Source of the DNA: Ignavibacteriales bacterium
GTDB lineage: Bacteria > Bacteroidota > Ignavibacteria > Ignavibacteriales > SURF-24
Length of the DNA stretch: 64,000 nucleotides
NCBI GenBank assembly: GCA_026390815.1
Contig: JAPLFH010000046.1
Span: 62,001-126,000, forward strand
Direction: 5' to 3'
Part shown: one piece after another, positions 1 through 64,000 of the stretch
Position numbering within the stretch: the first letter of the stretch is position 1
Layout: every line of letters begins with the position of its first letter
Notes under the pieces: model-generated
What the model was told of the DNA's origin: nothing
The model's input: the letters and a program-made list of their open reading frames with translations, nothing else
The model's database searches: none
Position numbers and translations under genes: made by a program

Positions 1-1
1 T

Positions 2-316
2 GATGAAGTTCTGGATGAAAACCAAGATCCCCTACAATTTCATCTTTCACAAAATTATCCTAATCCATTCAATCCAACTACAGCGATTTCATATGTCATA
101 CCTAAATCGTCATTCGTAGTTCTAAAAGTTTTTGATGTTTTAGGAAATGAAGTTTCAACTCTGGTAAATGAGAATAAGCTTGCAGGAAGTTACGCAGTTT
201 ATTTTAATATTAAAGATCTGCCTGAAGGAAAGGCTGGTCTTTCATCCGGGATTTATTTTTACAAACTTCAAGTTGATAATTATATTCAAACGAGAAAAAT
301 GACCATTCTGAAATAA
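2..316 (+). CDS. C-terminal end of a secreted protein with T9SS/Por sorting domain (partial at left edge)
   Basis: Open from the window edge to a TAA at 314-316, about 104 codons. The visible part contains NYPNPFNP near its start, then a beta-sandwich pattern (VLKVFDVLGNEV, SGIYFYKLQ, TRKMTILK). This is the typical Por secretion-system C-terminal sorting domain of Ignavibacteria and related FCB bacteria, which directs export through the type IX system and is usually cleaved at the cell surface. The functional domain of this protein lies outside the window, so its activity cannot be stated. The same domain type ends the protein at 17284-19041. Family call is secure, the full protein unknown. 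Confidence 0.9.
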   Translation, partial: DEVLDENQDPLQFHLSQNYPNPFNPTTAISYVIPKSSFVVLKVFDVLGNEVSTLVNENKLAGSYAVYFNIKDLPEGKAGLSSGIYFYKLQVDNYIQTRKMTILK

Positions 317-425
317 AAGTGATTAATAAAAAACATCAATTTCAACTCATTTCATTTTTACTTTTTTAGTATAGCTATAATTTCATAGTTTTACATCAAG
401 AATTATTTAGAAAGAATTTTATAAG

Positions 426-1166
426 ATGATTGTTTTAAAAAGTATCCTGTTCAATCAATTCCCGGAATTAATTTTTGGTTTTAGTACTAAAGTATGGAAT
501 AATGAAATTCCTCCTTACTATTTCAACCTTTCACTTAGTGTTGGTGATGATGAGGAAATAGTAAAAAAAAACCGTGAGCAATTTTTTAACTTTCTTGAAT
601 TAGGATTAGATAAAATTGTATTTCAAAAGCAAATCCATAGCGATATTGTTAAGTACGTGGATAAACCTGGTTTTTCAGGCGAAGGTGATTCTTTAATTAC
701 TGATAAACCAAATATTGGATTGGCGGTATCTGTCGGTGATTGCACACCAATCTTTATTTACGATAAACTAAATAAAGTGATTTCTGCTGTTCATTCCGGT
801 TGGCGTAGCACTCAGAAACAAATCCTTAAAAAAACTCTTCAAAAACTAAAAGATGATTTCAATTCTCAACCAGAAAATATTTATGCTTATATCGGTCCAT
901 CAATTACACAAAAAAATTATGAAGTTGGAAACGAAGTTGCGGAATTGTTTGATCCGAAATATTCAATGCCAGTAGGTGAAAAATTTCTGCTTAATGTTCA
1001 AAAAGTAAATTATGATATGTTAATTAAATTTGGTATTCCTTCCACTCACATCCAGGTTTCTAATCTTTGCACTTATGAATCCAAAAACATGCTTCACTCC
1101 TACCGAAGAGATGGTGCAAAATCAGGTCGTTCTTATGGTGTATTAGCGTTTAAAAGTAAATTATGA
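426..1166 (+). CDS. pgeF: PgeF/YfiH family laccase-domain protein (purine nucleoside phosphorylase/peptidoglycan editing factor)
   Basis: 246 aa, normal length for the YfiH/PgeF (DUF152) family. The metal-binding signatures are visible: KQIHSD (about residue 70), VGDCTPIF with the conserved Cys, and AVHSGWR, followed by YIGPSI and a C-terminal SYRRDG. Family members are cytosolic enzymes reported as purine nucleoside phosphorylase/adenosine deaminase-like and, in E. coli, as an editing factor preventing L-Ser misincorporation into peptidoglycan. ATG start; its stop overlaps the start of the next gene by 4 nt (ATGA), suggesting translational coupling. Exact substrate here is inference. Confidence 0.9.
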   Translation: MIVLKSILFNQFPELIFGFSTKVWNNEIPPYYFNLSLSVGDDEEIVKKNREQFFNFLELGLDKIVFQKQIHSDIVKYVDKPGFSGEGDSLITDKPNIGLAVSVGDCTPIFIYDKLNKVISAVHSGWRSTQKQILKKTLQKLKDDFNSQPENIYAYIGPSITQKNYEVGNEVAELFDPKYSMPVGEKFLLNVQKVNYDMLIKFGIPSTHIQVSNLCTYESKNMLHSYRRDGAKSGRSYGVLAFKSKL

Positions 1167-2077
1167 AATCAGAAAATTTAAAAACTTTTTTAGGCTATAT
1201 AGTAATTTGCCTGGTTTGGGGTTCTACCTGGATGGCAATACGGATAGGGTTGGATTCAATGCCACCACTGCTTTCTGCGGGATTCAGATTTCTACTTGCT
1301 TCTGTATTTGTATTAATAATAATGCGGTTTATGGGATTAAGAATTCAAGTTGATGGAACTTCACTTATTATTTACCTGGTAATGTGTATCTTCTCTTACA
1401 TATTACCATTTGGATTTGTTTATTGGGGGGAAAAATATGTAAACTCCGGAGTTGCTTCCATTTTATTCGCATCGTTTCCGTTGTTTGTCGCTGTCTTTTC
1501 CAAGATGGCTTTTCCTAAAGATAGAATTGGCAATTTTAGTTTAATTGGAATAATCGCCGGCTTTGCTGGTATCGTTGTAATTTTCTCGAATGATCTCTCT
1601 ATGAACCTTACACTTAATCTTTATGGGATGATAGTTATTGTTCTTAGTTCATTAATGCAAGCAGGTATAGCGGTTGCAATAAAAAAATATGGGAAGCATT
1701 TAAATCCACTTTCTATGAACTTCATTCCTATTTTTTTTGCAGGAATTGTTCTAACTCTTGTTGGTTGGATGTTTGAGGATACAACTTCAATGAAAATAGA
1801 TTCCAAAGCTGTATTTACAGTAACATATCTGGCGTTGTTTGGGACGGTTGTTGCGTTTACAACTTACTACTGGCTATTGAAAAGAATGAGCGTAGTATTT
1901 TTATCGCTTAGTTCTTTCATTACTCCAATTATTGCAGTAATTGTTGGCTGGATTTTTCTTAATGAAAAATTAAGTGAAAGAACTTTATTAGGCAGTTTAC
2001 TGGTGCTAATCGGAATTTTATTTGCTAATTTTAATGGTCTTAAAAATTATTATTATTCAAAATTTAAGAACGGTTAA
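1163..2077 (+). CDS. EamA/DMT-superfamily transporter
   Basis: 304 aa with about ten hydrophobic segments in two repeated halves, the layout of the drug/metabolite transporter EamA family. The N-terminus carries the usual LVWGSTWMAIRIG motif and the second half ends with the FLNEKLSERTLLGSLLVLIGI pattern. It is an inner-membrane exporter or permease of unknown substrate. It overlaps pgeF by 4 nt upstream and folB by 1 nt downstream, so the three probably share one transcript, but the substrate cannot be deduced from this context. Confidence 0.88.
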   Translation: MKSENLKTFLGYIVICLVWGSTWMAIRIGLDSMPPLLSAGFRFLLASVFVLIIMRFMGLRIQVDGTSLIIYLVMCIFSYILPFGFVYWGEKYVNSGVASILFASFPLFVAVFSKMAFPKDRIGNFSLIGIIAGFAGIVVIFSNDLSMNLTLNLYGMIVIVLSSLMQAGIAVAIKKYGKHLNPLSMNFIPIFFAGIVLTLVGWMFEDTTSMKIDSKAVFTVTYLALFGTVVAFTTYYWLLKRMSVVFLSLSSFITPIIAVIVGWIFLNEKLSERTLLGSLLVLIGILFANFNGLKNYYYSKFKNG

Positions 2078-2448
2078 TGATTAATGTAATACGGATAAAA
2101 AAAGCAGCTTTTTACGCATATCATGGTGTGCTTACAGAAGAGCAAAATGTTGGTGGAAAATTTGAAGCTGATGTTGATTTGTACACAGATTTTAGTGAAG
2201 CAGCTACAAACGACAATTTGAAATATACAATTGATTACTCGAAAGTATATAAATTTATTAACAAGCTTGCCTTGGAAAAAAAATATTATTTAATTGAAAC
2301 GCTGGCAACCCGGATTGCTGATGGAATATTAGAACAATTTTCCAGAGTTTCCAAGGTTGCGGTAAGAGTAAGAAAACATACTGTCCCTATTGGTGGTTAT
2401 GTAGATTATGTTGAGGTGGAAATAATTAAAGCGAAAGGAGAAGTTTAG
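2077..2448 (+). CDS. folB: Dihydroneopterin aldolase
   Basis: 123 aa, the usual length for FolB. It begins IRIKKAAFYAYHGVLTEEQ, the YHGV...E pattern with the catalytic Glu, and ends with VRVRKHTVPIGGYVDYVEVEI, containing the conserved Lys-x-x-x-PI motif. FolB converts 7,8-dihydroneopterin to 6-hydroxymethyl-7,8-dihydropterin and glycolaldehyde in folate synthesis. ATG overlaps the previous stop by one base and folK follows directly, so substrate hand-off between consecutive pathway steps is encoded in adjacent genes. Confidence 0.93.
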   Translation: MINVIRIKKAAFYAYHGVLTEEQNVGGKFEADVDLYTDFSEAATNDNLKYTIDYSKVYKFINKLALEKKYYLIETLATRIADGILEQFSRVSKVAVRVRKHTVPIGGYVDYVEVEIIKAKGEV

Positions 2449-2458
2449 TTTTATTTTG

Positions 2459-2965
2459 ATGACGGAAAACATTTTTTTAGGATTAGGTTCAAATAAGGGG
2501 GATAGATTAGAATTTATTAAAACAGCAATCCGTAAAATCCGGGAAGATAAAGAATCAAGGATTGTGGCAATTTCATCAGTTTACGAAAGTGAACCGTATG
2601 GAAATAAAAGTCAAAATTGTTTTTTAAATGCTGTTGTTAAAATTAAAAGTGAGCGCTCATTAACTTCCTTGTGCCAATGGATAAAAAATCTTGAAAAAGA
2701 AATTGGAAGAATTCCGGGAGAGAAATGGGGACCGAGAGAAATTGATATCGATTTACTTTTTTTCAGTAACCTGATCCACAAGGATGATTGTTTACAGATA
2801 CCGCACAAAGAAATTTTGATGCGGGATTTTGTAGTTGTTCCTATGCAGGAAATTGTACCGGAATTTGAGCATCCAATAGAAAAGATTAAGATGAAAGATA
2901 TTAAGTTGAACGATATAGAAAAGCTGATCTTTAAAAAGTATAATTTGGATCTTTCAAACTTGTAA
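2459..2965 (+). CDS. folK: 6-hydroxymethyl-7,8-dihydropterin pyrophosphokinase
   Basis: 168 aa. NIFLGLGSNKGDR at the N-terminus and GPREIDIDLLFF near residue 100 are the two HPPK signatures (the DIDLL aspartates bind Mg-ATP). It pyrophosphorylates 6-hydroxymethyl-7,8-dihydropterin for FolP. The ATG at 2459 is chosen; a TTG immediately before it (2456) would add one residue. An AAGGAG at 2435-2440 is rather far upstream, so the start remains slightly uncertain. Lies between folB and the nucleoside kinase gene. Confidence 0.93.
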   Translation: MTENIFLGLGSNKGDRLEFIKTAIRKIREDKESRIVAISSVYESEPYGNKSQNCFLNAVVKIKSERSLTSLCQWIKNLEKEIGRIPGEKWGPREIDIDLLFFSNLIHKDDCLQIPHKEILMRDFVVVPMQEIVPEFEHPIEKIKMKDIKLNDIEKLIFKKYNLDLSNL

Positions 2966-2978
2966 GGAGAAAAAGAAA

Positions 2979-3632
2979 TTGACTGAACCATCCGAAGTAA
3001 AATATATCGCAATAGAAGGAGTAATCGGATCCGGTAAAACTTCGCTGGCAAAAAAAATCAACGATAAGCTTAAAGCAAATTTAATTTTGGAACAGTTTGA
3101 GCACAATCCTTTCCTGGATAAGTTTTACCTTGATAGAAAGAGATATGCTTTTCAAACTCAAATGTTCTTCCTGATAAATCGATTCAAACAGCAGCAGGAA
3201 CTAAACCAGGAAAATCTTTTTTCGGAGTATTTGGTTGCAGATTACATTTTTGACAAAGATAAAATTTTTGCATACCTGAATCTTGAAGGTGAAGAGCTTA
3301 AACTTTATGAAACAGTATTTCCGCTGCTTTACCGTGATTTACGCAAACCAGATTTGGTAATATTTTTGCAATCCAGTGTTGATCGTTTGATGCACAACAT
3401 AAAAAGAAGAAACAGACGAATAGAAAGAAATATTTCCAGAAGTTATATTGAAGAACTAAGTGAAGCATATAATAATTTCTTTTTTAAATACAATAATACA
3501 CCTTTGTTAATAGTGAACACAACTCAAGTGGATTTTGTTAACAATGAACAGGATTTTAATGAAATCTATTTTCAAATTTTTAGAGAAGATAGAGGAGTTT
3601 ATGAATATTTTAAACCGGAAACTAAGGATTAG
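2979..3632 (+). CDS. Deoxynucleoside kinase (deoxyadenosine/deoxyguanosine kinase type)
   Basis: 217 aa. P-loop at about residues 14-21 (EGVIGSGKTSL), then LEQFEHNPFLDKFYLD, and an ADYIFDKDKIFA motif corresponding to the DRS-like substrate loop of the dNK family, and an arginine-rich lid (RRNRRIERN). The enzyme phosphorylates purine deoxynucleosides in salvage. Start is a TTG at 2979, preceded at good distance by AAGGAG (2966-2971); no ATG is available nearby. This combination of folK followed by dNK is common in FCB genomes. Confidence 0.88.
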   Translation: MTEPSEVKYIAIEGVIGSGKTSLAKKINDKLKANLILEQFEHNPFLDKFYLDRKRYAFQTQMFFLINRFKQQQELNQENLFSEYLVADYIFDKDKIFAYLNLEGEELKLYETVFPLLYRDLRKPDLVIFLQSSVDRLMHNIKRRNRRIERNISRSYIEELSEAYNNFFFKYNNTPLLIVNTTQVDFVNNEQDFNEIYFQIFREDRGVYEYFKPETKD

Positions 3633-3635
3633 GTA

Positions 3636-3854
3636 ATGTTCAGATTTATATTTCTGTCATTTTTGGTATATATTATTTTCAAAGTGTTAAATTATTTTTG
3701 GCGGATGATTGTAGTCTCCACTCAAACCAAGGGTAACAATGCTGATTACAAAACTCCCAAAGAATCAACTAACAACAAATATAATATACAGCAAAAGGAT
3801 ATTGTGGATGCTAATTTTGAAGAGATTAAAGAGAATAAGGAGAAGCCAAATTAA
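3636..3854 (+). CDS. Small membrane protein of unknown function (DUF4834-like)
   Basis: 72 aa. One N-terminal hydrophobic helix (residues 2-25) followed by a polar, Lys/Asn/Glu-rich tail. Starts 3 nt after the kinase stop, so it belongs to the same operon. Its size, position and profile resemble the small DUF4834 proteins that often sit here in Bacteroidota, but that is recall, not a search. No function is proposed. Confidence 0.6.
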   Translation: MFRFIFLSFLVYIIFKVLNYFWRMIVVSTQTKGNNADYKTPKESTNNKYNIQQKDIVDANFEEIKENKEKPN

Positions 3855-3978
3855 TTTTAATATACACAGCACCAATTAAATGGTTCAAATGATTTATTTT
3901 AATGAGCCAACGGCAAGGTACAATTATCTGAACAAATTAAAAGGTTATTTATCTAAATAAATCCACCAGAGAAATTAG

Positions 3979-6000
3979 TTGGGTAAATCTTTTCTAAATA
4001 CCATCCTAAAGAAAATCTTTGAATTACTTCCAAATAAAAACAATGATATTGGAACCCCAAATAAAATTTTAATTGTAAGGCAGCATAATCAACTTGGTGA
4101 TTTGCTTGCAACGGTATCCTTCTTCAAAGCAATTAAAGAAAAATTCCCTATTTCAAAAATCACTTTGATAGTTAGCCCGGAAAACTTTGCTGCTATTACT
4201 AAAAATAAATTTGTTGATAGCTATTTCATATTTAATAAAAGAAAACTTTACAATCCTGTCTATTTCTTCAAATTTGCCAAACTTTTAAGAACCAAGTATG
4301 ATTTAGCTATTGTTCCTGTTACAGTTTCTATATCTTTTACAAGTAATTTCTTGGCGCGGATATCAAACTCAAAATCAAGGATTGGTATTGAAGAACTTAG
4401 TGGCAAAAAAAACGATTATAATTTCTTCTTTGATAGACGAGTTGCGATGGATTGGCGAAAGCATCCGGATGCTAATGTAGCCGATTTTTGTCTTGATATG
4501 ATTCGTCCTTTTGGAATAACTACTTCCAACCTTAAGTCGGAAATTTCATTTGAGGAAAGTGATAATAAAAATGCTGAGAAATTTATTTCTTTGCTTGAAA
4601 GAAAAGGCGATGAATTACTAATCGGTTTTCATATAGGCGCAGGAAAACCACCAAACCGCTGGTCGCTGGATAAATTTGCGGAGTTGCTGAATAAATTAAA
4701 CAAGAACTACAAAGCAAAATTTTATATAACGGGAAGTAACGCTGATAAAAATGAGATAGATTACCTCCAAAGAAAAATCAATATTCCTGTAAAATTATTT
4801 TTAAACAAACAGATTCCAGAAGTTGCTGCAATAATATCAATTTCAAATTTATTCATAACAAACGATACCGGAATTATGCATGTTGCCGGCACAACAAATA
4901 CTTCACAGATATCAATCTTTGGTCCAACAAATCCATTTAACTGGGCTCCAATCGGTAGAAATAAATATTTCCTGCGTAAGTCAGATTTGATTGACGATGT
5001 TACGGTTGAAGATGTTTTTGTTTTGTGCAAAGAGATTCTGCATCCAAAGAAAGTTAGCGGTGAGTATATTCTTGCTATAATTGATTGCGGTTCCAACTCT
5101 TTTCATTTAGTTATCGCTAAAGTATCGGATAATGGCAGCTTCCAAATCGTAAAACACGAAAGGGAAGTTGTTAGGATTGGTGGTGGTAGCGGCGCATCCA
5201 AAATAATTTCAACTGAAGTTATCCAAAGAGCCATTACAACTTTGAAAAAATTTAGTATCATTGCACTTTCCTTCGACGCACAAATTCGTGCAGTTGCAAC
5301 AAGCTCCATTCGAGAAGCACAAAACCAAATTGAGTTTCTTCAAAAAGTGGTTAAAGAAACTGGAATTGAGATAAATGTAATAGATGGAATTGAGGAAGCC
5401 CGCCTGATCTTTCTCGGAATTCAAAAAGCAATTCCAACTTTAAATCAAAAAATATTGTGCATAGATATTGGCGGTGGTAGTACTGAATTTATAATTGGAC
5501 TAAATGAAAAAATTTTATTTTCATCAAGCGTTAAACTTGGTGCAGTTCGTCTTTCAAAAATGTTCTTCCCGGATTTCATAATTACTGAAGAAGGAATCAA
5601 GAGTTGTTTAAATCATATTCAGGAAATAATTTCTCCGGTGGTTAAAGAAATTCAAGAGATTGGTTTTGAAAAATGTATCGGAACCTCTGGCACAATTATG
5701 TCCTTAGCTTTTATGATCAAAGCAATGAAAGGTGAAACTCTGATTGAATCTTATACAGTTAATAATTATACGTTTTCAAAAGATGAATTTGAAAAGATTG
5801 AGCAATCTATTTTAGATAAGACTACAGCAGAGCAAAGAGGAAAAATTCCAGGAATTGATATTGAGAGGGCAGACATAATTCCTGCTGGAGGAGTAATTTT
5901 GTCTTCATTAATTAATCAGCTTTCAATTGATGAAATTACTGTTTCTGGTTTTGCGATAAGAGAAGGAATTATTTTAGATGCTATTGCCGCTAATTCTTAA
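3979..6000 (+). CDS. Fusion of a glycosyltransferase family 9 (heptosyltransferase-like) with a Ppx/GppA phosphatase
   Basis: 673 aa, two complete domains in one frame. Residues about 25-355 are GT9: NKILIVRQHNQLGDLLA at the N-terminus, IGAGKPPNRW, then TNDTGIMHVAGTTNT and FGPTNPFNW, the nucleotide-sugar site. Residues about 362-673 are Ppx/GppA: LAIIDCGSNSFHLVIA (phosphate 1), ATSSIREAQN, CIDIGGGSTEF (phosphate 2), IGTSGTIMSL and ERADIIPAGG. The first half would transfer a heptose-like sugar to a lipid-linked glycan; the second would hydrolyse polyphosphate or pppGpp. The linker is only a few residues and no in-frame start codon opens the second domain, so this looks like a genuine fusion. 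Start TTG at 3979; a stop lies immediately upstream. Confidence 0.85.
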   Translation: MGKSFLNTILKKIFELLPNKNNDIGTPNKILIVRQHNQLGDLLATVSFFKAIKEKFPISKITLIVSPENFAAITKNKFVDSYFIFNKRKLYNPVYFFKFAKLLRTKYDLAIVPVTVSISFTSNFLARISNSKSRIGIEELSGKKNDYNFFFDRRVAMDWRKHPDANVADFCLDMIRPFGITTSNLKSEISFEESDNKNAEKFISLLERKGDELLIGFHIGAGKPPNRWSLDKFAELLNKLNKNYKAKFYITGSNADKNEIDYLQRKINIPVKLFLNKQIPEVAAIISISNLFITNDTGIMHVAGTTNTSQISIFGPTNPFNWAPIGRNKYFLRKSDLIDDVTVEDVFVLCKEILHPKKVSGEYILAIIDCGSNSFHLVIAKVSDNGSFQIVKHEREVVRIGGGSGASKIISTEVIQRAITTLKKFSIIALSFDAQIRAVATSSIREAQNQIEFLQKVVKETGIEINVIDGIEEARLIFLGIQKAIPTLNQKILCIDIGGGSTEFIIGLNEKILFSSSVKLGAVRLSKMFFPDFIITEEGIKSCLNHIQEIISPVVKEIQEIGFEKCIGTSGTIMSLAFMIKAMKGETLIESYTVNNYTFSKDEFEKIEQSILDKTTAEQRGKIPGIDIERADIIPAGGVILSSLINQLSIDEITVSGFAIREGIILDAIAANS

Positions 6001-6172
6001 CTGGTTTTCAAATTAACCGATTGATAATTGTTTTTTCTCTTAGTATTGCATATTGATGTTAATTTGGTACAATGTTACTTTAAGATCAGAATTCATTAAA
6101 ATTTATTTTTACGCGCTCAAAATTCATAATAAATTAAAATTACTCGCGAACAATATTATAGGAGAAATTATC

Positions 6173-6676
6173 ATGCACGAAAAAAGTATTGTACTATTAA
6201 ACAAAGCGATTGCAGATGAGTTATCGGCGGTTCATCAATATATGTATTTTCATTTTCAGTGTGATGACCAGGGACTTGATCTGCTTTCAAATTTATTTAG
6301 AAGAACAGCTATTGAAGAGATGCTTCATATCGAAAGACTTGCAGAAAGAATTTTATTTCTTAAAGGTGAGGTGGAAATGGCTGCTTCTGAACCTGTAAAG
6401 AAAATAAATGCGGTAGAAGAAATGTTGAAAACTGCATCTGCTATGGAGCAGGGAAGTGCTAGGGATTATAATCTTTGGGCAAACGAATGTTCTGCAAATG
6501 CAGATTCAGTTTCCAAACAGCTATTCGAAAGTCTTGTTGTTGATGAAGAACGTCACTACGATCAATATGATAAAGAACTGGATAATCTTAAAAAATTTGG
6601 TGACCGCTATCTTGCATTGCAATCAATTGAGCGAAGCAAGACACTAAATACTGCAGTTGGTGGAATCCAGAATTAG
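6173..6676 (+). CDS. bfr: Bacterioferritin
   Basis: 167 aa four-helix ferritin-like protein. Ferroxidase ligands of Bfr can be matched by alignment from memory: E16, Y23, E49 with H52, a Glu in SAMEQGS, and E/H in VDEERH. M50 sits at the position of the heme-ligating Met of E. coli Bfr, so heme binding is plausible. The start ATG at 6173 has a clear AGGAG 8 nt upstream (6160-6164); the longer reading from 6053 adds a non-homologous N-terminus and is rejected. Stores iron as ferric mineral in the cytosol. Monocistronic between unrelated genes. Confidence 0.92.
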   Translation: MHEKSIVLLNKAIADELSAVHQYMYFHFQCDDQGLDLLSNLFRRTAIEEMLHIERLAERILFLKGEVEMAASEPVKKINAVEEMLKTASAMEQGSARDYNLWANECSANADSVSKQLFESLVVDEERHYDQYDKELDNLKKFGDRYLALQSIERSKTLNTAVGGIQN

Positions 6677-6724
6677 GGTTTAATAAAATACAAAGTTGGG
6701 GAATTGAATGAAAGAAAATGAAAA

Positions 6725-6763
6725 AATGAGATTTGAAGAAAAACTTTTTTTTCAAGTCTCATT
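6725..6763. terminator. Long stem-loop between bfr and asnS
   Basis: AATGAGATTTGAA (6725-6737) pairs with TTCAAGTCTCATT (6751-6763) over 13 positions with one G-U; the A-rich and T-rich inner flanks can extend the stem. On the plus strand no T-run follows; on the minus strand six T follow, like an intrinsic terminator, yet no minus-strand gene ends here. It may end bfr transcription or be a small dispersed element. Confidence 0.45.
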
Positions 6764-6868
6764 GGTTGTATTCAAATCAATCTCATCACAAATACTTTAC
6801 CTTCTTTGCATTTCAGGGCGGCAGTCATTATATTTCTAAGAAAAATTTCACATTAAAATTGATGGAAA

Positions 6869-8164
6869 ATGCAGAAAATTTATATCCAAAACCTTGCTCC
6901 GTACGTTGGGGAAACAATCACTCTAAAAGGCTGGCTTTACAATAAAAGATCAAGCGGAAAAGTAAAATTTTTAATTCTAAGAGATGGAACCGGCTTGCTT
7001 CAGTGCGTAGTATTTAAAGGTAATGTAAGTGAAGAAGTTTTTAATCTTGCTGATCGGTTAGGACAAGAATCCTCGATTGAAATTACTGGCAAGATCAAAG
7101 AAGAAAAAAGAGCTCCCGGTGGTTACGAGATGGATGCTACTGATTTAAAATTAATCAGCGAAGCTCACGATTATCCAATCACTCCAAAAGAACACGGCGT
7201 AGAATTCCTGATGGACATCCGCCATTTATGGCTTCGTTCAAATCGCCAGGTTGCAATTATGAAGGTCCGGCACAGAATAATAAAAGCGATCAGAGATTTT
7301 TTTGATGAGCGCGGATTTACTTTAATGGATTCTCCAATCCTTACACCCGCAGCTTGTGAAGGAACTTCCACTTTGTTTGAAACTCAGTACTTCGATCTTG
7401 GCAAAGCATATTTAACACAAAGCGGACAGCTTTATGCAGAAGCAAGTGCGATGGCATTAGGTAAGGTTTATACTTTCGGACCTACATTCAGAGCAGAAAA
7501 ATCTAAAACCAGAAGACATCTAACAGAATTCTGGATGGTTGAACCTGAAGTTGCTTTTAATGATTTAGATGATAACATGGATTTAGCTGAAGAATTTCTT
7601 GAGTACATTGTTCAAAGTGTTCTGAAGGACAGATTAGAAGAATTGAAAGTTCTTGAAAGAGATATTACAATGCTGGAAAAAGTTGTAAGACCTTTCCCAA
7701 GAATTTCTTATAACGAAGCTGCTGAAATCCTTAAAAAGAACAATATTGAATTTGAATACGGAACAGATCTCGGCGGTACAGATGAGACGGTCATATCAAA
7801 TCAATTTGATAGACCGGTAATGGTTCATCGTTATCCATCAGAAGTGAAAGCATTTTATATGAAACGCGATCCGCTTGATCCGACAAAAGCGTTAGCAGTT
7901 GATGTACTTGCTCCGGAAGGTTATGGAGAAATTATTGGTGGCAGCCAGAGAGAAGATGATTTTGATGCACTTCTTGGAAGAATTAAGGAACATAATCTAC
8001 CCCAGGAAGCGTTTGAATGGTATCTGGATCTCAGGCGCTTTGGATCGGTTCCTCATTCAGGATTTGGACTTGGTGTTGAAAGAACTGTTTCGTGGATTTG
8101 TGGATTAGAGCATGTTCGGGAAACAATTCCGTTTGCAAGAATGATTTACAGGAACACTCCGTAA
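6869..8164 (+). CDS. asnS: Asparaginyl-tRNA synthetase
   Basis: 431 aa, standard class IIb size. N-terminal OB-fold anticodon-binding domain (residues 1-110: VTLKGW-type motif, [14 protein letters not shown]), then the catalytic domain with motif 2 around [25 protein letters not shown] and motif 3 [15 protein letters not shown]. The sequence [11 protein letters not shown] is typical of AsnRS rather than AspRS. It charges tRNA-Asn directly. ATG 6869 chosen as the first codon matching the OB fold; a nearby ATG (6862) is out of frame. Confidence 0.95.
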
Positions 8165-8287
8165 TAATTTATAATTGAAAATTGATAATTTAGAATAAAG
8201 AACAAGTAATCAGTTATTATCAAAGAATCAAATGGACCTATTACAAGAAAAAGTTGATTATCGGAATTGTCTAATTAAATTCAGAAG

Positions 8288-8306
8288 CCCTTTCCTTTGG
8301 AGAGGG
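8288..8306 (+). repeat. GC-rich hairpin of a dispersed intergenic repeat, upstream of nuoJ
   Basis: CCCTTTCC (8288-8295) and GGAGAGGG (8299-8306) form an 8-bp stem with one G-U pair and a TTT loop, followed by TTGGGGAGAGG. The element contrasts with the AT-rich surroundings and resembles a repeat seen in many FCB genomes (recall). Its tail GGAGAGG (8311-8317) is also the nuoJ ribosome binding site. Confidence 0.6.
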
Positions 8307-8319
8307 TTGGGGAGAGGCA

Positions 8320-8835
8320 ATGACATTTGAATTAATCCTTTTTATTCTATTTGCGGTCGTTGGGGCTGTTTCATCGGTTGTAATGATTACTAGACCCAAT
8401 CCCGTTATGAGCGCAATTTTTTTGGTGCTAAACTTTTTCGCATTAGCAGGATTGTATCTATTACTAAATGCTCAATTTATTTCCGTAGTTCAAATTATTG
8501 TTTATGCCGGCGCCATTATGGTTTTATTTCTGTTTGTACTGATGTTACTAAATACAAAAAGTGAATCAGAACTTTTTGGAGCAAAGAAAAAACTAAAATT
8601 GTTTGCAATCGGAATTGCTGCATTTGTATTCATCCAGATTGCCTATTTGATTTTTTACACAGCGCCTTCCGGAAAAATTAGTAAAAGTGTTGAGCTAAGT
8701 GTTAAAGCTGGAACGATTGAACAGATTGGCAGACAGCTTTATACAAATTATATTCTTCCGTTCGAAGCTGCGGGATTTTTGCTTCTGGCAGCTACAATCG
8801 GAGCGCTTGTTCTGGCAAAAAAGAAGTTTGAATAA
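8320..8835 (+). CDS. nuoJ: NADH-quinone oxidoreductase subunit J
   Basis: 171 aa, five hydrophobic segments. The start MTFELILFILFAVVG, the NPVMSAIFLVLNF segment and the third-helix pattern VQIIVYAGAIMVLFLFVLMLL are characteristic of NuoJ, including the pi-bulge region of helix 3 that couples quinone chemistry to proton pumping. ATG 8320 with GGAG 5 nt upstream. First gene of a nuoJKLMN run; nuoA-I are not upstream (asnS is), so this half-operon codes for the proton-pumping arm only. Confidence 0.94.
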   Translation: MTFELILFILFAVVGAVSSVVMITRPNPVMSAIFLVLNFFALAGLYLLLNAQFISVVQIIVYAGAIMVLFLFVLMLLNTKSESELFGAKKKLKLFAIGIAAFVFIQIAYLIFYTAPSGKISKSVELSVKAGTIEQIGRQLYTNYILPFEAAGFLLLAATIGALVLAKKKFE

Positions 8836-8843
8836 ATTACATT

Positions 8844-8905
8844 GTTTAATTGTTGCGTTGCTCAATTGTTTAATAATTTTTTCAACAACAATTTAACAAT
8901 TAAAC
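8844..8905. repeat. Inverted repeat in the nuoJ-nuoK gap
   Basis: GTTTAATTGTT (8844-8854) is perfectly inverted at 8895-8905 (AACAATTAAAC), with further partial pairing inside. The 130-nt gap between nuoJ and nuoK is unusually long for this operon and consists largely of this element. Confidence 0.5.
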
Positions 8906-8965
8906 AGTTTAGCAATTTTCAAGTGAAAAAAACAAAACGAAATACAAAGAGTAAGAGTTTAAAAG

Positions 8966-9274
8966 ATGTCCGTTATCCCAATTGAATATTATTTAATTCT
9001 TAGCGCATTTATGTTTGCGGTTGGTGTTACAGGTGTGCTGATAAGAAAAAATGCAATTGTTGTTTTTATGAGCATCGAGCTAATGTTGAACTCAGCTAAC
9101 TTAACTCTTGTTGCTTTCTCTTCATATTTAGGAAATTCAATCGGGCAGGTGTTTGTGTTTTTTGTAATGACCGTAGCAGCGGCAGAAGCTGCTGTTGGAT
9201 TGGCGATTATCATTGCAATCTTTAGAAACAAATCTACCGTTAACATCGATGAAATAAATATTTTTAAGTGGTAA
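8966..9274 (+). CDS. nuoK: NADH-quinone oxidoreductase subunit K
   Basis: 102 aa, three transmembrane helices, normal NuoK size. [24 protein letters not shown] contains the conserved membrane Glu of helix 2 (SIELM), and [17 protein letters not shown] contains the second conserved Glu of helix 3. NuoK is an antiporter-like subunit in the membrane arm. Seven nucleotides separate it from nuoL. Confidence 0.95.
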
Positions 9275-9281
9275 ACGATTA

Positions 9282-11219
9282 ATGATAAATCTAATTTATT
9301 TAACTGTGTTGCTCCCGCTACTTGGATTTCTAATCAATGGAATATTTGGCAGCAAGATTAAGAATGAAAAGATTATAGGCTTGATTGGAAGCGGAACAGT
9401 TGGTATTGCATTTATCATTTCGCTCGGAGCGTTTTTCCAAACTCTTGGTTTGCCAGTTGAAGAACGAAGAAATGTTGTTGAACTATTTACCTGGATCAAT
9501 GTAGGCTGGCTAAATGTTAAAGTTGCTTACCTTGTCGATCAGCTTTCGTTAATAATGGCAATGATTGTAACAGGTGTTGGATTTCTTATCCATGTTTATT
9601 CCATCGGTTATATGCATGGGGATAAAGGATTTTGGAGATTCTTTGCTTATATGAACCTCTTCATCTTTGCAATGATGAATTTAATTCTTGCTGATAATTT
9701 CCTTCTGCTTTTCCTTGGATGGGAAGGTGTTGGCTTATGTTCTTATCTTTTAATTGGATTTTGGTACAGCAGGAAATTTGAAAAAGGTACTACAAGTCAA
9801 GCTGCTAAAAAAGCATTTGTTGTAAACAGAATAGGTGATTTCGGATTTCTTCTTGGTATGTTCCTCATCTTTATGACTTTCGATAGCCTCAACTTTCAGG
9901 AAGTGTTTGCAAAAGCGCAAATGTTTTCTATTTCTGAAAAAGTATTCAACTTTATTGCTCTATTTCTTTTTATCGGGGCAACAGGAAAATCAGCGCAGAT
10001 ACCTTTGTTCGTCTGGTTACCGGATGCAATGGCAGGTCCAACTCCAGTTTCAGCTTTAATCCACGCCGCCACAATGGTAACTGCCGGAGTTTATATGATT
10101 GCAAGATGTTCCATCATTTTTGCATCCGCACCAGCAATTTTATCATTAATTGCTGTAATAGGATTATTAACTGCATTCTTTGCTGCCACTATTGGTATTG
10201 TTCAAAATGATATTAAAAAAATTCTTGCGTATTCAACAATCAGCCAGCTTGGGTACATGTTTCTTGCTTTAGGAGTTGGTGCCTTTAGTGCTGGAATTTT
10301 CCACCTGATGACCCACGCCTTCTTTAAAGCTTTGTTGTTTCTTGGTGCTGGTTCCATTATTCATGCTATGCACGATAAACAGGATATTCAGCAATACGGT
10401 GGATTGAAAAATTATATGCCTACAACTTATTTTACATTCCTTATTGCTGCATTAGCAATTTCAGGCTTTCCAGGATTATCAGGATTTTTCAGCAAAGATG
10501 AAATTCTTTGGAGCGCATATTCTCAAGGTACATTTTTATTTTGGGCGATTGGAGTTTTTACCGCACTGATGACAGCGTTTTATATGTTCCGGTTGGTTAC
10601 GTTAACTTTTTATGGTAAATCAAAGTTTGGGCATGAAGTACATCCGCACGAATCACCAAAAGTGATGACAATTCCTCTTATCATACTTGCGTTTCTTTCC
10701 GTTGTAGGCGGATACATTGGAATTCCGGAAGTTTTTTCCGGGGAAGATGGGAATCTTTTTCATCGCTGGTTAGAGCCTGTTTTTAGCAGCGCAGAAAGAA
10801 AACTGGAATTCTACGGTACTCATACTCATTTTGAAGAAATGCTATTAATGGTAATATCAATTGTTGGCGTACTTGCTTCAATATGGTTTGCCTTTATTGT
10901 TTATACAAAAAGATCAGACATTGCTAACTATGTTTCTGTAAGATTCAAATCGTTTTACAAATTGTTATTCAATAAATATTATGTTGATGAAGTTTATGAA
11001 ACTACAATTGTAAATTCTATTCAGAAAGGATCTGAATCTGTACTATGGAAGTTTACAGATAACAAAATTATTGATGGTGCGGTAAACGGAACTGCTCTAT
11101 TGATTGATAAAGCTGGTGGTTTAATTCGGCAAATGCAAACAGGTATAGCGCAATTCTATGCGCTTATTATGATGCTTGGAATTGCTATTGCACTGTTTTG
11201 GATAATCTTAAGCCTTTAA
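9282..11219 (+). CDS. nuoL: NADH-quinone oxidoreductase subunit L
   Basis: 645 aa with many transmembrane segments. YSIGYMHGDKGFWRFFAYMNLFIFAM, FLGWEGVGLCSYLLIGFW (conserved Glu), KSAQIPLFVWLPDAMAGPTPVSALIHAATMVTAGVYM and the broken-helix lysine region identify NuoL. The extra C-terminal part (about residues 520-645) corresponds to the amphipathic lateral helix and its anchoring segment. It is the distal proton-pumping antiporter subunit. Followed three nt later by nuoM. Confidence 0.96.
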   Translation: MINLIYLTVLLPLLGFLINGIFGSKIKNEKIIGLIGSGTVGIAFIISLGAFFQTLGLPVEERRNVVELFTWINVGWLNVKVAYLVDQLSLIMAMIVTGVGFLIHVYSIGYMHGDKGFWRFFAYMNLFIFAMMNLILADNFLLLFLGWEGVGLCSYLLIGFWYSRKFEKGTTSQAAKKAFVVNRIGDFGFLLGMFLIFMTFDSLNFQEVFAKAQMFSISEKVFNFIALFLFIGATGKSAQIPLFVWLPDAMAGPTPVSALIHAATMVTAGVYMIARCSIIFASAPAILSLIAVIGLLTAFFAATIGIVQNDIKKILAYSTISQLGYMFLALGVGAFSAGIFHLMTHAFFKALLFLGAGSIIHAMHDKQDIQQYGGLKNYMPTTYFTFLIAALAISGFPGLSGFFSKDEILWSAYSQGTFLFWAIGVFTALMTAFYMFRLVTLTFYGKSKFGHEVHPHESPKVMTIPLIILAFLSVVGGYIGIPEVFSGEDGNLFHRWLEPVFSSAERKLEFYGTHTHFEEMLLMVISIVGVLASIWFAFIVYTKRSDIANYVSVRFKSFYKLLFNKYYVDEVYETTIVNSIQKGSESVLWKFTDNKIIDGAVNGTALLIDKAGGLIRQMQTGIAQFYALIMMLGIAIALFWIILSL

Positions 11220-11222
11220 ATT

Positions 11223-12770
11223 ATGGAAAACAATCTCTTACTTACATATCTCATGTTGATTCCGCTTTTAGGAAGCTTGATTCTTCTTTTTATCGATAAA
11301 GAAAAAGAATCTGCAATCCGCTGGTATGGCTTACTACTTTCAATTGCTGTTTTCATAATTTCGTTAATAATTTATTTCAAGTTTGATTATACAAAATCAG
11401 AATTTCAATTTATAGATAGATTTATTTGGATTAAGAATCTTAACATAAGTTACCACATTGGAGTTGATGGAATTTCTTTACTTCTTGTTCTTCTAACAAC
11501 TTTTCTTACTCCTATAACTCTTTTATCATCGTGGCAAAGTATAAAAAAGAAAGTAAAGGAATTTACATTCTTCATGCTTCTACTTGAAGTTGGAATGCTT
11601 GGCGTTTTCATCTCGCTGGATATGTTTCTATTTTATATTTTCTGGGAAGCAATGCTTATACCGATGTATTTTATCATAGGTATTTGGGGTGGTGAGCAAA
11701 GGATTTATGCTGCTGTTAAGTTCTTCATCTTTACAATGTTTGGCAGTTTGTTAATGCTCGTAGCGATAATTTGGCTTGGTGTTTATGCTGGAAAGATGAC
11801 AGGTAATTTTACTACAAACTTATTGGATTTATATAAAATTGGTCCCACAATTCCACAGACCGTACAATCCTATATGTTCTTTGCTTTCTTTATTAGCTTT
11901 GCAATCAAGGTTCCAATTTTCCCGCTGCATACATGGCTGCCGGATGCACACGTACAGGCTCCAACCGCTGGAAGTGTAATACTTGCTGGTGTATTACTAA
12001 AGATGGGCACGTACGGATTACTTAGGTTCTGCCTTCCTTTATTTCCGCAATCTGCAATTAAGTATGCGCCATTTATTTCTGTGCTTGCAATAATTGGAAT
12101 TATTTACGGCGCACTTGTTTCCATGGCTCAGAAAGATATGAAGAAACTTGTGGCGTATTCCTCAGTTTCTCACCTTGGATTTGTTGTACTTGGAATTTTT
12201 GCTTTAACTATTGAATCCGTGCAGGGAAGTGTCATTCAAATGATCAACCATGGGCTTTCAACTGGAACACTTTTCTTGATGGTTGGAATGATATACGACC
12301 GTACACATACAAGAGAAATTTCTGACTATGGAGGTATTGCTAAAGTAGTTCCGGTCTTTTCAACGTTTTTAATGATAGCATCTTTGTCTTCAATTGGTTT
12401 GCCCGGATTAAATGGTTTCATTGGAGAGTTTTTAATTTTGCTTGGTTCCTTTAAATCACCAGTTTTAAATAGTTGGTGGTATTCAGCATTTGCTGCAACC
12501 GGAGTTATATTTGCTGCAGTCTATCTTTTGTGGATGTATCAGCGTGTAGTATTTGGTGAAGTTCGTCATACAAACTTAAATTCGTTAACGGATTTAACTA
12601 AAAGAGAAGTATTAATTCTTATCCCGATTTTCATTTTCATTATTTGGATTGGAGTTTATCCAAATACATTTTTAAAGCTTTCTGAAAAAGCAAGCAATGG
12701 AATTATAAATCAGGTGATGTCAGCTCAAAATCAAATAAACATTGTTCCTAATATTGAAGTTAAACATTAG
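11223..12770 (+). CDS. nuoM: NADH-quinone oxidoreductase subunit M
   Basis: 515 aa antiporter-like subunit. YHIGVDGISLLLVLLTTFL, FYIFWEAMLIPMYFIIGIWGG (conserved Glu), KVPIFPLHTWLPDAHVQAPTAGSVILAGVLLKMGTYG and the KDMKKLVAYSSVSHLG segment are diagnostic of NuoM. Pumps protons in the middle of the membrane arm. ATG just after nuoL stop; nuoN follows 13 nt downstream. Confidence 0.96.
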   Translation: MENNLLLTYLMLIPLLGSLILLFIDKEKESAIRWYGLLLSIAVFIISLIIYFKFDYTKSEFQFIDRFIWIKNLNISYHIGVDGISLLLVLLTTFLTPITLLSSWQSIKKKVKEFTFFMLLLEVGMLGVFISLDMFLFYIFWEAMLIPMYFIIGIWGGEQRIYAAVKFFIFTMFGSLLMLVAIIWLGVYAGKMTGNFTTNLLDLYKIGPTIPQTVQSYMFFAFFISFAIKVPIFPLHTWLPDAHVQAPTAGSVILAGVLLKMGTYGLLRFCLPLFPQSAIKYAPFISVLAIIGIIYGALVSMAQKDMKKLVAYSSVSHLGFVVLGIFALTIESVQGSVIQMINHGLSTGTLFLMVGMIYDRTHTREISDYGGIAKVVPVFSTFLMIASLSSIGLPGLNGFIGEFLILLGSFKSPVLNSWWYSAFAATGVIFAAVYLLWMYQRVVFGEVRHTNLNSLTDLTKREVLILIPIFIFIIWIGVYPNTFLKLSEKASNGIINQVMSAQNQINIVPNIEVKH

Positions 12771-12783
12771 ACTTTAAAATAGA

Positions 12784-14220
12784 ATGAATATGGTAAACTA
12801 CTTTCAAGAATTGCAATATATTACTCCTGAATTAATCCTTGGATTAGGAATTTGCCTTGCTGTTGTTTTCGAAATGTATATTAAAAAAAGTGAGAATATA
12901 CTTCCCTGGTTTTCAATTTTAGTTGTTCTTTCTGCAGGAGTTTATTCTTTAGTTACACTGAATTTAAAAGCTGTAGTTTTCAATGGAATGTTTACTGTTG
13001 GTGGAAATGCGGGTGTATTTAATGTTCTATTTAATTTCAGTGCCGTATTAGTAATTCTAAGTTCGAAAGATTATATAAAAAAATATGGAAGCTATTTTGG
13101 TGAATATTATATTTTAATTCTTTCTTCGGTACTCGGAATGATGCTGATGGCTGGGGCGAAAGACTTGTTTATGGTTTTCCTTGGTCTGGAGTTGATGTCA
13201 ATTTGCTTTTATATTCTTGCTGGAATAAACAGAGGTAAAATTTTTGCCAATGAAGCATCACTTAAATATTTTTTGCTCGGCGCTTTTGCAACGGGATTTA
13301 TTGTTTATGGTATTGCTTTGATTTATGGCACTGCTCAAACAACTTCAATCGATTCTATCGTTAAAAATTTTGGTAATCTAAGCAGCAACATTTTATTTGT
13401 TGTTGGAATGCTTCTATTCTTAATCGGATTCTCTTTTAAAATTGCAGCGTTCCCGTTTCACATGTGGGTACCAGATGTATACCAGGGATCTTCAACAACG
13501 GTGGCTGGTTTAATGTCAACTGGTGGTAAAGCAGCAGCATTCAGCGTTCTTATAATCGCACTTGGCGCAGTTTTTCCGGGAACAAACAAAAATTTATTCC
13601 AACCATACTTTGCAGTAATTGCAACACTCTCTATGATCTATGGAAGCATTGTGGCTATCTCTCAAAACAATTTAAAGCGAATGCTTGCATACTCTTCAAT
13701 CGCCCACGCTGGTTATATGTCAATTGGTTTAGCAGCAGGAAACTATGAAAGTGTAGCTGGAATTATTTTTTACCTGGCGGCTTACACGTTTATGAACCTG
13801 GGAGCTTTTGGAATAATTTCACTTGTCGAAGGAGAGAATGATTCTAATCTGGAAATAAAATATTATGCTGGATTAAATAACAGACACCCGGCACTTGCAG
13901 CATTTATGTCGCTCTTTATGTTTGCACTTGCTGGCTTACCACCATTTGCCGGCTTTTTCGGAAAGTATTATGTTTTTATCTCCGCAATTGAATCGGGTAT
14001 GACATGGCTTGCTATAATCGGAGTTTTGTCCAGTGCAATAAGTGCATATTTTTATATTAGAATTGTAATTTATATGTACTTCAAAGAATCAGAAGTGGAG
14101 TTTGAAATTACCAGAAGCAAGACCGGAATGCTTTCGGTAGTAATTGCAGGAACACTTGTTATTCTTATTGGATTATTTCCCGGATCATTATTAGATGTTA
14201 TAATATCATTTGTTAAATAA
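12784..14220 (+). CDS. nuoN: NADH-quinone oxidoreductase subunit N
   Basis: 478 aa, third antiporter-like subunit. FLGLELMSICFYILAG, FKIAAFPFHMWVPDVYQGSSTTVAGLMSTGGKAAAF and NNLKRMLAYSSIAHAGYMSIGL are the NuoN signatures. It closes the nuoJKLMN set. The quinone partner is probably menaquinone, because a men cluster is present at 33-41 kb and no ubiquinone gene was seen; that link is inference. Confidence 0.96.
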   Translation: MNMVNYFQELQYITPELILGLGICLAVVFEMYIKKSENILPWFSILVVLSAGVYSLVTLNLKAVVFNGMFTVGGNAGVFNVLFNFSAVLVILSSKDYIKKYGSYFGEYYILILSSVLGMMLMAGAKDLFMVFLGLELMSICFYILAGINRGKIFANEASLKYFLLGAFATGFIVYGIALIYGTAQTTSIDSIVKNFGNLSSNILFVVGMLLFLIGFSFKIAAFPFHMWVPDVYQGSSTTVAGLMSTGGKAAAFSVLIIALGAVFPGTNKNLFQPYFAVIATLSMIYGSIVAISQNNLKRMLAYSSIAHAGYMSIGLAAGNYESVAGIIFYLAAYTFMNLGAFGIISLVEGENDSNLEIKYYAGLNNRHPALAAFMSLFMFALAGLPPFAGFFGKYYVFISAIESGMTWLAIIGVLSSAISAYFYIRIVIYMYFKESEVEFEITRSKTGMLSVVIAGTLVILIGLFPGSLLDVIISFVK

Positions 14221-14299
14221 TTATCTTGGTGCCTTCCCGGTTAAGAGATATACATATATTTTCAATAGCAGTATTTATTTATAAAGTTAAATCAAACTT

Positions 14300-15862
14300 A
14301 TGATACCTTTATTTTCTGTTTCACAAGTAAAAGCTGCTGATAGCTTTGCAATAAATCAGCTTGGCATTCCAAGTGTTATTTTGATGGAGAATGCTTCAAC
14401 TTCCATTTTTAATATTGTTAAAGAAAAATATTATCCGGATAAGTTTTTACCAATCGGATTTGTTTGTGGCAAAGGAAATAATGGTGGAGATGGATTTGCA
14501 GTTGCGCGTCATTTCTTTAATGAAGGCTACAAAGTAAAAGTAATTTATCTCGCTGATGAAAACGAATTGACAGGTGATTCTCTAACAAATTTTTTAATTC
14601 TTAAAAATCTCATTACAAAAAATTCCGGTTCAACTTTAAATAAATTTAAATCGATCAAGCAAATAAAAACTCTAAAAGATTGCCAGTTTATTTTTGATGC
14701 TCTGCTTGGTACAGGTTCAAATGGAAAATTAAGATTTCCTTTTCTGGAAATAATAAACGAAATAAATAAATTTAATTCAGTCCGTATAGCTATTGATATT
14801 CCTACCGGGCTTGAAGCAGATACCGGTTTTGGAGAAGACATTATCAATGCAGATCTGACCGTTTCACTTGCCGAATTGAAACGAGGTTTATTTATAGGTA
14901 ACGGCGCAACTTCTTCCGGTGAAGTGAAGAAAGGTTACATCGGAATCCCGCAAACCTATTTCGATAAAATTAAAACTTTAGATTTCCTGATAGAACCAGA
15001 AGATGTTGTTGGTTGTTTGCCAACGAAAAGAAAAGATATACACAAATATTCTGCTGGAAAAGTTGTAGTTTTAGCTGGTTCTGCAAAGGTACCGAGTGCT
15101 GCTTTTCTTGCAGCAAATGCTGTATTTAAAGTTGGGTCTGGCGCCGCTTATCTATGTTTCCCTTTATCATTAAGAACATTAGCACAAAGGAAGGTTACTG
15201 AAGTTATAGTTGAAGCTTATAGTGATGCGAGGACCGGAATTTATCGAAAGGAAAATATTAATGAATTAAAACGCCGTTTTGAATGGGCTGATGTTATAGC
15301 AATTGGTCCGGGAATGGGCAGAGATGATGAAACTATTACTGCTATTCTGGAAACAATACGTAAGTACAAAAGTAAAAGAATAGTGCTGGATGCTGATGCA
15401 ATTTATGCGTTAAGCAAGGACAAATATAAAAATTACGATTTGAAAAATTTTATTCTTACTCCTCACCATGGAGAGTTTTCCAGTTTAGTTGGAATTAGCA
15501 ATCAAGAATTGCAGCAGAACATTCTGGAAATAGGGAGATCCTTTGCTAAAGAAAAAGAATGTTATTTAGTTCTTAAAGATGCTCCAACAATTATATTCAA
15601 TCCAACTGGAGAAGCTTTGATTAACACAACAGGAAATGTTGGAATGGCAAAGTTTGGAACCGGTGATGTTCTTACGGGTGTTATTGCCGGATTCTTATCC
15701 CAATCAAAAAATATTGAAGATGCAATAGTTGCTGGAGTTTATATTCATAGTTTATCTGCGGATCTTTTATTAAAGGAAAAAACAGAATTTGGTATAACAG
15801 CAACTGCAATTTCTGAAAATCTACCAACTACAATAAGTTTTTTAAGGAGAGCGATTGTATAA
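14300..15862 (+). CDS. nnr: Bifunctional NAD(P)HX epimerase / ADP-dependent NAD(P)HX dehydratase
   Basis: 520 aa, two domains. Residues 1-215 are the YjeF_N epimerase (IPSVILMENAS, GKGNNGGDGFAVARHFF, DALLGTGSNG, AIDIPTGLEADTG); residues 235-515 are the ribokinase-like dehydratase (HKYSAGKVVVLAGSAKVPSAA, AIGPGMGRD, VLDADAIYAL, LTPHHGEFSSL, GTGDVLTGVIAGFL). It repairs hydrated NADH/NADPH. The fused arrangement is the common bacterial form. Its end overlaps the next gene by 8 nt. Confidence 0.95.
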   Translation: MIPLFSVSQVKAADSFAINQLGIPSVILMENASTSIFNIVKEKYYPDKFLPIGFVCGKGNNGGDGFAVARHFFNEGYKVKVIYLADENELTGDSLTNFLILKNLITKNSGSTLNKFKSIKQIKTLKDCQFIFDALLGTGSNGKLRFPFLEIINEINKFNSVRIAIDIPTGLEADTGFGEDIINADLTVSLAELKRGLFIGNGATSSGEVKKGYIGIPQTYFDKIKTLDFLIEPEDVVGCLPTKRKDIHKYSAGKVVVLAGSAKVPSAAFLAANAVFKVGSGAAYLCFPLSLRTLAQRKVTEVIVEAYSDARTGIYRKENINELKRRFEWADVIAIGPGMGRDDETITAILETIRKYKSKRIVLDADAIYALSKDKYKNYDLKNFILTPHHGEFSSLVGISNQELQQNILEIGRSFAKEKECYLVLKDAPTIIFNPTGEALINTTGNVGMAKFGTGDVLTGVIAGFLSQSKNIEDAIVAGVYIHSLSADLLLKEKTEFGITATAISENLPTTISFLRRAIV

Positions 15863-16271
15863 ATTCTTAGAAAAAAATAAAATTATTCTTATTTATATTC
15901 CGCTGGTTGTCTATTGGATAGTTTTATTAGTAGCAACAAGTCTTCCTGGCAGAGAATTGCCAAACCTTGGTATAAGTGATAAGCTAGAACATTTTGCAGC
16001 TTACACAATTCTTGCAATACTTTTATGTTTTACATATTTATTTCAGTCAAAATTTAAATTCCTTAATGCAAGACCTTATTTATTTACATTATTAACTGCA
16101 ATATTGTATGGTAGCATAGATGAAATTCATCAATTGTTTATTCCGGGAAGAGCTTGTGATATACGCGACCTAACTGCTGATTCCATAGGTGGAATCATTG
16201 GAATTATTATTGTGTACATTATTAGTCGATTCAATTTTGAACACAAAGTTAAACCAGCAAACACCAGATAA
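15855..16271 (+). CDS. VanZ-like membrane protein
   Basis: 138 aa, four hydrophobic segments. SLPGRELPNLGISDKLEHFAAY and YGSIDEIHQLFIPGRACDIRDLTADSIGG are the VanZ-family motifs. The family takes its name from a teicoplanin-resistance protein but most members have no assigned role. Start TTG at 15855 with AAGGAGA at 15844-15850, inside the end of nnr; this overlap makes coupled translation likely. Confidence 0.85.
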   Translation: MYKFLEKNKIILIYIPLVVYWIVLLVATSLPGRELPNLGISDKLEHFAAYTILAILLCFTYLFQSKFKFLNARPYLFTLLTAILYGSIDEIHQLFIPGRACDIRDLTADSIGGIIGIIIVYIISRFNFEHKVKPANTR

Positions 16272-16310
16272 TTAAATCATATTTTTTCAGGTGCATTTAA
16301 ACTAAAATAT

Positions 16311-17171
16311 TTAATTTGATTTTAATGGTAGTAAAAGGTTTAAAACGATCTTCCAGTGACTGTTCTTTTTCCTCCATATATTCAAATAGCTGAATTCTTC
16401 AGTGCTGTCTTTTGCGATTGACTTCCCAATTCCATATGTATAACCAAAATCACCGGCGTTCGATACACCAGCATCTTTAGTGTTCCATATTAAATATTCT
16501 TCTGACTGAGATACAAACTTTTCACAATTCTTTTTCCCTTCCATTGGTAAATAGCCAGGTCTATATAATCTAATATTTTCATCAAAGTGATTAAAAAAAG
16601 TTTTATTGGAATATCTCTTTTGGGATTGTTCTGAAATTTCCTTTTCAATCCATAAAAGATTTTTTTTTACTTTTGGTTTATCGATTATAATTGAAGAAAT
16701 ATTCTCGGAATTATAATCAGGAAAATTAGATATTGAAGTTTCTAAATTGATTGCATCATGTGGAATCCCAGCATCCACAATTACTTTCCAAGTATTATCT
16801 TTTTGTTTTTTCCAAATAGAAATGAAATGACCATAGGCAATATTGGTATCTTTGGAAAATTTCCATGGTCCGGTAGTAAATCCAATTTCACCGGATGATG
16901 AAATTTCCGCATAGACTGGTTTCCAGGTTAATTTGCTGCTGTCCTCATTACGTGCTTCATATATTTTTTTCCCGTTTACAGGTTCTGGTCTAAAAACTAT
17001 TGATTCATCACTAAAATATGTCAGGAAAGATTTTTTAATTCCTTGTTCTTCCGATAGTTTTGAAAATGCTATTTCGGATTTAATCATAGAATCAAATTCA
17101 GTTTGCAATTCTTTTTTTTGGGATAAGATAATATTGCCAATCATAAAGAATAAAATTAAAAATAATTTCAA
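16311..17171 (-). CDS. Secreted protein with two tandem NTF2/SnoaL-like (DUF4440-type) domains
   Basis: 286 aa. Hydrophobic N-terminal signal segment (about residues 1-17). Then two repeats of the same pattern: helix with FDSMIKSEIAF...KSFLTYFSDESIVFRP followed by GEIGFTTGPWKF and SIWKKQKDNTWKVIVDAG; and again KTFFNHFDENIRLYRPG, GDFGYTYGIGKS, NIWRKKNSHWKIVLN. This matches SnoaL/DUF4440-type cone folds. No catalytic residue set could be recognised, so no reaction is assigned. Monocistronic, convergent with vanZ. Confidence 0.7.
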   Translation of the reverse strand: MKLFLILFFMIGNIILSQKKELQTEFDSMIKSEIAFSKLSEEQGIKKSFLTYFSDESIVFRPEPVNGKKIYEARNEDSSKLTWKPVYAEISSSGEIGFTTGPWKFSKDTNIAYGHFISIWKKQKDNTWKVIVDAGIPHDAINLETSISNFPDYNSENISSIIIDKPKVKKNLLWIEKEISEQSQKRYSNKTFFNHFDENIRLYRPGYLPMEGKKNCEKFVSQSEEYLIWNTKDAGVSNAGDFGYTYGIGKSIAKDSTEEFSYLNIWRKKNSHWKIVLNLLLPLKSN

Positions 17172-17283
17172 GCTGCCACCTTTCTATTTGTCAGATAATC
17201 AATCATTAACTTTGACTAAACTTTGCAATTAACCGCATATTAATTTTTTCAAATCTTTAATTAAGAATAGAAAATTCGTTTTT

Positions 17284-19041
17284 CTACTTTAGTAAAATTA
17301 GTTTTTTAGTTTCAGTAAAAGCCCCGGCTTGTAATCTGTAAAAATAAATCCCGCTCTCCTGTAAATATTTAGCTGCATTAAAATTGAATGTATAATATCC
17401 GGCTGATTTTACTTCATTGATTAAAGTAGTTAATTCTTTACCTAAAATATTATAAACTTTTAAAGTCACAAATGCTTCTTTCGCAATTGCAAATTTAATT
17501 TTAGTCTCTGGATTAAAAGGATTTGGATAATTCTGACTTAATCCAAATACTTCCGGCTTTGTTAAATTTTGTTCAACAGTAGTTGGTAATGCACCGCGAC
17601 CGGTAATTTTTATTTTAATTGGATTAGATTTTGTTGAATCATTATGATAAATAAACAAGGTATCACTTATGTAACCGGATTGAACGGCGTTCCATTTTAC
17701 GTTTAACAAGACAGCCGTTGAAGGGCTAATAGTTAATGGAAAACGGTTTTCTAAAATAAAGTTTTGCGGATTGCTTGTGATCTTTAAGCTGTCAATCCGA
17801 ACTTCAATTTCACCGAAACTTATTGCCTGAAAATTAACGCTGCCAGTATCGCCAATTGTTACTTTTTTAAAATCGAGAACTGTTGTGAGGAATCCGATTC
17901 TTGGTGCAAAGTTCCAGGAAGGAAAAAATGTCCTGTCCTTTCCACCGTACGCACCCATATCATTTCTTATAGTTCCAAGTGAAGGAAAAAGTGCCTGTCC
18001 TGGGATTGGTAAATTAGGATTCTCAGGATCGTTAAAAAGTAGATTAGGATTACCAGCATCAATGCAGGGGGAATTTGCTGCCAGCAACAATTGATTAGTA
18101 ATATCCAATTGTGGATTAGCAGAAATATTTCCCTCACCCGTTAAACCATTTTCTATGTTCGAGTAAGTTAAATTAACAGTTCCACCAGTTCTTAATGAAA
18201 TAGATGCATTTTCCTGCTTTGCAGAATAATTATAAGCGATGATATTGTTTACACCAGTAACTAAAGTTTCCCAAACCAATAAACCACCTCCATCAGAACT
18301 ACAAAAATTATTTGCGATAGTATTATTATCAAGAAATATTTTATATCCTTTAACTGAATTGCTATTGCACCAAATTCCAGCCCCACCATAACCTGCTCCG
18401 CCTTCATTTTGATAGACTATATTATTTTTAACTATGGCACCCGTGTAGTTCAATGTAATTCCACAACCGTAATATCCTTTGTTTCTCATTATTACATTGT
18501 TCAAAATCTTTGGGTTTCCATCGCCGGATCTAATCCCGCCTCCACCAGCGCTGATCATTCCTTTCTTATCAATTGCTTCGTTATCAATTATAAGATTATT
18601 TTTTATTGTTGGTGAGGATAAAGCAGTCAAGATGCCTCCACCTTCTCTGTATATTCCGGCACCATGTTCATCAACCCATTTACTTCCTTTTCCATGTGTT
18701 AATGTAAAACCTTGCAGAACAGAGGATGAATCTTCATTGGAAACCATCATAACACAACTTTGAAAATCTGGGTTTGTAGAATGTCCACCATCAATTATTG
18801 TAGATAGAATTGTTGAGGGTTCGCTATCAAAAATATAATTACTAGTTACAACTATTTTTTTTCCGTGGAAGTTGATATTCTCCAGGTAAATACCTTTAGC
18901 AACAAGCACAGTATCCGTATCTTTTGATGCATCAATTGCATTTTGGATAGTTGGATAATCCTGGGGAACATGAATTATTTTTCCTTCTAACGGAGAAAAA
19001 AATATAAATACTAAAACAATTATTGAAATTAATTTTTTCAT
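17284..19041 (-). CDS. Secreted right-handed beta-helix protein with T9SS C-terminal sorting domain
   Basis: 585 aa. Signal peptide at residues 1-20. Residues 25-365 begin IIHVPQDYPTIQNAIDASKDTDTVLVAKGIY and continue with beta-helix coils rich in NNT/NNI/GGG patterns, as in polysaccharide-binding or lyase folds of the NosD/pectate lyase kind. A beta-sandwich of about 100 residues (VTIGDTGSVNFQAISFGE) follows, then the Por sorting domain (NYPNPFNPETKIKFAI to KKLILLK). No catalytic motif was identified. Start chosen at ATG 19041, preceded by AAAGGA on the minus strand. Probably surface-exposed after type IX secretion. Confidence 0.85.
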   Translation of the reverse strand: MKKLISIIVLVFIFFSPLEGKIIHVPQDYPTIQNAIDASKDTDTVLVAKGIYLENINFHGKKIVVTSNYIFDSEPSTILSTIIDGGHSTNPDFQSCVMMVSNEDSSSVLQGFTLTHGKGSKWVDEHGAGIYREGGGILTALSSPTIKNNLIIDNEAIDKKGMISAGGGGIRSGDGNPKILNNVIMRNKGYYGCGITLNYTGAIVKNNIVYQNEGGAGYGGAGIWCNSNSVKGYKIFLDNNTIANNFCSSDGGGLLVWETLVTGVNNIIAYNYSAKQENASISLRTGGTVNLTYSNIENGLTGEGNISANPQLDITNQLLLAANSPCIDAGNPNLLFNDPENPNLPIPGQALFPSLGTIRNDMGAYGGKDRTFFPSWNFAPRIGFLTTVLDFKKVTIGDTGSVNFQAISFGEIEVRIDSLKITSNPQNFILENRFPLTISPSTAVLLNVKWNAVQSGYISDTLFIYHNDSTKSNPIKIKITGRGALPTTVEQNLTKPEVFGLSQNYPNPFNPETKIKFAIAKEAFVTLKVYNILGKELTTLINEVKSAGYYTFNFNAAKYLQESGIYFYRLQAGAFTETKKLILLK

Positions 19042-19162
19042 TCTATTCCTTTAAAATAAATCTGTTGTAATATTACTTGAATTGCAGCAGGGAAATAATA
19101 CTTATGCAGTAAGATGATTCTATTGGGCAGTGAATGGTTTAATTTGTACTACAAAATTATAA

Positions 19163-19972
19163 TTAGGGCATGTTGAAAAATGCTTTTAATCTTTTCTTTC
19201 TATAGCGGCTTAATTTTAGTTTGGTGTCGTCTTTAAGGATTACTAAATATTCACCTCCGAAATATGATTCAATAGCCCTGATTTTATCAATGTTTACAAT
19301 GGAGGAGCGATGAATTCGGATAAACTTTTCGGGATCAAGTTTTAATTCCAAATTATTCATAGAATCCCTAAGTAAATGTTTTTTTTTCCCTTCGTGAAGT
19401 TGAACATAATAATCCGCAGCTTCTATCCAGTCAACCTCGTCTGCTTTTATAATAAAAGTTTTACCTGAAGCAATAATAGAAAACCGATTTAAATATCTTG
19501 GTTTTGAAGGTTCACTAATTTTGTTAACAGTTGAGGCAACTTTCAAATCGAAATAGTTTTCCAGAAGTTCATTCAATTTATTCCCAAACTTGTCAATGTT
19601 TTTTAATCTAAAGTATTCCTTTGCATTTTTTAATGATTTGAAAAACTCATCATCGCTAAATGGTTTAAGTAGGTAATCAACTGCGTGAACTTTAAAAGCT
19701 TGAATAGCGAATTTATCGTAAGCCGTTATAAAAATAATGATAGGAATTTTTACCGGATCGATCTCTGATAGAACTTCAAATCCGTTCATCTCCGGCATTT
19801 GAATATCCAGCATAAGGAGATCAACTTCCAGGTTGTTTAGTGCTTCAACAGCTTTAGCACCATTTCTGCATTCACCAATAATTTCTATTTCTAAATCTTT
19901 CTGTAAAAGAATGTGGATGTTATCGCGGGCTAATGGCTCGTCATCAACAATTATGGTTTTAATTTTATTCAT
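19163..19972 (-). CDS. LytTR-family response regulator
   Basis: 269 aa. Residues 1-120 are a receiver domain: acidic pair at D10-D11, phosphoacceptor D56 in MLDIQMPEMNG, a Thr in FITAYD and the Lys in LLKPF. Residues about 165-265 are a LytTR DNA-binding domain (DEVDWIEAADYYVQLH, KFIRIHRSSIVNIDKI, LSRYRKKRLKAFF). It binds DNA as a response to the neighbouring kinase, which lies 65 nt upstream in the same orientation. Targets are unknown; the adjacent divergent polysaccharide cluster is one candidate. Confidence 0.93.
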   Translation of the reverse strand: MNKIKTIIVDDEPLARDNIHILLQKDLEIEIIGECRNGAKAVEALNNLEVDLLMLDIQMPEMNGFEVLSEIDPVKIPIIIFITAYDKFAIQAFKVHAVDYLLKPFSDDEFFKSLKNAKEYFRLKNIDKFGNKLNELLENYFDLKVASTVNKISEPSKPRYLNRFSIIASGKTFIIKADEVDWIEAADYYVQLHEGKKKHLLRDSMNNLELKLDPEKFIRIHRSSIVNIDKIRAIESYFGGEYLVILKDDTKLKLSRYRKKRLKAFFNMP

Positions 19973-20037
19973 CAGATAATCTTTGTTAATAAAATGTTAT
20001 TCTTTTATTCTAACTGTACAGCAAAAAAATAATGGGA

Positions 20038-21150
20038 TTAAATTATCGCAGGAATTTCCAGTATAACGTCAACTCCACCATTGGGGTTATTCTTCAGATC
20101 AAATTTAAATGAATTTCCATATAATTTTTCTAAACGTGCTTCAGTATTTAATAATCCAATTCCCTTATTCTTAAGATTTTCCAGTTCATCATTTATCCCG
20201 ATTCCATCATCGGAAACTTTTATTCTTAAATTTCCATTTTCCCGCGCAGCTATAATTGATAGATGACCAATTGTTGTTTTATCTGCTAAACCATGTTTTA
20301 TCGCATTTTCAACAAGCGGCTGCAAGATCAAATTAGGTATTTTTACATTCAGCAAATCGGGATCAATATTATAACTTATTTCAAGTCTATCATTAAACCG
20401 AACTTTTTGGATTTCAAGATATAGTTTTAACAATTCGATTTCTTTTTGCAATTCCACTTCCTGCTCACTTTGATTTTCAAGAGTTAATCTAAGAAAGTTA
20501 CCCAAACCAGCAATCATTTTTGTGGCGGTTTCATTTTCGTTCTTCCTCACCAGCGCAGAAATGGAGTTCAAAGTGTTGAAAAGAAAATGTGGTTGTAACT
20601 GCATCTTTAATGTTTGAAGCTGAGCCTGAGCTAATTCAAATTCCAGTTGAGAAGCTTTTAATTCCCTTTGCCGGAATTGATTGTAGTACATATATGTGTA
20701 ACTAAAGAAGGCAACAAGCAGGTAACTCATAACTCCATAATCCATGGAGTAATAAATTGAATTAAATACTCTTTCAAAACTTAATGGAAAAACGGTTTTA
20801 TCTATTATTAACCATTGGACATATCTTCGAACTCCGAGGATTATTATTGAAGAAAAAATAGCTAAGACAACATGAATCAAAGAACTTTTTAACCAACCAG
20901 ACTTGTCGAACGGTAACTTGTAAGAAAGCCATAACATAATTGGGGAAAGAAGGAGATATGAATAGGAGTAAACAAATTCAACTGGTATTACATCTAACCA
21001 ACTGGCTTTATTATTTCCAATGTTCATCCGGACATAAAGCTGACTGCTCATAAAAATTGCAAGTAAAGTCCATGTACCTATTGTTAACCAGTAGAAATAT
21101 TTTTGCTCAGAAAGGTGGATAAAAACTTTTTTCAAAAAATTGTTTTTCAT
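20038..21150 (-). CDS. LytS-type sensor histidine kinase
   Basis: 370 aa. Four hydrophobic segments in residues 15-155, then a short coiled coil (RELKASQLEFELAQAQLQTLKMQ) and the His_kinase domain: H188 in LQPHFLFNTLN, LKLYLEIQKVRF, and an N-box NAIKHGLAD, with GIGLLNTEARLEKLYG in the ATPase domain. Forms a two-component pair with the LytTR regulator just downstream. No extracellular sensor domain is present, so the membrane region is probably the sensor. Confidence 0.93.
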   Translation of the reverse strand: MKNNFLKKVFIHLSEQKYFYWLTIGTWTLLAIFMSSQLYVRMNIGNNKASWLDVIPVEFVYSYSYLLLSPIMLWLSYKLPFDKSGWLKSSLIHVVLAIFSSIIILGVRRYVQWLIIDKTVFPLSFERVFNSIYYSMDYGVMSYLLVAFFSYTYMYYNQFRQRELKASQLEFELAQAQLQTLKMQLQPHFLFNTLNSISALVRKNENETATKMIAGLGNFLRLTLENQSEQEVELQKEIELLKLYLEIQKVRFNDRLEISYNIDPDLLNVKIPNLILQPLVENAIKHGLADKTTIGHLSIIAARENGNLRIKVSDDGIGINDELENLKNKGIGLLNTEARLEKLYGNSFKFDLKNNPNGGVDVILEIPAII

Positions 21151-21354
21151 TTCAATAAAAGATGTTTTACACTGTTATAAAAATAAATCCAATTTTAGTT
21201 GATAGCAATTAAAGGTTATGTCAGTGGTTGTTATTCTGCAGGGAATGAGATGAATTATTTCCAATTCCTTTACGTTGTAATCATTAAAGAGTTTTTTACA
21301 GCTACTTATAAGACTTATGTTGGGTGACTCCACTCACAAACATATTTTCCACGG

Positions 21355-21382
21355 TTGACATTCTACCTGTTTATTGTATTAT
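21355..21382 (+). promoter_or_regulatory. Candidate promoter of the polysaccharide export cluster
   Basis: TTGACA at 21355-21360, 16-nt spacer, TATTAT at 21377-21382. The predicted start of transcription would fall in the first bases of the hairpin at 21386-21420. FCB organisms can use other consensus elements, so this is a plausible reading only. It lies in a 434-nt gap between the divergent LytS gene and the ABC permease. Confidence 0.4.
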
Positions 21383-21385
21383 TTA

Positions 21386-21420
21386 TTAAAGAGACATAGC
21401 CTCGGCTTAAGTCTCTTTAA
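21386..21420 (+). promoter_or_regulatory. Ten-bp stem-loop in the long leader of the polysaccharide cluster
   Basis: TTAAAGAGAC (21386-21395) is perfectly complementary to GTCTCTTTAA (21411-21420). The loop contains a short inner pairing AGC/GCT closing on CTCG. It sits right at the predicted transcript 5' end and about 130 nt before the first gene. No T-run follows on the plus strand, so it is not a clear terminator. Confidence 0.55.
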
Positions 21421-21584
21421 CAAAAATTTGATTAGAGCTTGCACAATTTTTAGAATTAAAATTTAAGCAAGAAATTTGATTTTATTGATGTAGCTGTGAT
21501 TTTCTTAGCGGAGCTTTGCTTAGTAACTAAACTTTTTAGAGGAGTCCTAAAATTAAACCTAAATTTTCGCATAATGTTTTAAAT

Positions 21585-22346
21585 TTGATAAAGTACCACG
21601 AACTTACAACAGAACTTTTTAAAACTTTCTTAAAATTACGTCACGTTGGCTCAGTGCTTGGGATGTTCTGGAGTTTGTTAAATCCATTTCTTTATATCGG
21701 AACTTACTATGTTGTGTTTACATACTTTATCAAAATGGGATTGGAGAATTATCATTTGTTCCTGATTCCCGGATTTTTAGCCTGGAATTTTACATTAGGT
21801 TCCTTGATAAGTTCAAGTGAATCCATTATTCAAAGCAAATATTTAATCTCTAAAATAGCTTTTCCAAATGAAATTTTAACTTTAGTAAATGTAGCTCTTA
21901 ATCTTTTTGATTTTCTTATTTCCATTATTATTTACCTTGTTGTCATCTCTTTTATTCCAGGAACATTCCAATTTTCATATTCACTTTTATTTCTTCCATT
22001 GATAATTATAATCCAAATATTGTTTACAACTGGAATAGGATTTTTAATAGCCTGCTCCTCCGTTTACTTTAGGGATATTCCAAAATTAGTACAGCTTGGT
22101 GGAACAATTTTATTCTTTTTTACGCCAATTTTTTATTCGTTAACAACCATACCTGAAAACTTTAGAAGAATAATCAGCTTAAATCCTATGACACAAATTA
22201 TTGGATTCTACCATGATGTGCTGTATTTCCATCGATTACCAAATGCATTAACATTATTAGTGTCTCTTACTTTATCAACAGCGGTTTTCTTGGCAGGGTA
22301 CATCGTATTCAATAAATTCAAACACAGTTTTGCCGAATTATCTTAA
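21585..22346 (+). CDS. ABC-2 type polysaccharide export permease (Wzm-like)
   Basis: 253 aa, six hydrophobic segments. LRHVGSVLGMFWSLLNPFLYIGTYYVVF and SCSVYFRDIPKLVQLGG-like sequence (ACSSVYFRDIPKLVQ), with FFTPIFYSLTTIPENFRRIISLNPM, are typical of O-antigen/teichoic acid exporters of the TagG/Wzm type. It forms the inner-membrane channel for a lipid-linked polysaccharide with the ATPase encoded next. The first conventional start is TTG 21585, without a ribosome site; the frame is open back to 21540, and AGAGGAG (21538-21544) stands 7 nt before an ATT codon at 21552, which may be the true start, adding 11 residues. Confidence 0.9.
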   Translation: MIKYHELTTELFKTFLKLRHVGSVLGMFWSLLNPFLYIGTYYVVFTYFIKMGLENYHLFLIPGFLAWNFTLGSLISSSESIIQSKYLISKIAFPNEILTLVNVALNLFDFLISIIIYLVVISFIPGTFQFSYSLLFLPLIIIIQILFTTGIGFLIACSSVYFRDIPKLVQLGGTILFFFTPIFYSLTTIPENFRRIISLNPMTQIIGFYHDVLYFHRLPNALTLLVSLTLSTAVFLAGYIVFNKFKHSFAELS

Positions 22347-22352
22347 GGTCAA

Positions 22353-23120
22353 ATGAATAACTTAGCATTAGAAATTAGCGGACTAACAAAAAGATTCCGT
22401 TGGTACGAGCGGAGCAGATCATTAAAAGAAAGCTTTACGCGAATATTAAAACCGCCAAAAGAAAAATGGGAATGGGATGTTCTAAAAAATATTTCCATTA
22501 ATATTGAGAAAGGTGAGAAGGTTGGAATTATAGGCAAAAACGGAAGTGGAAAATCTACGCTGTTAAAAATCATCACTGGTATTCATTTACCTTCCGCGGG
22601 CAAAATTAATGTTCATTCCGAAAGAATGCTTGCATTGATAGAGCTTGGAATTGGTTTTTATTCTGATTTAACCGGAAGAGAGAATATAAGTCTTAACTGG
22701 GTTTTTAACGGTTTGCCAAAATCATTATTGAAAGAAAGATTTGATGAAATTGTAGAATTCTCCGGTGTAAAAGAATTTCTGGATACACCGTTGAAATACT
22801 ATTCCTCTGGAATGATTACACGGCTTGGTTTCTCAGTAGCAATTCACGCAAACCCAGATTTGTTGATCGTTGACGAAGTTCTTGCAGTTGGTGATATAGA
22901 ATTTCAACAGCAATGCTATGCAAAAATTAAAGAGGTATGCGATTCTGGAACAACTCTAATTTTAGTCTCTCATAATATGAGTGACATTGTTAAAGTTTGC
23001 GATAGAGCTATTTGGTTGGACAAAGGTGAGATTGTTAATGATGGTCCTGCTAAGGAAACAATTAAAAGTTACTTGCACAATTTCGACGAAGTTTACCAGG
23101 AAGATTTGGAATTCGAATGA
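22353..23120 (+). CDS. ABC transporter ATP-binding protein for polysaccharide export (Wzt/TagH-like)
   Basis: 255 aa. Walker A GKNGSGKSTLL at about residue 65, signature region YYSSGMITRLGFSVA, Walker B LLIVDEVLAVGD and the H-loop VSHNMSD. The N-terminal extension with RYxxRSLKE-like sequence (FRWYERSRSLKESFTRIL) and IHLPSAGKINVHSERMLALIELGIGF are typical of the Wzt/RfbE subgroup. No carbohydrate-binding C-terminal domain is present, so chain-length recognition is unlikely here. It powers the permease encoded 6 nt upstream. Confidence 0.94.
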   Translation: MNNLALEISGLTKRFRWYERSRSLKESFTRILKPPKEKWEWDVLKNISINIEKGEKVGIIGKNGSGKSTLLKIITGIHLPSAGKINVHSERMLALIELGIGFYSDLTGRENISLNWVFNGLPKSLLKERFDEIVEFSGVKEFLDTPLKYYSSGMITRLGFSVAIHANPDLLIVDEVLAVGDIEFQQQCYAKIKEVCDSGTTLILVSHNMSDIVKVCDRAIWLDKGEIVNDGPAKETIKSYLHNFDEVYQEDLEFE

Positions 23121-24355
23121 GCAAAACAATTCAATCATCAAATAGAATTGCAGTCCGCGAAATAGATATTGAAAATATCGAAAAAGAGATTGGGAGTTTA
23201 GCTGATTATCAGAAAGCATTTTTTGTATTTCGCTATAAAGATGCTGTAATTGGACGAGAGACATTTCAAATAAGAAATGGAAGAATTGATTTAGAAGAAG
23301 TGCGTGACTATGTGGCGAGACAAGCGATGCCAGTCTGGAAAAAATTTGTAGAAAAATTTAATCCTGCAAAGCGAATAAATCCATTTGTTTCTGTTGTTGT
23401 TTGTTCTCACGATAGGACTGATGAATTGGAATTCTGCCTGGAAAGTCTGATGAATCTTGAATATTATAACAAGGAAATCATCATAGTGGATAGTGCGCCA
23501 AGCAATGATTCAACATTCCAATTAGTACAAAGATTTTCTGATGTTTATTATTTCAAAGAAACACAGATTGGTTTGGATATTGCGCGAAATGTTGGATTGC
23601 GGATTGCAAAAGGAGAAATAGTTGCCTTTACAGATGATGATGCAAGAGTAGACCCAAATTGGCTGGATAATCTTGTTCAGAATTTTGCTAATCCGATAGT
23701 TGGAGTTGTTACTGGAATAACAATGCCTGTTGAACTTGAAACTGATGCACAGATTTATTTTGAATATACAAATGGTTTTAACCGTGGTTTTTACAGATGT
23801 GAATATGATTTCAATAAAATTAATCCCATTGCTGCCGGAAAAGTTGGCGCCGGTGTTAATATGGCAATCCGTAAAAGTATTTTAGATGAAGTTGGATATT
23901 TTGATGAAGCTCTTGATGGTGGTATGCCTACCTGCAGCGGAGGCGATCAGGAATATTTTTACCGTGTTCTTATTCATGGATTCAGAATTATTTACGAACC
24001 TACTGCTTTAGTTTGGCATCGGCACAGAAGAGATTTTCTTTCTTTAAAGAAAACAATCTATGGTTATGGAGTTGGTGTTTTTGCCTGGTGGACAAGAGCC
24101 CTGATTTATGAAAAAGAATTTAAACTTTTGATTCTGGCTCCAACCTGGTTTTTACGACATCACGTTTTGAATATGATAAAATCGCTTGTAAAGAATAAAA
24201 TAGCCCGGGAACTTGCCATTGCTGAATTTAAAGGAGCAATTACTGGCTCACTAAAATATTTTAAAACTAAACGAAAATTAGACAGAAAGAAAATTATTCC
24301 AAGCGAAAAACTATTGCCAAGTAAATTAGCCAAAGAAGTGTTGGAGCTTGAATGA
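23117..24355 (+). CDS. Glycosyltransferase family 2 with N-terminal extension (paralogue A)
   Basis: 412 aa. Residues 1-92 form a domain without recognised motifs; residues 93-320 are a GT-A fold: VSVVVCSHDRTDELEFCLESL, IVDSAPSNDST, the DxD-type TDDDA, and GGDQEYFYRVL as the ED-type acceptor base. The last 90 residues are basic. It transfers an activated sugar at the cytoplasmic face. Overlaps the ATPase gene by 4 nt (ATGA) and the next gene by 4 nt. Its layout is shared with the gene at 25599-26801, suggesting an old duplication. Confidence 0.88.
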   Translation: MSKTIQSSNRIAVREIDIENIEKEIGSLADYQKAFFVFRYKDAVIGRETFQIRNGRIDLEEVRDYVARQAMPVWKKFVEKFNPAKRINPFVSVVVCSHDRTDELEFCLESLMNLEYYNKEIIIVDSAPSNDSTFQLVQRFSDVYYFKETQIGLDIARNVGLRIAKGEIVAFTDDDARVDPNWLDNLVQNFANPIVGVVTGITMPVELETDAQIYFEYTNGFNRGFYRCEYDFNKINPIAAGKVGAGVNMAIRKSILDEVGYFDEALDGGMPTCSGGDQEYFYRVLIHGFRIIYEPTALVWHRHRRDFLSLKKTIYGYGVGVFAWWTRALIYEKEFKLLILAPTWFLRHHVLNMIKSLVKNKIARELAIAEFKGAITGSLKYFKTKRKLDRKKIIPSEKLLPSKLAKEVLELE

Positions 24356-25602
24356 TAAGCATAATTATTCCAACTCATAATAGAATTAAAATGCTGCTAA
24401 AGGTATTAGATGCATTTGAAAACCAGGAAGCAATTGAACAGACTTATGAAATAATTGTTGTTGCAGATTCCTGTAGTGATGACACTGTAAACGTGATAGA
24501 AGCAAACAAATTGAAGTTTTCTTACGATATTAAACTGGTTGAACACAATTACGGTAGTGCAGCGGTCTCCAGAAATTTAGGTGCGAAACAGGCAATTGGT
24601 GATCTCCTGGTTTTTATTGATGACGATGTAGTCCCGGAAAGAAATTTTCTCTCTGCTCATTTGCAAAATCAAAATGAAAATACTGTGGTACTTGGATATT
24701 CAAAACCAGTTCTACCTAAGACTCCATCATTATGGCAGTATAGAGCAAGAAGATGGTGGGAAGATAGGTTCTTCGAAATGAATCAACCTGGTCATCGGTT
24801 TAATTTCAAAGATTTCTTTAGTGGAAATTTTTCAATCTCAGCTTCTCAGTTCAATTTGATTGGTGGGTTCGATGAATCTTTAAAGCGATTGGAAGACTAC
24901 GAATTTGGTTTACGTTTAATTAAAAATGGAATACACTTTGCATTTTCTACAGAAGCCGTTGGTTTGCATTATGAAACAAATGATTTACGCCAATGGTTAG
25001 ATAGATTACGACACGATGGTGAAGCAAATTATAAAATGGCTACAGTTCATCCTGAACTTAAAACAACTTTATTTTCAGAAACTTTAAATCTCCCAGGTGT
25101 TTACAAAACAATTCAAAACCAAACCAAATCCTTAGCCTTTAGAAAAAATTATTTTGCTGATAAAATAGAAAGTATTCTTTACCAATTCGTTTTGATTCTT
25201 GAAAAAATGCGGTTACGAGGAATATGGGAAAAAATTGTTGGTGCTTTAATGGAATATAATTTCTGGCGTGGGGTAGCAAATGAAGTTTCTTCAAAAAACG
25301 AATTTTCCAATCTGATGAATGAAGTAAATTCTCAAATTTTAATTTCAGATGATTTGCCCCAAATCGAATTCACCGATTTATTTGCGGACAGCTTTCAAAA
25401 TGACATTTCAGAAGAAGCAAATAGTAAAGGATTACAAATTACTTATTATGGGAAAACTATTTGCTCATTCGCTCCAACTCCTGGGTCAGAGTCTCTTCAA
25501 AATCACCACATTGTACCGATGCTTTACTCCAAGTTGAAAAATATATTTTCACCAGAATTGGCTATAAGTATGATTAATGAAAAAAGGATGCTGGTTAATT
25601 GA
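24352..25602 (+). CDS. Glycosyltransferase family 2
   Basis: 416 aa. GT-A domain begins at residue 1 (MISIIIPTHNRIKMLLKVLDAF), with VVADSCSDDT, FIDDDVVP as the metal-binding DxD, and ED in LKRLEDYEFGLRLIKNG. About 190 C-terminal residues are of unknown fold. No membrane segment. It is placed between the two paralogous GT2 genes, with 4-nt overlaps on both sides, so the three are translated as a unit. Confidence 0.87.
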   Translation: MISIIIPTHNRIKMLLKVLDAFENQEAIEQTYEIIVVADSCSDDTVNVIEANKLKFSYDIKLVEHNYGSAAVSRNLGAKQAIGDLLVFIDDDVVPERNFLSAHLQNQNENTVVLGYSKPVLPKTPSLWQYRARRWWEDRFFEMNQPGHRFNFKDFFSGNFSISASQFNLIGGFDESLKRLEDYEFGLRLIKNGIHFAFSTEAVGLHYETNDLRQWLDRLRHDGEANYKMATVHPELKTTLFSETLNLPGVYKTIQNQTKSLAFRKNYFADKIESILYQFVLILEKMRLRGIWEKIVGALMEYNFWRGVANEVSSKNEFSNLMNEVNSQILISDDLPQIEFTDLFADSFQNDISEEANSKGLQITYYGKTICSFAPTPGSESLQNHHIVPMLYSKLKNIFSPELAISMINEKRMLVN

Positions 25603-26801
25603 AAACGAAAATTGTAGATATTGATTTAAGTGAAGTTATCAATCCGATTTTTGTAGAGAAAAGGTTTGAAGAATTGCTTTTAGTTGCTATGTGGAAACAT
25701 AAACCATTGGGAAAATTAGTAATGGAAATTCCAACGAACAGAGCATTTGATGAAGATCAGATTTTTGAAATTTTAGCTGAAGATTTCGGTGATAAATTAT
25801 GGGAAGAGGAAATTTCAGGAAGATTGAGAGATATCAATTCAACAAAACTAAATGAGTTACCAGGAATTTCGGTTATTGTTTGTTCAAGAGATAGAGCGGA
25901 ATGGTTAAGAAGATGTTTGGAAAGTCTTAAAAATTTAGATTACCAGAAATATGAAGTGGTTGTTGTTGATAATTGCACAAAGGATTCTTCAACATTTAAT
26001 GTGGTTAAAGAAAGCGGATTCAGATATGTTAAAGAAAGCAAACCCGGACTTGATTGGGCACGAAACAAAGGAATTGAAGAAGCTAATTACAATCTGGTTG
26101 CTTTTATAGATGACGATGCGATTGCAAGTAAAGGTTGGCTTAATGGTATTGAAAAAGCATTTGAGAATGAAGAGATAATGGCAGTTACTGGATTGGTTCT
26201 GCCCGCAGAATTAGAAACAGAAGCTCAGTCAAATTTTGAAATTTATGGTGGGATGAGCAAAGGCTTTTCCGGATTTACTATTAGAAAAGAAAATTTGAAT
26301 TATAAAACCCGTTTTTGGTCAAGTTCCTGGGGTGTGGGTGCCAACATGGCTTTTAGGAAAATATTGTTTAATAAAATTGGATTGTTTGATGTTGCTCTTG
26401 ATGTTGGAACTCCCACAGCCGGTGGAGGAGATATCGAGTTCTTTCAAAGGGTTGTATCTTCCGGTTACATACTTAGATATGAACCATCTGCTTTAGTTAA
26501 ACATTTTCACAGAAAGGATGATATTTCTTTGAAGAATCAGATTTTTAATAATGGAAAATCTTTTCCAGCATATTTAATTTCTGTTTTTAAAAATATAAAA
26601 CAGAACCGAATGAACCTTGTTTGGTTTGCTTTCTACAGTTGGTTCTTAAGGTGGCTATTATTCCGACTAATAAAATCAAATTTAACTTTGGATAGGAAAA
26701 CATTTTTCTTTGCGTTTACAGAAATGAGAGGAACGTTGGGTTCATTAAAAGCATATTATCAATCTCGTTTATCCACAAAAAAATTAGTAAAGGTTTTATA
26801 A
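25599..26801 (+). CDS. Glycosyltransferase family 2 with N-terminal extension (paralogue B)
   Basis: 400 aa. Same arrangement as paralogue A: about 85 residues of extension, then ISVIVCSRDRAEWLRRCLESL, VVDNCTKDSST, FIDDDAIASKG and GGGDIEFFQRVVSSG. The match runs over the whole length including the extension (compare VGTPTAGGGDIEFF with GGMPTCSGGDQEYF). Start TTG at 25599 within an overlap with the previous gene. Probably adds a related sugar in the same repeat unit; specificity unknown. Confidence 0.87.
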   Translation: MKTKIVDIDLSEVINPIFVEKRFEELLLVAMWKHKPLGKLVMEIPTNRAFDEDQIFEILAEDFGDKLWEEEISGRLRDINSTKLNELPGISVIVCSRDRAEWLRRCLESLKNLDYQKYEVVVVDNCTKDSSTFNVVKESGFRYVKESKPGLDWARNKGIEEANYNLVAFIDDDAIASKGWLNGIEKAFENEEIMAVTGLVLPAELETEAQSNFEIYGGMSKGFSGFTIRKENLNYKTRFWSSSWGVGANMAFRKILFNKIGLFDVALDVGTPTAGGGDIEFFQRVVSSGYILRYEPSALVKHFHRKDDISLKNQIFNNGKSFPAYLISVFKNIKQNRMNLVWFAFYSWFLRWLLFRLIKSNLTLDRKTFFFAFTEMRGTLGSLKAYYQSRLSTKKLVKVL

Positions 26802-26852
26802 TCAACAAGCAATTAAATATTTGTTTATCATTAAACTGGGTAAAGGAATCTT

Positions 26853-28424
26853 GTGAAAACTAAAGTTGCAAAAGAAAGCAAAACTAAATTAGCGATACTA
26901 ATTATTTTGGGTATAATTAGTTCCTTTTATTTTTTTAGCTGGTGGTTCCAGGAAAACCGGTTTCTTAATCCTTTGTTTATGATTTTATTTATACTGGCAT
27001 TTTTATACACCTGTACTCAAGTTTATTCCGTTTGGTATATAATACTTCATGCCAAATTTCCATCATTTAAAGAATATGTTGGAAATTATACTGTGGATGT
27101 TTTTGTTCCAACTTTTAAAGAACCAATCTGGTTAATTGAAAAAGCAGTAAGCGCCGCAGTTGGAATAGAATATCCTCATAAAACTTACCTTATTGATGAT
27201 GGAAATAATCCTGAACACAAACAGATTGCTGCAAAGTTTGGTGCAATTTATATTACTCGCCAAAACAATCTGCACAATAAAGCCGGAAATATAAATAATG
27301 CCTTAAATGAATCGAGTGGAGAATTAGTTGCGATTTTTGATATTGATCATGTACCCGCAACTAATTATTTATCCAGGTCAGTTGGTAGATTTAATAATCC
27401 TAAAATTGGTGCTGTACAAATTCTTTTAGATCATTACAATTCAGAAGATGGATTTGTAGCTGCTGCTTGCTCAGAATTGAATGATGATTTTTTTGGTCCA
27501 TCAACGCTTGGTATGAATGGATGTGGTTGTACTACAGTTTTTGGAAGTAATGCAATTTTCAGAAGGAAGGCATTACAATCAATTAATGGTTACATACCTG
27601 GCTTAGCAGAAGATTTAAATACTTCCATAACCTTGCATTCTGCTGGATGGGAAACAGATTATGTACCGGAAGTTCTTGCAAAAGGTTTGGTTCCAACAGA
27701 TGTAACTTCTTTCTTCAAGCAGCAACTCAAATGGTCAAGAGGTGTATTCGATACTTTGTTAAATGTTTATCCAAAACTTGCTCGTAAATTAGAATTTAAT
27801 AAACAGGTTTGTTACCTAACCAGAATGACTTATTATACTGCTGGACCAGTTGTTGGATTACATATTTTGGCAACCTTAGTTGCATTGCTTGGAATTTCGG
27901 AATTAGCTACTTCATATTTTTCTAACTATTTGTTTCACTCGATACCATTTCTTTTCTTCTTTATTTATATACATCAATTCGCAGGAAAAAATTATACAAT
28001 AAAACCAGCAACAAAAGGATTTCGTTTAAGGGGAATTATTCTTGTTTTCGGAACGTGGCCTATTTATACAATCTCCTTTCTTTACGCTTTATTCGGTATT
28101 AGAATTCCATTTATGGAAACGCCAAAGATTCAACGTAAAAGAAGATTTTTTAAATTAATTATGCCCCAGATAGTTGTAGTTATTTTATTGATTGCACTTG
28201 CTGCATTTAATTTTTTAACTGAAGATAGAATATCCTCAACACTTATAATAAACATTTTTGCTTTAGGATTAGCGTTTGTACACCTTGGACTTTTTTATGC
28301 CGTATGGGAAGATTGGAAGAGGAATAAATCGATTATTCAAATTCCTGAATTAGTGCCGCAGTTAAGCTATAACAATCCTGGCAAGAGGTCATTTAAAACA
28401 TTTTCTAAAAAACAAGTTCTGTAA
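26853..28424 (+). CDS. Cellulose-synthase-like membrane glycosyltransferase (GT2)
   Basis: 523 aa. Two N-terminal membrane helices (residues 12-65), a cytosolic GT-A domain and about four to five C-terminal membrane helices. Processive-synthase motifs in order: YLIDDGNNPEH (first Asp), FDIDHVP (DxD), LAEDLNTS (TED-like) and QQLKWSRG (QxxRW variant with Lys for Arg). This is the BcsA/hyaluronan-synthase layout, so it may polymerise and extrude a beta-glycan. No PilZ domain, so no c-di-GMP control is visible. Start GTG 26853 after AAAGGA. Confidence 0.88.
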   Translation: MKTKVAKESKTKLAILIILGIISSFYFFSWWFQENRFLNPLFMILFILAFLYTCTQVYSVWYIILHAKFPSFKEYVGNYTVDVFVPTFKEPIWLIEKAVSAAVGIEYPHKTYLIDDGNNPEHKQIAAKFGAIYITRQNNLHNKAGNINNALNESSGELVAIFDIDHVPATNYLSRSVGRFNNPKIGAVQILLDHYNSEDGFVAAACSELNDDFFGPSTLGMNGCGCTTVFGSNAIFRRKALQSINGYIPGLAEDLNTSITLHSAGWETDYVPEVLAKGLVPTDVTSFFKQQLKWSRGVFDTLLNVYPKLARKLEFNKQVCYLTRMTYYTAGPVVGLHILATLVALLGISELATSYFSNYLFHSIPFLFFFIYIHQFAGKNYTIKPATKGFRLRGIILVFGTWPIYTISFLYALFGIRIPFMETPKIQRKRRFFKLIMPQIVVVILLIALAAFNFLTEDRISSTLIINIFALGLAFVHLGLFYAVWEDWKRNKSIIQIPELVPQLSYNNPGKRSFKTFSKKQVL

Positions 28425-28477
28425 AATGTTAGTAAAACAATTTTTAGGTGAAAATGATTTAAACTATTTTTGCATTG

Positions 28478-29998
28478 ATGATTTTTAAAAACCATAATAG
28501 TGATTTCATTCTCCTTAAGAATTATTCCTTTGCAGCTAAGAAATTTCTTTTTGAAAACAAATTATTCTTTTTAGTTTTAATCCTCTACTTCATACAATTT
28601 TTTTTATTTATTGATAAAAGAATTATGTATGATGAATCTTGGGTTGCTGTTCCAGCATATAATTTAGCTAAAACTGGCGGCTTTTATGTAACGGCAATTA
28701 CAGATTTTAATGGTTATCCCACCACTGTTTACCAATTCACTTGCTACCAGGCAATCTTGGTTGTTATTCATTTCATCCTTCCAAAATCGATTATAATTTC
28801 CCGATTATTAAACGTTGTTATAGTCCCAATCATATTTTTCCTGGTCTATTTTATAAGCCTAAGAATATTTAAAAGCAAAACCTGGAGTGTTGTTCCAGTT
28901 CTGCTTTTAGCGGTGGATAATATTTTTTTTCTTACATCATATATTGTTCGACCGGATATAGTACTCGCAATCGGTATTCCTCTTTCAATTTTTGTAATGT
29001 ATGATAATAAATTTAATCTAAAGAAGGAAAGATCCGTTTGGATCGGTCTGATTTCGATAATCTTTGTTGGTATTCATCCAAATTATATTCTGGTAATTGG
29101 TAGTTTTTTAATCTGTTATTTACTTTTTGAATGGAGCAATTTTTCTTTTAAGGAAAACGAAGCAATCATTATCAAGTTTTTAATTCCATTGTTGGTGGGA
29201 TTAACGGCAGTTCTAATTTTTATTAGTTCAAGTGAAAGTTACAAACATCTTAACCTGATTGATTTTCTTAAAGCCTACCTTTATAAAACTACAACAATTG
29301 ATGATAAAGGTACAATATTAAATTTGCCTGAACTTCTTCGGCAGGAAGGAAGGAGGTATGACGAATTTTTGAATTATCCATACAGGTTGCATATACTGGT
29401 TCTTTTCATTGCATCGTTAATCTTTGGATTTTTTAGCAAAGAAAAAATTATTAAAATGATTGCACTTTCAGTCGGATTTGTACTTTTAGGTCTTACAATC
29501 TTAATTGCAAATAAAAATGTTCGTTACTTTACAATGCTGCTGCCGTCTATCAGCATTCTTGTTACCTGGTTTTTTTATCAACTAAATCTTTCATTAAAGA
29601 ATATTAGCTTTAGAAGAATTTTATATTCGGTATTATTAATTGTAGTATTTTCATCTTTGGCTGGAAATTTATTTTTAATTTATAAACGCTGGGATACAAA
29701 ATACTCTGATCTGAAAAATGGTTTATACCTTCATCTAAATCCTAAAGACAAAGTTCTTGGAGATTTATTACTCTGGGATATCTTTAAGGATTGCAATTAC
29801 ATTTCATTTATGTCTGACTTAAATAATCTCAAAATCCAATCTTATGATTATGTTATTCTTGGTGGCAAGCAAACGATACAAGATGAAACAAGAAATTATT
29901 TTGAAAATAAAATATTTCCCACGCTTAGAACCAGGTTTGTTAAAGAATACAAGAATAATTATTATGGCGATTATAAGATTTATAAAGTGCTTCATTAA
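28478..29998 (+). CDS. GT-C membrane glycosyltransferase (ArnT/PMT-like, GT83 type)
   Basis: 506 aa with about ten transmembrane segments. After the first helix comes MYDESWVAVPAYNLAKTGGFY, carrying the Asp-Glu pair used as catalytic base in ArnT/PMT enzymes. Such enzymes move a sugar from a polyprenyl phosphate donor to a glycan or lipid outside the membrane. Start ATG 28478; the TTG just before would add one residue. It is the last gene of the cluster, 53 nt after the cellulose-synthase-like gene. Confidence 0.78.
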   Translation: MIFKNHNSDFILLKNYSFAAKKFLFENKLFFLVLILYFIQFFLFIDKRIMYDESWVAVPAYNLAKTGGFYVTAITDFNGYPTTVYQFTCYQAILVVIHFILPKSIIISRLLNVVIVPIIFFLVYFISLRIFKSKTWSVVPVLLLAVDNIFFLTSYIVRPDIVLAIGIPLSIFVMYDNKFNLKKERSVWIGLISIIFVGIHPNYILVIGSFLICYLLFEWSNFSFKENEAIIIKFLIPLLVGLTAVLIFISSSESYKHLNLIDFLKAYLYKTTTIDDKGTILNLPELLRQEGRRYDEFLNYPYRLHILVLFIASLIFGFFSKEKIIKMIALSVGFVLLGLTILIANKNVRYFTMLLPSISILVTWFFYQLNLSLKNISFRRILYSVLLIVVFSSLAGNLFLIYKRWDTKYSDLKNGLYLHLNPKDKVLGDLLLWDIFKDCNYISFMSDLNNLKIQSYDYVILGGKQTIQDETRNYFENKIFPTLRTRFVKEYKNNYYGDYKIYKVLH

Positions 29999-30322
29999 AG
30001 TAAAATTAAATAGCTTTTCCATAGCAACTGTTATTCATTCAATTTAAATTTGCTTCAACATAAAAGTGTTAGCAAAAGTATATTTTTTAATCGAGTGCAA
30101 AATTACAAATTTTGAATTCCACATTTTGAGGAGTAAATTTGTATCGCAAAAAATAAATGACAATTTAGCATTAGAACCAGCGGTTTTAATTAGAAATTGT
30201 GGATTGAATAAAATTCTTGAAATGGTTGAGTTTGAAGTTAAGTTTTCATTTAAAATTCTTTAGTGAACCTAATAAGGTGATTAGTAATCTGATTGTTATA
30301 GGAAAATAAATTTAGCCGGATA
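29999..30322. other. Gene-free gap after the polysaccharide cluster
   Basis: No convincing gene. A 65-codon open frame at 30066-30263 has no ribosome site and no recognisable sequence. One 9-bp inverted repeat (TACAAATTT at 30104-30112 with AAATTTGTA at 30135-30143) is present but has no T-run and could be chance in such AT-rich DNA. Confidence 0.5.
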
Positions 30323-31297
30323 ATGATGATTAGGAAAATATTTATACTATTACTAACCATGGTTTCGTGTGTTCTTGCTTCAGAACAAAATAGTGATTGG
30401 AAAGTAATAATAAACAGGCTTGACTGCACGGCAAATGCAGGTGAAAAAAACCAAGTTATGATTGAAGTTTATAATGTGAATGGAGAAAAAGCCTATTCCA
30501 TTTCCAAAGCGCTGCCCGATGATGTGCCTTTTCCTGCAGTTTCTGTTTTTGAAGCAGGGGAGCTTATGGTTATTTATTCTTATAACGGCTTAATTGAATT
30601 TTATGATAGTAAAGGAAATTTGGTAAATACTATAAAACCAAATTATAATTCTTCAACTGATAATGAACGAATTATTAAGTACGAAACTTTGAATAAAAAA
30701 TCGGCTTTACTTATTTCAGAACCAAAACTTACATTTACAAAACTTATTATTGTTTCATCAAATGGTGAAATGAATTTGGAAAAAGAGGTTGAAGGAAATC
30801 ATGCTACTGGAATAGAAATTTCTAAATCTGGGAATGTTATTGCTGCAGGCACTTACGCGTGGATAGACACCAGCTTTTTTGAACGAACGTCCTTCTTTAA
30901 TTTTGATGGTGATTTTATTGGCAAGGTAGATTTGAGTTTTTCCAACGGTGGCTTTACTGAGGATGAAAATAAGTTTCTTGGATTTACTAATTCAAATTTA
31001 TATTTAGCTGAAATTCATTCTTTAAAAATACTTTGGTCGAAGGAATTCCCCAGCGATAAAGTTGTTGCCGATGCAGCATTGACTAAAGAAGGTGTGGCTG
31101 TTTTATCATCAGACTTACCAATATTGAAAAAGGGAAAGTGGCTTTATTCCAACCTTCATTTAAATGTTTTGGATAAAAATGGAAATTTGATTGAGGAAAA
31201 AAAAGTTGAAATAAATGAAATTGAATCTGCTAAAATTATTGTGAACGGTAATTCCTTTAGTCTAAAGTTAGATGGTAAACAACTTTGCCTTGATTGA
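30323..31297 (+). CDS. Secreted protein of unknown function, beta-propeller-like repeats
   Basis: 324 aa. Signal peptide about residues 3-19 (IFILLLTMVSCVLA). The mature part has repeated beta-strand blocks of the style GNLVNTIKPNYN, NGEMNLEKEVEGN, DGDFIGKVDLSF, SLKILWSKEFP and NGNLIEEKKVEI, suggestive of a PQQ/WD-like propeller. No catalytic motif or sorting domain. Start could be either of two adjacent Met codons. Function not recognised. Confidence 0.65.
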   Translation: MMIRKIFILLLTMVSCVLASEQNSDWKVIINRLDCTANAGEKNQVMIEVYNVNGEKAYSISKALPDDVPFPAVSVFEAGELMVIYSYNGLIEFYDSKGNLVNTIKPNYNSSTDNERIIKYETLNKKSALLISEPKLTFTKLIIVSSNGEMNLEKEVEGNHATGIEISKSGNVIAAGTYAWIDTSFFERTSFFNFDGDFIGKVDLSFSNGGFTEDENKFLGFTNSNLYLAEIHSLKILWSKEFPSDKVVADAALTKEGVAVLSSDLPILKKGKWLYSNLHLNVLDKNGNLIEEKKVEINEIESAKIIVNGNSFSLKLDGKQLCLD

Positions 31298-31452
31298 ATT
31301 GTAATGTATTTGAAGCTGGTACGCAGACACCATCGCTTGCCTTTGGAAGTGATTTTATAGACAAATTTGTTGTTAGAAGAATTAAAGAAGCTTTTGAAAT
31401 TCCAAATATCATTTACCCAATAAAATCTAATTTTCAAATCCTCAATTGCTAA
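31294..31452 (+). pseudogene. Short gene remnant or small ORF
   Basis: A 52-codon open frame from TTG 31294 to TAA 31450 reads like real protein (FEAGTQTPSLAFGSDFIDKF, then RRIKEAFEIPNIIYPI) rather than random translation of AT-rich DNA. The pattern slightly recalls the metal site of creatininase-like proteins, but that is weak. It overlaps the end of the previous gene by 4 nt. It may be the debris of a lost gene. Confidence 0.3.
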
Positions 31453-31491
31453 ACAATGTTTTAACTTTTGGATCGAACCCCGGAATTAAAC

Positions 31492-32808
31492 TCATTTAAT
31501 TATTTTCCCCTTCTCATCATATTTAATTTCACTAATTAACATATCATTATCATACTTCGCTTCGCTTTTTACAAAACTGTTGGGATAATAAGTAACATAT
31601 AGTCCACTTAATTTTCCTCTTTTGTAAAAACAATATTTGGAGATTTCTCCATTTTCATAATACCATGTTTTAAGTCCATCTAATAAACTATCAATATAAG
31701 TTTCTTCAAATTCTATCTTACCACTTGGAAAATATTGTTTCGATATTCCTTCAAGCTTTCCACCATTAAAATTCATTTCAGCTTTTAATTTGCCATCTGA
31801 ATAAAAAGATTTAGAAATGCCAACTAAAACGCCTTTGTTATAATTCATTTCTAAAAGAAGAATTCCTTCTTTATTAAATTCTTGGTTCACTCCAAATTTT
31901 AAGTCATTATCAAATTTCATAATTGATTTTACAGTTCCACTGTCATAGTAGGCAATGCAGGTACTGTCAAGTCTGCCTTTGTTATAATTATATTCTGATT
32001 CAATATATCCATCCGGGTAATAAGATTTGTTCAAGCCATGTTTAACGCCATCCTTAAAGTTTGTTTCTGATTTTAGATAGCCATTGTCATAATAATCCTT
32101 GAAGGTTTCTTCAACTTTATCAAATTTTCCAACTATGTCATACCGGATCCGTTTTATTATTTGTCCGTCTATATAAGAATCAATTACTTTGGTGGAACCA
32201 TCAGGATAAAAAAGTTTTGAAGTGCCATCGAGTTTATCATTTTTGTAATTTGCTTCAAGCGCGAGTTTTCCAAAATCGAAATAAACCCGATTAGGACCCT
32301 CCATCCTTCCATCACCATAATGCCGTTCTACTTCTACTTTTCCGTTTTCGAAAAATGTTTGTGATAATCCATCCAGCCGACCGCCTTTGTAGTTCCATAA
32401 TCCCATCAACGCACCACTTTTATAATATGTTTTTGTTATGCCTTCCAATTTATCATTAATATAATTTTGAGCTGCTAAAAGCTCTCCAGTTTCATAAAAC
32501 CAATTGGAAATTCCTTCCAATTTTCCATGAATATAATTCCATTCCAATTGTACTTTCCCGCTTTTGAAATACCACCGATGAATCCCTTCTTCCTTATCAT
32601 CAACAAACTGCCAATCCTTCCAGAGTTTTCCATCATCATAAAATTCTTTAAAAATTCCTTCGCGTTTTCCAAGACGGTATTCACCTTCGGTTTTAACTGT
32701 ACCATTTGGGAAATAAGTTTTTTTTATTTCGAAATCCTTCTCCTGAGAAAAAACTAGTATCGTAACTAATTGCAGAAAAAGCATTATTAAACGAATATTG
32801 AATTTCAT
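31492..32808 (-). CDS. Secreted MORN-variant repeat protein (YwqK-like)
   Basis: 438 aa. Signal peptide at residues 1-21, then about 18 copies of a 20-24 residue unit of the form YYxNGKLxxExNYKxGKLDG, the MORN_2/YwqK variant repeat. Every unit has Gly-Lys turns and Tyr/Phe at fixed places, giving a long beta-meander. Family members are often named YwqK antitoxins, but in FCB bacteria they are common secreted or periplasmic proteins and no toxin is next to this one. Role unknown. Confidence 0.85.
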   Translation of the reverse strand: MKFNIRLIMLFLQLVTILVFSQEKDFEIKKTYFPNGTVKTEGEYRLGKREGIFKEFYDDGKLWKDWQFVDDKEEGIHRWYFKSGKVQLEWNYIHGKLEGISNWFYETGELLAAQNYINDKLEGITKTYYKSGALMGLWNYKGGRLDGLSQTFFENGKVEVERHYGDGRMEGPNRVYFDFGKLALEANYKNDKLDGTSKLFYPDGSTKVIDSYIDGQIIKRIRYDIVGKFDKVEETFKDYYDNGYLKSETNFKDGVKHGLNKSYYPDGYIESEYNYNKGRLDSTCIAYYDSGTVKSIMKFDNDLKFGVNQEFNKEGILLLEMNYNKGVLVGISKSFYSDGKLKAEMNFNGGKLEGISKQYFPSGKIEFEETYIDSLLDGLKTWYYENGEISKYCFYKRGKLSGLYVTYYPNSFVKSEAKYDNDMLISEIKYDEKGKIIK

Positions 32809-32946
32809 TCTTCCTTATTTCAATTTTGATTATAGGCGCATCAAATTTAACGAAAATTAGTTTCACTTTAATTGATTTTTAAATCAAGCAACTTCCATCC
32901 TCAATAAAAAATAGTTAAATTTGCAAAAGAATAAAATGGAGAATTT

Positions 32947-33354
32947 ATGTTTACTTATACTACCAGGGTAAATTTTTACGATGCTGATCCTGCCGGAATT
33001 TTATTCTTTGCAAATGTTTTCAAACTGGCTCATTCTACTTATGAGGATTTTATGGCAAGGGCTAAGTTTAAAGTAAATTATTTTACCGGTGATAAGTATG
33101 CAATTCCAATAATTCACACGGGAGCTGATTATATTGAACCAATCTTTCCTGATTCTACAATTAAAATTCAGTTATCTGTTACAGAAGTAAAAAATTCATC
33201 TTTTGTTTTGATGTACGATTTGTTGAACTCCAAGGATGAAGTGCTTGCGAAATGTAAAACAGTGCACGTTTTTATTGAGAAAAACAAATGGAAAAAGGTA
33301 AACATTCCAGCTGAAGTAAAAAAGCATTTGCGGAAATACCTGGTTAGAAATTAA
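32947..33354 (+). CDS. menI: Hotdog thioesterase, probable 1,4-dihydroxy-2-naphthoyl-CoA hydrolase
   Basis: 135 aa 4-hydroxybenzoyl-CoA thioesterase fold. The N-terminal FYDADPAGILFFANVFKLAH matches the catalytic Asp loop of the DHNA-CoA thioesterase subgroup. This hydrolysis step follows MenB. Its neighbours are menE, menA, menB, menH, menD and menF, on the opposite strand; the 3' ends of this gene and menE overlap by 11 nt. Position plus subgroup motif support menI over the general YbgC label. Confidence 0.75.
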   Translation: MFTYTTRVNFYDADPAGILFFANVFKLAHSTYEDFMARAKFKVNYFTGDKYAIPIIHTGADYIEPIFPDSTIKIQLSVTEVKNSSFVLMYDLLNSKDEVLAKCKTVHVFIEKNKWKKVNIPAEVKKHLRKYLVRN

Positions 33355-34819
33355 AGTTCTTGTTGTCTTCAAACAAAAGACGAACTTCTTCTCGTTTGAT
33401 TTTACCAAGCTGAGTTTTGGGTAGTTGCTGTAATACTAAAAATTGCTTGGGTAATTTAAATCCAGCTAGTTTGCATTTAAGGAATTTCAATAAATCAGCA
33501 GATAATATTTTTTCAGGTGTTATCGGAACAATAGCTGCCGCAACTATTTGTCCCCATTCGTTGTCTTTCAATCCTACAACGCAAACTTCCCTAACGTTTG
33601 GATATTTAAATATTTCCTGCTCAATTTCTGTTGGATTAATATTTTCCCCACCGGAAATTATAATATCATCTCGTCTCGAATCGATATATAAATATCCATC
33701 AGAATCCAGGTAACCAATGTCGCTGGTAAAATATTCGTTGTTGATTGAACGCTTATTAGTTTCTTCCGGATCATTCCAATATCCTTGCATTACAGAATTT
33801 CCACAAACAACAATTTCACCAGTTTGATTTTGTGGAAGTCGGTTATTTTTGTCATCAACAATTTTTATGATATTTGAACCTAAAGATTTTCCCGAGGAAT
33901 TTATTTTTTCTGGATTTTCATTTATACATACTGAAGTAACCATCGATGAAGTTTCGGTTGAGCCATAAACCTTTATTACATTCCAACCCAATTCGATTGC
34001 TCGCTTCAATAAAATCTCATCACTTGGACCACCTCCAAGAAATACATTCCGAAGTTCTGAGTATGGAGAAATGTTTTTTTCAATCAACCGATTTAAAGTT
34101 GTTGGAACAAGCGAAATTTGTGTCGGCTTAAATTCAACTATAGCGTTTATTAAGTCTTCGGTTTTTAGCGATTTAGGAATAATTACAGACGAACCAAAAA
34201 TGATTGCGCGAAATAATATCTGAATCCCGCCAATATGATATAAAGGAAGGCTGACAAGCCATTTATCGTTATTCTGAAAATTAAAATGTGAACTTGAGGT
34301 AAGTGCACTACTAATTAAATTGTGAAAAGAAAGCATAACTCCTTTTGCCAAGTTAGTAGTTCCGGAAGTGTAAATAATCAAAGCTGTATTATTTTCTTTA
34401 AAACTATTTTCACAAAAAGGAATTTCATTGTTATAATCTTCCGATAAAGGGAAAATAATTTTTCTTATAGAAGCAGAGTTGTTTGTTAATCTCTTTTTTA
34501 GGTTTTGATGAACCAAAATAAATTCTGATTCGGAATGAATTATTAAATTATCCAGTTCATCATCTATTAGCCGGATGTTAAGTGGAATTGGAACTGCGGA
34601 AATATTCCAGAGAGAAAAAAGAATTGTTATTGAGTCTAGGTTATTTTCACTAATTAAAGTAACGTGTGTTCCTTGATTAATACCCAGAGAAATCAATTTA
34701 TTTGTAGCGATCAAAATTCTTTCTTCAAATTCTCTATAGCTAATTACAACATTATCAAAATATATTACGGGATTGTTAAGGATAGAATCTGAGTTTTTAT
34801 TTAGGAAATCAATGATCAT
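33344..34819 (-). CDS. menE: o-Succinylbenzoate--CoA ligase
   Basis: 491 aa ANL-superfamily enzyme. P-loop IYTSGTTNLAKGVMLS, KVYGSTETSSMVT, the hinge GYLDSDGYLYIDSRRDDIIISGGENI and the C-terminal Lys in KTQLGKIKREEV are all present. It activates o-succinylbenzoate to its CoA thioester for MenB. Last gene of the minus-strand men operon, with a 28-nt gap after menA. Assignment as MenE rather than another acyl-CoA ligase rests on context. Confidence 0.88.
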   Translation of the reverse strand: MIIDFLNKNSDSILNNPVIYFDNVVISYREFEERILIATNKLISLGINQGTHVTLISENNLDSITILFSLWNISAVPIPLNIRLIDDELDNLIIHSESEFILVHQNLKKRLTNNSASIRKIIFPLSEDYNNEIPFCENSFKENNTALIIYTSGTTNLAKGVMLSFHNLISSALTSSSHFNFQNNDKWLVSLPLYHIGGIQILFRAIIFGSSVIIPKSLKTEDLINAIVEFKPTQISLVPTTLNRLIEKNISPYSELRNVFLGGGPSDEILLKRAIELGWNVIKVYGSTETSSMVTSVCINENPEKINSSGKSLGSNIIKIVDDKNNRLPQNQTGEIVVCGNSVMQGYWNDPEETNKRSINNEYFTSDIGYLDSDGYLYIDSRRDDIIISGGENINPTEIEQEIFKYPNVREVCVVGLKDNEWGQIVAAAIVPITPEKILSADLLKFLKCKLAGFKLPKQFLVLQQLPKTQLGKIKREEVRLLFEDNKNFNF

Positions 34820-34847
34820 TTATTTGAAAAGTACATTTGAGAAGTTT

Positions 34848-35744
34848 TTATAAAAGAATTCCAATTGCAAACAGTGCTCCATACAAAGCAGAAAGTTTAG
34901 CGGTTAATTCCAAAGTTTTGTTCAATTGCTTTCCTTCAAGAGTAAAAATCATTTTGATCAAACGGTAAGATATTGGGAAAGTTAACAATGGGAGAAAAAC
35001 CCATACTTCTTGTTTGTAAGTAAAAAAAACAACAACTGGAGTTAAGTAACTTATTATCATAAAAAAAATATACTGCAAACGAGTAAACTGTTTTCCAAAA
35101 ATTACAGCCAGCGTTTTTTTACCAGCCAGCTTATCTTCATCAGTATCGCGGTAATTATTTACCACAAGAATATTTGTTATTAAAGCGCCAACAGGAACTG
35201 AAGCCCAGAAGGAGAGTGTTGTTACTTTTAATGTTTGAACGTAAAAAGTACCTACAGTTCCAACTAATCCAAAAAAAAGGAATACGAATATGTCACCAAG
35301 TCCATTATAAGCAAGCGGGTAAGGTCCGGCAGTATAAGCAAACCCGGCAAGAATAGAAAGAATTCCAATTACCAAAATTGGATAGCCGCCCAAATTAATT
35401 AAGTATAATCCTAACAGAAAAGAAGTTCCAAAAGTTAATACAACACCCACTTTCATTTCGGCAACTGTAATCCAGCCAGAAGCTAAAGCGCGACGCGGTC
35501 CTGATCGTTCTTTTTTATCTGTACCTTTCAGAAAATCATAAAGATCATTTGTAAAATTTGTTCCAACTTGAATTAATACAGAGCAAATAAGAGCTACTAA
35601 AGCAGCAATAGGTTTAAAGCTGTTTTCATTCATAGCTAAAGCAGATCCAACTACGACAGGTACAGTTGCTGCAAGTAAAGTTTTTGGTCTGCTGGCAAGT
35701 AACCAACTATTAAGTTTTGATATTTTTAAGATGGTCTCAGTCAT
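34848..35744 (-). CDS. menA: 1,4-dihydroxy-2-naphthoate polyprenyltransferase
   Basis: 298 aa UbiA-family membrane protein with eight to nine helices. First Asp-rich motif NFTNDLYDFLKGTDKKERSGP and second NNYRDTDEDKLAGKKTLAV. It attaches the isoprenoid tail to DHNA, giving demethylmenaquinone. Starts SWLLASRPKTLLAATVPVVVGSALA, the usual MenA N-terminus. A 136-nt gap separates it from menB upstream. Confidence 0.93.
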   Translation of the reverse strand: MTETILKISKLNSWLLASRPKTLLAATVPVVVGSALAMNENSFKPIAALVALICSVLIQVGTNFTNDLYDFLKGTDKKERSGPRRALASGWITVAEMKVGVVLTFGTSFLLGLYLINLGGYPILVIGILSILAGFAYTAGPYPLAYNGLGDIFVFLFFGLVGTVGTFYVQTLKVTTLSFWASVPVGALITNILVVNNYRDTDEDKLAGKKTLAVIFGKQFTRLQYIFFMIISYLTPVVVFFTYKQEVWVFLPLLTFPISYRLIKMIFTLEGKQLNKTLELTAKLSALYGALFAIGILL

Positions 35745-35880
35745 ATTAAGTTAGAAAGTTTCAAGTAACAAGTTATAAAGTAAAATTTAAGAATGAGAAT
35801 GAAATAATTATGGAATGAATTATTATTGTTTGTTCTGATTTTTTCCATTCTTAATTATTCATTTTTAATTATTCATTTAT

Positions 35881-36714
35881 TTAAGGTACCCTCGTAAATT
35901 TTTTGAAATCAGGTTTTCTTTTTTCTAAATATGCTTTTTTACCTTCCTGTGCTTCTTCACTCATATAATAGAGTAAGGTAGCATTTCCAGCAAGTTCCTG
36001 AATTCCAGTCTGTCCATCCAGCTCAGCATTAAATGCAGATTTTAAAAGACGAATTGCCAGAGAACTCTTTTCTAAAATTTCCTTTGCCCACTGGATTCCT
36101 TCCTGCTCCAATTGATTGATGGGCACGACTTTGTTTACTAACCCCATCTCCATTGCTTCCTGAGCATTGTATTGACGACAAAGGTACCAGATTTCCCGGG
36201 CTTTCTTTTGCCCAACCAATCGAGCAAGGTAACCTGCACCGAATCCCCCATCAAAGCTGCCAACTTTTGGACCGGTCTGACCAAAGATTGCATTGTCTGC
36301 AGCAATTGTTAAATCGCAAACAACATGTAAAACATGTCCGCCGCCAATTGCATACCCGGCAACAAGTGCTATTACTGGTTTTGGGATACTTCTAATTAAT
36401 TTTTGAAGATCAAGCACATTTAATCGGGGGACATTATCTTTACCAACATAACCTTTATCTCCACGTATCCGTTGATCACCACCAGAGCAAAAAGCATATT
36501 TCCCATCCTTTGATGGACCTGCGCCAGTTAAAAGTACAACTCCTATTTTTGAATCTTCTCTTGCATTTGTGAATGCATCAATCATCTCTGTTACAGTTTC
36601 GGGACGGAAAGCATTCCTAACCTCTGGACGATTTATTGTAATTTTAGCGATGCCAGCCATCTTTTCATAAATAATATCCTTATATATTTTTGCTTTCTTC
36701 CATTTAGATTTCAT
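35881..36714 (-). CDS. menB: 1,4-dihydroxy-2-naphthoyl-CoA synthase
   Basis: 277 aa crotonase-fold enzyme, the usual MenB size. [75 protein letters not shown] and the C-terminal [12 protein letters not shown] are all MenB hallmarks. Cyclises o-succinylbenzoyl-CoA. Located between menA and menH on the minus strand. Confidence 0.97.
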
Positions 36715-36756
36715 TTAAATTCCTTAGTGATGCTAAAAGTTATAACAAATAAATTT

Positions 36757-37581
36757 TCAAGAAAATTTCTTAATAAAACTGTTGATCAAACTTACGAAAA
36801 CTTCTGGTTTTTCTAAATGAACATTATGACCAGCATTGGATACGATCTGGTGGTTAACATTACTTAGAGAGGATGCCATCAATGAGTTTATATCCGAGAA
36901 TTTTTTATCAAGTTGCCCGGTAATTAGCAATACATTACAATTAATATGTTCTAGTTTGCTCCATAGATGTGGCATTACTCCTTGTCCAAATCCTCTAAGA
37001 GAATTTGCCAACCCGGTTTTTCTGTTGTTCAATTTATCATTTCTTATTTTTTCAAGAATTTCCTGTTTCAGTTGTCTCTGAGATGCAAAAAGTGGTAGGC
37101 TCATCCAATAATCTACAAACTTTTCAACTTCCTCTTTTTCAATGAATTCAGCTAACCTCTCATCATTATTTTTTCTTTCACTTCGTAATTTTTCGTCAAT
37201 AATTCCTGGCGTTGTGCTTTCTAGAATTAATCCATTCACTTTTTCCGGATGAGTTACAGTGTACCAAAGTGCGGCTCTACCACCCATAGAATAACCAATT
37301 AAAATTATTTCAGTCAAGCTTAATTTTTGGATTATCGCATGAATTTGCGAAGTGATTGCATCTGAAGTGTAATGCGATATAACTTGTGGCGAATCGCTTT
37401 TACCATGACCAATTAAATCGATTGTAATTACTTGAAATTCAGAAGGAAGTTTTGGAATTATATCATTCCAATCTTTACATGAACCAGTGAAACCGTGGAG
37501 GAATAAAATTACTTTTTTTGTAGGAATAATTTTTTCTGGAGTTTCAAAACTAATTCCAATGTCGGAAGTTATCAACAACAT
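36757..37581 (-). CDS. menH: Alpha/beta hydrolase, probable SHCHC synthase
   Basis: 274 aa. LFLHGFTGSCKDW gives the oxyanion region, LIGYSMGGRAALWY the nucleophile Ser, and NAGHNVHLEKPEVF the catalytic His. In MenH the triad eliminates pyruvate from SEPHCHC. Its start overlaps the menD stop by one nucleotide and the operon context supports MenH. Confidence 0.88.
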   Translation of the reverse strand: MLLITSDIGISFETPEKIIPTKKVILFLHGFTGSCKDWNDIIPKLPSEFQVITIDLIGHGKSDSPQVISHYTSDAITSQIHAIIQKLSLTEIILIGYSMGGRAALWYTVTHPEKVNGLILESTTPGIIDEKLRSERKNNDERLAEFIEKEEVEKFVDYWMSLPLFASQRQLKQEILEKIRNDKLNNRKTGLANSLRGFGQGVMPHLWSKLEHINCNVLLITGQLDKKFSDINSLMASSLSNVNHQIVSNAGHNVHLEKPEVFVSLINSFIKKFS

Positions 37582-39371
37582 TACATTTTATCATTTGTTA
37601 ATGTATTACCAACTATTTCCCAAAACTTTTTTCTTTGAACTGCTGATTTATGCGCATCGGTTTTTATTTGGAGAACTGAAAGATTTTTTATTTTTATAGC
37701 TTTAAGAAATTCAGATTGGAAATGATTCCAGTTTTTAATTTTGGTGAACTTGCCACCATAAGATTTAACAAAAGGGGAGAAACTGAGACCATGCGGAGTA
37801 ATAAAATATTCCTTAAATATTTTTTGATAATCCGAGATTGGAAGCATTTCAAAAATTCCTCCGCCATCATTATTGATTAAAACAACTACAAGAGGAATTT
37901 TATATTTTTTAGATGTAAGTAATCCATTAAGATCGTAATAGAAAGCAAGATCCCCGGTAATTAATACAGTAGGTTTATGCCGATGTTCTGAAATACCAAG
38001 CGCTGTAGAAGTAATCCCATCAATTCCGCTTGCACCGCGATTGTTAAATATCAAAATTGATTTCTTTAACTTTGGTGCAAAATAATCTAAATCCCGAACA
38101 GGCATACTGTTAGAAATCATTAATGAAGAATCATTTGGCATCAGTTGAATAACTTCATTTATAATTCTTCCTTCAAATGGAAAGCTGGCATTATCAATCA
38201 TTTTGTTTTTGATTTTAGATGCTAATGATTCGGCATTCAAGAAAATGTTTAACCAACTACTATCCTTATTCTCAAATTTATCTTGCTTAAGTTTTTGTAT
38301 TACCAAATTGCAAAAATCGGCTGGCGGAATTCCTAATGCTGCTTTGGCTTTATTTGTAGGATCATACCTGTCACCAGTTGTATTTACCAGGTATTTTATC
38401 GCAAATGAATTTTCAAAAAATAATTCCAATCCTTTTGATGTTGGTGTTTTGCCAAATTGAAGAATTAGTTCTGGCTGAAATTTTTCAATAAGATTTTTAG
38501 CTCTTAGAATTCCCTCAAAGCTGGAAAGGATATTTTTCTTTGAATGACCTCCGAACCTTAACTGAGAAATGCCATCAGCTATAATTGGGTATTTCAATAT
38601 TGATGCGAGTTGGTTACAGAGTTTTGGAAAATCGCCTTTTTCATCGTCCGGACCTGCTACAATTATTCCTTTCCTAACTATTTTTAAAAGATTATATAAT
38701 GCACTAAAATCCCTTTGACTAATGGAATTCCCCAATGGAATCGATTGAATTTTGTTGTTTAATTCTTTGCCACTTGTAGAAAATTGTATTAATGAATCGT
38801 CAACTTCATCTGTATAACTAAATGGTTCAAATGGTTTTCTGAATGGAAAATTTAAGTGAACGGGACCTTTCTTCTTTAACATGCTTTCAGAAAAAGCTCT
38901 TCTTGTAATTATTAATAATTCTTTCAGTTGTTTTTCAGTTGGTTCAGGCAATCCAACATTAAAAAACCAATTGATGTGGTTGCGGTAAATATTGTCCTGG
39001 TTAATAGTTTGGTTAGCGCCGGAATTAAGCAGCTCTGGTGGTCTGTCTGCTGTGCAGATAATAAGCGGAACGTGATATTGATATGCTTCAATTATTGCTG
39101 GATAGAATTCTGCAGTAGCTGTTCCAGATGTACTTACTAAAACAACCGGAAAATTTGATGCCTTAGCTAAACCCAATCCAAAGAAAGCACTTGACCTTTC
39201 ATCAATGATAACAAATGATTTAATTTTTTTATTCTGACTAAATGCAATTGTTAATGCAGTGTTTCTGGAACCGGGGGAAAGACATGCATATTTAATTCCA
39301 AGATTAGTAAGTTCATTTACAAATGTTTCAGCCCAAAGAATATTCCGGTTAATTTTTATTTTCATTATCAA
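37581..39371 (-). CDS. menD: SEPHCHC synthase
   Basis: 596 aa ThDP-dependent enzyme. ACLSPGSRNTALTIAF, IDERSSAFFGLGLAKAS, VLVSTSGTATAEFYPAIIEA, CTADRPPELLNSGANQTINQ, and the ThDP motif GDLAFYYDLNGLL...NNDGGGIF identify MenD. Condenses isochorismate with 2-oxoglutarate-derived succinic semialdehyde-ThDP. It overlaps menF by 23 nt upstream and menH by 1 nt downstream; an internal Met at residue 3 is an alternative start. Confidence 0.96.
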   Translation of the reverse strand: MIMKIKINRNILWAETFVNELTNLGIKYACLSPGSRNTALTIAFSQNKKIKSFVIIDERSSAFFGLGLAKASNFPVVLVSTSGTATAEFYPAIIEAYQYHVPLIICTADRPPELLNSGANQTINQDNIYRNHINWFFNVGLPEPTEKQLKELLIITRRAFSESMLKKKGPVHLNFPFRKPFEPFSYTDEVDDSLIQFSTSGKELNNKIQSIPLGNSISQRDFSALYNLLKIVRKGIIVAGPDDEKGDFPKLCNQLASILKYPIIADGISQLRFGGHSKKNILSSFEGILRAKNLIEKFQPELILQFGKTPTSKGLELFFENSFAIKYLVNTTGDRYDPTNKAKAALGIPPADFCNLVIQKLKQDKFENKDSSWLNIFLNAESLASKIKNKMIDNASFPFEGRIINEVIQLMPNDSSLMISNSMPVRDLDYFAPKLKKSILIFNNRGASGIDGITSTALGISEHRHKPTVLITGDLAFYYDLNGLLTSKKYKIPLVVVLINNDGGGIFEMLPISDYQKIFKEYFITPHGLSFSPFVKSYGGKFTKIKNWNHFQSEFLKAIKIKNLSVLQIKTDAHKSAVQRKKFWEIVGNTLTNDKM

Positions 39372-40758
39372 ATAAGGAAAGGATGGGTTTAAGTTTTAAT
39401 TCTGTTTCTTTATACTCTGATTGAGGTTCAGAGCCTTCCACAATTCCACTTCCGGCAAATGCATAAATTTTTTTACCTTTTGCCAGTGCAGATCTAATAG
39501 CAACAGTAAATTCTCCTTCACCTTGTAAGTTGAACCAGCCAACTACTCCCGAATATAACCCGCGGGAATAATCTTCCATTTCCTTTATAACCTGCATAGC
39601 ACTTGATTGTGGTACCCCACATACTGCAGGAGTTGGATGCAATATTTCAAGTATATTAAATATATTTCCATTGGTATGTACTTCAGCTTTTATTGGTGTC
39701 CATAGATGCTGAATATTATGAAGTTTTTTAATTTTTGGAATTGAATCGTAAGTAACTTTTATATTTAATTTATTGAATTGCTTTTCTATAAAATCTATTA
39801 CAGTCTTATGTTCATGCAGATTTTTTACACTTGAAAGAAGTTCCTCTTCGATTATCTTATCCTCAATTTCATCTTTACCTCGTGGTGCTGAACCTGCAAG
39901 AGAATCAGTTTCAACAAAATCCGGATGGAATTTTACCAACTTTTCCGGTGATGCTCCAAAGAAGGTGGATTTTCCGGAATGAATAGCGAAGATATTACAC
40001 TCCGGATATTTTTTTCGGAATTGGTTTATAAAATCAAAAATATTTGGATCAGTATCTAATTTTAATTCAACACTACGAGATAAAACTACTTTTTTGATAA
40101 TTTCCGAATCAATTTTTTCCAGGGCTTCTTTAACATATTCAATCCATCTTTTTCTTTCTTTTGGTCCATTTCCAATTGATGAAAGAATCTTAGGCATATG
40201 TGCAGATTGAACCGTGGCAGATTCATTATTCAGGATTGAAATCCTTCGATTGAATTCCTCAATAATTTTTTCTTTAGGAGAATCAGGAGTATAAATGAAA
40301 TTATAAAAGACTTGCTCGGTTTTTCCATTTTTTACAAGTAAAATTCTTGGAATTGTCCAGTTGGAATCTGGATAGTTGTCCCATAAGTCAGGTTCGCTTT
40401 CTGGTAAAAACTTCATTCCGCCAACAAACAAAGGAATTTGCAGTTCCGATGAGTTCAAATTCGAATAAAAATTATTATTCCAATTCTTAACTTTTTTTTC
40501 AGAGGATGAAAACCTATTTATGCCGTTTTCGGTTATGGAAAAAAGCTCACCCAATCCCATAAAGCTAAATTGACTTTCTGGTTTTTCCCAGTAGAAAAAT
40601 TTCTCAAAGCTTTTGGAAAGTGTATTAACCTTTTCGTTGAAATGAAAGCCGTCAGCTTCAAAATGATAGCTAATCAATGTATTGTTAATTTTACCGGCTA
40701 GTTTTTCTGCGGCGTTGGTTATAAATGCGGTAAATTTTTCTGTTGCAAATTTGTTCAA
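39349..40758 (-). CDS. menF: Isochorismate synthase
   Basis: 469 aa chorismate-utilising enzyme. The C-terminal half holds KVVLSRSVEL, FGASPEKLVKF, AGSAPRGKDE, HPTPAVCGVPQ, YSRGLYSGVVGWF and AGSGIVEGSEPQSEYKETELKLKPIL, the usual isochorismate synthase series. First gene of the men operon; its promoter should lie in the 145-nt gap shared with the divergent gene at 40904. Confidence 0.95.
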   Translation of the reverse strand: MNKFATEKFTAFITNAAEKLAGKINNTLISYHFEADGFHFNEKVNTLSKSFEKFFYWEKPESQFSFMGLGELFSITENGINRFSSSEKKVKNWNNNFYSNLNSSELQIPLFVGGMKFLPESEPDLWDNYPDSNWTIPRILLVKNGKTEQVFYNFIYTPDSPKEKIIEEFNRRISILNNESATVQSAHMPKILSSIGNGPKERKRWIEYVKEALEKIDSEIIKKVVLSRSVELKLDTDPNIFDFINQFRKKYPECNIFAIHSGKSTFFGASPEKLVKFHPDFVETDSLAGSAPRGKDEIEDKIIEEELLSSVKNLHEHKTVIDFIEKQFNKLNIKVTYDSIPKIKKLHNIQHLWTPIKAEVHTNGNIFNILEILHPTPAVCGVPQSSAMQVIKEMEDYSRGLYSGVVGWFNLQGEGEFTVAIRSALAKGKKIYAFAGSGIVEGSEPQSEYKETELKLKPILSLFDNENKN

Positions 40759-40903
40759 ATTATGTTTTTATTTATTAAAGAATGAAATACCGGTATTTTT
40801 AATTATTATAATTTTTAATTTCTATAAACGAATTCTTTAAATTAAAATGTGTTATATTTTATAAAGAAATCATTTACCTAACAATCGTAAATTTAACTAA
40901 ATA

Positions 40904-41569
40904 TTGTCCAAAATATCAATTGATTCTGTTGATTATCCATATGTAACAAAATTTAGCAAAAAGGCTAAACGAATAAGAATTCAGATAAGTTCTGATAAGG
41001 GATTGGAGTTAATTGTCCCTTCAAGAATGTCTATAACCGAAGCAGAAAAGTTACTTGAATCAAAAAAACAATGGATTAAGAAGCATCTAAAAAAAATTTT
41101 CAATAAGGAAAAAGAATATTTTTATTTTGGTGAAAAACTTTTTATAGAACAGCAGTTTGATATGTTTTTAAAATCGCCACAAGTAGAACTAATTGGGCAC
41201 AAATTATTGTTAATTACTACAGTAGGGAATGAATTGCCTAAACAAAATATATTTGATAGCTGGTTAAGAAATGCTGCAGTGGAATATATTCCCAGCAGGA
41301 CTAATGCTTTGGCAAAAAAACATGGATTTATATTTAATCGATTGAAAATCAGAGGACAAAAATCCAGATGGGGAAGTTGCTCCGGAAAAGGGAATTTGTC
41401 ATTCAATTTTAAATTATTATCCTTTAGAAAGGAAGTAATTGATTATGTCATCATTCATGAACTTTGTCATCTTAAAGAAATGAATCATTCTAGAAAATTC
41501 TGGAGTTTGGTGGAATTATATTTACCCGACTATAAAAACTATAAAAAAATACTAAAAGGAATTTCCTGA
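40904..41569 (+). CDS. YgjP-like zinc metallopeptidase (M48/WLM, DUF45)
   Basis: 221 aa. VIIHELCHLKEMNHSRKFW carries the HExxH zinc motif with a downstream His, and KIRGQKSRWGSCSGKGNLSFNFKLL is the family signature. Starts IDYPYVTKFSKKAKRIRIQIS. Start is TTG at 40904; no earlier start is in frame with support. It is a soluble family of unknown substrate. Followed 17 nt later by a MarR gene. Confidence 0.88.
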   Translation: MSKISIDSVDYPYVTKFSKKAKRIRIQISSDKGLELIVPSRMSITEAEKLLESKKQWIKKHLKKIFNKEKEYFYFGEKLFIEQQFDMFLKSPQVELIGHKLLLITTVGNELPKQNIFDSWLRNAAVEYIPSRTNALAKKHGFIFNRLKIRGQKSRWGSCSGKGNLSFNFKLLSFRKEVIDYVIIHELCHLKEMNHSRKFWSLVELYLPDYKNYKKILKGIS

Positions 41570-41586
41570 AAGGAGATATTTTAACT

Positions 41587-42027
41587 ATGATAGATGAAAA
41601 AACTCAATCAGCTCTAAACTTGTGGGAGCATATAATTGGCTCTTACGAAAATTTAAAGCGAGCTCAGGTAAAAACCATTTTTGAGAATAAACTTACAATA
41701 CCACAATATAGTTTACTCGAAGTGCTTTATACAAAAGGATCTATGCCTCTAAAAAAAATTGCTGAAAAGCTTTTTGTTAGCGGAGCAAATATTACTTGTG
41801 TAGTAGATAATTTGGAAAAGGAAGATTTTGTGAAGCGGGTTCCTTCCAATATTGATAGAAGAGTAATAATGGCGGAGCTAACTTCCAAAGGTGAAGAAAA
41901 AATTGCTAAACTGTTTCCAGTTAATGCTAAAAATATTTCTGAAATAACAAAGAGATTAACTTCCGAGGAATTTGTGATTCTGGAAAAGTTGCTTAGGAAG
42001 TTAGAGAAGGAAAATAATAATGATTAG
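41587..42027 (+). CDS. MarR-family transcriptional regulator
   Basis: 146 aa winged-helix protein. LTIPQYSLLEVLYTKGSMPLKKIAEKLFVSGANITCVVDNLEKEDFVKRVPSNIDRRVIMAELTSKGEEK is the usual MarR recognition helix and wing with the DRR motif. AAGGAGA at 41570-41576 precedes ATG 41587. Binds palindromic DNA as a dimer; ligand unknown. Confidence 0.92.
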   Translation: MIDEKTQSALNLWEHIIGSYENLKRAQVKTIFENKLTIPQYSLLEVLYTKGSMPLKKIAEKLFVSGANITCVVDNLEKEDFVKRVPSNIDRRVIMAELTSKGEEKIAKLFPVNAKNISEITKRLTSEEFVILEKLLRKLEKENNND

Positions 42028-42041
42028 TGAATGAGTAAATA

Positions 42042-42887
42042 TTAATTTTTAAAAACAATTGCTATCCACTCATCCATTTGAATTGTTTCAATTTTTCGGA
42101 AACTCAACTTTTCGTAACAAGAAATAATTTCTTGTTCATCTGTTGTTAAGAGACCGGATAAAATTACCAAACCGGAGGTGTTATTACATTTTTTTATTTC
42201 TGGCGCAATATCTAATAAAACATTTTTTTGAATATTCGCCAGGATTAAATCAAATTTCTTGTCTACAACTTTATCAATTTCTGCAAGCCTGAACTCAACT
42301 TTATCCGATACGGAATTCAATTCGCAATTCTCGATTGCATTTTCATAACACCATTCATCATTATCAATTGCAAGAGCATTCTTTGCCCCGAGCTTTACAG
42401 AAGCAATAGCAAGAATGCCGGTTCCAGTTCCAACATCTAAAACAGTAACACCTGGTTGAATGTATTTTTCTAAAGTTTGAAGAACTAGTTTTGTAGTCTG
42501 ATGTTCACCGGTACCAAAGGACATTTTCGGATCAATTGTAAGAACAATTTGATTTTCTTTAGGAATGTATTTTCTAAAAGTTGGTTTAATTACAATCCTA
42601 TCATTTATCTCAATTACATTTAAAGACTTTTCCCATTCCTCATTCCAATTTTTATTCTCAAGTTCATTTTCTTCAACCGAATAGGAATTTATTAGTTTTT
42701 CTTCTGCAATGCTTTCAAGAATGTCTTCGATCTGTTTCTTATTAATTTTATTTTGTTCCGGAACATAAACTTTAAGAAAATTATTTTCTTCACTTATACC
42801 AGTGATTTCTAATTTCCATAAAACTCCACTCACCAGATCGGGGAGGAATGGGTCGGTTTTTACAATGAATTCTGTATAGGTTTTCAT
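42042..42887 (-). CDS. prmA: Ribosomal protein L11 methyltransferase
   Basis: 281 aa. N-terminal substrate domain (residues 1-100) and SAM-dependent methyltransferase domain with FGTGEHQTTKLVL, LDVGTGTGILAIASVKLGA, AIDNDEWC and LANIQKNVLLDIAP. Trimethylates L11. Length and order match PrmA. Downstream of the M28 gene in the same orientation with a 15-nt gap. Confidence 0.94.
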   Translation of the reverse strand: MKTYTEFIVKTDPFLPDLVSGVLWKLEITGISEENNFLKVYVPEQNKINKKQIEDILESIAEEKLINSYSVEENELENKNWNEEWEKSLNVIEINDRIVIKPTFRKYIPKENQIVLTIDPKMSFGTGEHQTTKLVLQTLEKYIQPGVTVLDVGTGTGILAIASVKLGAKNALAIDNDEWCYENAIENCELNSVSDKVEFRLAEIDKVVDKKFDLILANIQKNVLLDIAPEIKKCNNTSGLVILSGLLTTDEQEIISCYEKLSFRKIETIQMDEWIAIVFKN

Positions 42888-42902
42888 TTTTAAAAAAAGT
42901 AG

Positions 42903-43904
42903 TTAAATGTTCGGTTTCCCAAATTCCAGAGAATAAATTAAATGAGTCAATACATCACCAACCTGCTGCAAAGTTTCTTTACCAATGTTATCAATTGTAT
43001 CTAAGCTGGTGTGCCAGTAATTTCTTCTTTTGTTTGGTGTGTTGGCGCCAATCAAATCAATATCCACAATGTCTATTGTTTTTAATCCTGCCTGATTTAA
43101 TGGAATATGATCATCTTCAATTGGAGAGCCTTCCAGGGCGCTAAACGGAGTAGCATTTAAATCCTGTGCAATATTCCAAACTAAATCAACAACTTCCGGA
43201 GCAAATTGAATAGATTTACCTTCCTTGTAAAAAATGGCTTCTTTATCGCCAACCAAATCGAGCAGAATTCCAAAATATGGTTGGTAATCTGTTGGCTTAC
43301 TTGCTGCAAAGTATTTCGAACCAAGGAAATAATTTTGCAAATCGGATTCCTTACCATAATCTTCACCATCAAACAGGATTAAATCAATTCCGTAATTAAC
43401 CGGATTTTCTTTAAGTAACTGTGCAAGTTCCAAAATTATTCCAACTCCACTTGCGCCATCATTTGTTCCGAGGATTGGTTTTAGTTTTTTAGCTGCATCT
43501 TTATCCTGATCTGCTCTTGGACGGGAATCCCAATGAGCACAAATAAATATTCTGTCTTTAGAATTAGAATTAAACTTTGCGATGATGTTAGTTAGGTCAA
43601 GTTTTTCATCGTCATATCCGTTATAAGAAAAATTTTGTAACTCAACTGCATCTGTAGATTTTCTCAATTCTGTTTCTAAATACTTAAGCGCTTGCTGATG
43701 ACCCATGGAATTTGGATTGCGCGGACCAAATGCAATTTGTTCCTCGATATACTTGTAAACATTATTTTTGTCAAACATTGGAATTTTAATTGCTGATTTT
43801 AAATAATATGGCTGTTCAACTTTGGTTTGCTGTTCTTTACTGCATGAATAAAATGCTGTTAGTATAATTAAAAGAATAAGAATTTTATTTATTTCTAATT
43901 TCAT
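42903..43904 (-). CDS. M28-family metallopeptidase / glutaminyl cyclase-like lipoprotein
   Basis: 333 aa from Met at 43904. This start is preferred over the longer reading from 43955 because it gives a lipoprotein signal (KILILLIILTAFYSC) and clears the upstream gene. The catalytic domain has ICAHWDSRPRAD, GTNDGASGVGIILELA, LFDGEDYGKE and an IEDDHIPL His, matching M28 zinc ligands as in glutaminyl-peptide cyclotransferases. Likely tethered to a membrane, facing the periplasm. Peptidase versus cyclase activity cannot be settled by eye. Confidence 0.85.
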   Translation of the reverse strand: MKLEINKILILLIILTAFYSCSKEQQTKVEQPYYLKSAIKIPMFDKNNVYKYIEEQIAFGPRNPNSMGHQQALKYLETELRKSTDAVELQNFSYNGYDDEKLDLTNIIAKFNSNSKDRIFICAHWDSRPRADQDKDAAKKLKPILGTNDGASGVGIILELAQLLKENPVNYGIDLILFDGEDYGKESDLQNYFLGSKYFAASKPTDYQPYFGILLDLVGDKEAIFYKEGKSIQFAPEVVDLVWNIAQDLNATPFSALEGSPIEDDHIPLNQAGLKTIDIVDIDLIGANTPNKRRNYWHTSLDTIDNIGKETLQQVGDVLTHLIYSLEFGKPNI

Positions 43905-43920
43905 TTTAAATTTTAAAATT

Positions 43921-45282
43921 TTATGAAAAATATGGTCTTTCTCTAAACGTAACACCTATTTCTTCCTCAACAAATTTTCTTGCACTTTCAATATCAACAG
44001 AAGTATAATCAACTACAGTCATAACCACACTGCAAAATTGTTTAACATTTTTTGCAAAATTGATCATCTCCTGATGCATTTGCGGATCAACTTTCATCAA
44101 CTTGGCATATTGGTCTTTATCAACTGAATTTAAACTGATTGAAACCACGTCTATTAATCCTTTAAACTCAGGAGTTATATCCCGCTTATTAATAACATTA
44201 CCATGTCCGTCTGTATCCAATCTTGTTGTGCCACCTTTGCTCTTTACATATTTTGCCACTTCTTTTACTACTTCCCAGCGAATGGTTGGTTCACCATATC
44301 CACAAAAAACTATTTCATCAAACTTAGTTGGATCATCAATTTCTTTAATATAAGTTTTTGCTTCTGGTTCCTGCGATTTACTCATTTTAAGATTATAACC
44401 TTTAACAGTTGGATCTTCTTTCCTTTTGCAAAAAACGCAATCGGCATTGCACCTATTAGAAACATTTATGTAGAGGGAATTTTTAATTTTGTATGTATAA
44501 GTTAATCCGGGCATTGCTCCAATTCCAAATAGCTTGAAAGCGTTTAACGATGTTGCTTTTGCTATATCATCAATCGTAAGGTTGTGCACCTCAGCCATTT
44601 TTTTTGCAACAAGATTTATATAAGCTGGTTCGTTTCTTTGTCCTCTGTGAGGAAAGGGAGTCATAAATGGTGAGTCAGTTTCAAGTAGCAAGTTATCTAT
44701 TTGGATGCTGTTTAAAATATTTCTAAGAGTATCAGCTTTTTTAAAAGTAATGTTCCCAGCAAAAGAAATATAATAATGCATTTCAACAAGTTCTCTTGCA
44801 TCTTCAATAGTACCTGCAAAACAATGAAACTGTGCTTTCAATCCAGATCCCTGGTAAGGACGAATTATTCTCATCAAATCTTCATCAGCGTCCCGGTTAT
44901 GAACGATGATAGGTAACTCAAGTTTTATAGCGAGTTTTATTTGCTCTTCAAATACCTTTATCTGCTTTTCTTTGGGGGAAAAATCGTAATAATAATCTAA
45001 GCCAATTTCCCCAATTGCAACCACTTTTTTATGGGAAGCTAATTTTTCAACTTCAAGCATTTGGGATGAATTACATTCTTTGGAATCTTGTGGATGAATG
45101 CCAACAGCGGCATATATGAAATCATACCTCTCAGCAAGCGCTATTGCATTTGCAGAACTTGCCAGGTCAGTTCCTGGAACTATTATATAATCAATTCCAG
45201 ATTGTTTTGCCCGTTCGATAACTTCGTCAACATCATCAGTATAATTTGGATAAAAAAGATGAGCATGTGTGTCTATATACAT
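43921..45282 (-). CDS. TatD-family hydrolase fused to a radical SAM domain
   Basis: 453 aa. Residues 1-258 are TatD: metal ligands H6 and H8 (DTHAHLF), E92 (GEIGLDYYYD), H128 (VHNRD), H153 (QFHCF) and D203 (ETDSP), all in place for a 3'-5' exonuclease/deoxyribonuclease. Residues 265-453 hold a radical SAM domain with C278, C282 and C285 (CNADCVFC) and FCGYGEPTIRWE. It matches the known TatD-linked rSAM family, whose substrate is unknown to me. Fusion is in frame with a short linker. Distinct from plain TatD proteins of about 255 aa. Confidence 0.92.
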   Translation of the reverse strand: MYIDTHAHLFYPNYTDDVDEVIERAKQSGIDYIIVPGTDLASSANAIALAERYDFIYAAVGIHPQDSKECNSSQMLEVEKLASHKKVVAIGEIGLDYYYDFSPKEKQIKVFEEQIKLAIKLELPIIVHNRDADEDLMRIIRPYQGSGLKAQFHCFAGTIEDARELVEMHYYISFAGNITFKKADTLRNILNSIQIDNLLLETDSPFMTPFPHRGQRNEPAYINLVAKKMAEVHNLTIDDIAKATSLNAFKLFGIGAMPGLTYTYKIKNSLYINVSNRCNADCVFCKRKEDPTVKGYNLKMSKSQEPEAKTYIKEIDDPTKFDEIVFCGYGEPTIRWEVVKEVAKYVKSKGGTTRLDTDGHGNVINKRDITPEFKGLIDVVSISLNSVDKDQYAKLMKVDPQMHQEMINFAKNVKQFCSVVMTVVDYTSVDIESARKFVEEEIGVTFRERPYFS

Positions 45283-45611
45283 ATATAATATTCTTTCTAA
45301 TAAATACTTTTACAAAAATTACAGATAGAAATATTTTTACGATACTTGATTTTTTAGATTTGTATTGCTTGGTCAACTGGCAAACATAAAGAATCCGGAA
45401 TCATTTTTCTTATCATCACATACAAAGTTAACGAAATATTTCTTATTGGAGAAAGATTACCAATTGTATCTACATTGTTATTGCGAACAACTCTGTTGGT
45501 ATACAGTTATAATTTATAATAAAAACAGAAAAAGTAATTCTGAATTCCATTTCAAATATATTGTTATGAAATTTTTAGATAAGTTTTTGGTTGTGGTAAT
45601 TAGAAAATATT
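45283..45611. other. Gene-free gap upstream of the TatD fusion
   Basis: About 330 nt without a convincing gene. An 86-codon frame (45365-45625) runs into the 3' end of the opposite-strand ATPase gene and is rich in aromatic and Asn/Lys residues, as expected for non-coding AT-rich DNA. The promoter of the minus-strand TatD gene should be in its left part. Confidence 0.5.
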
Positions 45612-48539
45612 TTACTTCAAACTAAACTGTTGCAAAATATTTAAGAGAAGAGTTCCATCAATTAAAGTTAATAATTGCTGGTTTAATCCAATTAGCTTTT
45701 TACAATCAGATTTAAAGCTGCCAAAAGTAATGATAAAGGATTTTGAAATTTTTACCTGATCAGAAAAAGTATTTAAAAATTTATTAATTGTTTCCAAATT
45801 AGTATACTGTGCGCTGGTTAGTAAAACTAAAATATTTTGTTCGTTGTTGTTAACCATTTTTGAGCCTAATACAACTTCATCCTTAGAATTTTCATCGTAC
45901 ATCAAGATTTTTGTGTTATTAAATCCAAGTTTAACCAGGATTTTTTTTGCTGCCTCTCTTAACTCATTCTGATTATATTTATGTATCTCAGTGTTAACAT
46001 TAATAATTGTATCTTCTACTTTTTGCTCACTGATTAGCTCAGCTTTAATATCAAACAATACTAACCATTCTTCTACGGAAATAAATTCCGCAACAGTCGA
46101 TGGTGAAAAATTATAAAATATATTTTTATGGAAAAGACCTTTCTCAGATAATTTTGAATAGATTTTTTCTTCGATTGTATTTTCAGTCCAGTAAGAATAA
46201 ATATTTATTGTTTTTTTGATATTACCGAAATCAATCTTATCCTCAAGTTGCCAAACAGAATTAGGGTTCCACCAATGATCAAAATGTATGATTGTTGAGA
46301 AATTTCCGAGATTTATTTTTTTCTGTACGGCTTTAACATCAGCTAAAAATATTTGAGCTTTATTATCTCTAAAATCATTTACTGATTTTTCAAGTTCCGC
46401 TTCCAGCATTCCTGTTTTGTATATAACAAAGTCCAGGTTATGGGTTGTAAATAATTTCTTTAACCGGTCTAAACCAAGTTTTTCATATTGGGAAAAAACA
46501 ACAACTTTATCTTTACTTGATTGAATGAATTCCAAAATTTCTTTTGCTTTACTGGCTTCAAATTCTGTTGATGCAAAATTGCAAATTTGCATTAATTGAT
46601 GAAGTAAACTAAATATTTGTGGTCGAACAATGTAATAGTTTCCTCTTTCAATAGTTGAATAAATTGTTAATTCTCCTTCCTGAATTATTGCATCATACTC
46701 CTTAACCTGCTCCTCGCACATTTTAAACCACTTATTATGGTAAATTCTATCTGGAAGTTCAGCAGTTTGCCCATCCATTGTTCTTGATAATTTTACGGAA
46801 GATAATATATTATTCCATTCAAAATCAGGAATGAGATTTCCAGTAAAATCATTGTACAACTCGCGAAGGTTAATTTCTAATTCAACCTTTCGTTCTTCCT
46901 TTAATAAACCTGAAAGGATCCACAGATATTTTGGTTTGTTCTTTTTAAATAATTTGTTTAGCAATGAAACAGCTCTAACATCCTGAAATTCATCAAGGAT
47001 CACGCAATCAATTTTATTAAGTAAATCCTTTGGAATAATTCCATTCTGATAATCATTAAAAAAAACAGAATAGCTTGTGATAATTATCTGGCTCTGGTTG
47101 AACCATATTTTTTTCCTTTTTGGTTCATCTTCTGGAATAATACAAGTTTTTAAATCCGGTGCCCAATTGCTAAAATGACCGTTCCATCCTTCCGGAATAC
47201 CTGAGACATTTGGCAGGTGTAAAATTCCAAATTCTGAATTTTTAGTAAGCACTAATACATTTTTGATCCGGTTCTTATTAAATAGGAAATTAATAGAATT
47301 AATAACTTGAACAGTCTTACCTAAACCATGTTCGTCGGCTAAGTAACAGAATGGATTATTAATTAAAAAGTCGATTCCTTCTTTCTGGAAAGCATGTAAG
47401 TTGTCAAACGTCTTGCTATCACTGTGAAAGTTCATTTTTTCCACTGGCGTTATTGTGGAGATATATTTTGTATCAGCTTCAATTATTTGCGGTTCTGGTA
47501 TTCTCAATTTCTGAAAATTAAAATTTTTAGTTTTAATAGATTTGGTAAGTTCTAATTTATTTAATCCCTTAATTTTTGCATTAAATGGAATTGCCCCTGA
47601 TAAATTTTTTGAAATATTTACAAAGGAAATTTCCTTTAGTGAAATATTTTTAATTTCATTCACCAGATTTCCCATCGGTACAAATGTGTTGGTGATTAAA
47701 TTAATATTATCTGATGGAGCTGATAATAAACTGAATTGTAAATTAGAAATATTCGTCTCAAATTTTTCTACGTTAAGCAGAGAAACGTCATAAGTATTGG
47801 AAGAAACAGGTAATAGATTGGAAGAAATTTCAGCATAGTAAAGAAAGAATTGAGAAATAATATGTTCATTAACAAGCTTAAAATCCTTTCCAGTAGGTAG
47901 AAGATTATTACAAACGAAATTTGGCTTAATGAAAAATTGTTCAATTAACTTATCTGCTTCAAAATCAATTTCTTTAATAAATTCCCATTTGCCAGGTTGA
48001 TAAATGTTTATAAAAATTTGTTCCTGAAAACTCCAACTTTTTTCAAAATAAATATTCTCAATTTCTCTGTAATAAAATAAGCGAAATGTTAATGAAACAG
48101 GTTCAACTATTTTAATTTGTTGGGTTGGAATATCTATTAAAAGAAAATTTGAAGCTGGTGAATATTGGAAAGTAATTTCCTTTTCCCGGGGAAACAAATT
48201 TTGAGAAACTTCAATATTCGATAAACTGAAAAAAATACGATTGGTTTTAGGTGTTTGGAAAAATCCATTTTTTGATTTTGTGGCTTTTACTCTTAACCAC
48301 TGTTCGAATTGTTTTCTTTCGATAAATCCTTTTGAGCCAAAATATGTAGTTCTTAACCGGATAACAGGAATAACAAAAGCTGTTTTAAAATATTCTTCCC
48401 AAACAATTTTTGTTGGCGAAATAGAAAATCCTTTTACGGAATTGGATGGTTTCTTCAGCCATCGTTTCCATTGCCAATCATCCGGCTTTTCAATTTTATT
48501 AATTGATTCGGCAACTTTAAGCCTTGCATTTTTCAGCAT
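45612..48539 (-). CDS. Divergent SNF2-like ATPase with Mrr-like C-terminal domain
   Basis: 975 aa. Residues 1-375 show no motif. The helicase core has ADEHGLGKT (402-409, close to SNF2 DEMGLGKT), LDEFQDVR (DEFQ at 516-519) and SGLLK in place of SGTP. The second RecA lobe has the SNF2-type FDHWWNP followed by QLEDKIDFGN (764-773), where family members carry an arginine-containing QxxxRxxRxGQ motif, so the arginine finger seems lost. Residues 860-970 resemble the C-terminal strand order of Mrr restriction domains (SKSFIITFGSF, LLTLIDGTLLL), but its catalytic QxK is not visible. Cotranscribed with the 176-aa gene upstream (5-nt gap). Role unknown, perhaps defence-related. Confidence 0.75.
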   Translation of the reverse strand: MLKNARLKVAESINKIEKPDDWQWKRWLKKPSNSVKGFSISPTKIVWEEYFKTAFVIPVIRLRTTYFGSKGFIERKQFEQWLRVKATKSKNGFFQTPKTNRIFFSLSNIEVSQNLFPREKEITFQYSPASNFLLIDIPTQQIKIVEPVSLTFRLFYYREIENIYFEKSWSFQEQIFINIYQPGKWEFIKEIDFEADKLIEQFFIKPNFVCNNLLPTGKDFKLVNEHIISQFFLYYAEISSNLLPVSSNTYDVSLLNVEKFETNISNLQFSLLSAPSDNINLITNTFVPMGNLVNEIKNISLKEISFVNISKNLSGAIPFNAKIKGLNKLELTKSIKTKNFNFQKLRIPEPQIIEADTKYISTITPVEKMNFHSDSKTFDNLHAFQKEGIDFLINNPFCYLADEHGLGKTVQVINSINFLFNKNRIKNVLVLTKNSEFGILHLPNVSGIPEGWNGHFSNWAPDLKTCIIPEDEPKRKKIWFNQSQIIITSYSVFFNDYQNGIIPKDLLNKIDCVILDEFQDVRAVSLLNKLFKKNKPKYLWILSGLLKEERKVELEINLRELYNDFTGNLIPDFEWNNILSSVKLSRTMDGQTAELPDRIYHNKWFKMCEEQVKEYDAIIQEGELTIYSTIERGNYYIVRPQIFSLLHQLMQICNFASTEFEASKAKEILEFIQSSKDKVVVFSQYEKLGLDRLKKLFTTHNLDFVIYKTGMLEAELEKSVNDFRDNKAQIFLADVKAVQKKINLGNFSTIIHFDHWWNPNSVWQLEDKIDFGNIKKTINIYSYWTENTIEEKIYSKLSEKGLFHKNIFYNFSPSTVAEFISVEEWLVLFDIKAELISEQKVEDTIINVNTEIHKYNQNELREAAKKILVKLGFNNTKILMYDENSKDEVVLGSKMVNNNEQNILVLLTSAQYTNLETINKFLNTFSDQVKISKSFIITFGSFKSDCKKLIGLNQQLLTLIDGTLLLNILQQFSLK

Positions 48540-48544
48540 TGCAT

Positions 48545-49075
48545 TTATTCATCAACTTTTTGTAAGTGAACCTGCTCGCATGCTGTTTTTAATCTGTCAA
48601 ATGGTTCTATCAAATTACGCGTAATGGAAATCTGGCTTAACCGTTCTACAATTTCCGGTAGTTCAGAAGCAAATTTTTTAGCAGTTTCAACATAAATTCC
48701 ATAATCGCCAGAAAGTTTGTTTTGTTCTTCACTTGATTTTTTACTTGGAGTATGATCTTCCTTTTCTTTGAACAATTTTATTGCACGAACACCTTGCTTG
48801 TTATTTATTCCAAGAAAAAGCGGATCTCTTACAAGAATCAAATCGAGATCATCTTTTATTGCTCCAAGCAGCGGAAGAGCAATCAGCTCAACCAGAATAT
48901 GTTCAAGAAGAACATCACCATATAACGTCTTCTGGAAGTTGGTTGGTTTTATCGGTGCAGTTACGCGGAATTCTAAAGGTTTAGTATCCGGATCAGTAAC
49001 AAGGATTGCTCCCATTACACCGGCGTTATCATCAAATGTATATGTTTCTAAGAATGCAATTCTTACAAGATCCAT
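48545..49075 (-). CDS. Unknown 176-aa protein paired with the SNF2-like ATPase
   Basis: 176 aa, soluble, acidic. N-terminus DLVRIAFLETYTFDDNAGVMGAILVTDPDTKPLEFRVT suggests an alpha/beta or beta-barrel fold; the last 70 residues look helical. No motif recognised. It is first in a two-gene minus-strand operon ahead of the SNF2-like gene, only 5 nt apart, so a shared complex is a reasonable guess. Confidence 0.7.
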   Translation of the reverse strand: MDLVRIAFLETYTFDDNAGVMGAILVTDPDTKPLEFRVTAPIKPTNFQKTLYGDVLLEHILVELIALPLLGAIKDDLDLILVRDPLFLGINNKQGVRAIKLFKEKEDHTPSKKSSEEQNKLSGDYGIYVETAKKFASELPEIVERLSQISITRNLIEPFDRLKTACEQVHLQKVDE

Positions 49076-49176
49076 TTTTATCTCCGAGTTGTTATTCTAT
49101 TATTACAGAATTATCGGGAAATTTCCAATTTAGTTGAATTTGTCTGAAAGGATGGAAAATGTAGAATGGTTGAGGG

Positions 49177-49264
49177 ATGATGGAGTTTTTTCTGTTTGAC
49201 GTCTGACGTTTGATGGATGAAAGTTGATGAAAGATGTATGATGGAGTTTTTCTGTCTGACGTTT
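49177..49264. repeat. Two copies of a TGATGGAG...TGACGTTT repeat
   Basis: ATGATGGAGTTTTT followed by CTG and TGACG-rich sequence occurs at about 49177-49212 and again at 49238-49264. The second copy lacks one TGACGTC step. The same TTTGACGTCTGAC pattern recurs at 50079-50109, on the far side of the 21-bp array. Confidence 0.55.
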
Positions 49265-49589
49265 CACTTTTTACAATTTAGGCACGGGATTGCTAATGTA
49301 GAATACAATAGAAAAAAGTTACCCTCTTATATAAATTTTTCTTGCTTTTGTAATTTGAAATTATTAACGTATTGCCAGTATTTAAGCGGGGAAACCCAGT
49401 TATATGAAATGGTTCATCTTTTCGTATTTTCCTTTCCTTTTGATGACGTCAAACTCACCTTATTCATACATACATTTTAATTTAGAATCCATTTTAATTT
49501 CATATAGATTTGTTCAGAATAAAATTATAAACGCACAAAAAAATATTTTTTTATGCAGAATAAATAAACACTACAGTTTTAAATAAGTA

Positions 49590-49904
49590 GTAACTGATAA
49601 TTATAAAATTGAAAATGGTTTTTGAAGAATTGAAATCGGTAATTAGAAGATGGAAATTGGAATTGAAAAGCCGGAGGTTGGTTTTTAAAGAGATGAAATT
49701 TGTAATTGGAAAACGACAATTGGTTTTTAAAGACCGGAAATCAGAAATTACTAAGTGGTTATTGGTAATTAAACAGATGAAACTGGTAATTAAAGAAATG
49801 AAACTGGTATTTAAAGAGAGGAAACTGGTAATTGGAAAGTGGAAAATGGTTTTTATGGATAAAAAATCAGTAATAATTAAATAACAGTTGGTTTTTGTTC
49901 GTTT
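49590..49904. repeat. Indel-free 21-bp tandem array, about 15 units
   Basis: Units start at 49590, 49611, 49632, 49653, 49674, 49695, 49716, 49737, 49758, 49779, 49800, 49821, 49842, 49863 and 49884. The shared pattern is GAAACTGGTAATTAAAG plus four variable bases, with the sixth to ninth bases TTGG or CTGG in most units. Copies differ at many positions, the outer ones most, but none has gained or lost a base. One plus-strand frame stays open through the units (heptads such as LVIKEMK, LVFKERK) and so does one minus-strand frame, because 21 is a multiple of three; no ribosome site was found for either. Confidence 0.85.
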
Positions 49905-50022
49905 TTTAACAAAACACTGCTTTCTTAATGAATTCATGATATAATTTTTCTATAAATGGAGTTTTTAGCTCAATTTGGCGGTTTCCTAAAATGATTTTCG
50001 AGGCTAGTGTGATGGCAAACCT

Positions 50023-50038
50023 TGCCTACCGGCAGGCA
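50023..50038. repeat. REP-like GC-rich palindrome
   Basis: TGCCTACCGGCAGGCA folds on itself with one mismatched central pair and continues as GGCGTGAGAC. It is GC-rich in AT-rich DNA. Similar palindromes are dispersed in many bacterial genomes (recall). A RAYT gene is present 13 kb downstream. Confidence 0.6.
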
Positions 50039-50184
50039 GGCGTGAGACAGTAATTATTGAATAACTGTTCGAATTTAACATTTGACGTCTGACATTTAAC
50101 GTTTGACGTGATAATAGAGAGTTTTTGGTTGCCCGCAGCTTAATAAACTAAATAGAACTAATAATATTATAAGGAGGACCTAAT

Positions 50185-50907
50185 ATGAACAAGCACGAAA
50201 GAAACAAGCTGGAAATGCTTGGCGTGGTTTGGAAATTTGGTGAAAGTGTGAAAGAATCTTTTACAGGCGTTCCTGCCATTATTAATGGTTTTGCTGATAT
50301 TGAAATGATCCATAAGGAAATTGGATTAAACGACAACGTGGTAAAAGAAGGAACTAAGGGAAAAGTTATTTCTAAAGACATTTCGCAGGACGAAATTATT
50401 TCCACAGGATTAGTATTTGCCGGTGCAATTTACGGATATGCAGCCGATAAAAATGATGCTGAGTTAATAACTTTTGCAGATATAAACAGCAAAACTTTTT
50501 TAAAACAGCGCGATTCGGAAATCCCTTTGTTTGTTGAAAAAATATTAGACAAAGCTGTTGAGCTTGGCAATGGACTTATTCCTTATGGAATAACCGAAGA
50601 AAAAAGAACGGCAGCCAAAGAAAAGTTAGATGATTATTTAGAGAAATTCGGAAGCGTTAGTATTGGCAAAGGGACCAAAAAATCTGCAAAGGAAACTATT
50701 GTAAATCTTTTAGATAAAGCTGATAAAAAAATTAAAGTATTAGATAAGCTGATGATTAGTTTTAAGGAAAGCAATCCCGAATTATATTCTAAGTATACAG
50801 CAGCACGTGTAATTTATGATAAAGGCGGGAGCCATAAGGCGGATGAACCGGAAACGCCAAAACCGGATGAACCGGAAACGCCAAAACCGGATGAACCGCA
50901 AAAATAA
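50185..50907 (+). CDS. Unknown cytosolic protein with Pro/Glu-rich repeat tail
   Basis: 240 aa, no signal peptide. Residues 1-80 are mixed alpha/beta, with a small hydrophobic stretch (STGLVFAGAIYGYAA); residues 100-210 are helical and Lys/Glu-rich. The last 25 residues repeat PDEPETPK, coded by 24-bp units at 50842 and 50866 plus a partial at 50890. The ribosome site AAGGAGG at 50171-50177 is strong. Neither family nor function is recognised; its position at the island border suggests an accessory gene. Confidence 0.75.
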   Translation: MNKHERNKLEMLGVVWKFGESVKESFTGVPAIINGFADIEMIHKEIGLNDNVVKEGTKGKVISKDISQDEIISTGLVFAGAIYGYAADKNDAELITFADINSKTFLKQRDSEIPLFVEKILDKAVELGNGLIPYGITEEKRTAAKEKLDDYLEKFGSVSIGKGTKKSAKETIVNLLDKADKKIKVLDKLMISFKESNPELYSKYTAARVIYDKGGSHKADEPETPKPDEPETPKPDEPQK

Positions 50908-51304
50908 ATAATTGAATTGCCGGGTAATGGTAAGAAGTAACTCAATTGGTAGCCGCAATCCCGCACTGCGGAACTACGGCTACCTATGTTAATATATTCC
51001 TGCGCGTCACCGAGCATGAGTATATCCGAGAACTAGTATTTCATGAATAAAAATACAATAAGAAGGGATTATAAATTATTTAAATACACTATTGTGAAAA
51101 TTAATTTATCAAATTTAAGTTAACGGACAGACTTATGATCCGTGACAAACAAGAAGCTACTATTTAACAAAATGGACGACTTGAGGAAGTATTTAATCAA
51201 AAAACTTTTTCTATAAATAAGTTGTGTGCAATGCTATGGCGATAGTGCAACTTTCACTCGTCATTTGTAAATTTGAACAGACTAATAAGACATAAGATAA
51301 TAAA
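50908..51304. other. Gene-free gap at the left border of the restriction island
   Basis: Holds the palindrome at 50948-50984, then AT-rich sequence without a supported gene. Very short open frames (for example near 51171) have no ribosome site. The promoter for the SIR2 remnant and hsdR should be in its right part; GTTG at about 51221 and CAAC at about 51248 could close a leader stem, weakly. Confidence 0.5.
50948..50984. repeat. 37-bp cruciform-capable palindrome
   Basis: Outer arms GGTAGCCG (50948-50955) and CGGCTACC (50977-50984) pair perfectly; five bases on each side do not pair; inner arms CCGCA (50961-50965) and TGCGG (50967-50971) pair around one base. It follows the end of the previous gene by 40 nt and may terminate it, although no T-run follows. 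It stands at the left border of the restriction island. Confidence 0.65.
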
Positions 51305-51499
51305 ATGGAACAACACCTGAACCGCTTTATTGATACATATACAAAGGCAATAAAAGAAAATAATGCAGCGATTTTTGCAGGTGCAGGACTTTCTATTCCA
51401 GCAGGGTTTGTGAATTGGAAAAATCTATTGAGAGACAGTGCAACCGCACTGATAAAAATCTGTATTTTGGACAAAGAAATAATTAATAGAATTTTATAA
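51305..51499 (+). pseudogene. Truncated SIR2-family gene (N-terminal 64 codons)
   Basis: [22 protein letters not shown] is the start of a SIR2-like NAD-binding domain of the kind found in bacterial defence proteins; it comes after a short helix as in full-length members. The frame continues for about 20 more codons and stops at 51497-51499. The rest of the SIR2 domain (several hundred residues) is missing. The stop TAA overlaps the hsdR ATG by one base, so the remnant may now serve as a translated leader of hsdR. Whether the peptide has a function is unknown. Confidence 0.75.
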
Positions 51500-54400
51500 T
51501 GACATTTAATGAAGATTCAAGAGTAAAAATACCTGCTATCGTGCATCTGACACGGTTGGGTTACTCCTATTTGCCAAAGGCAAAAATGACCAATCTTCAT
51601 GGCGACACAAACATTTTCATTGACCAGTTTAAAGCTGGGCTTTCTAAAATCAACGACAAGGAGTTCACCGACACCGAAATTGCTGCTTTCATTGCAGAAC
51701 TAAACATTCAACTTGTCAACAGCGACCTTGGCAAACGGTTCTACAAAAGTTTAACTGGAGATTTTCCTTGCAAGCTGATTGACCTTGACAATTTTGAAAA
51801 CAACATTTTCAATGTTGTTACCGAACTCACTTACAAAAACGAGGAAGAAGAATTTAGACCCGACATTACTTTGCTGATTAACGGAATGCCGTTGGCATTC
51901 GTTGAAGTAAAGAAGCCGAACAACAGGGAAGGAATTTTAGCGGAACGAAACCGAATAAATATTCGGTTCAAAAATCCGAAGTTCAATAAGTTCATGAACA
52001 TTACTCAGTTGTTGATTTTCTCCAACAATCAAGAGTATGACGAGGAAAGCATCACACCTATACAAGGTGCGTTTTACGCAACGCCTGACCCCGAACAGGT
52101 AAACTTCAATTGTTTCAGAGAAGAAGATAATTCCATCATTCGTAATTTGCCGATGGAAGATTTGGAAATTGAAAAACAAATTTTGTTGGACAACAACATT
52201 GTTTCAATTCTTGGAACAACAGAATACAACACAGCAAAAGAAAACAACTCCCCTACTAATCGTGTGCTGACTTCTTTGTTTAGCAAACCACGATTGAAAA
52301 TAATTTTGAAATACAGCTTTGCATATGTGAACACAGTTGTAAACAGCGTTCCGAAAATTGAGAAACACATCATGCGTTACCCTCAATTGTTTGCGACATT
52401 GGCGATTGAGAAAAAATTAAATCAGGGAATTAAGAAAGGAATCATTTGGCATACGCAGGGAAGCGGGAAAACCGCTTTGGCGTATTTCAATGTTAATTAT
52501 CTAAAAGACTATTATCAGAAGCAAAACATCATCGCAAAGTTCTATTTCATTGTTGACCGTTTGGATTTGGCAACACAAGCTAAAAACGAATTTGAAGCAC
52601 GAGGGCTGAAAGTTGAAATGATTAGTTCTAAAGATGATTTTGTAAAGAACATCACAACCGCTGGTGCAACCGCAAGTGGAATCGGTGCTCAAACAATTGC
52701 AGTAGTTAATATTCAGAAATTTTCAGACTATTCGATAGCAAAAGTTGCCGACTATAATTTGAATATTAAACGAATTTATTTTTTAGACGAGGTTCACAGA
52801 AGCTACAACCCTGAAGGAACTTTCTATGCAAAACTTGTCAATTCAGACAGAGACGCTATACACATCGGTTTATCTGGTACTCCTTTAATCTCAGGTGATT
52901 TCACAAGCAAAGAAATATTTGGTGATTATTTTCACAAATATTATTACAACAAATCCATTGCAGACGGTTACACTTTAAAGCTGATTCGAGAAGCTATTGA
53001 AACTAAATTCCATAATGAAGTAAAGGGTATTTTGGAATCAATCGAAACTCAGCAAGGAACACTTACTAAAAACGAAGTGTTTGCACATGAAAGATTTGTT
53101 GAGCCATTAGTTAATTACATCATTACCGATTTTAAGAAAAGCCGAGTAATACATAACGACCATTCAATTGGTGGAATGATTGTTTGTGATTCATCCGACC
53201 AAGCCAAAATGATTTTTGAGTATGTTCAGAAATACAACGACAAGCAAACCAGCATTCGCAAACTTGATCATGAACCAACATTAGAATACAATATAGCCGC
53301 TGAACCACAAGAAGCTTATATAAGCGGAGAAAATGCACCGATAACGGCTGCTTTGATTCTCCATGATGTGGACACGAAGCAAATAAGAAAAGACAATCAA
53401 ACAGATTTTAAGCAAGGCAAAATTGATTTGCTGATAGTTTACAATATGCTTCTAACTGGCTTTGATGCAAAGCGTTTGAAGAAAATGTATTTAACAAGAG
53501 TTGTTAGGGAACATAATCTTTTGCAAACACTTACAAGAGTAAATCGACCTTACAAAAGTTTTAAGTATGGTTATGTAGTTGACTTTGCCGACATCAGAAA
53601 AGAGTTTGACAAAACAAACAAAGAATATTTCAAAGAGTTGCAAGCCGAGTTAGGCGATGAAATAAAAGAATATTCAAACTTGTTTAAGTCAGCAGAAGAA
53701 ATTGATGCAGAGATTGCAGAGATAAAAGAGAAATTATTTCTCTACGATTTCACCAACATAGAGGAGTTTCAAAAAATTGTTAGTCAGATTACGAACAAGA
53801 AAGAAATTACCGAACTGAAAAAATGTTTGGAGAACCTCAAGAGTTTATACAACATCATCAAGATAATGGGTTACACCGATCTCCTGGAGAAATTCTCTTT
53901 TGACAAAGTGAATAAGTTGTATGCAGAAGTTTCAAATCGCATTGACATCATTAACCTGAAAGAAAATTTAGAGAACGCGTCAGACAACACAAATCTGCTG
54001 AACATTGCATTGGAAAAAATGCAATTCACTTTCCGTAAAATTGCGACACACGAATTACAGATTGCAGATAAATTTAGAAGCGAGTTGGAAAGAGCAAGAA
54101 AAGAACTGGAAGGAAACTTTGACAAGAAAGACCCGAGATTTATTTCACTGTTTGAAGAACTGAAACGATTATTCAAAAAGAAAAACATTGAGGAATTTGA
54201 TTCGGCTGAAATGGATGCAGCGATAAAAGATTTGAAAAACATTTACGAACAGGCAAACGCATTAAACAATAAAGATGCACTGCTTGCAGCCAAGTATGAA
54301 AACGATACCAAGTTTGCCAGGATTCACAAACGCATCAAAGAAAATAATCTGAATGTGCTGAACACCGATATTGCTTTGCATGAAGCACTGTTATTTATCA

Positions 54401-54585
54401 AACACAAAACCGATGCAACAGTGGTGAACAATCAGGCATTGTTAAACAATCAGGATTATTTTGCCGAAGCCACCAAGCGGACAATTATTGAAACACTTGA
54501 AGAAAAAGGAATCAGAGATTTGAATGTGGTTCGCTTTATCAATACAACATTAGTGAACGAATATTTTTTCCAAAGAGCAATATGA
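51499..54585 (+). CDS. hsdR: Type I restriction enzyme R subunit (EcoR124-like)
   Basis: 1028 aa, full length. N-terminal nuclease with PD-ExK: D122 (FRPDITLLI) and E136-x-K138 (FVEVKKP). Two RecA lobes follow: Walker A QGSGKT (320-325), DEVH (430-433), GLSGTPL and LLTGFDAKRLKKMYLTR with TLTRVNRPYK. A long helical C-terminus (residues 740-1028) binds the methylase complex. Translocates and cuts unmethylated DNA with HsdM and HsdS. ATG 51499 overlaps the SIR2 remnant stop. Codon use (more AAC, GAC, CAC) differs from the surrounding chromosome, consistent with transfer. Confidence 0.95.
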   Translation: MTFNEDSRVKIPAIVHLTRLGYSYLPKAKMTNLHGDTNIFIDQFKAGLSKINDKEFTDTEIAAFIAELNIQLVNSDLGKRFYKSLTGDFPCKLIDLDNFENNIFNVVTELTYKNEEEEFRPDITLLINGMPLAFVEVKKPNNREGILAERNRINIRFKNPKFNKFMNITQLLIFSNNQEYDEESITPIQGAFYATPDPEQVNFNCFREEDNSIIRNLPMEDLEIEKQILLDNNIVSILGTTEYNTAKENNSPTNRVLTSLFSKPRLKIILKYSFAYVNTVVNSVPKIEKHIMRYPQLFATLAIEKKLNQGIKKGIIWHTQGSGKTALAYFNVNYLKDYYQKQNIIAKFYFIVDRLDLATQAKNEFEARGLKVEMISSKDDFVKNITTAGATASGIGAQTIAVVNIQKFSDYSIAKVADYNLNIKRIYFLDEVHRSYNPEGTFYAKLVNSDRDAIHIGLSGTPLISGDFTSKEIFGDYFHKYYYNKSIADGYTLKLIREAIETKFHNEVKGILESIETQQGTLTKNEVFAHERFVEPLVNYIITDFKKSRVIHNDHSIGGMIVCDSSDQAKMIFEYVQKYNDKQTSIRKLDHEPTLEYNIAAEPQEAYISGENAPITAALILHDVDTKQIRKDNQTDFKQGKIDLLIVYNMLLTGFDAKRLKKMYLTRVVREHNLLQTLTRVNRPYKSFKYGYVVDFADIRKEFDKTNKEYFKELQAELGDEIKEYSNLFKSAEEIDAEIAEIKEKLFLYDFTNIEEFQKIVSQITNKKEITELKKCLENLKSLYNIIKIMGYTDLLEKFSFDKVNKLYAEVSNRIDIINLKENLENASDNTNLLNIALEKMQFTFRKIATHELQIADKFRSELERARKELEGNFDKKDPRFISLFEELKRLFKKKNIEEFDSAEMDAAIKDLKNIYEQANALNNKDALLAAKYENDTKFARIHKRIKENNLNVLNTDIALHEALLFIKHKTDATVVNNQALLNNQDYFAEATKRTIIETLEEKGIRDLNVVRFINTTLVNEYFFQRAI

Positions 54586-54611
54586 GAATTAACAGAAAAA
54601 TTTAAATCAAT

Positions 54612-54821
54612 ATGAAACAACAAACAGCAATAAAAATTTTCGAAAAGAAAAAAGTAAGATCACTTTGGGATGCTGGACAGGAGAAATGGTTTTTAGCCAT
54701 CGTAGATGTTATTGCCGTTTTAACTGACAGTCCTAACCCACAGGTGTATTGGCGGGTGATGAAAAGAAGATTGAAGGATGAGGGAAATGAAACCGTTACA
54801 AATTGTAACGGTTTAATATAA
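54612..54821 (+). CDS. Truncated BRO-N protein, copy 1
   Basis: 69 aa. IKIFEKKKVRSLWDAGQEKWFLAIVDVIAVLTDSPNPQVYW is the Bro-N DNA-binding domain of phage antirepressor-like proteins; the protein stops right after TVTNCNGLI, where the full-length copy (55177) continues. The codons for that motif lie in the palindrome at 54790-54814. The frame is intact and diverged by roughly a third of residues from copy 2, which argues against recent decay. Between hsdR and hsdM, like the other two copies. Confidence 0.75.
   Translation: MKQQTAIKIFEKKKVRSLWDAGQEKWFLAIVDVIAVLTDSPNPQVYWRVMKRRLKDEGNETVTNCNGLI
54790..54814. repeat. Palindrome in BRO copy 1
   Basis: Left arm AAACCGTTACAA (54790-54801), one central A, and the exact reverse complement (54803-54814). 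It overlaps the codons for T-V-T-N-C-N-G near the end of copy 1. Core TACAAATTGTA is shared with the other two BRO palindromes. Confidence 0.9.
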
Positions 54822-54843
54822 AACTGATAAAAGAAACATTACC

Positions 54844-55056
54844 ATGAAAAAAGAAAATGACATAAAAATATTTGAAGATAAAAAAGTAAGGACGCTGTGG
54901 GATGCGCAGGAGGAGAAGTGGTATTTATCAATTGTTGATGTGATTGCCGTTTTAACGGACAGCCCCAAGCCAAGAAAGTATTGGAGTGTTTTAAAAACAA
55001 GATTGAAAGCAGAGGGAAGTCAGTTGACTACAAATTGTAGTCAACTGATAAAATAA
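54844..55056 (+). CDS. Truncated BRO-N protein, copy 2
   Basis: 70 aa, same domain as copy 1 (IKIFEDKKVRTLWDAQEEKWYLSIVDVIAVLTDSPKPRKYW) and ends after TTNCSQLIK. It begins 232 nt after the copy 1 start. After the palindrome both short copies carry ACTGATAAAA, absent from the long copy, so they share one truncation event. The V-to-T and N-to-S changes compared with copy 3 fall at mirrored codons of the palindrome. No function known for the isolated domain; DNA binding is likely. Confidence 0.75.
   Translation: MKKENDIKIFEDKKVRTLWDAQEEKWYLSIVDVIAVLTDSPKPRKYWSVLKTRLKAEGSQLTTNCSQLIK
55020..55048. repeat. Palindrome in BRO copy 2
   Basis: Left arm TCAGTTGACTACAA (55020-55033), central A (55034), exact reverse complement (55035-55048): 14-bp arms. 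Contains the core TACAAATTGTA. Differs from the copy 3 palindrome at two mirrored base pairs, with pairing kept. Confidence 0.92.
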
Positions 55057-55173
55057 TAACCAGCCAAATCGTGACAGGTTGTCATGGTTTGAAAAAATTA
55101 ACTGTCCAAAAAAATAGGGCAATTGAAATTAAAACTGAAACGGTTACAAATTGTAACTCTTTGAAAAAATAAA
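55057..55173 (+). pseudogene. Remnants of two further BRO motifs
   Basis: Between copies 2 and 3 one frame reads SQIVTGCHGLKK (from about 55062) and then ETVTNCNSLKK (55138-55170) before a TAA at 55171-55173. Both match the VTxCxxLK motif that follows the Bro-N domain, without the domain itself. The second retains GTTACAA-A-TTGTAAC (55143-55157) as a shorter palindrome. These look like scars of earlier copies. Confidence 0.55.
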
Positions 55174-55176
55174 ACG

Positions 55177-56025
55177 ATGGAAAAGAAAAACGAAATAAAA
55201 ATATTTGAAGATAGAAAAGTTCGTTCCTTATGGGATAGCGAACAAGAAAAATGGTACATCTCTATTGTTGATGTGGTAGGCATATTAACGGATAGCCCAA
55301 ATCCCAATAATTATTGGAAAGTTTTAAAGAACAGGCTAAAGAAAGAGGGAAGTCAGTTGGTTACAAATTGTAACCAACTGAAAATGCAATCAGTTGATGG
55401 CAAGTTTTACCTTACTGATGTTGCCGATACCGAACAATTGTTCCGTCTCATTCAATCCATTCCATCTCCCAAAGCAGAACCGTTTAAACTTTGGCTGGCA
55501 CAGGTGGCTGCTGAAAGATTAGACGAGATGCAAGATCCTGAGCTTACTATTGACAGGGCTTTGAAAGAATATTTGCAATTGGGATATTCTGAAAACTGGA
55601 TTAACCAACGACTGAAAAGTATTGAAATAAGAAAAGAACTTACAGACGAATGGAAAAAAAGAGGTTTAAAAGAAGGCACTCAGTTTGCAACGCTTACCGA
55701 TATTATTACAAAAGCATGGAGTGAGAAAACAACAAAAGAATACAAAATCCTGAAAGGATTGAAGAAAGAAAATCTCCGGGATAACATGACCAACACCGAA
55801 CTAATTTTAAACATGCTTGCAGAAGCATCTACAAAAGATATTTCGACAGCAGTAAACCCTGAAGATTTTGAAGCCAATAAAAATGTAGCAAAGCAAGGTG
55901 GTGGTGTAGCTAAAGTTGCACGAAAAGAATTGGAAGCGAGAACTGGTAAAAAAGTAGTTACGTCAATTAATGCAAAATCTGTTTTGCAATTGAAAGAAAA
56001 CGTTAATAAGAAAAAGAAGAAATAA
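55177..56025 (+). CDS. Full-length BRO-family (Bro-N) DNA-binding protein, copy 3
   Basis: 282 aa. Residues 1-110 are Bro-N (IKIFEDRKVRSLWDSEQEKWYISIVDVVGILTDSPNP, then SQLVTNCNQLKMQSVDGKFYLTDVADTEQLFRLIQSIPSPKAEPFKLWLAQV). Residues 115-282 form the usual C-terminal domain with TDEWKKRGLKEGTQFATLTDIITKAW and a KNVAKQGGGVAKVARKELE motif. These proteins are found in phages and in type I restriction loci and are thought to bind DNA; a regulatory role for the restriction genes is inference. The C-terminus is Lys-rich. Confidence 0.88.
   Translation: MEKKNEIKIFEDRKVRSLWDSEQEKWYISIVDVVGILTDSPNPNNYWKVLKNRLKKEGSQLVTNCNQLKMQSVDGKFYLTDVADTEQLFRLIQSIPSPKAEPFKLWLAQVAAERLDEMQDPELTIDRALKEYLQLGYSENWINQRLKSIEIRKELTDEWKKRGLKEGTQFATLTDIITKAWSEKTTKEYKILKGLKKENLRDNMTNTELILNMLAEASTKDISTAVNPEDFEANKNVAKQGGGVAKVARKELEARTGKKVVTSINAKSVLQLKENVNKKKKK
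55353..55381. repeat. Palindrome in BRO copy 3
   Basis: Left arm TCAGTTGGTTACAA (55353-55366), central A (55367), exact reverse complement (55368-55381): 14-bp arms wholly inside the coding sequence, covering Q-L-V-T-N-C-N-Q-L codons. Core TACAAATTGTA shared with the other copies. Confidence 0.93.
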
Positions 56026-56051
56026 ATTTTACTTACACATCACTTAAAACA

Positions 56052-57686
56052 ATGACAAACCATTTAGAACATACACAGAAAACCAAAGAACTGATTGACG
56101 GACTTAAAACCATTTGCAGCAATTATGGTTTGGGCAACGCAGGAAGTGAATACAAAATTATCACTGAAGTTTTTCTCTACAAATTTCTGAACGATAAATT
56201 TTTACACGAAGCAAGAAGAGCAAACAAAGATTTAAAGAACAGCAAAAACATTGAAGCCGACATTCAGAAAATGAGTAAAGGCGATTACGAATACATGCTG
56301 GAGAAAATGGGCGAACGAAGTGCGAAACTTAAAAAGACACACTTCATCAGCCACTTGTTCAACAAACAAAACGAAAATGAGTTTGCAAACCTGTTTGACA
56401 ACACCCTGATTGAAATCGCTGACCTCAACATCAAATTATTTTCAGTTGCAACCATTGACAAAGAACGCATCCGTTTGTTTGATAAACTTTCGCCTTACAT
56501 TATTGAGAGCAATCAGAAATCACCTTTCTGCAAAGCCATCATCAACAAATTAGTTGCGTTCAGTTTTGAACCCGTGTTTGAAGAAAAGTATGATTTCTTT
56601 TCTACCATTTTTGAATACCTGATTAAGGACTACAACAAAGACAGCGGGAAATATGCAGAGTATTACACACCTCCAGCCGTTGCAAAAATTATGGCACGAA
56701 TACTTGCGCCTGAGCCGGTAAAAAGCGTTACACTCAATGACCCTTCATCAGGTTCCGGCAGTTTGTTGTTGGCTTTGGCTCACCAGATTGGCGAAGACAA
56801 ATGCAGCATTTACTCGCAGGATATTTCTCAAAAATCATCCGAGTTTTTACGATTGAATTTAATCCTGAACAACTTAGTGCATTCATTGCACAATGTGATT
56901 AAAGGAAATACTTTGACAAACCCATACCATGTTAACGATGAAAAGACCGATTTAAAAAAGTTTGATTACATCGTTTGCAATCCGCCATTCAAAATGGATT
57001 TCAGCGATGACAGGGAAACACTTGCAAGTGACCAACACAAGAAAAGATTTTTTGCAGGAGTGCCAAGTGTGCCTGCAAAGAAAAAAGATTCAATGGCAAT
57101 TTACCAGTTGTTTATTCAGCACATCATTTATTCGCTTGACAAAAAAGGAAAAGCAGCCGTTGTAGTTCCCACAGGGTTTTGCACAGAGAAAGCTGCAATT
57201 GGTTTGGGAATAAGAAAAAAATTAGTTGACCAAAACTGGTTACATGCCGTTGTGCAAATGCCGCCAAATATTTTTGCAACCACAGGAACAAATGTTTCTG
57301 TATTGTTTATTGACAAAAGCAAAACCACCAACAAAGTAATTTTAGTTGATGCCAGCAAACTTGGAACAAAAGTAAAAGACGGCAAGAACCAAAAAACTTT
57401 ATTGAGTGCCGATGATGAAAACAAAATCATCAATACCATAAACAGCAATGAAGTGGTTGAAGATTTTTCTGTTGTAGTTGACAATGAAAAAATAAAAGAC
57501 AGGAACTATTCTTTGGGTGCAGGACAATATTTTGAAACACGAATTGAATATTCTGAATTGAGTAATGAAGAATTTGAAAACAAAATTGATGAAGCAAAAG
57601 AAAGGTTAACGAAGTTGTTTAAGAAATCAAAAAATCTTGAATCAAAACTATTTTCAAAACTAAATGTGATAGAGTATGATTTATAA
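56052..57686 (+). CDS. hsdM: Type I restriction-modification methyltransferase subunit
   Basis: 544 aa N6-adenine methyltransferase. N-terminal helical domain (residues 1-190), YAEYYTPPAVAKIMARIL, the SAM motif DPSSGSGSLL (230-239) and catalytic NPPF (310-313). Forms M2S1 with HsdS and protects host DNA. Stop overlaps hsdS by 11 nt. Belongs with the hsdR at 51499, judging by shared codon usage and gene order. Confidence 0.95.
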   Translation: MTNHLEHTQKTKELIDGLKTICSNYGLGNAGSEYKIITEVFLYKFLNDKFLHEARRANKDLKNSKNIEADIQKMSKGDYEYMLEKMGERSAKLKKTHFISHLFNKQNENEFANLFDNTLIEIADLNIKLFSVATIDKERIRLFDKLSPYIIESNQKSPFCKAIINKLVAFSFEPVFEEKYDFFSTIFEYLIKDYNKDSGKYAEYYTPPAVAKIMARILAPEPVKSVTLNDPSSGSGSLLLALAHQIGEDKCSIYSQDISQKSSEFLRLNLILNNLVHSLHNVIKGNTLTNPYHVNDEKTDLKKFDYIVCNPPFKMDFSDDRETLASDQHKKRFFAGVPSVPAKKKDSMAIYQLFIQHIIYSLDKKGKAAVVVPTGFCTEKAAIGLGIRKKLVDQNWLHAVVQMPPNIFATTGTNVSVLFIDKSKTTNKVILVDASKLGTKVKDGKNQKTLLSADDENKIINTINSNEVVEDFSVVVDNEKIKDRNYSLGAGQYFETRIEYSELSNEEFENKIDEAKERLTKLFKKSKNLESKLFSKLNVIEYDL

Positions 57687-58965
57687 CGAAAGCAAATTCA
57701 ACTCCGAGTGGGATACGCTTCCGTTAAATAAACTTGGAGATTTTAGGAGAGGCAAATCAAAACACCGACCAAGGAACGATTCAAAATTATTTGTTGGCGG
57801 TAAATATCCTTTGATTCAAACAGGAGAAATTAAAGCAGCGAATCTTTTTATCAATTCTCACAATGCAACCTATAATGATGTTGGTTTGAAGCAAAGTAAA
57901 TTGTGGGATGCAGGAACTTTGTGCATTACGATTGCAGCTAACATTGCGGAGACAGGCATACTTGCTTACCCAATGTGTTTCCCTGATAGTTGTGTTGGTT
58001 TTGTTGCTGACAAGAAAATGACATCCGAACTTTTCATGCACTATGTTTTTACCTACATAAGAAAGAGCATTCAGAATTCTTCATTGGGAAGCATACAAGA
58101 CAATATCAATATTGATTTGCTTACTTCTTTAGATTTTAAAATTCCCAAAAAGAATATTCAAGATAGCATTGTTGATTTGTTATTAACGATTGACAGTAAA
58201 ATTGAAACTAACAGCAGCATCAATACTGAATTGGAAACAATGGCAAAAACCATTTTCAATTATTGGTTTGTGCAATTTGATTTTCCAAACGAAGAAGGTA
58301 AACCATATAAATCAAATGGCGGTGAAATGGAATACAACAAAGTATTGAAAAGAGAAATTCCGAATGGATGGAAAGTTGGCAGCATTGGAGATATCTGTGA
58401 AGTAAAATCTGGCTTTGCCTTTAAATCGGATTCATGGTTAGATAGTGGAATTCCAGTTTTAAAAATTGGTAACATTCAAGAAGACTATACAATTAGCTTT
58501 GAAGGATGTTCTCATGTTTCAGAAGATAAAGTTAAAGTTGCAAAGGATTATCAAGCAAGTCCAGGTGATATAATTATTGCAATGACAGGTGCAACTATTG
58601 GCAAGTTCGGAATTGTTCCAGACATTGATAAACCAGTTTTAATTAATCAACGAGTTGGTTTATTTAAACTTGGTGATGAATCACTACAAAAATTACCATT
58701 TCTGATTAATACATTGAAACAAGTTCATGTCAGAGAAATGATTTTTTTTATTGCTTCTGGTTGTGCTCAACCTAATATAAGTGCAATTGAAATTAATGCA
58801 ATTAAAACAGTAATACCGCCTAAATTATTTATTGAAAAGTTCAATCAAACAACCAAAAACTTTTTTGAAGTAATTATCAATAACCATAAACAAACCCAAG
58901 AACTCATCACCCTTCGTGATTTCCTTTTACCGTTGCTGATGAACGGGCAAGTGAATGTGAAGTAA
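57676..58965 (+). CDS. hsdS: Type I restriction-modification specificity subunit
   Basis: 429 aa with two target-recognition domains. The first runs about 1-165 and ends in KIPKKNIQDSIVDLLLTIDSKIETN, a conserved helix; the second (residues about 235-400) starts with PNGWKVGSIGDICEVKSGFAFKSDSW and ends with another long helix (FNQTTKNFFEVIINNHKQTQELITLRDFLLPLLMNGQV). Binds the bipartite DNA target that sets specificity. Looks intact; the target cannot be read from the sequence. Confidence 0.94.
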   Translation: MIYNESKFNSEWDTLPLNKLGDFRRGKSKHRPRNDSKLFVGGKYPLIQTGEIKAANLFINSHNATYNDVGLKQSKLWDAGTLCITIAANIAETGILAYPMCFPDSCVGFVADKKMTSELFMHYVFTYIRKSIQNSSLGSIQDNINIDLLTSLDFKIPKKNIQDSIVDLLLTIDSKIETNSSINTELETMAKTIFNYWFVQFDFPNEEGKPYKSNGGEMEYNKVLKREIPNGWKVGSIGDICEVKSGFAFKSDSWLDSGIPVLKIGNIQEDYTISFEGCSHVSEDKVKVAKDYQASPGDIIIAMTGATIGKFGIVPDIDKPVLINQRVGLFKLGDESLQKLPFLINTLKQVHVREMIFFIASGCAQPNISAIEINAIKTVIPPKLFIEKFNQTTKNFFEVIINNHKQTQELITLRDFLLPLLMNGQVNVK

Positions 58966-58968
58966 ACA

Positions 58969-61266
58969 ATGAAAGACGATTTAAATAATAAGGGAAAAGC
59001 GCTCAAAGCGTTTCTTGAAGCCATTGATTATAAAAAGAAACGCAAAGCTTTACTTGTTATGGCGACAGGTACAGGAAAAACAAGAACGATAATGGCACTT
59101 ATTGATGTTCTGCTCAAAGCAAATGCAGCACAAAAGATTTTATTCCTTGCCGATAGAGATAGCTTAGTTAATCAGGCATTGACAGATGGCTTTAAACAGC
59201 ATCTTCCAAACGAATCCAGAGCTCGAATAAGAACCTATGATATTTCCACAGATGCCCGAGTTTACGTTTCTACTCTTCAGACACTTGAACTTTGCTACAA
59301 TAAATTTACTCCTGCCGATTTTGATGTTATAATTTCTGATGAATGCCATCGATCAATCTATAATAAATTTACCGATGTGCTAGCTTACTTTGATGTGATT
59401 CAAATAGGACTAACCGCTACCCCTGCTGAATTTATCGATCGTGACACATTTAAGTTTTTTGATTGCGATGGGAAAACACCCACATTTCTTTATCCATTTG
59501 ATGATGCAGTTAAGGAAGGGTACTTAGTTGATTTCAATGTTTATGCAGCTCAGACAAAATTTCAAAGAAAGGGTATTAAAGGGGTTGATCTGACTGAAGA
59601 AGAAAAATCTATTCTTCGTTCAAATGGGATTGATCCTGATGAATTAAACTTTGAAGGTACTGATCTTGAAAAGAAGGTAACTAACAAAGACACTCTTCGT
59701 GCACAGTGGGAAGAGTTTATGGATAATTGTTTGAAAGATAAATCAGGGCAGTATCCGGGTAAAACAATAATCTTCGCAGTTACACACAATCACGCAATGA
59801 GACTTGCAGAAACATTTAACGAAATGTATCCACAGTATCCAAATCTTGTTCATGTTATTGATTCTAAAATGGAAAGAGCAGATATATTGCTTGAAAAATT
59901 CAAGAAAGAAAATATGCCGAGAATTGCAATTTCTGTTGACATGCTTGATACCGGTGTTGATATACCCGAAATAGTTAATCTTGCTTTTATGAAACCTGTT
60001 AACTCACAAATTAAATTCTGGCAGATGATAGGGCGCGGGACAAGAAACCACGAAGCTTGTAAGGTTTATGATTGGCTGCCGAATGGTAAGAAGGAGAGCT
60101 TTCTAATAATTGATTACTGGGAAAATTTTGAATTAGCTAAGATTGATGATACGAACAAACAGATTCCAATTAGAGTTACAATCTTTAATACTCGTTTAGC
60201 AAAACTTCAAATGTTTTTAGGTGAACAGGAGAGCGCTGATACAAAAAGAATTGTAAAAGATCTACGTTCTGATATCGCAGATATTCCGCTTGATTCATTT
60301 TCAGTGCATAAAGTTTATAAAGAAGTGAAAGAAGCCTGGCAGAATGATTTCTGGAATTACATCACTCGCGTTAGGATAGAATTTCTAAAATTAAAAGTTG
60401 CACCGTTACTTAGATTTGTTCCCGGAATGAATAACGACGAAGCATTCTTTATCAGTAAGATGGAGAGAATTGGACTGAATTTCTTACAACGAAAAGACCT
60501 TGCCGTTGCAATCGAATCAATAAAGGAAGATGTCTCACTGCTGCCGACAAACCTTGCACAAGTTGCTGTACACATTCGTCTCATCAATAATTTACTTACT
60601 AATGATTTCTGGAAGGAAGCTGACCTTACAAAGATTGATGAGACCAAAGAAACTCTTGCCCCGATAATGAAATACAAACAACAGAAACCCTCATTGGTTA
60701 TTGAACTAGGACTTGATGATATAATTGAATCACGGCGCTGGGTAATTTTAAGAAAAGATAATCAGAAAGTTTACATTGAAGAGTACAGAAAACGAGTTGA
60801 GAAAAAGATACTTGAACTTGCAGATAAACATCCTGCAATTATAAAACTTAAAAACAGTGAAGAATTAAGTATTGATGACTTGCTTGATCTTGAACTTACG
60901 CTTAGCAAAGAGCTGAAAGCAGAAGATATTTCTCTTGATGAAGAAAATATGTTAAAAGCTTACGGCGTCAAGGTTGGCAGCTTTGTGGACTTTCTTAAGC
61001 ATGCATTGAACATAGAGAGAATACCAAGCAATGAAGACGTTGTTAAAAAAGCTTTTGATGCTTTTATACTTGAGCATAATTATAATGCCGATCAATCCCG
61101 TTTCTTAAGAGCAGTGCAGAATGTTTTTGTTCAAAGAAGAAAACTTGAACCGGCTGATCTTTACGAAGAACCATTTACAAATTTTGGTAGCAATGCAGTA
61201 GACAAATTGTTTACAGAAGATGATGTGAATGAGTTGGTAGAATTGACAAAAAAGTTAGTAGCGTAA
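58969..61266 (+). CDS. HsdR-like helicase without nuclease domain (EcoEI type)
   Basis: 765 aa. Walker A ATGTGKT is at residues 32-38 and DECH at 124-127, then IGLTATPAEFIDRDT, VDMLDTGVDIPEIVNLAF and MIGRGTRN. The C-terminal 300 residues match the EcoEI-type HsdR tail (DDLLDLELTLSKELKAEDISLDEENMLKAYGVKVGSF, AVQNVFVQRRKLEPADLYEEPF). Family members have about 150-200 residues with a nuclease domain before Walker A, missing here, together with the usual Q-motif. It starts 3 nt after hsdS. It may be a damaged second HsdR or a translocase now used without cleavage. Confidence 0.88.
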   Translation: MKDDLNNKGKALKAFLEAIDYKKKRKALLVMATGTGKTRTIMALIDVLLKANAAQKILFLADRDSLVNQALTDGFKQHLPNESRARIRTYDISTDARVYVSTLQTLELCYNKFTPADFDVIISDECHRSIYNKFTDVLAYFDVIQIGLTATPAEFIDRDTFKFFDCDGKTPTFLYPFDDAVKEGYLVDFNVYAAQTKFQRKGIKGVDLTEEEKSILRSNGIDPDELNFEGTDLEKKVTNKDTLRAQWEEFMDNCLKDKSGQYPGKTIIFAVTHNHAMRLAETFNEMYPQYPNLVHVIDSKMERADILLEKFKKENMPRIAISVDMLDTGVDIPEIVNLAFMKPVNSQIKFWQMIGRGTRNHEACKVYDWLPNGKKESFLIIDYWENFELAKIDDTNKQIPIRVTIFNTRLAKLQMFLGEQESADTKRIVKDLRSDIADIPLDSFSVHKVYKEVKEAWQNDFWNYITRVRIEFLKLKVAPLLRFVPGMNNDEAFFISKMERIGLNFLQRKDLAVAIESIKEDVSLLPTNLAQVAVHIRLINNLLTNDFWKEADLTKIDETKETLAPIMKYKQQKPSLVIELGLDDIIESRRWVILRKDNQKVYIEEYRKRVEKKILELADKHPAIIKLKNSEELSIDDLLDLELTLSKELKAEDISLDEENMLKAYGVKVGSFVDFLKHALNIERIPSNEDVVKKAFDAFILEHNYNADQSRFLRAVQNVFVQRRKLEPADLYEEPFTNFGSNAVDKLFTEDDVNELVELTKKLVA

Positions 61267-61288
61267 CTAAACATTTTAAGGAGATATA

Positions 61289-62329
61289 ATGGAAAAAACC
61301 GATATTTCATTAATGCTTATTTCTAAAATCATTGTACACGATGTCCCAAGACATAACAAAGTTGACACCTCACCTAAAATTGATTATAGTGATCGAGAAA
61401 GTAAGTTAACACCAGAATTAAAGGCTTTCTTTAAAGATAAGCTTACCGAGATAATCTCTAAAAGAAGTTTTAAAGTTATTTTTAATTTAGATTCATCTTC
61501 TGTTGTTCCTTTCATTATTAAAGAATTAATCGAAGCTAATCCTAGAAAAGACATAGTGCAACCATCTAAGGATTTATCGAAGTACTTATACGATATTCAG
61601 ACTGGTAATAATCCGGCAGGTATTGTAGTGGTTATTGAGGGGGTTATTAAAAATAAGAACGTTTTCTCTATAATGAAATTAGAAAGAGATGAGGGGGTTC
61701 AATTAAAGAAAAATGAAAGATCTCATTTTATAGATATTGTTGCAGTCAAAAATTTGATGCTTACTAAAAAGACAAAACTTTACAAAGCTAGTTTCTTTTT
61801 TAATAGGACAGATTTTGATACAGATTTTGATGGATTTGTAACAGATAATCAAATTCAACCAACTTCACCGCAGGGAATAGCAAGTTTTTTTATTCATGAT
61901 TACTTGGGTTGTAGTTTCTATGGAGATACTAGGGTTAATACAAAAAAATTTTTTGAGCTAACAAGGGATTTTATAATTACTATTGAAGATCCAATAAAGA
62001 AGACTAAGTACTTTGAACATTTAATATCTTATAGTAGTATGCCTAAAAATTTTATTGATACCAACGAATTTATAAGAGAATATATAGAAGAAAATGATCA
62101 ACAAAATTATATAGATTATTTAAACCGAAATAATTTTTCCCAAGAGACTTTTGCCAAAGATATAGAATTAATAGAGAACCACTTACAAAGAATCATGATA
62201 GATTTTGAGAACGATGTTCAAATAATTTCAAAGAAGGGCGACCTTGGGGATAAAGTCAAATTAAGTGATGAAGGGAATGGAATAACAAAAGCTGAAGTGA
62301 TTTCAAAAATTAAAAGAGTTTCTTCATAA
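61289..62329 (+). CDS. Possible nucleoid-associated (NdpA/YejK-like) protein
   Basis: 346 aa, soluble. LISKIIVHDVPRHNKVD near the N-terminus and the later DYLGCSFYGDTRVNTKKFFELTRDFI block resemble the 37-kDa nucleoid-associated protein family (PF04245), but weakly. AAGGAGA at 61279-61285 precedes ATG 61289. Six nt before the RelA/SpoT gene, so the two are translationally linked. Base composition is more AT-rich than in hsdR and hsdM. If the family is right it would bind DNA; otherwise unknown. Confidence 0.5.
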   Translation: MEKTDISLMLISKIIVHDVPRHNKVDTSPKIDYSDRESKLTPELKAFFKDKLTEIISKRSFKVIFNLDSSSVVPFIIKELIEANPRKDIVQPSKDLSKYLYDIQTGNNPAGIVVVIEGVIKNKNVFSIMKLERDEGVQLKKNERSHFIDIVAVKNLMLTKKTKLYKASFFFNRTDFDTDFDGFVTDNQIQPTSPQGIASFFIHDYLGCSFYGDTRVNTKKFFELTRDFIITIEDPIKKTKYFEHLISYSSMPKNFIDTNEFIREYIEENDQQNYIDYLNRNNFSQETFAKDIELIENHLQRIMIDFENDVQIISKKGDLGDKVKLSDEGNGITKAEVISKIKRVSS

Positions 62330-62334
62330 CGATA

Positions 62335-63321
62335 ATGAAACATTATAATAAAATAGTTAAAGAAATTGTTGAGCGTTGGGAAAAAGACGAGCCAAAGTAT
62401 ATAAAACTAGAATGTATTATATACGAATTCTTCAAAGAATCAATATTTGCATTAGAATTATATCCCACAATTTATAAAAGGGTAAAAGAGTTAATAAGTT
62501 TGATTAAAACCGCATTGAAAAAGGAGAAAGAATATAATAGTATTAATGATAAACTTGGTCTTCGGGTAGTAGTTCATTTTAAGTCGGAATTGGAAATCAT
62601 AAAAAAGTTAATAGAGTCTAATTTTATTGTCATAAATTATGAGAGGAAGTCTGACAAAATAAAATACGATCAACTTGACTATTTATCTGATCACTTTGAA
62701 GTAAAAATTAATCCTACAATTCCTTACTTTAAACCTTTTAGTGAATACACCGAAATTATTTTTGAAATACAAGTTAGGACATTGTGCCAACACACTTGGG
62801 CCGATATTGAGCATTCTTTGATTTATAAACAAGACGTTGATTTGGATGAAGCGTACAAGAGGAGGATTTTCAGATTGATATCTTTATTAGAGATATGTGA
62901 TGATGAATTTGATTCTATAAATAATAGTATCGTTGAACTTCCAGAATATAGAATATTTTATTTACTCAAAACTCTAGAAGGAAAATATTATAAATATGCA
63001 AAACGTAGTTTTAATAAAGAGATTTCTATTGACATTCTTACTATTTTAATCAGACTTTATGATTCTAATGATATATCTGAATTAATAAGCAATCTAAAAA
63101 AGTATATTGATCAAAATGACGAAAGAATCATGCAAATCTTTAATGAAAGACAAAATCACCTGAAGACAAATATATTCTTTTCCCAACCTGAAATATTTTT
63201 TATATGGTTTTTAATTGATAAAAGACAATACGACTTAGTGAATTTATGGAAACAACATTTTGACATTGAGGATTTGAGAGAACTATCTATCTGGTGGGGT
63301 AAACCAATCAATATTGACTGA
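62335..63321 (+). CDS. RelA/SpoT-domain protein (putative small alarmone-type synthetase)
   Basis: 328 aa. RelA/SpoT synthetase motifs: R49-x-K51...S55...K58 (donor site), D72-x-x-G75-x-R77 (NDKLGLRVVV), H120 (SDHFEVKI), then E144-Q146-R148-T149 (FEIQVRT) followed by HTWADIEH and SLIYK. All the residues expected of an active synthetase core can be found. No hydrolase (HD) domain, TGS or ACT domain. The C-terminal 130 residues are helical and unlike known family tails. It could make (p)ppGpp-type or related alarmones, or modify tRNA as toxic SAS proteins do. Partner gene is just upstream. Confidence 0.78.
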   Translation: MKHYNKIVKEIVERWEKDEPKYIKLECIIYEFFKESIFALELYPTIYKRVKELISLIKTALKKEKEYNSINDKLGLRVVVHFKSELEIIKKLIESNFIVINYERKSDKIKYDQLDYLSDHFEVKINPTIPYFKPFSEYTEIIFEIQVRTLCQHTWADIEHSLIYKQDVDLDEAYKRRIFRLISLLEICDDEFDSINNSIVELPEYRIFYLLKTLEGKYYKYAKRSFNKEISIDILTILIRLYDSNDISELISNLKKYIDQNDERIMQIFNERQNHLKTNIFFSQPEIFFIWFLIDKRQYDLVNLWKQHFDIEDLRELSIWWGKPINID

Positions 63322-63350
63322 AAATTACTAATGCAAAAATTGAAATTATT

Positions 63351-63473
63351 ATGTTAACCAATTCAACTAATCTCAAACAAAAAATAGATTCCCTTGGGGA
63401 TAAGTTCTGGTCGTGAGGTATTTCTAATCCACTTCGTCAAATTGTAGCTCGAAACGCTGTTTCGAGCAACTAA
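63351..63473 (+). pseudogene. Fragment of a second type I hsdM (5' end)
   Basis: ATG 63351 opens a frame reading LTNSTNLKQKIDSLGDKFWS, then a TGA (63414-63416), then GISNPLRQIVARN before TAA 63471-63473. This is the characteristic N-terminus of EcoEI-type HsdM (normally ...LWDKFWSGGISNPL...). The methylase body is absent. The sequence breaks off at the palindrome 63447-63467 beside the RAYT, so the element may have replaced it. Confidence 0.7.
63447..63467. repeat. REP-like palindrome upstream of the RAYT gene
   Basis: GCTCGAAAC (63447-63455), loop GCT, GTTTCGAGC (63459-63467): nine-bp perfect arms, 12 nt before the RAYT start. Nearly identical to the inverted copy at 63954-63974. Confidence 0.88.
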
Positions 63474-63479
63474 ACAAAT

Positions 63480-64000
63480 ATGAAAAAATTTCAAACATAT
63501 TACCGCAGAAATCTTCCACACTACCAGCCAGCGGATTATTCGTTTTTTGTTACGTTTCGATTGACCAATTCATTACCGCTTCATATAATTAAAAAATTGA
63601 AAGTTGAGCAGGGAATAAAACTAAAACAAATATCAGCTATAAATGATAAAAAGGTAAAGTATCAAACGTATAAGGATTATCAAATAAATTATTTTGAAGA
63701 ATTTGATAGTTGGCTTGACAAGTATAAAGCCAGCCCAAAATGGTTAGGTATAAAAGAAGCGGCAGATATAGTAAAAGAAGCAATTCATTACCGTGATGAA
63801 AAAGATTATGAACTTATTGTCTATACAGTAATGCCTAATCATGTACATATAGTATTTACACCAATTGTAGTGCGAATAGCTGATTCGCTTATTGAAAAAA
63901 AAGAAAATATCTTAAAAGACAATCCGCCATTACCTTATGAGATTGATGGGTTTGGTCGAAACAGCGTTTCGACCTACATTGTTACTAAAATATTGCAGGA
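63480..64000 (+). mobile_element. REP-associated tyrosine transposase (RAYT), partial at right edge
   Basis: 173 codons visible from ATG 63480, open to the end of the window. YSFFVTFRLTNSLPL is the first strand of a Y1_Tnp domain and ELIVYTVMPNHVHIVF carries the HUH-type His-x-His pair. The catalytic tyrosine helix would be beyond or near the edge (TKILQ is the start of the typical KILQS...YTA region). An insert of about 25 codons before that region contains a palindrome. RAYTs move REP hairpins as single strands. Left neighbour is a broken hsdM. Confidence 0.88.
63954..63974. repeat. REP-like palindrome inside the RAYT coding sequence
   Basis: GGTCGAAAC (63954-63962), loop AGC, GTTTCGACC (63966-63974). 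It is the reverse complement of the copy at 63447-63467 apart from one compensatory base pair. In frame it encodes G-R-N-S-V-S-T. Confidence 0.88.

Follow-up and report, generated by a model that had tools for sequence, protein, structure and literature searches.

Sequence-variable arrays of about 21 bp upstream of a gene family encoding predicted all-helical proteins in Ignavibacteriales and related bacteria

What keeps a tandem array in an exact 21-bp register when its units differ widely from one another? The question is raised by positions 49590–49904 of a 64,000-nucleotide stretch of an Ignavibacteriales genome (GenBank assembly GCA_026390815.1, contig JAPLFH010000046.1), referred to below as the window; the features of the locus are collected in Table 1. 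The initial annotation described fifteen diverged units without an indel, and both parts of this description stand. The identity at a lag of 21 is 0.585, far beyond 3000 first-order Markov shuffles (mean 0.317, sd 0.030, maximum 0.435); the mean pairwise identity of the 15 units is 0.577, and their mismatches to the consensus sum to 92. Alternate units are slightly closer to each other (0.604) than neighbours are (0.585), and a weaker 7-bp sub-period is present (identity 0.438 at lag 7). The G+C content is about 0.28, and the + strand is poor in C (17 C, 71 G).

Table 1. Features of the array locus in the window.
Feature	Position	Strand	Remark
Divergent gene upstream of the leader	48545–49075	−	
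Non-coding leader	49076–49589	+	From the divergent gene start to the ladder; promoter expected here
21-bp ladder	49590–49904	+	15 units without indel, consensus GAAATTGGTAATTAAAAAATG; strict segment 49585–49854
Spacer between ladder and gene	49905–50184	+	280 bp
Ladder-associated gene	50185–50907	+	240 aa, all-helical model, proline-rich C-terminal tail
24-bp tandem repeat in the gene	50840–50902	+	Encodes the PDEPETPK tail

A search of the same genome with the window array revealed two more long 21-bp arrays (L002 and L005), each directly upstream of a 240-aa gene distantly related (25% identity) to the gene that follows the window array. The latter has eight distant paralogs in this genome, so that the family counts nine members; a tenth match, with an E value of 0.106, was not counted. 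Arrays of about 21 bp precede seven of the nine genes, so the arrangement in the window is not unique but recurs within the genome. The arrays of this genome mostly differ in sequence, those of L011 and L012 and those of L014 and L017 being alike. Family profiles found matches in 14 of 59 relatives. They also matched 15 genomes out of 395 from the phylum, 52 out of 391 from the class, 20 out of 149 from the order to which G171 belongs, and 13 out of 99 from the class of G206; these five samples overlap. Some genomes contain 10–14 matches, 14 being the maximum. Phages, plasmids, and viral contigs gave no match in searches with single family proteins. No neighbour gene other than generic families recurs at the array loci, and the module is thus defined as the array plus one gene.

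The association extends well beyond the genome of origin. Upstream of the first 16 more distant loci, a clear period-21 or period-42 signal was seen in 14. A strict array threshold (score 25, length 110) was then applied to 40 new homologs, having been set before they were scored: a strict period-21 array lies upstream of 23 and downstream of none, and when the best period is chosen among 10–60, it is 21 in 18 and 42 in 11 of the upstream regions (29/40). In a still more distant set (40 loci listed, four dropped because their upstream stretch was shorter than 300 bp), a strict array lies upstream in 20 of 36 cases and downstream in two; downstream period-21 scores of 35–43 were obtained at L211, L225, and L242, and two distant-set loci make up the strict downstream hits. 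Finally, 627 kb of sequence around homologs were scanned for periods 10–60. Period 21 accounted for 27 segments, all but one of which (26) stand directly before a homolog; there were 26 segments of period 42 and no more than three of any other period. The exception, L113/L195, is an orphan period-21 segment separated by 7.4 kb from the homolog downstream of it.

Not every member of the family has an array. The strict threshold was missed upstream by 17 of the 40 test loci and 16 of the 36 distant loci, and the upstream period-21 score never exceeds 12 at L158, L164, L184, L189, and L190. No array lies within 957 bp upstream of L115, the member most closely related to the window gene; this region contains an open stretch that by eye looks transposase-like. 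In a tree of 85 family members, 13 clearly array-less ones, whose highest scores are 12.9 for period 21 and 22.7 for period 42 against the threshold of 25, fall in two fully supported clades, and the other below-threshold loci are scattered.

Among 72 loci (the 40 test loci and 32 earlier ones), the best period in the range 13–32 is 21 in 52, 22 in one (L183), 20 in one (L185), some other value in five, and none in 13. The GCAAA core of L030 recurs at 20, 21, 41, 20, 21, 41, and 21 bp; L050 has a similar mixture of 20- and 21-bp spacings, and the 41-bp period of L233 is read as 20 + 21. In view of the 20-, 22-, and 41-bp cases, the spacing rule is 20–22, mostly 21, rather than exactly 21. The exact register without indels holds for the window array but not for all related ones, some of which have one-base indels. 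In many arrays (L065, L082, L227), two 21-nt half-units alternate, giving a super-period of 42 nt. The strongest harmonic of column conservation in 25 arrays is two per unit, i.e., 10.5 bp (p 0.001, uncorrected for the 10 harmonics). The 22-bp array of L183, located 1024 to 640 bp upstream of its gene, is clear, and its units, unlike the others, carry an inverted repeat CACC...GGTG.

The proposal that spacing is under constraint and sequence is free has been strongly supported, since a period of about 21 bp recurs upstream of homologs with differing array sequences. The period remains the same across classes despite unrelated array sequences, and the G+C content of the arrays spans from about 0.28 to 0.72, several being 67–72% G+C. 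Such conservation of repeat length across classes in the presence of unconserved sequence is unusual and implies a molecular ruler. Within each array, the recurring core is specific to the locus; accordingly, a protein may prefer the core of its own locus, or only the register may matter. In three same-genome pairs of paralogs, upstream segments are alike (L109/L110, 75% over 144 bp; L174/L175, 91.5% over 153 bp; L187/L188, 78% over 116 bp), and no similarity of array to array was detected within any of them. The L109 and L110 genes are 68% identical at the DNA level; their similar upstream segment is, by eye, a divergent gene and not a promoter. In the close pair L096/L097, the units match one to one; the 237 array columns contain 34 substitutions but no gap, and the 135 columns upstream contain eight substitutions; L050/L185 also match one to one, with a few single-base gaps, and L089/L090 pair a homogenised array with a diverged one, again with a single-base gap. 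The homogeneous cores of many arrays (L101, L187, L089) indicate recent expansion. Expansion of a single unit, which had been named as an observation that could undo the constraint, does not explain the window array, though it may explain others such as L101 and L187.

The arrays are probably transcribed as the 5′ leader of the gene from a promoter upstream of the array, a conclusion that is supported but weaker than the preceding ones. The sense-strand purine fraction is 0.582 in the array, 0.583 in the spacer, and 0.576 in the gene, against 0.532 in the leader (array versus leader, p 0.002). A promoter pattern of the Bacteroidota type was found upstream of the arrays seven times in sense (1.0 expected) and once in antisense (1.1 expected). 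The enrichment is suggestive only, because the pattern was set after inspection of eight leaders (L174, L175, L187, L188, L163, L171, L096, and L097), which contribute four of the seven hits, and because L174 and L175 are homologous. The first pattern, TTTG-N17..22-TANNTTTG, occurred twice upstream against 0.6 expected. The leader in the window does not match the promoter pattern. The spacer between array and gene ranges from 59 to 636 bp, with a median of 151 (36 loci), and a scan of 50 loci detected no intrinsic terminator in it (0.8 expected), in keeping with a transcript that runs from the array into the gene. Rfam gave nothing reaching the gathering score at ten related loci and, in the window stretch, two matches far below their gathering scores.

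Two proteins of the family are modelled by AlphaFold as all-helical (L096, pLDDT 86.9, pTM 0.59; window protein, pLDDT 85.4, pTM 0.51). For the window protein, Pfam gave nothing at E ≤ 1 and NCBIfam no family scoring above its cut-off, and the helical part of the nine members from this genome belongs to no Pfam or NCBIfam family. Likewise, no Pfam, NCBIfam, PADLOC, or PHROG family is common to the members, the PADLOC and PHROG matches being those of single proteins. Foldseek with the L096 model gave nothing significant (best E 0.22 against PDB, 0.23 against viral models), and the best VIA-align hit had a Z of 9.0 over 91 residues, a level deemed uninformative for helical bundles in the note of the tool; no recognisable DNA-binding domain emerged from these fold searches. 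The signal for an internal duplication (hhalign local E 0.0048, probability 7%) is weak, and no duplication is claimed. At the C-terminus stands a tail that is rich in proline or of low complexity in some other way, or, in many distant members, a further domain: CarboxypepD_reg was matched in six of ten proteins submitted to Pfam, in five above its cut-off. The C-terminal domains are exchangeable within the family. L117 and L118 of G038, which are very different paralogs, have a common 84-bp, 95% identical 3′ end; these sequences suggest that C-terminal tails may have been exchanged between the two.

The pairing points to an undescribed two-part system in which the length of the repeat carries more weight than its letters; no description of it was found in open-licence papers. 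Since the step is fixed, the sequence free, and the position always upstream of one gene, the gene product may line up on the ladder with one copy per about 21 nt. Our preferred reading, put forward tentatively and with somewhat less than even confidence, is that the array and the gene form one module whose protein is predicted to coat the ladder, one protomer per about 21 nt. The ladder would be transcribed as a leader, with the gene for the all-helical protein downstream in the same direction; the protein would bind the ladder to give a regular nucleoprotein, and its footprint would set the spacing. The protein-binding ladder of the initial annotation thus remains the leading kind of explanation, except that the ladder may be RNA rather than DNA. 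RNA is somewhat favoured over DNA because the leader is probably transcribed and because array and gene can stand as far apart as 636 bp, and in one case 7.4 kb. Should the protein indeed coat its own leader, the result would be a bacterial nucleoprotein of a new kind.

Several observations weigh against coating of an RNA ladder. Most of the 40 test-set proteins have a near-neutral or negative charge, unlike typical nucleic-acid binders, and the unrelated arrays of the three paralog pairs speak against simple recognition by sequence. Two B-DNA turns per unit, together with the 10.5-bp harmonic, fit DNA at least equally well. No RNA secondary-structure signal was found in 37 arrays compared with their column-permuted versions (mean z −0.03 sense, −0.19 antisense, pseudoknots lying outside the model). 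The loci that miss the strict threshold and the lack of a promoter match in the window itself also count against the reading.

The ladder may act instead as DNA, the copies of the cognate protein sitting on one face of the duplex at sites two helical turns apart and touching each other, for autoregulation, looping, or partition. In plasmid iterons and partition centromeres, direct repeats spaced about two helical turns apart accompany the gene for the protein that binds them; the ladders share this spacing and likewise adjoin the gene of a presumed binding protein. The dominance of 21 within 20–22, equal to two B-DNA turns, the top conservation harmonic, and the position on the promoter side of the gene all fit such sites. 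However, the ladders are many per genome with diverged units; the nine members scanned against Pfam and NCBIfam include no replication-initiator or partition family, and there is no plasmid match. The unrelated arrays within the paralog pairs, the purine richness in sense shared with the gene and the spacer, the distances at L094 (636 bp) and L195/L113, the 22-bp units of L183, and the absence of a recognisable DNA-binding domain from the fold searches speak against DNA as well. We consider this account doubtful; were it correct, the ladder would represent an iteron-like system without a known initiator.

A bolder proposition, in which we place somewhat less trust still, is that selection acts on the period of the ladder rather than on its letters. 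A long leader built of steps of about 21 nt would be a ruler or scaffold on which many copies of the helical protein encoded downstream gather, and its sequence could be replaced freely provided that the step is preserved. Each copy would then display its C-terminal tail or beta-sandwich domain at regular spacing.

Processing of the ladder transcript into small RNAs acting as inhibitors or guides of the protein is improbable, even though tandem repeats beside one effector gene are a layout shared with known systems. Type III toxin–antitoxin loci (ToxIN, CptIN, TenpIN) have tandem repeats that precede a single protein gene in the same orientation and are transcribed with it from one promoter (PMC6315513). 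The ladder also lies upstream of its gene in the same direction, but the Rho-independent terminator of those loci was found between array and gene in none of 50 loci (0.8 expected; the scan was a simple one, which factor-dependent terminators escape). Moreover, ladder units are 20–22 nt and often strongly diverged. The repeat RNA of type III systems is structured as a pseudoknot; the 37 arrays show no structure signal within a model that excludes pseudoknots. The type III toxin is an endoribonuclease; the ladder protein is all-helical in its model, and neither a nuclease family nor a clear fold match was found for it. The TIGR-Tas systems combine an array of half-units of about 20 nt, varying between loci and possibly placed upstream, with a single small effector; a unit consists of two 8–12-nt repeats and two 9-nt spacers (PMC12045711). 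Half-units of this size, reflected here in the 42-nt super-period, a single small effector gene, and a sequence conserved inside a locus and different between loci are common to both. In contrast, conservation in the ladder is graded, the unit tables revealing on inspection no clean blocks of repeats and hypervariable 9-nt spacers. The Nop domain (PF01798) was unmatched in 16 genomes including that of the window and among the Pfam matches of the nine paralogs, although remote Nop domains can escape such a search. TIGR-Tas, whose transcripts are processed to 36-nt RNAs, occurs mostly in viruses and parasitic bacteria, whereas the ladder module was found in bacterial genomes of one phylum, with no match in phage or plasmid collections.

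A neutral origin, with slippage or a recombination hotspot placing the arrays near this gene family by chance, is less probable again. The homogeneous cores noted above, a sign of recent expansion, would agree with it, as would heptamer repeats of similar composition elsewhere in the genome (GGAAATT arrays at L004 and L010). It is opposed by the 26 of 27 arrays directly upstream of a homolog, by a period constant across classes, unrelated sequences, and the whole range of G+C content, and by the register kept by diverged units. In the window itself, short heptamer repeats of the TTTGACG type flank the array at 49187–49271 and 50073–50109. Heptamer direct repeats known from Beggiatoaceae, Cyanobacteria, and some Bacteroidetes are intergenic, tandem, and upstream of genes; their unit is TAACTGA, some Bacteroidetes have longer arrays, and the downstream genes share no common function (PMC4679880). 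The weak 7-bp sub-period of the window array recalls them, but the ladder unit is 21 bp, free in sequence, and tied to one gene family.

Bent DNA phased by A/T or GG steps, curving the segment upstream of the gene, had also been put forward and is very unlikely. The arrays are about twice as curved as shuffled sequence, any 21-bp repeat summing its curvature, but hardly more curved than their column-permuted selves (37 arrays, mean z 0.29 ± 0.14; window, 0.10); A/T phasing at 10.5 bp shows no excess, and bending agrees poorly with arrays of 67–72% G+C. A heptad-repeat protein of seven codons per unit is hardly credible: although open frames run on both strands of the window array (+ strand, 49609–49884, 91 aa, TTG start; − strand, 49551–49937, 128 aa) and one sense frame is open through the L045 array, these are no evidence of coding, and as a general explanation it is rejected by at least three stops in every sense frame of eight of 28 arrays (L011, L012, L013, L014, L044, L053, L062, L078) and by the mixed 20/21-bp spacing of L030 and L050 and the 22-bp spacing of L183.

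The surroundings of the array loci deserve brief mention. The window array was said to stand at the border between chromosome and defence island; this suits the side with a type I restriction HsdR gene (51499–54585) and a Bro-N gene (55177–56025), but an SNF2-type helicase gene (45612–48539) lies on the other side. Within 54612–56025, two tandem ORFs of 69–70 aa resemble the N-terminus of the full-length Bro-N gene that follows them. A 64-aa ORF at 51305–51499, by eye the start of a SIR2-type protein and possibly truncated, ends at the HsdR start. At L094 (7000–7637), an ORF between array and gene looks by eye like a DUF559-type endonuclease. At the L195/L113 locus (G050 C23:21855–30400), about 7.4 kb of other genes separate array and gene, like inserted defence-type cargo; by eye, we take these ORFs to encode a DUF3800-type protein, a UvrD-type helicase, a DUF1016-type nuclease, and a Bro-N protein, the gene for the last being similar to the Bro-N gene of the window.
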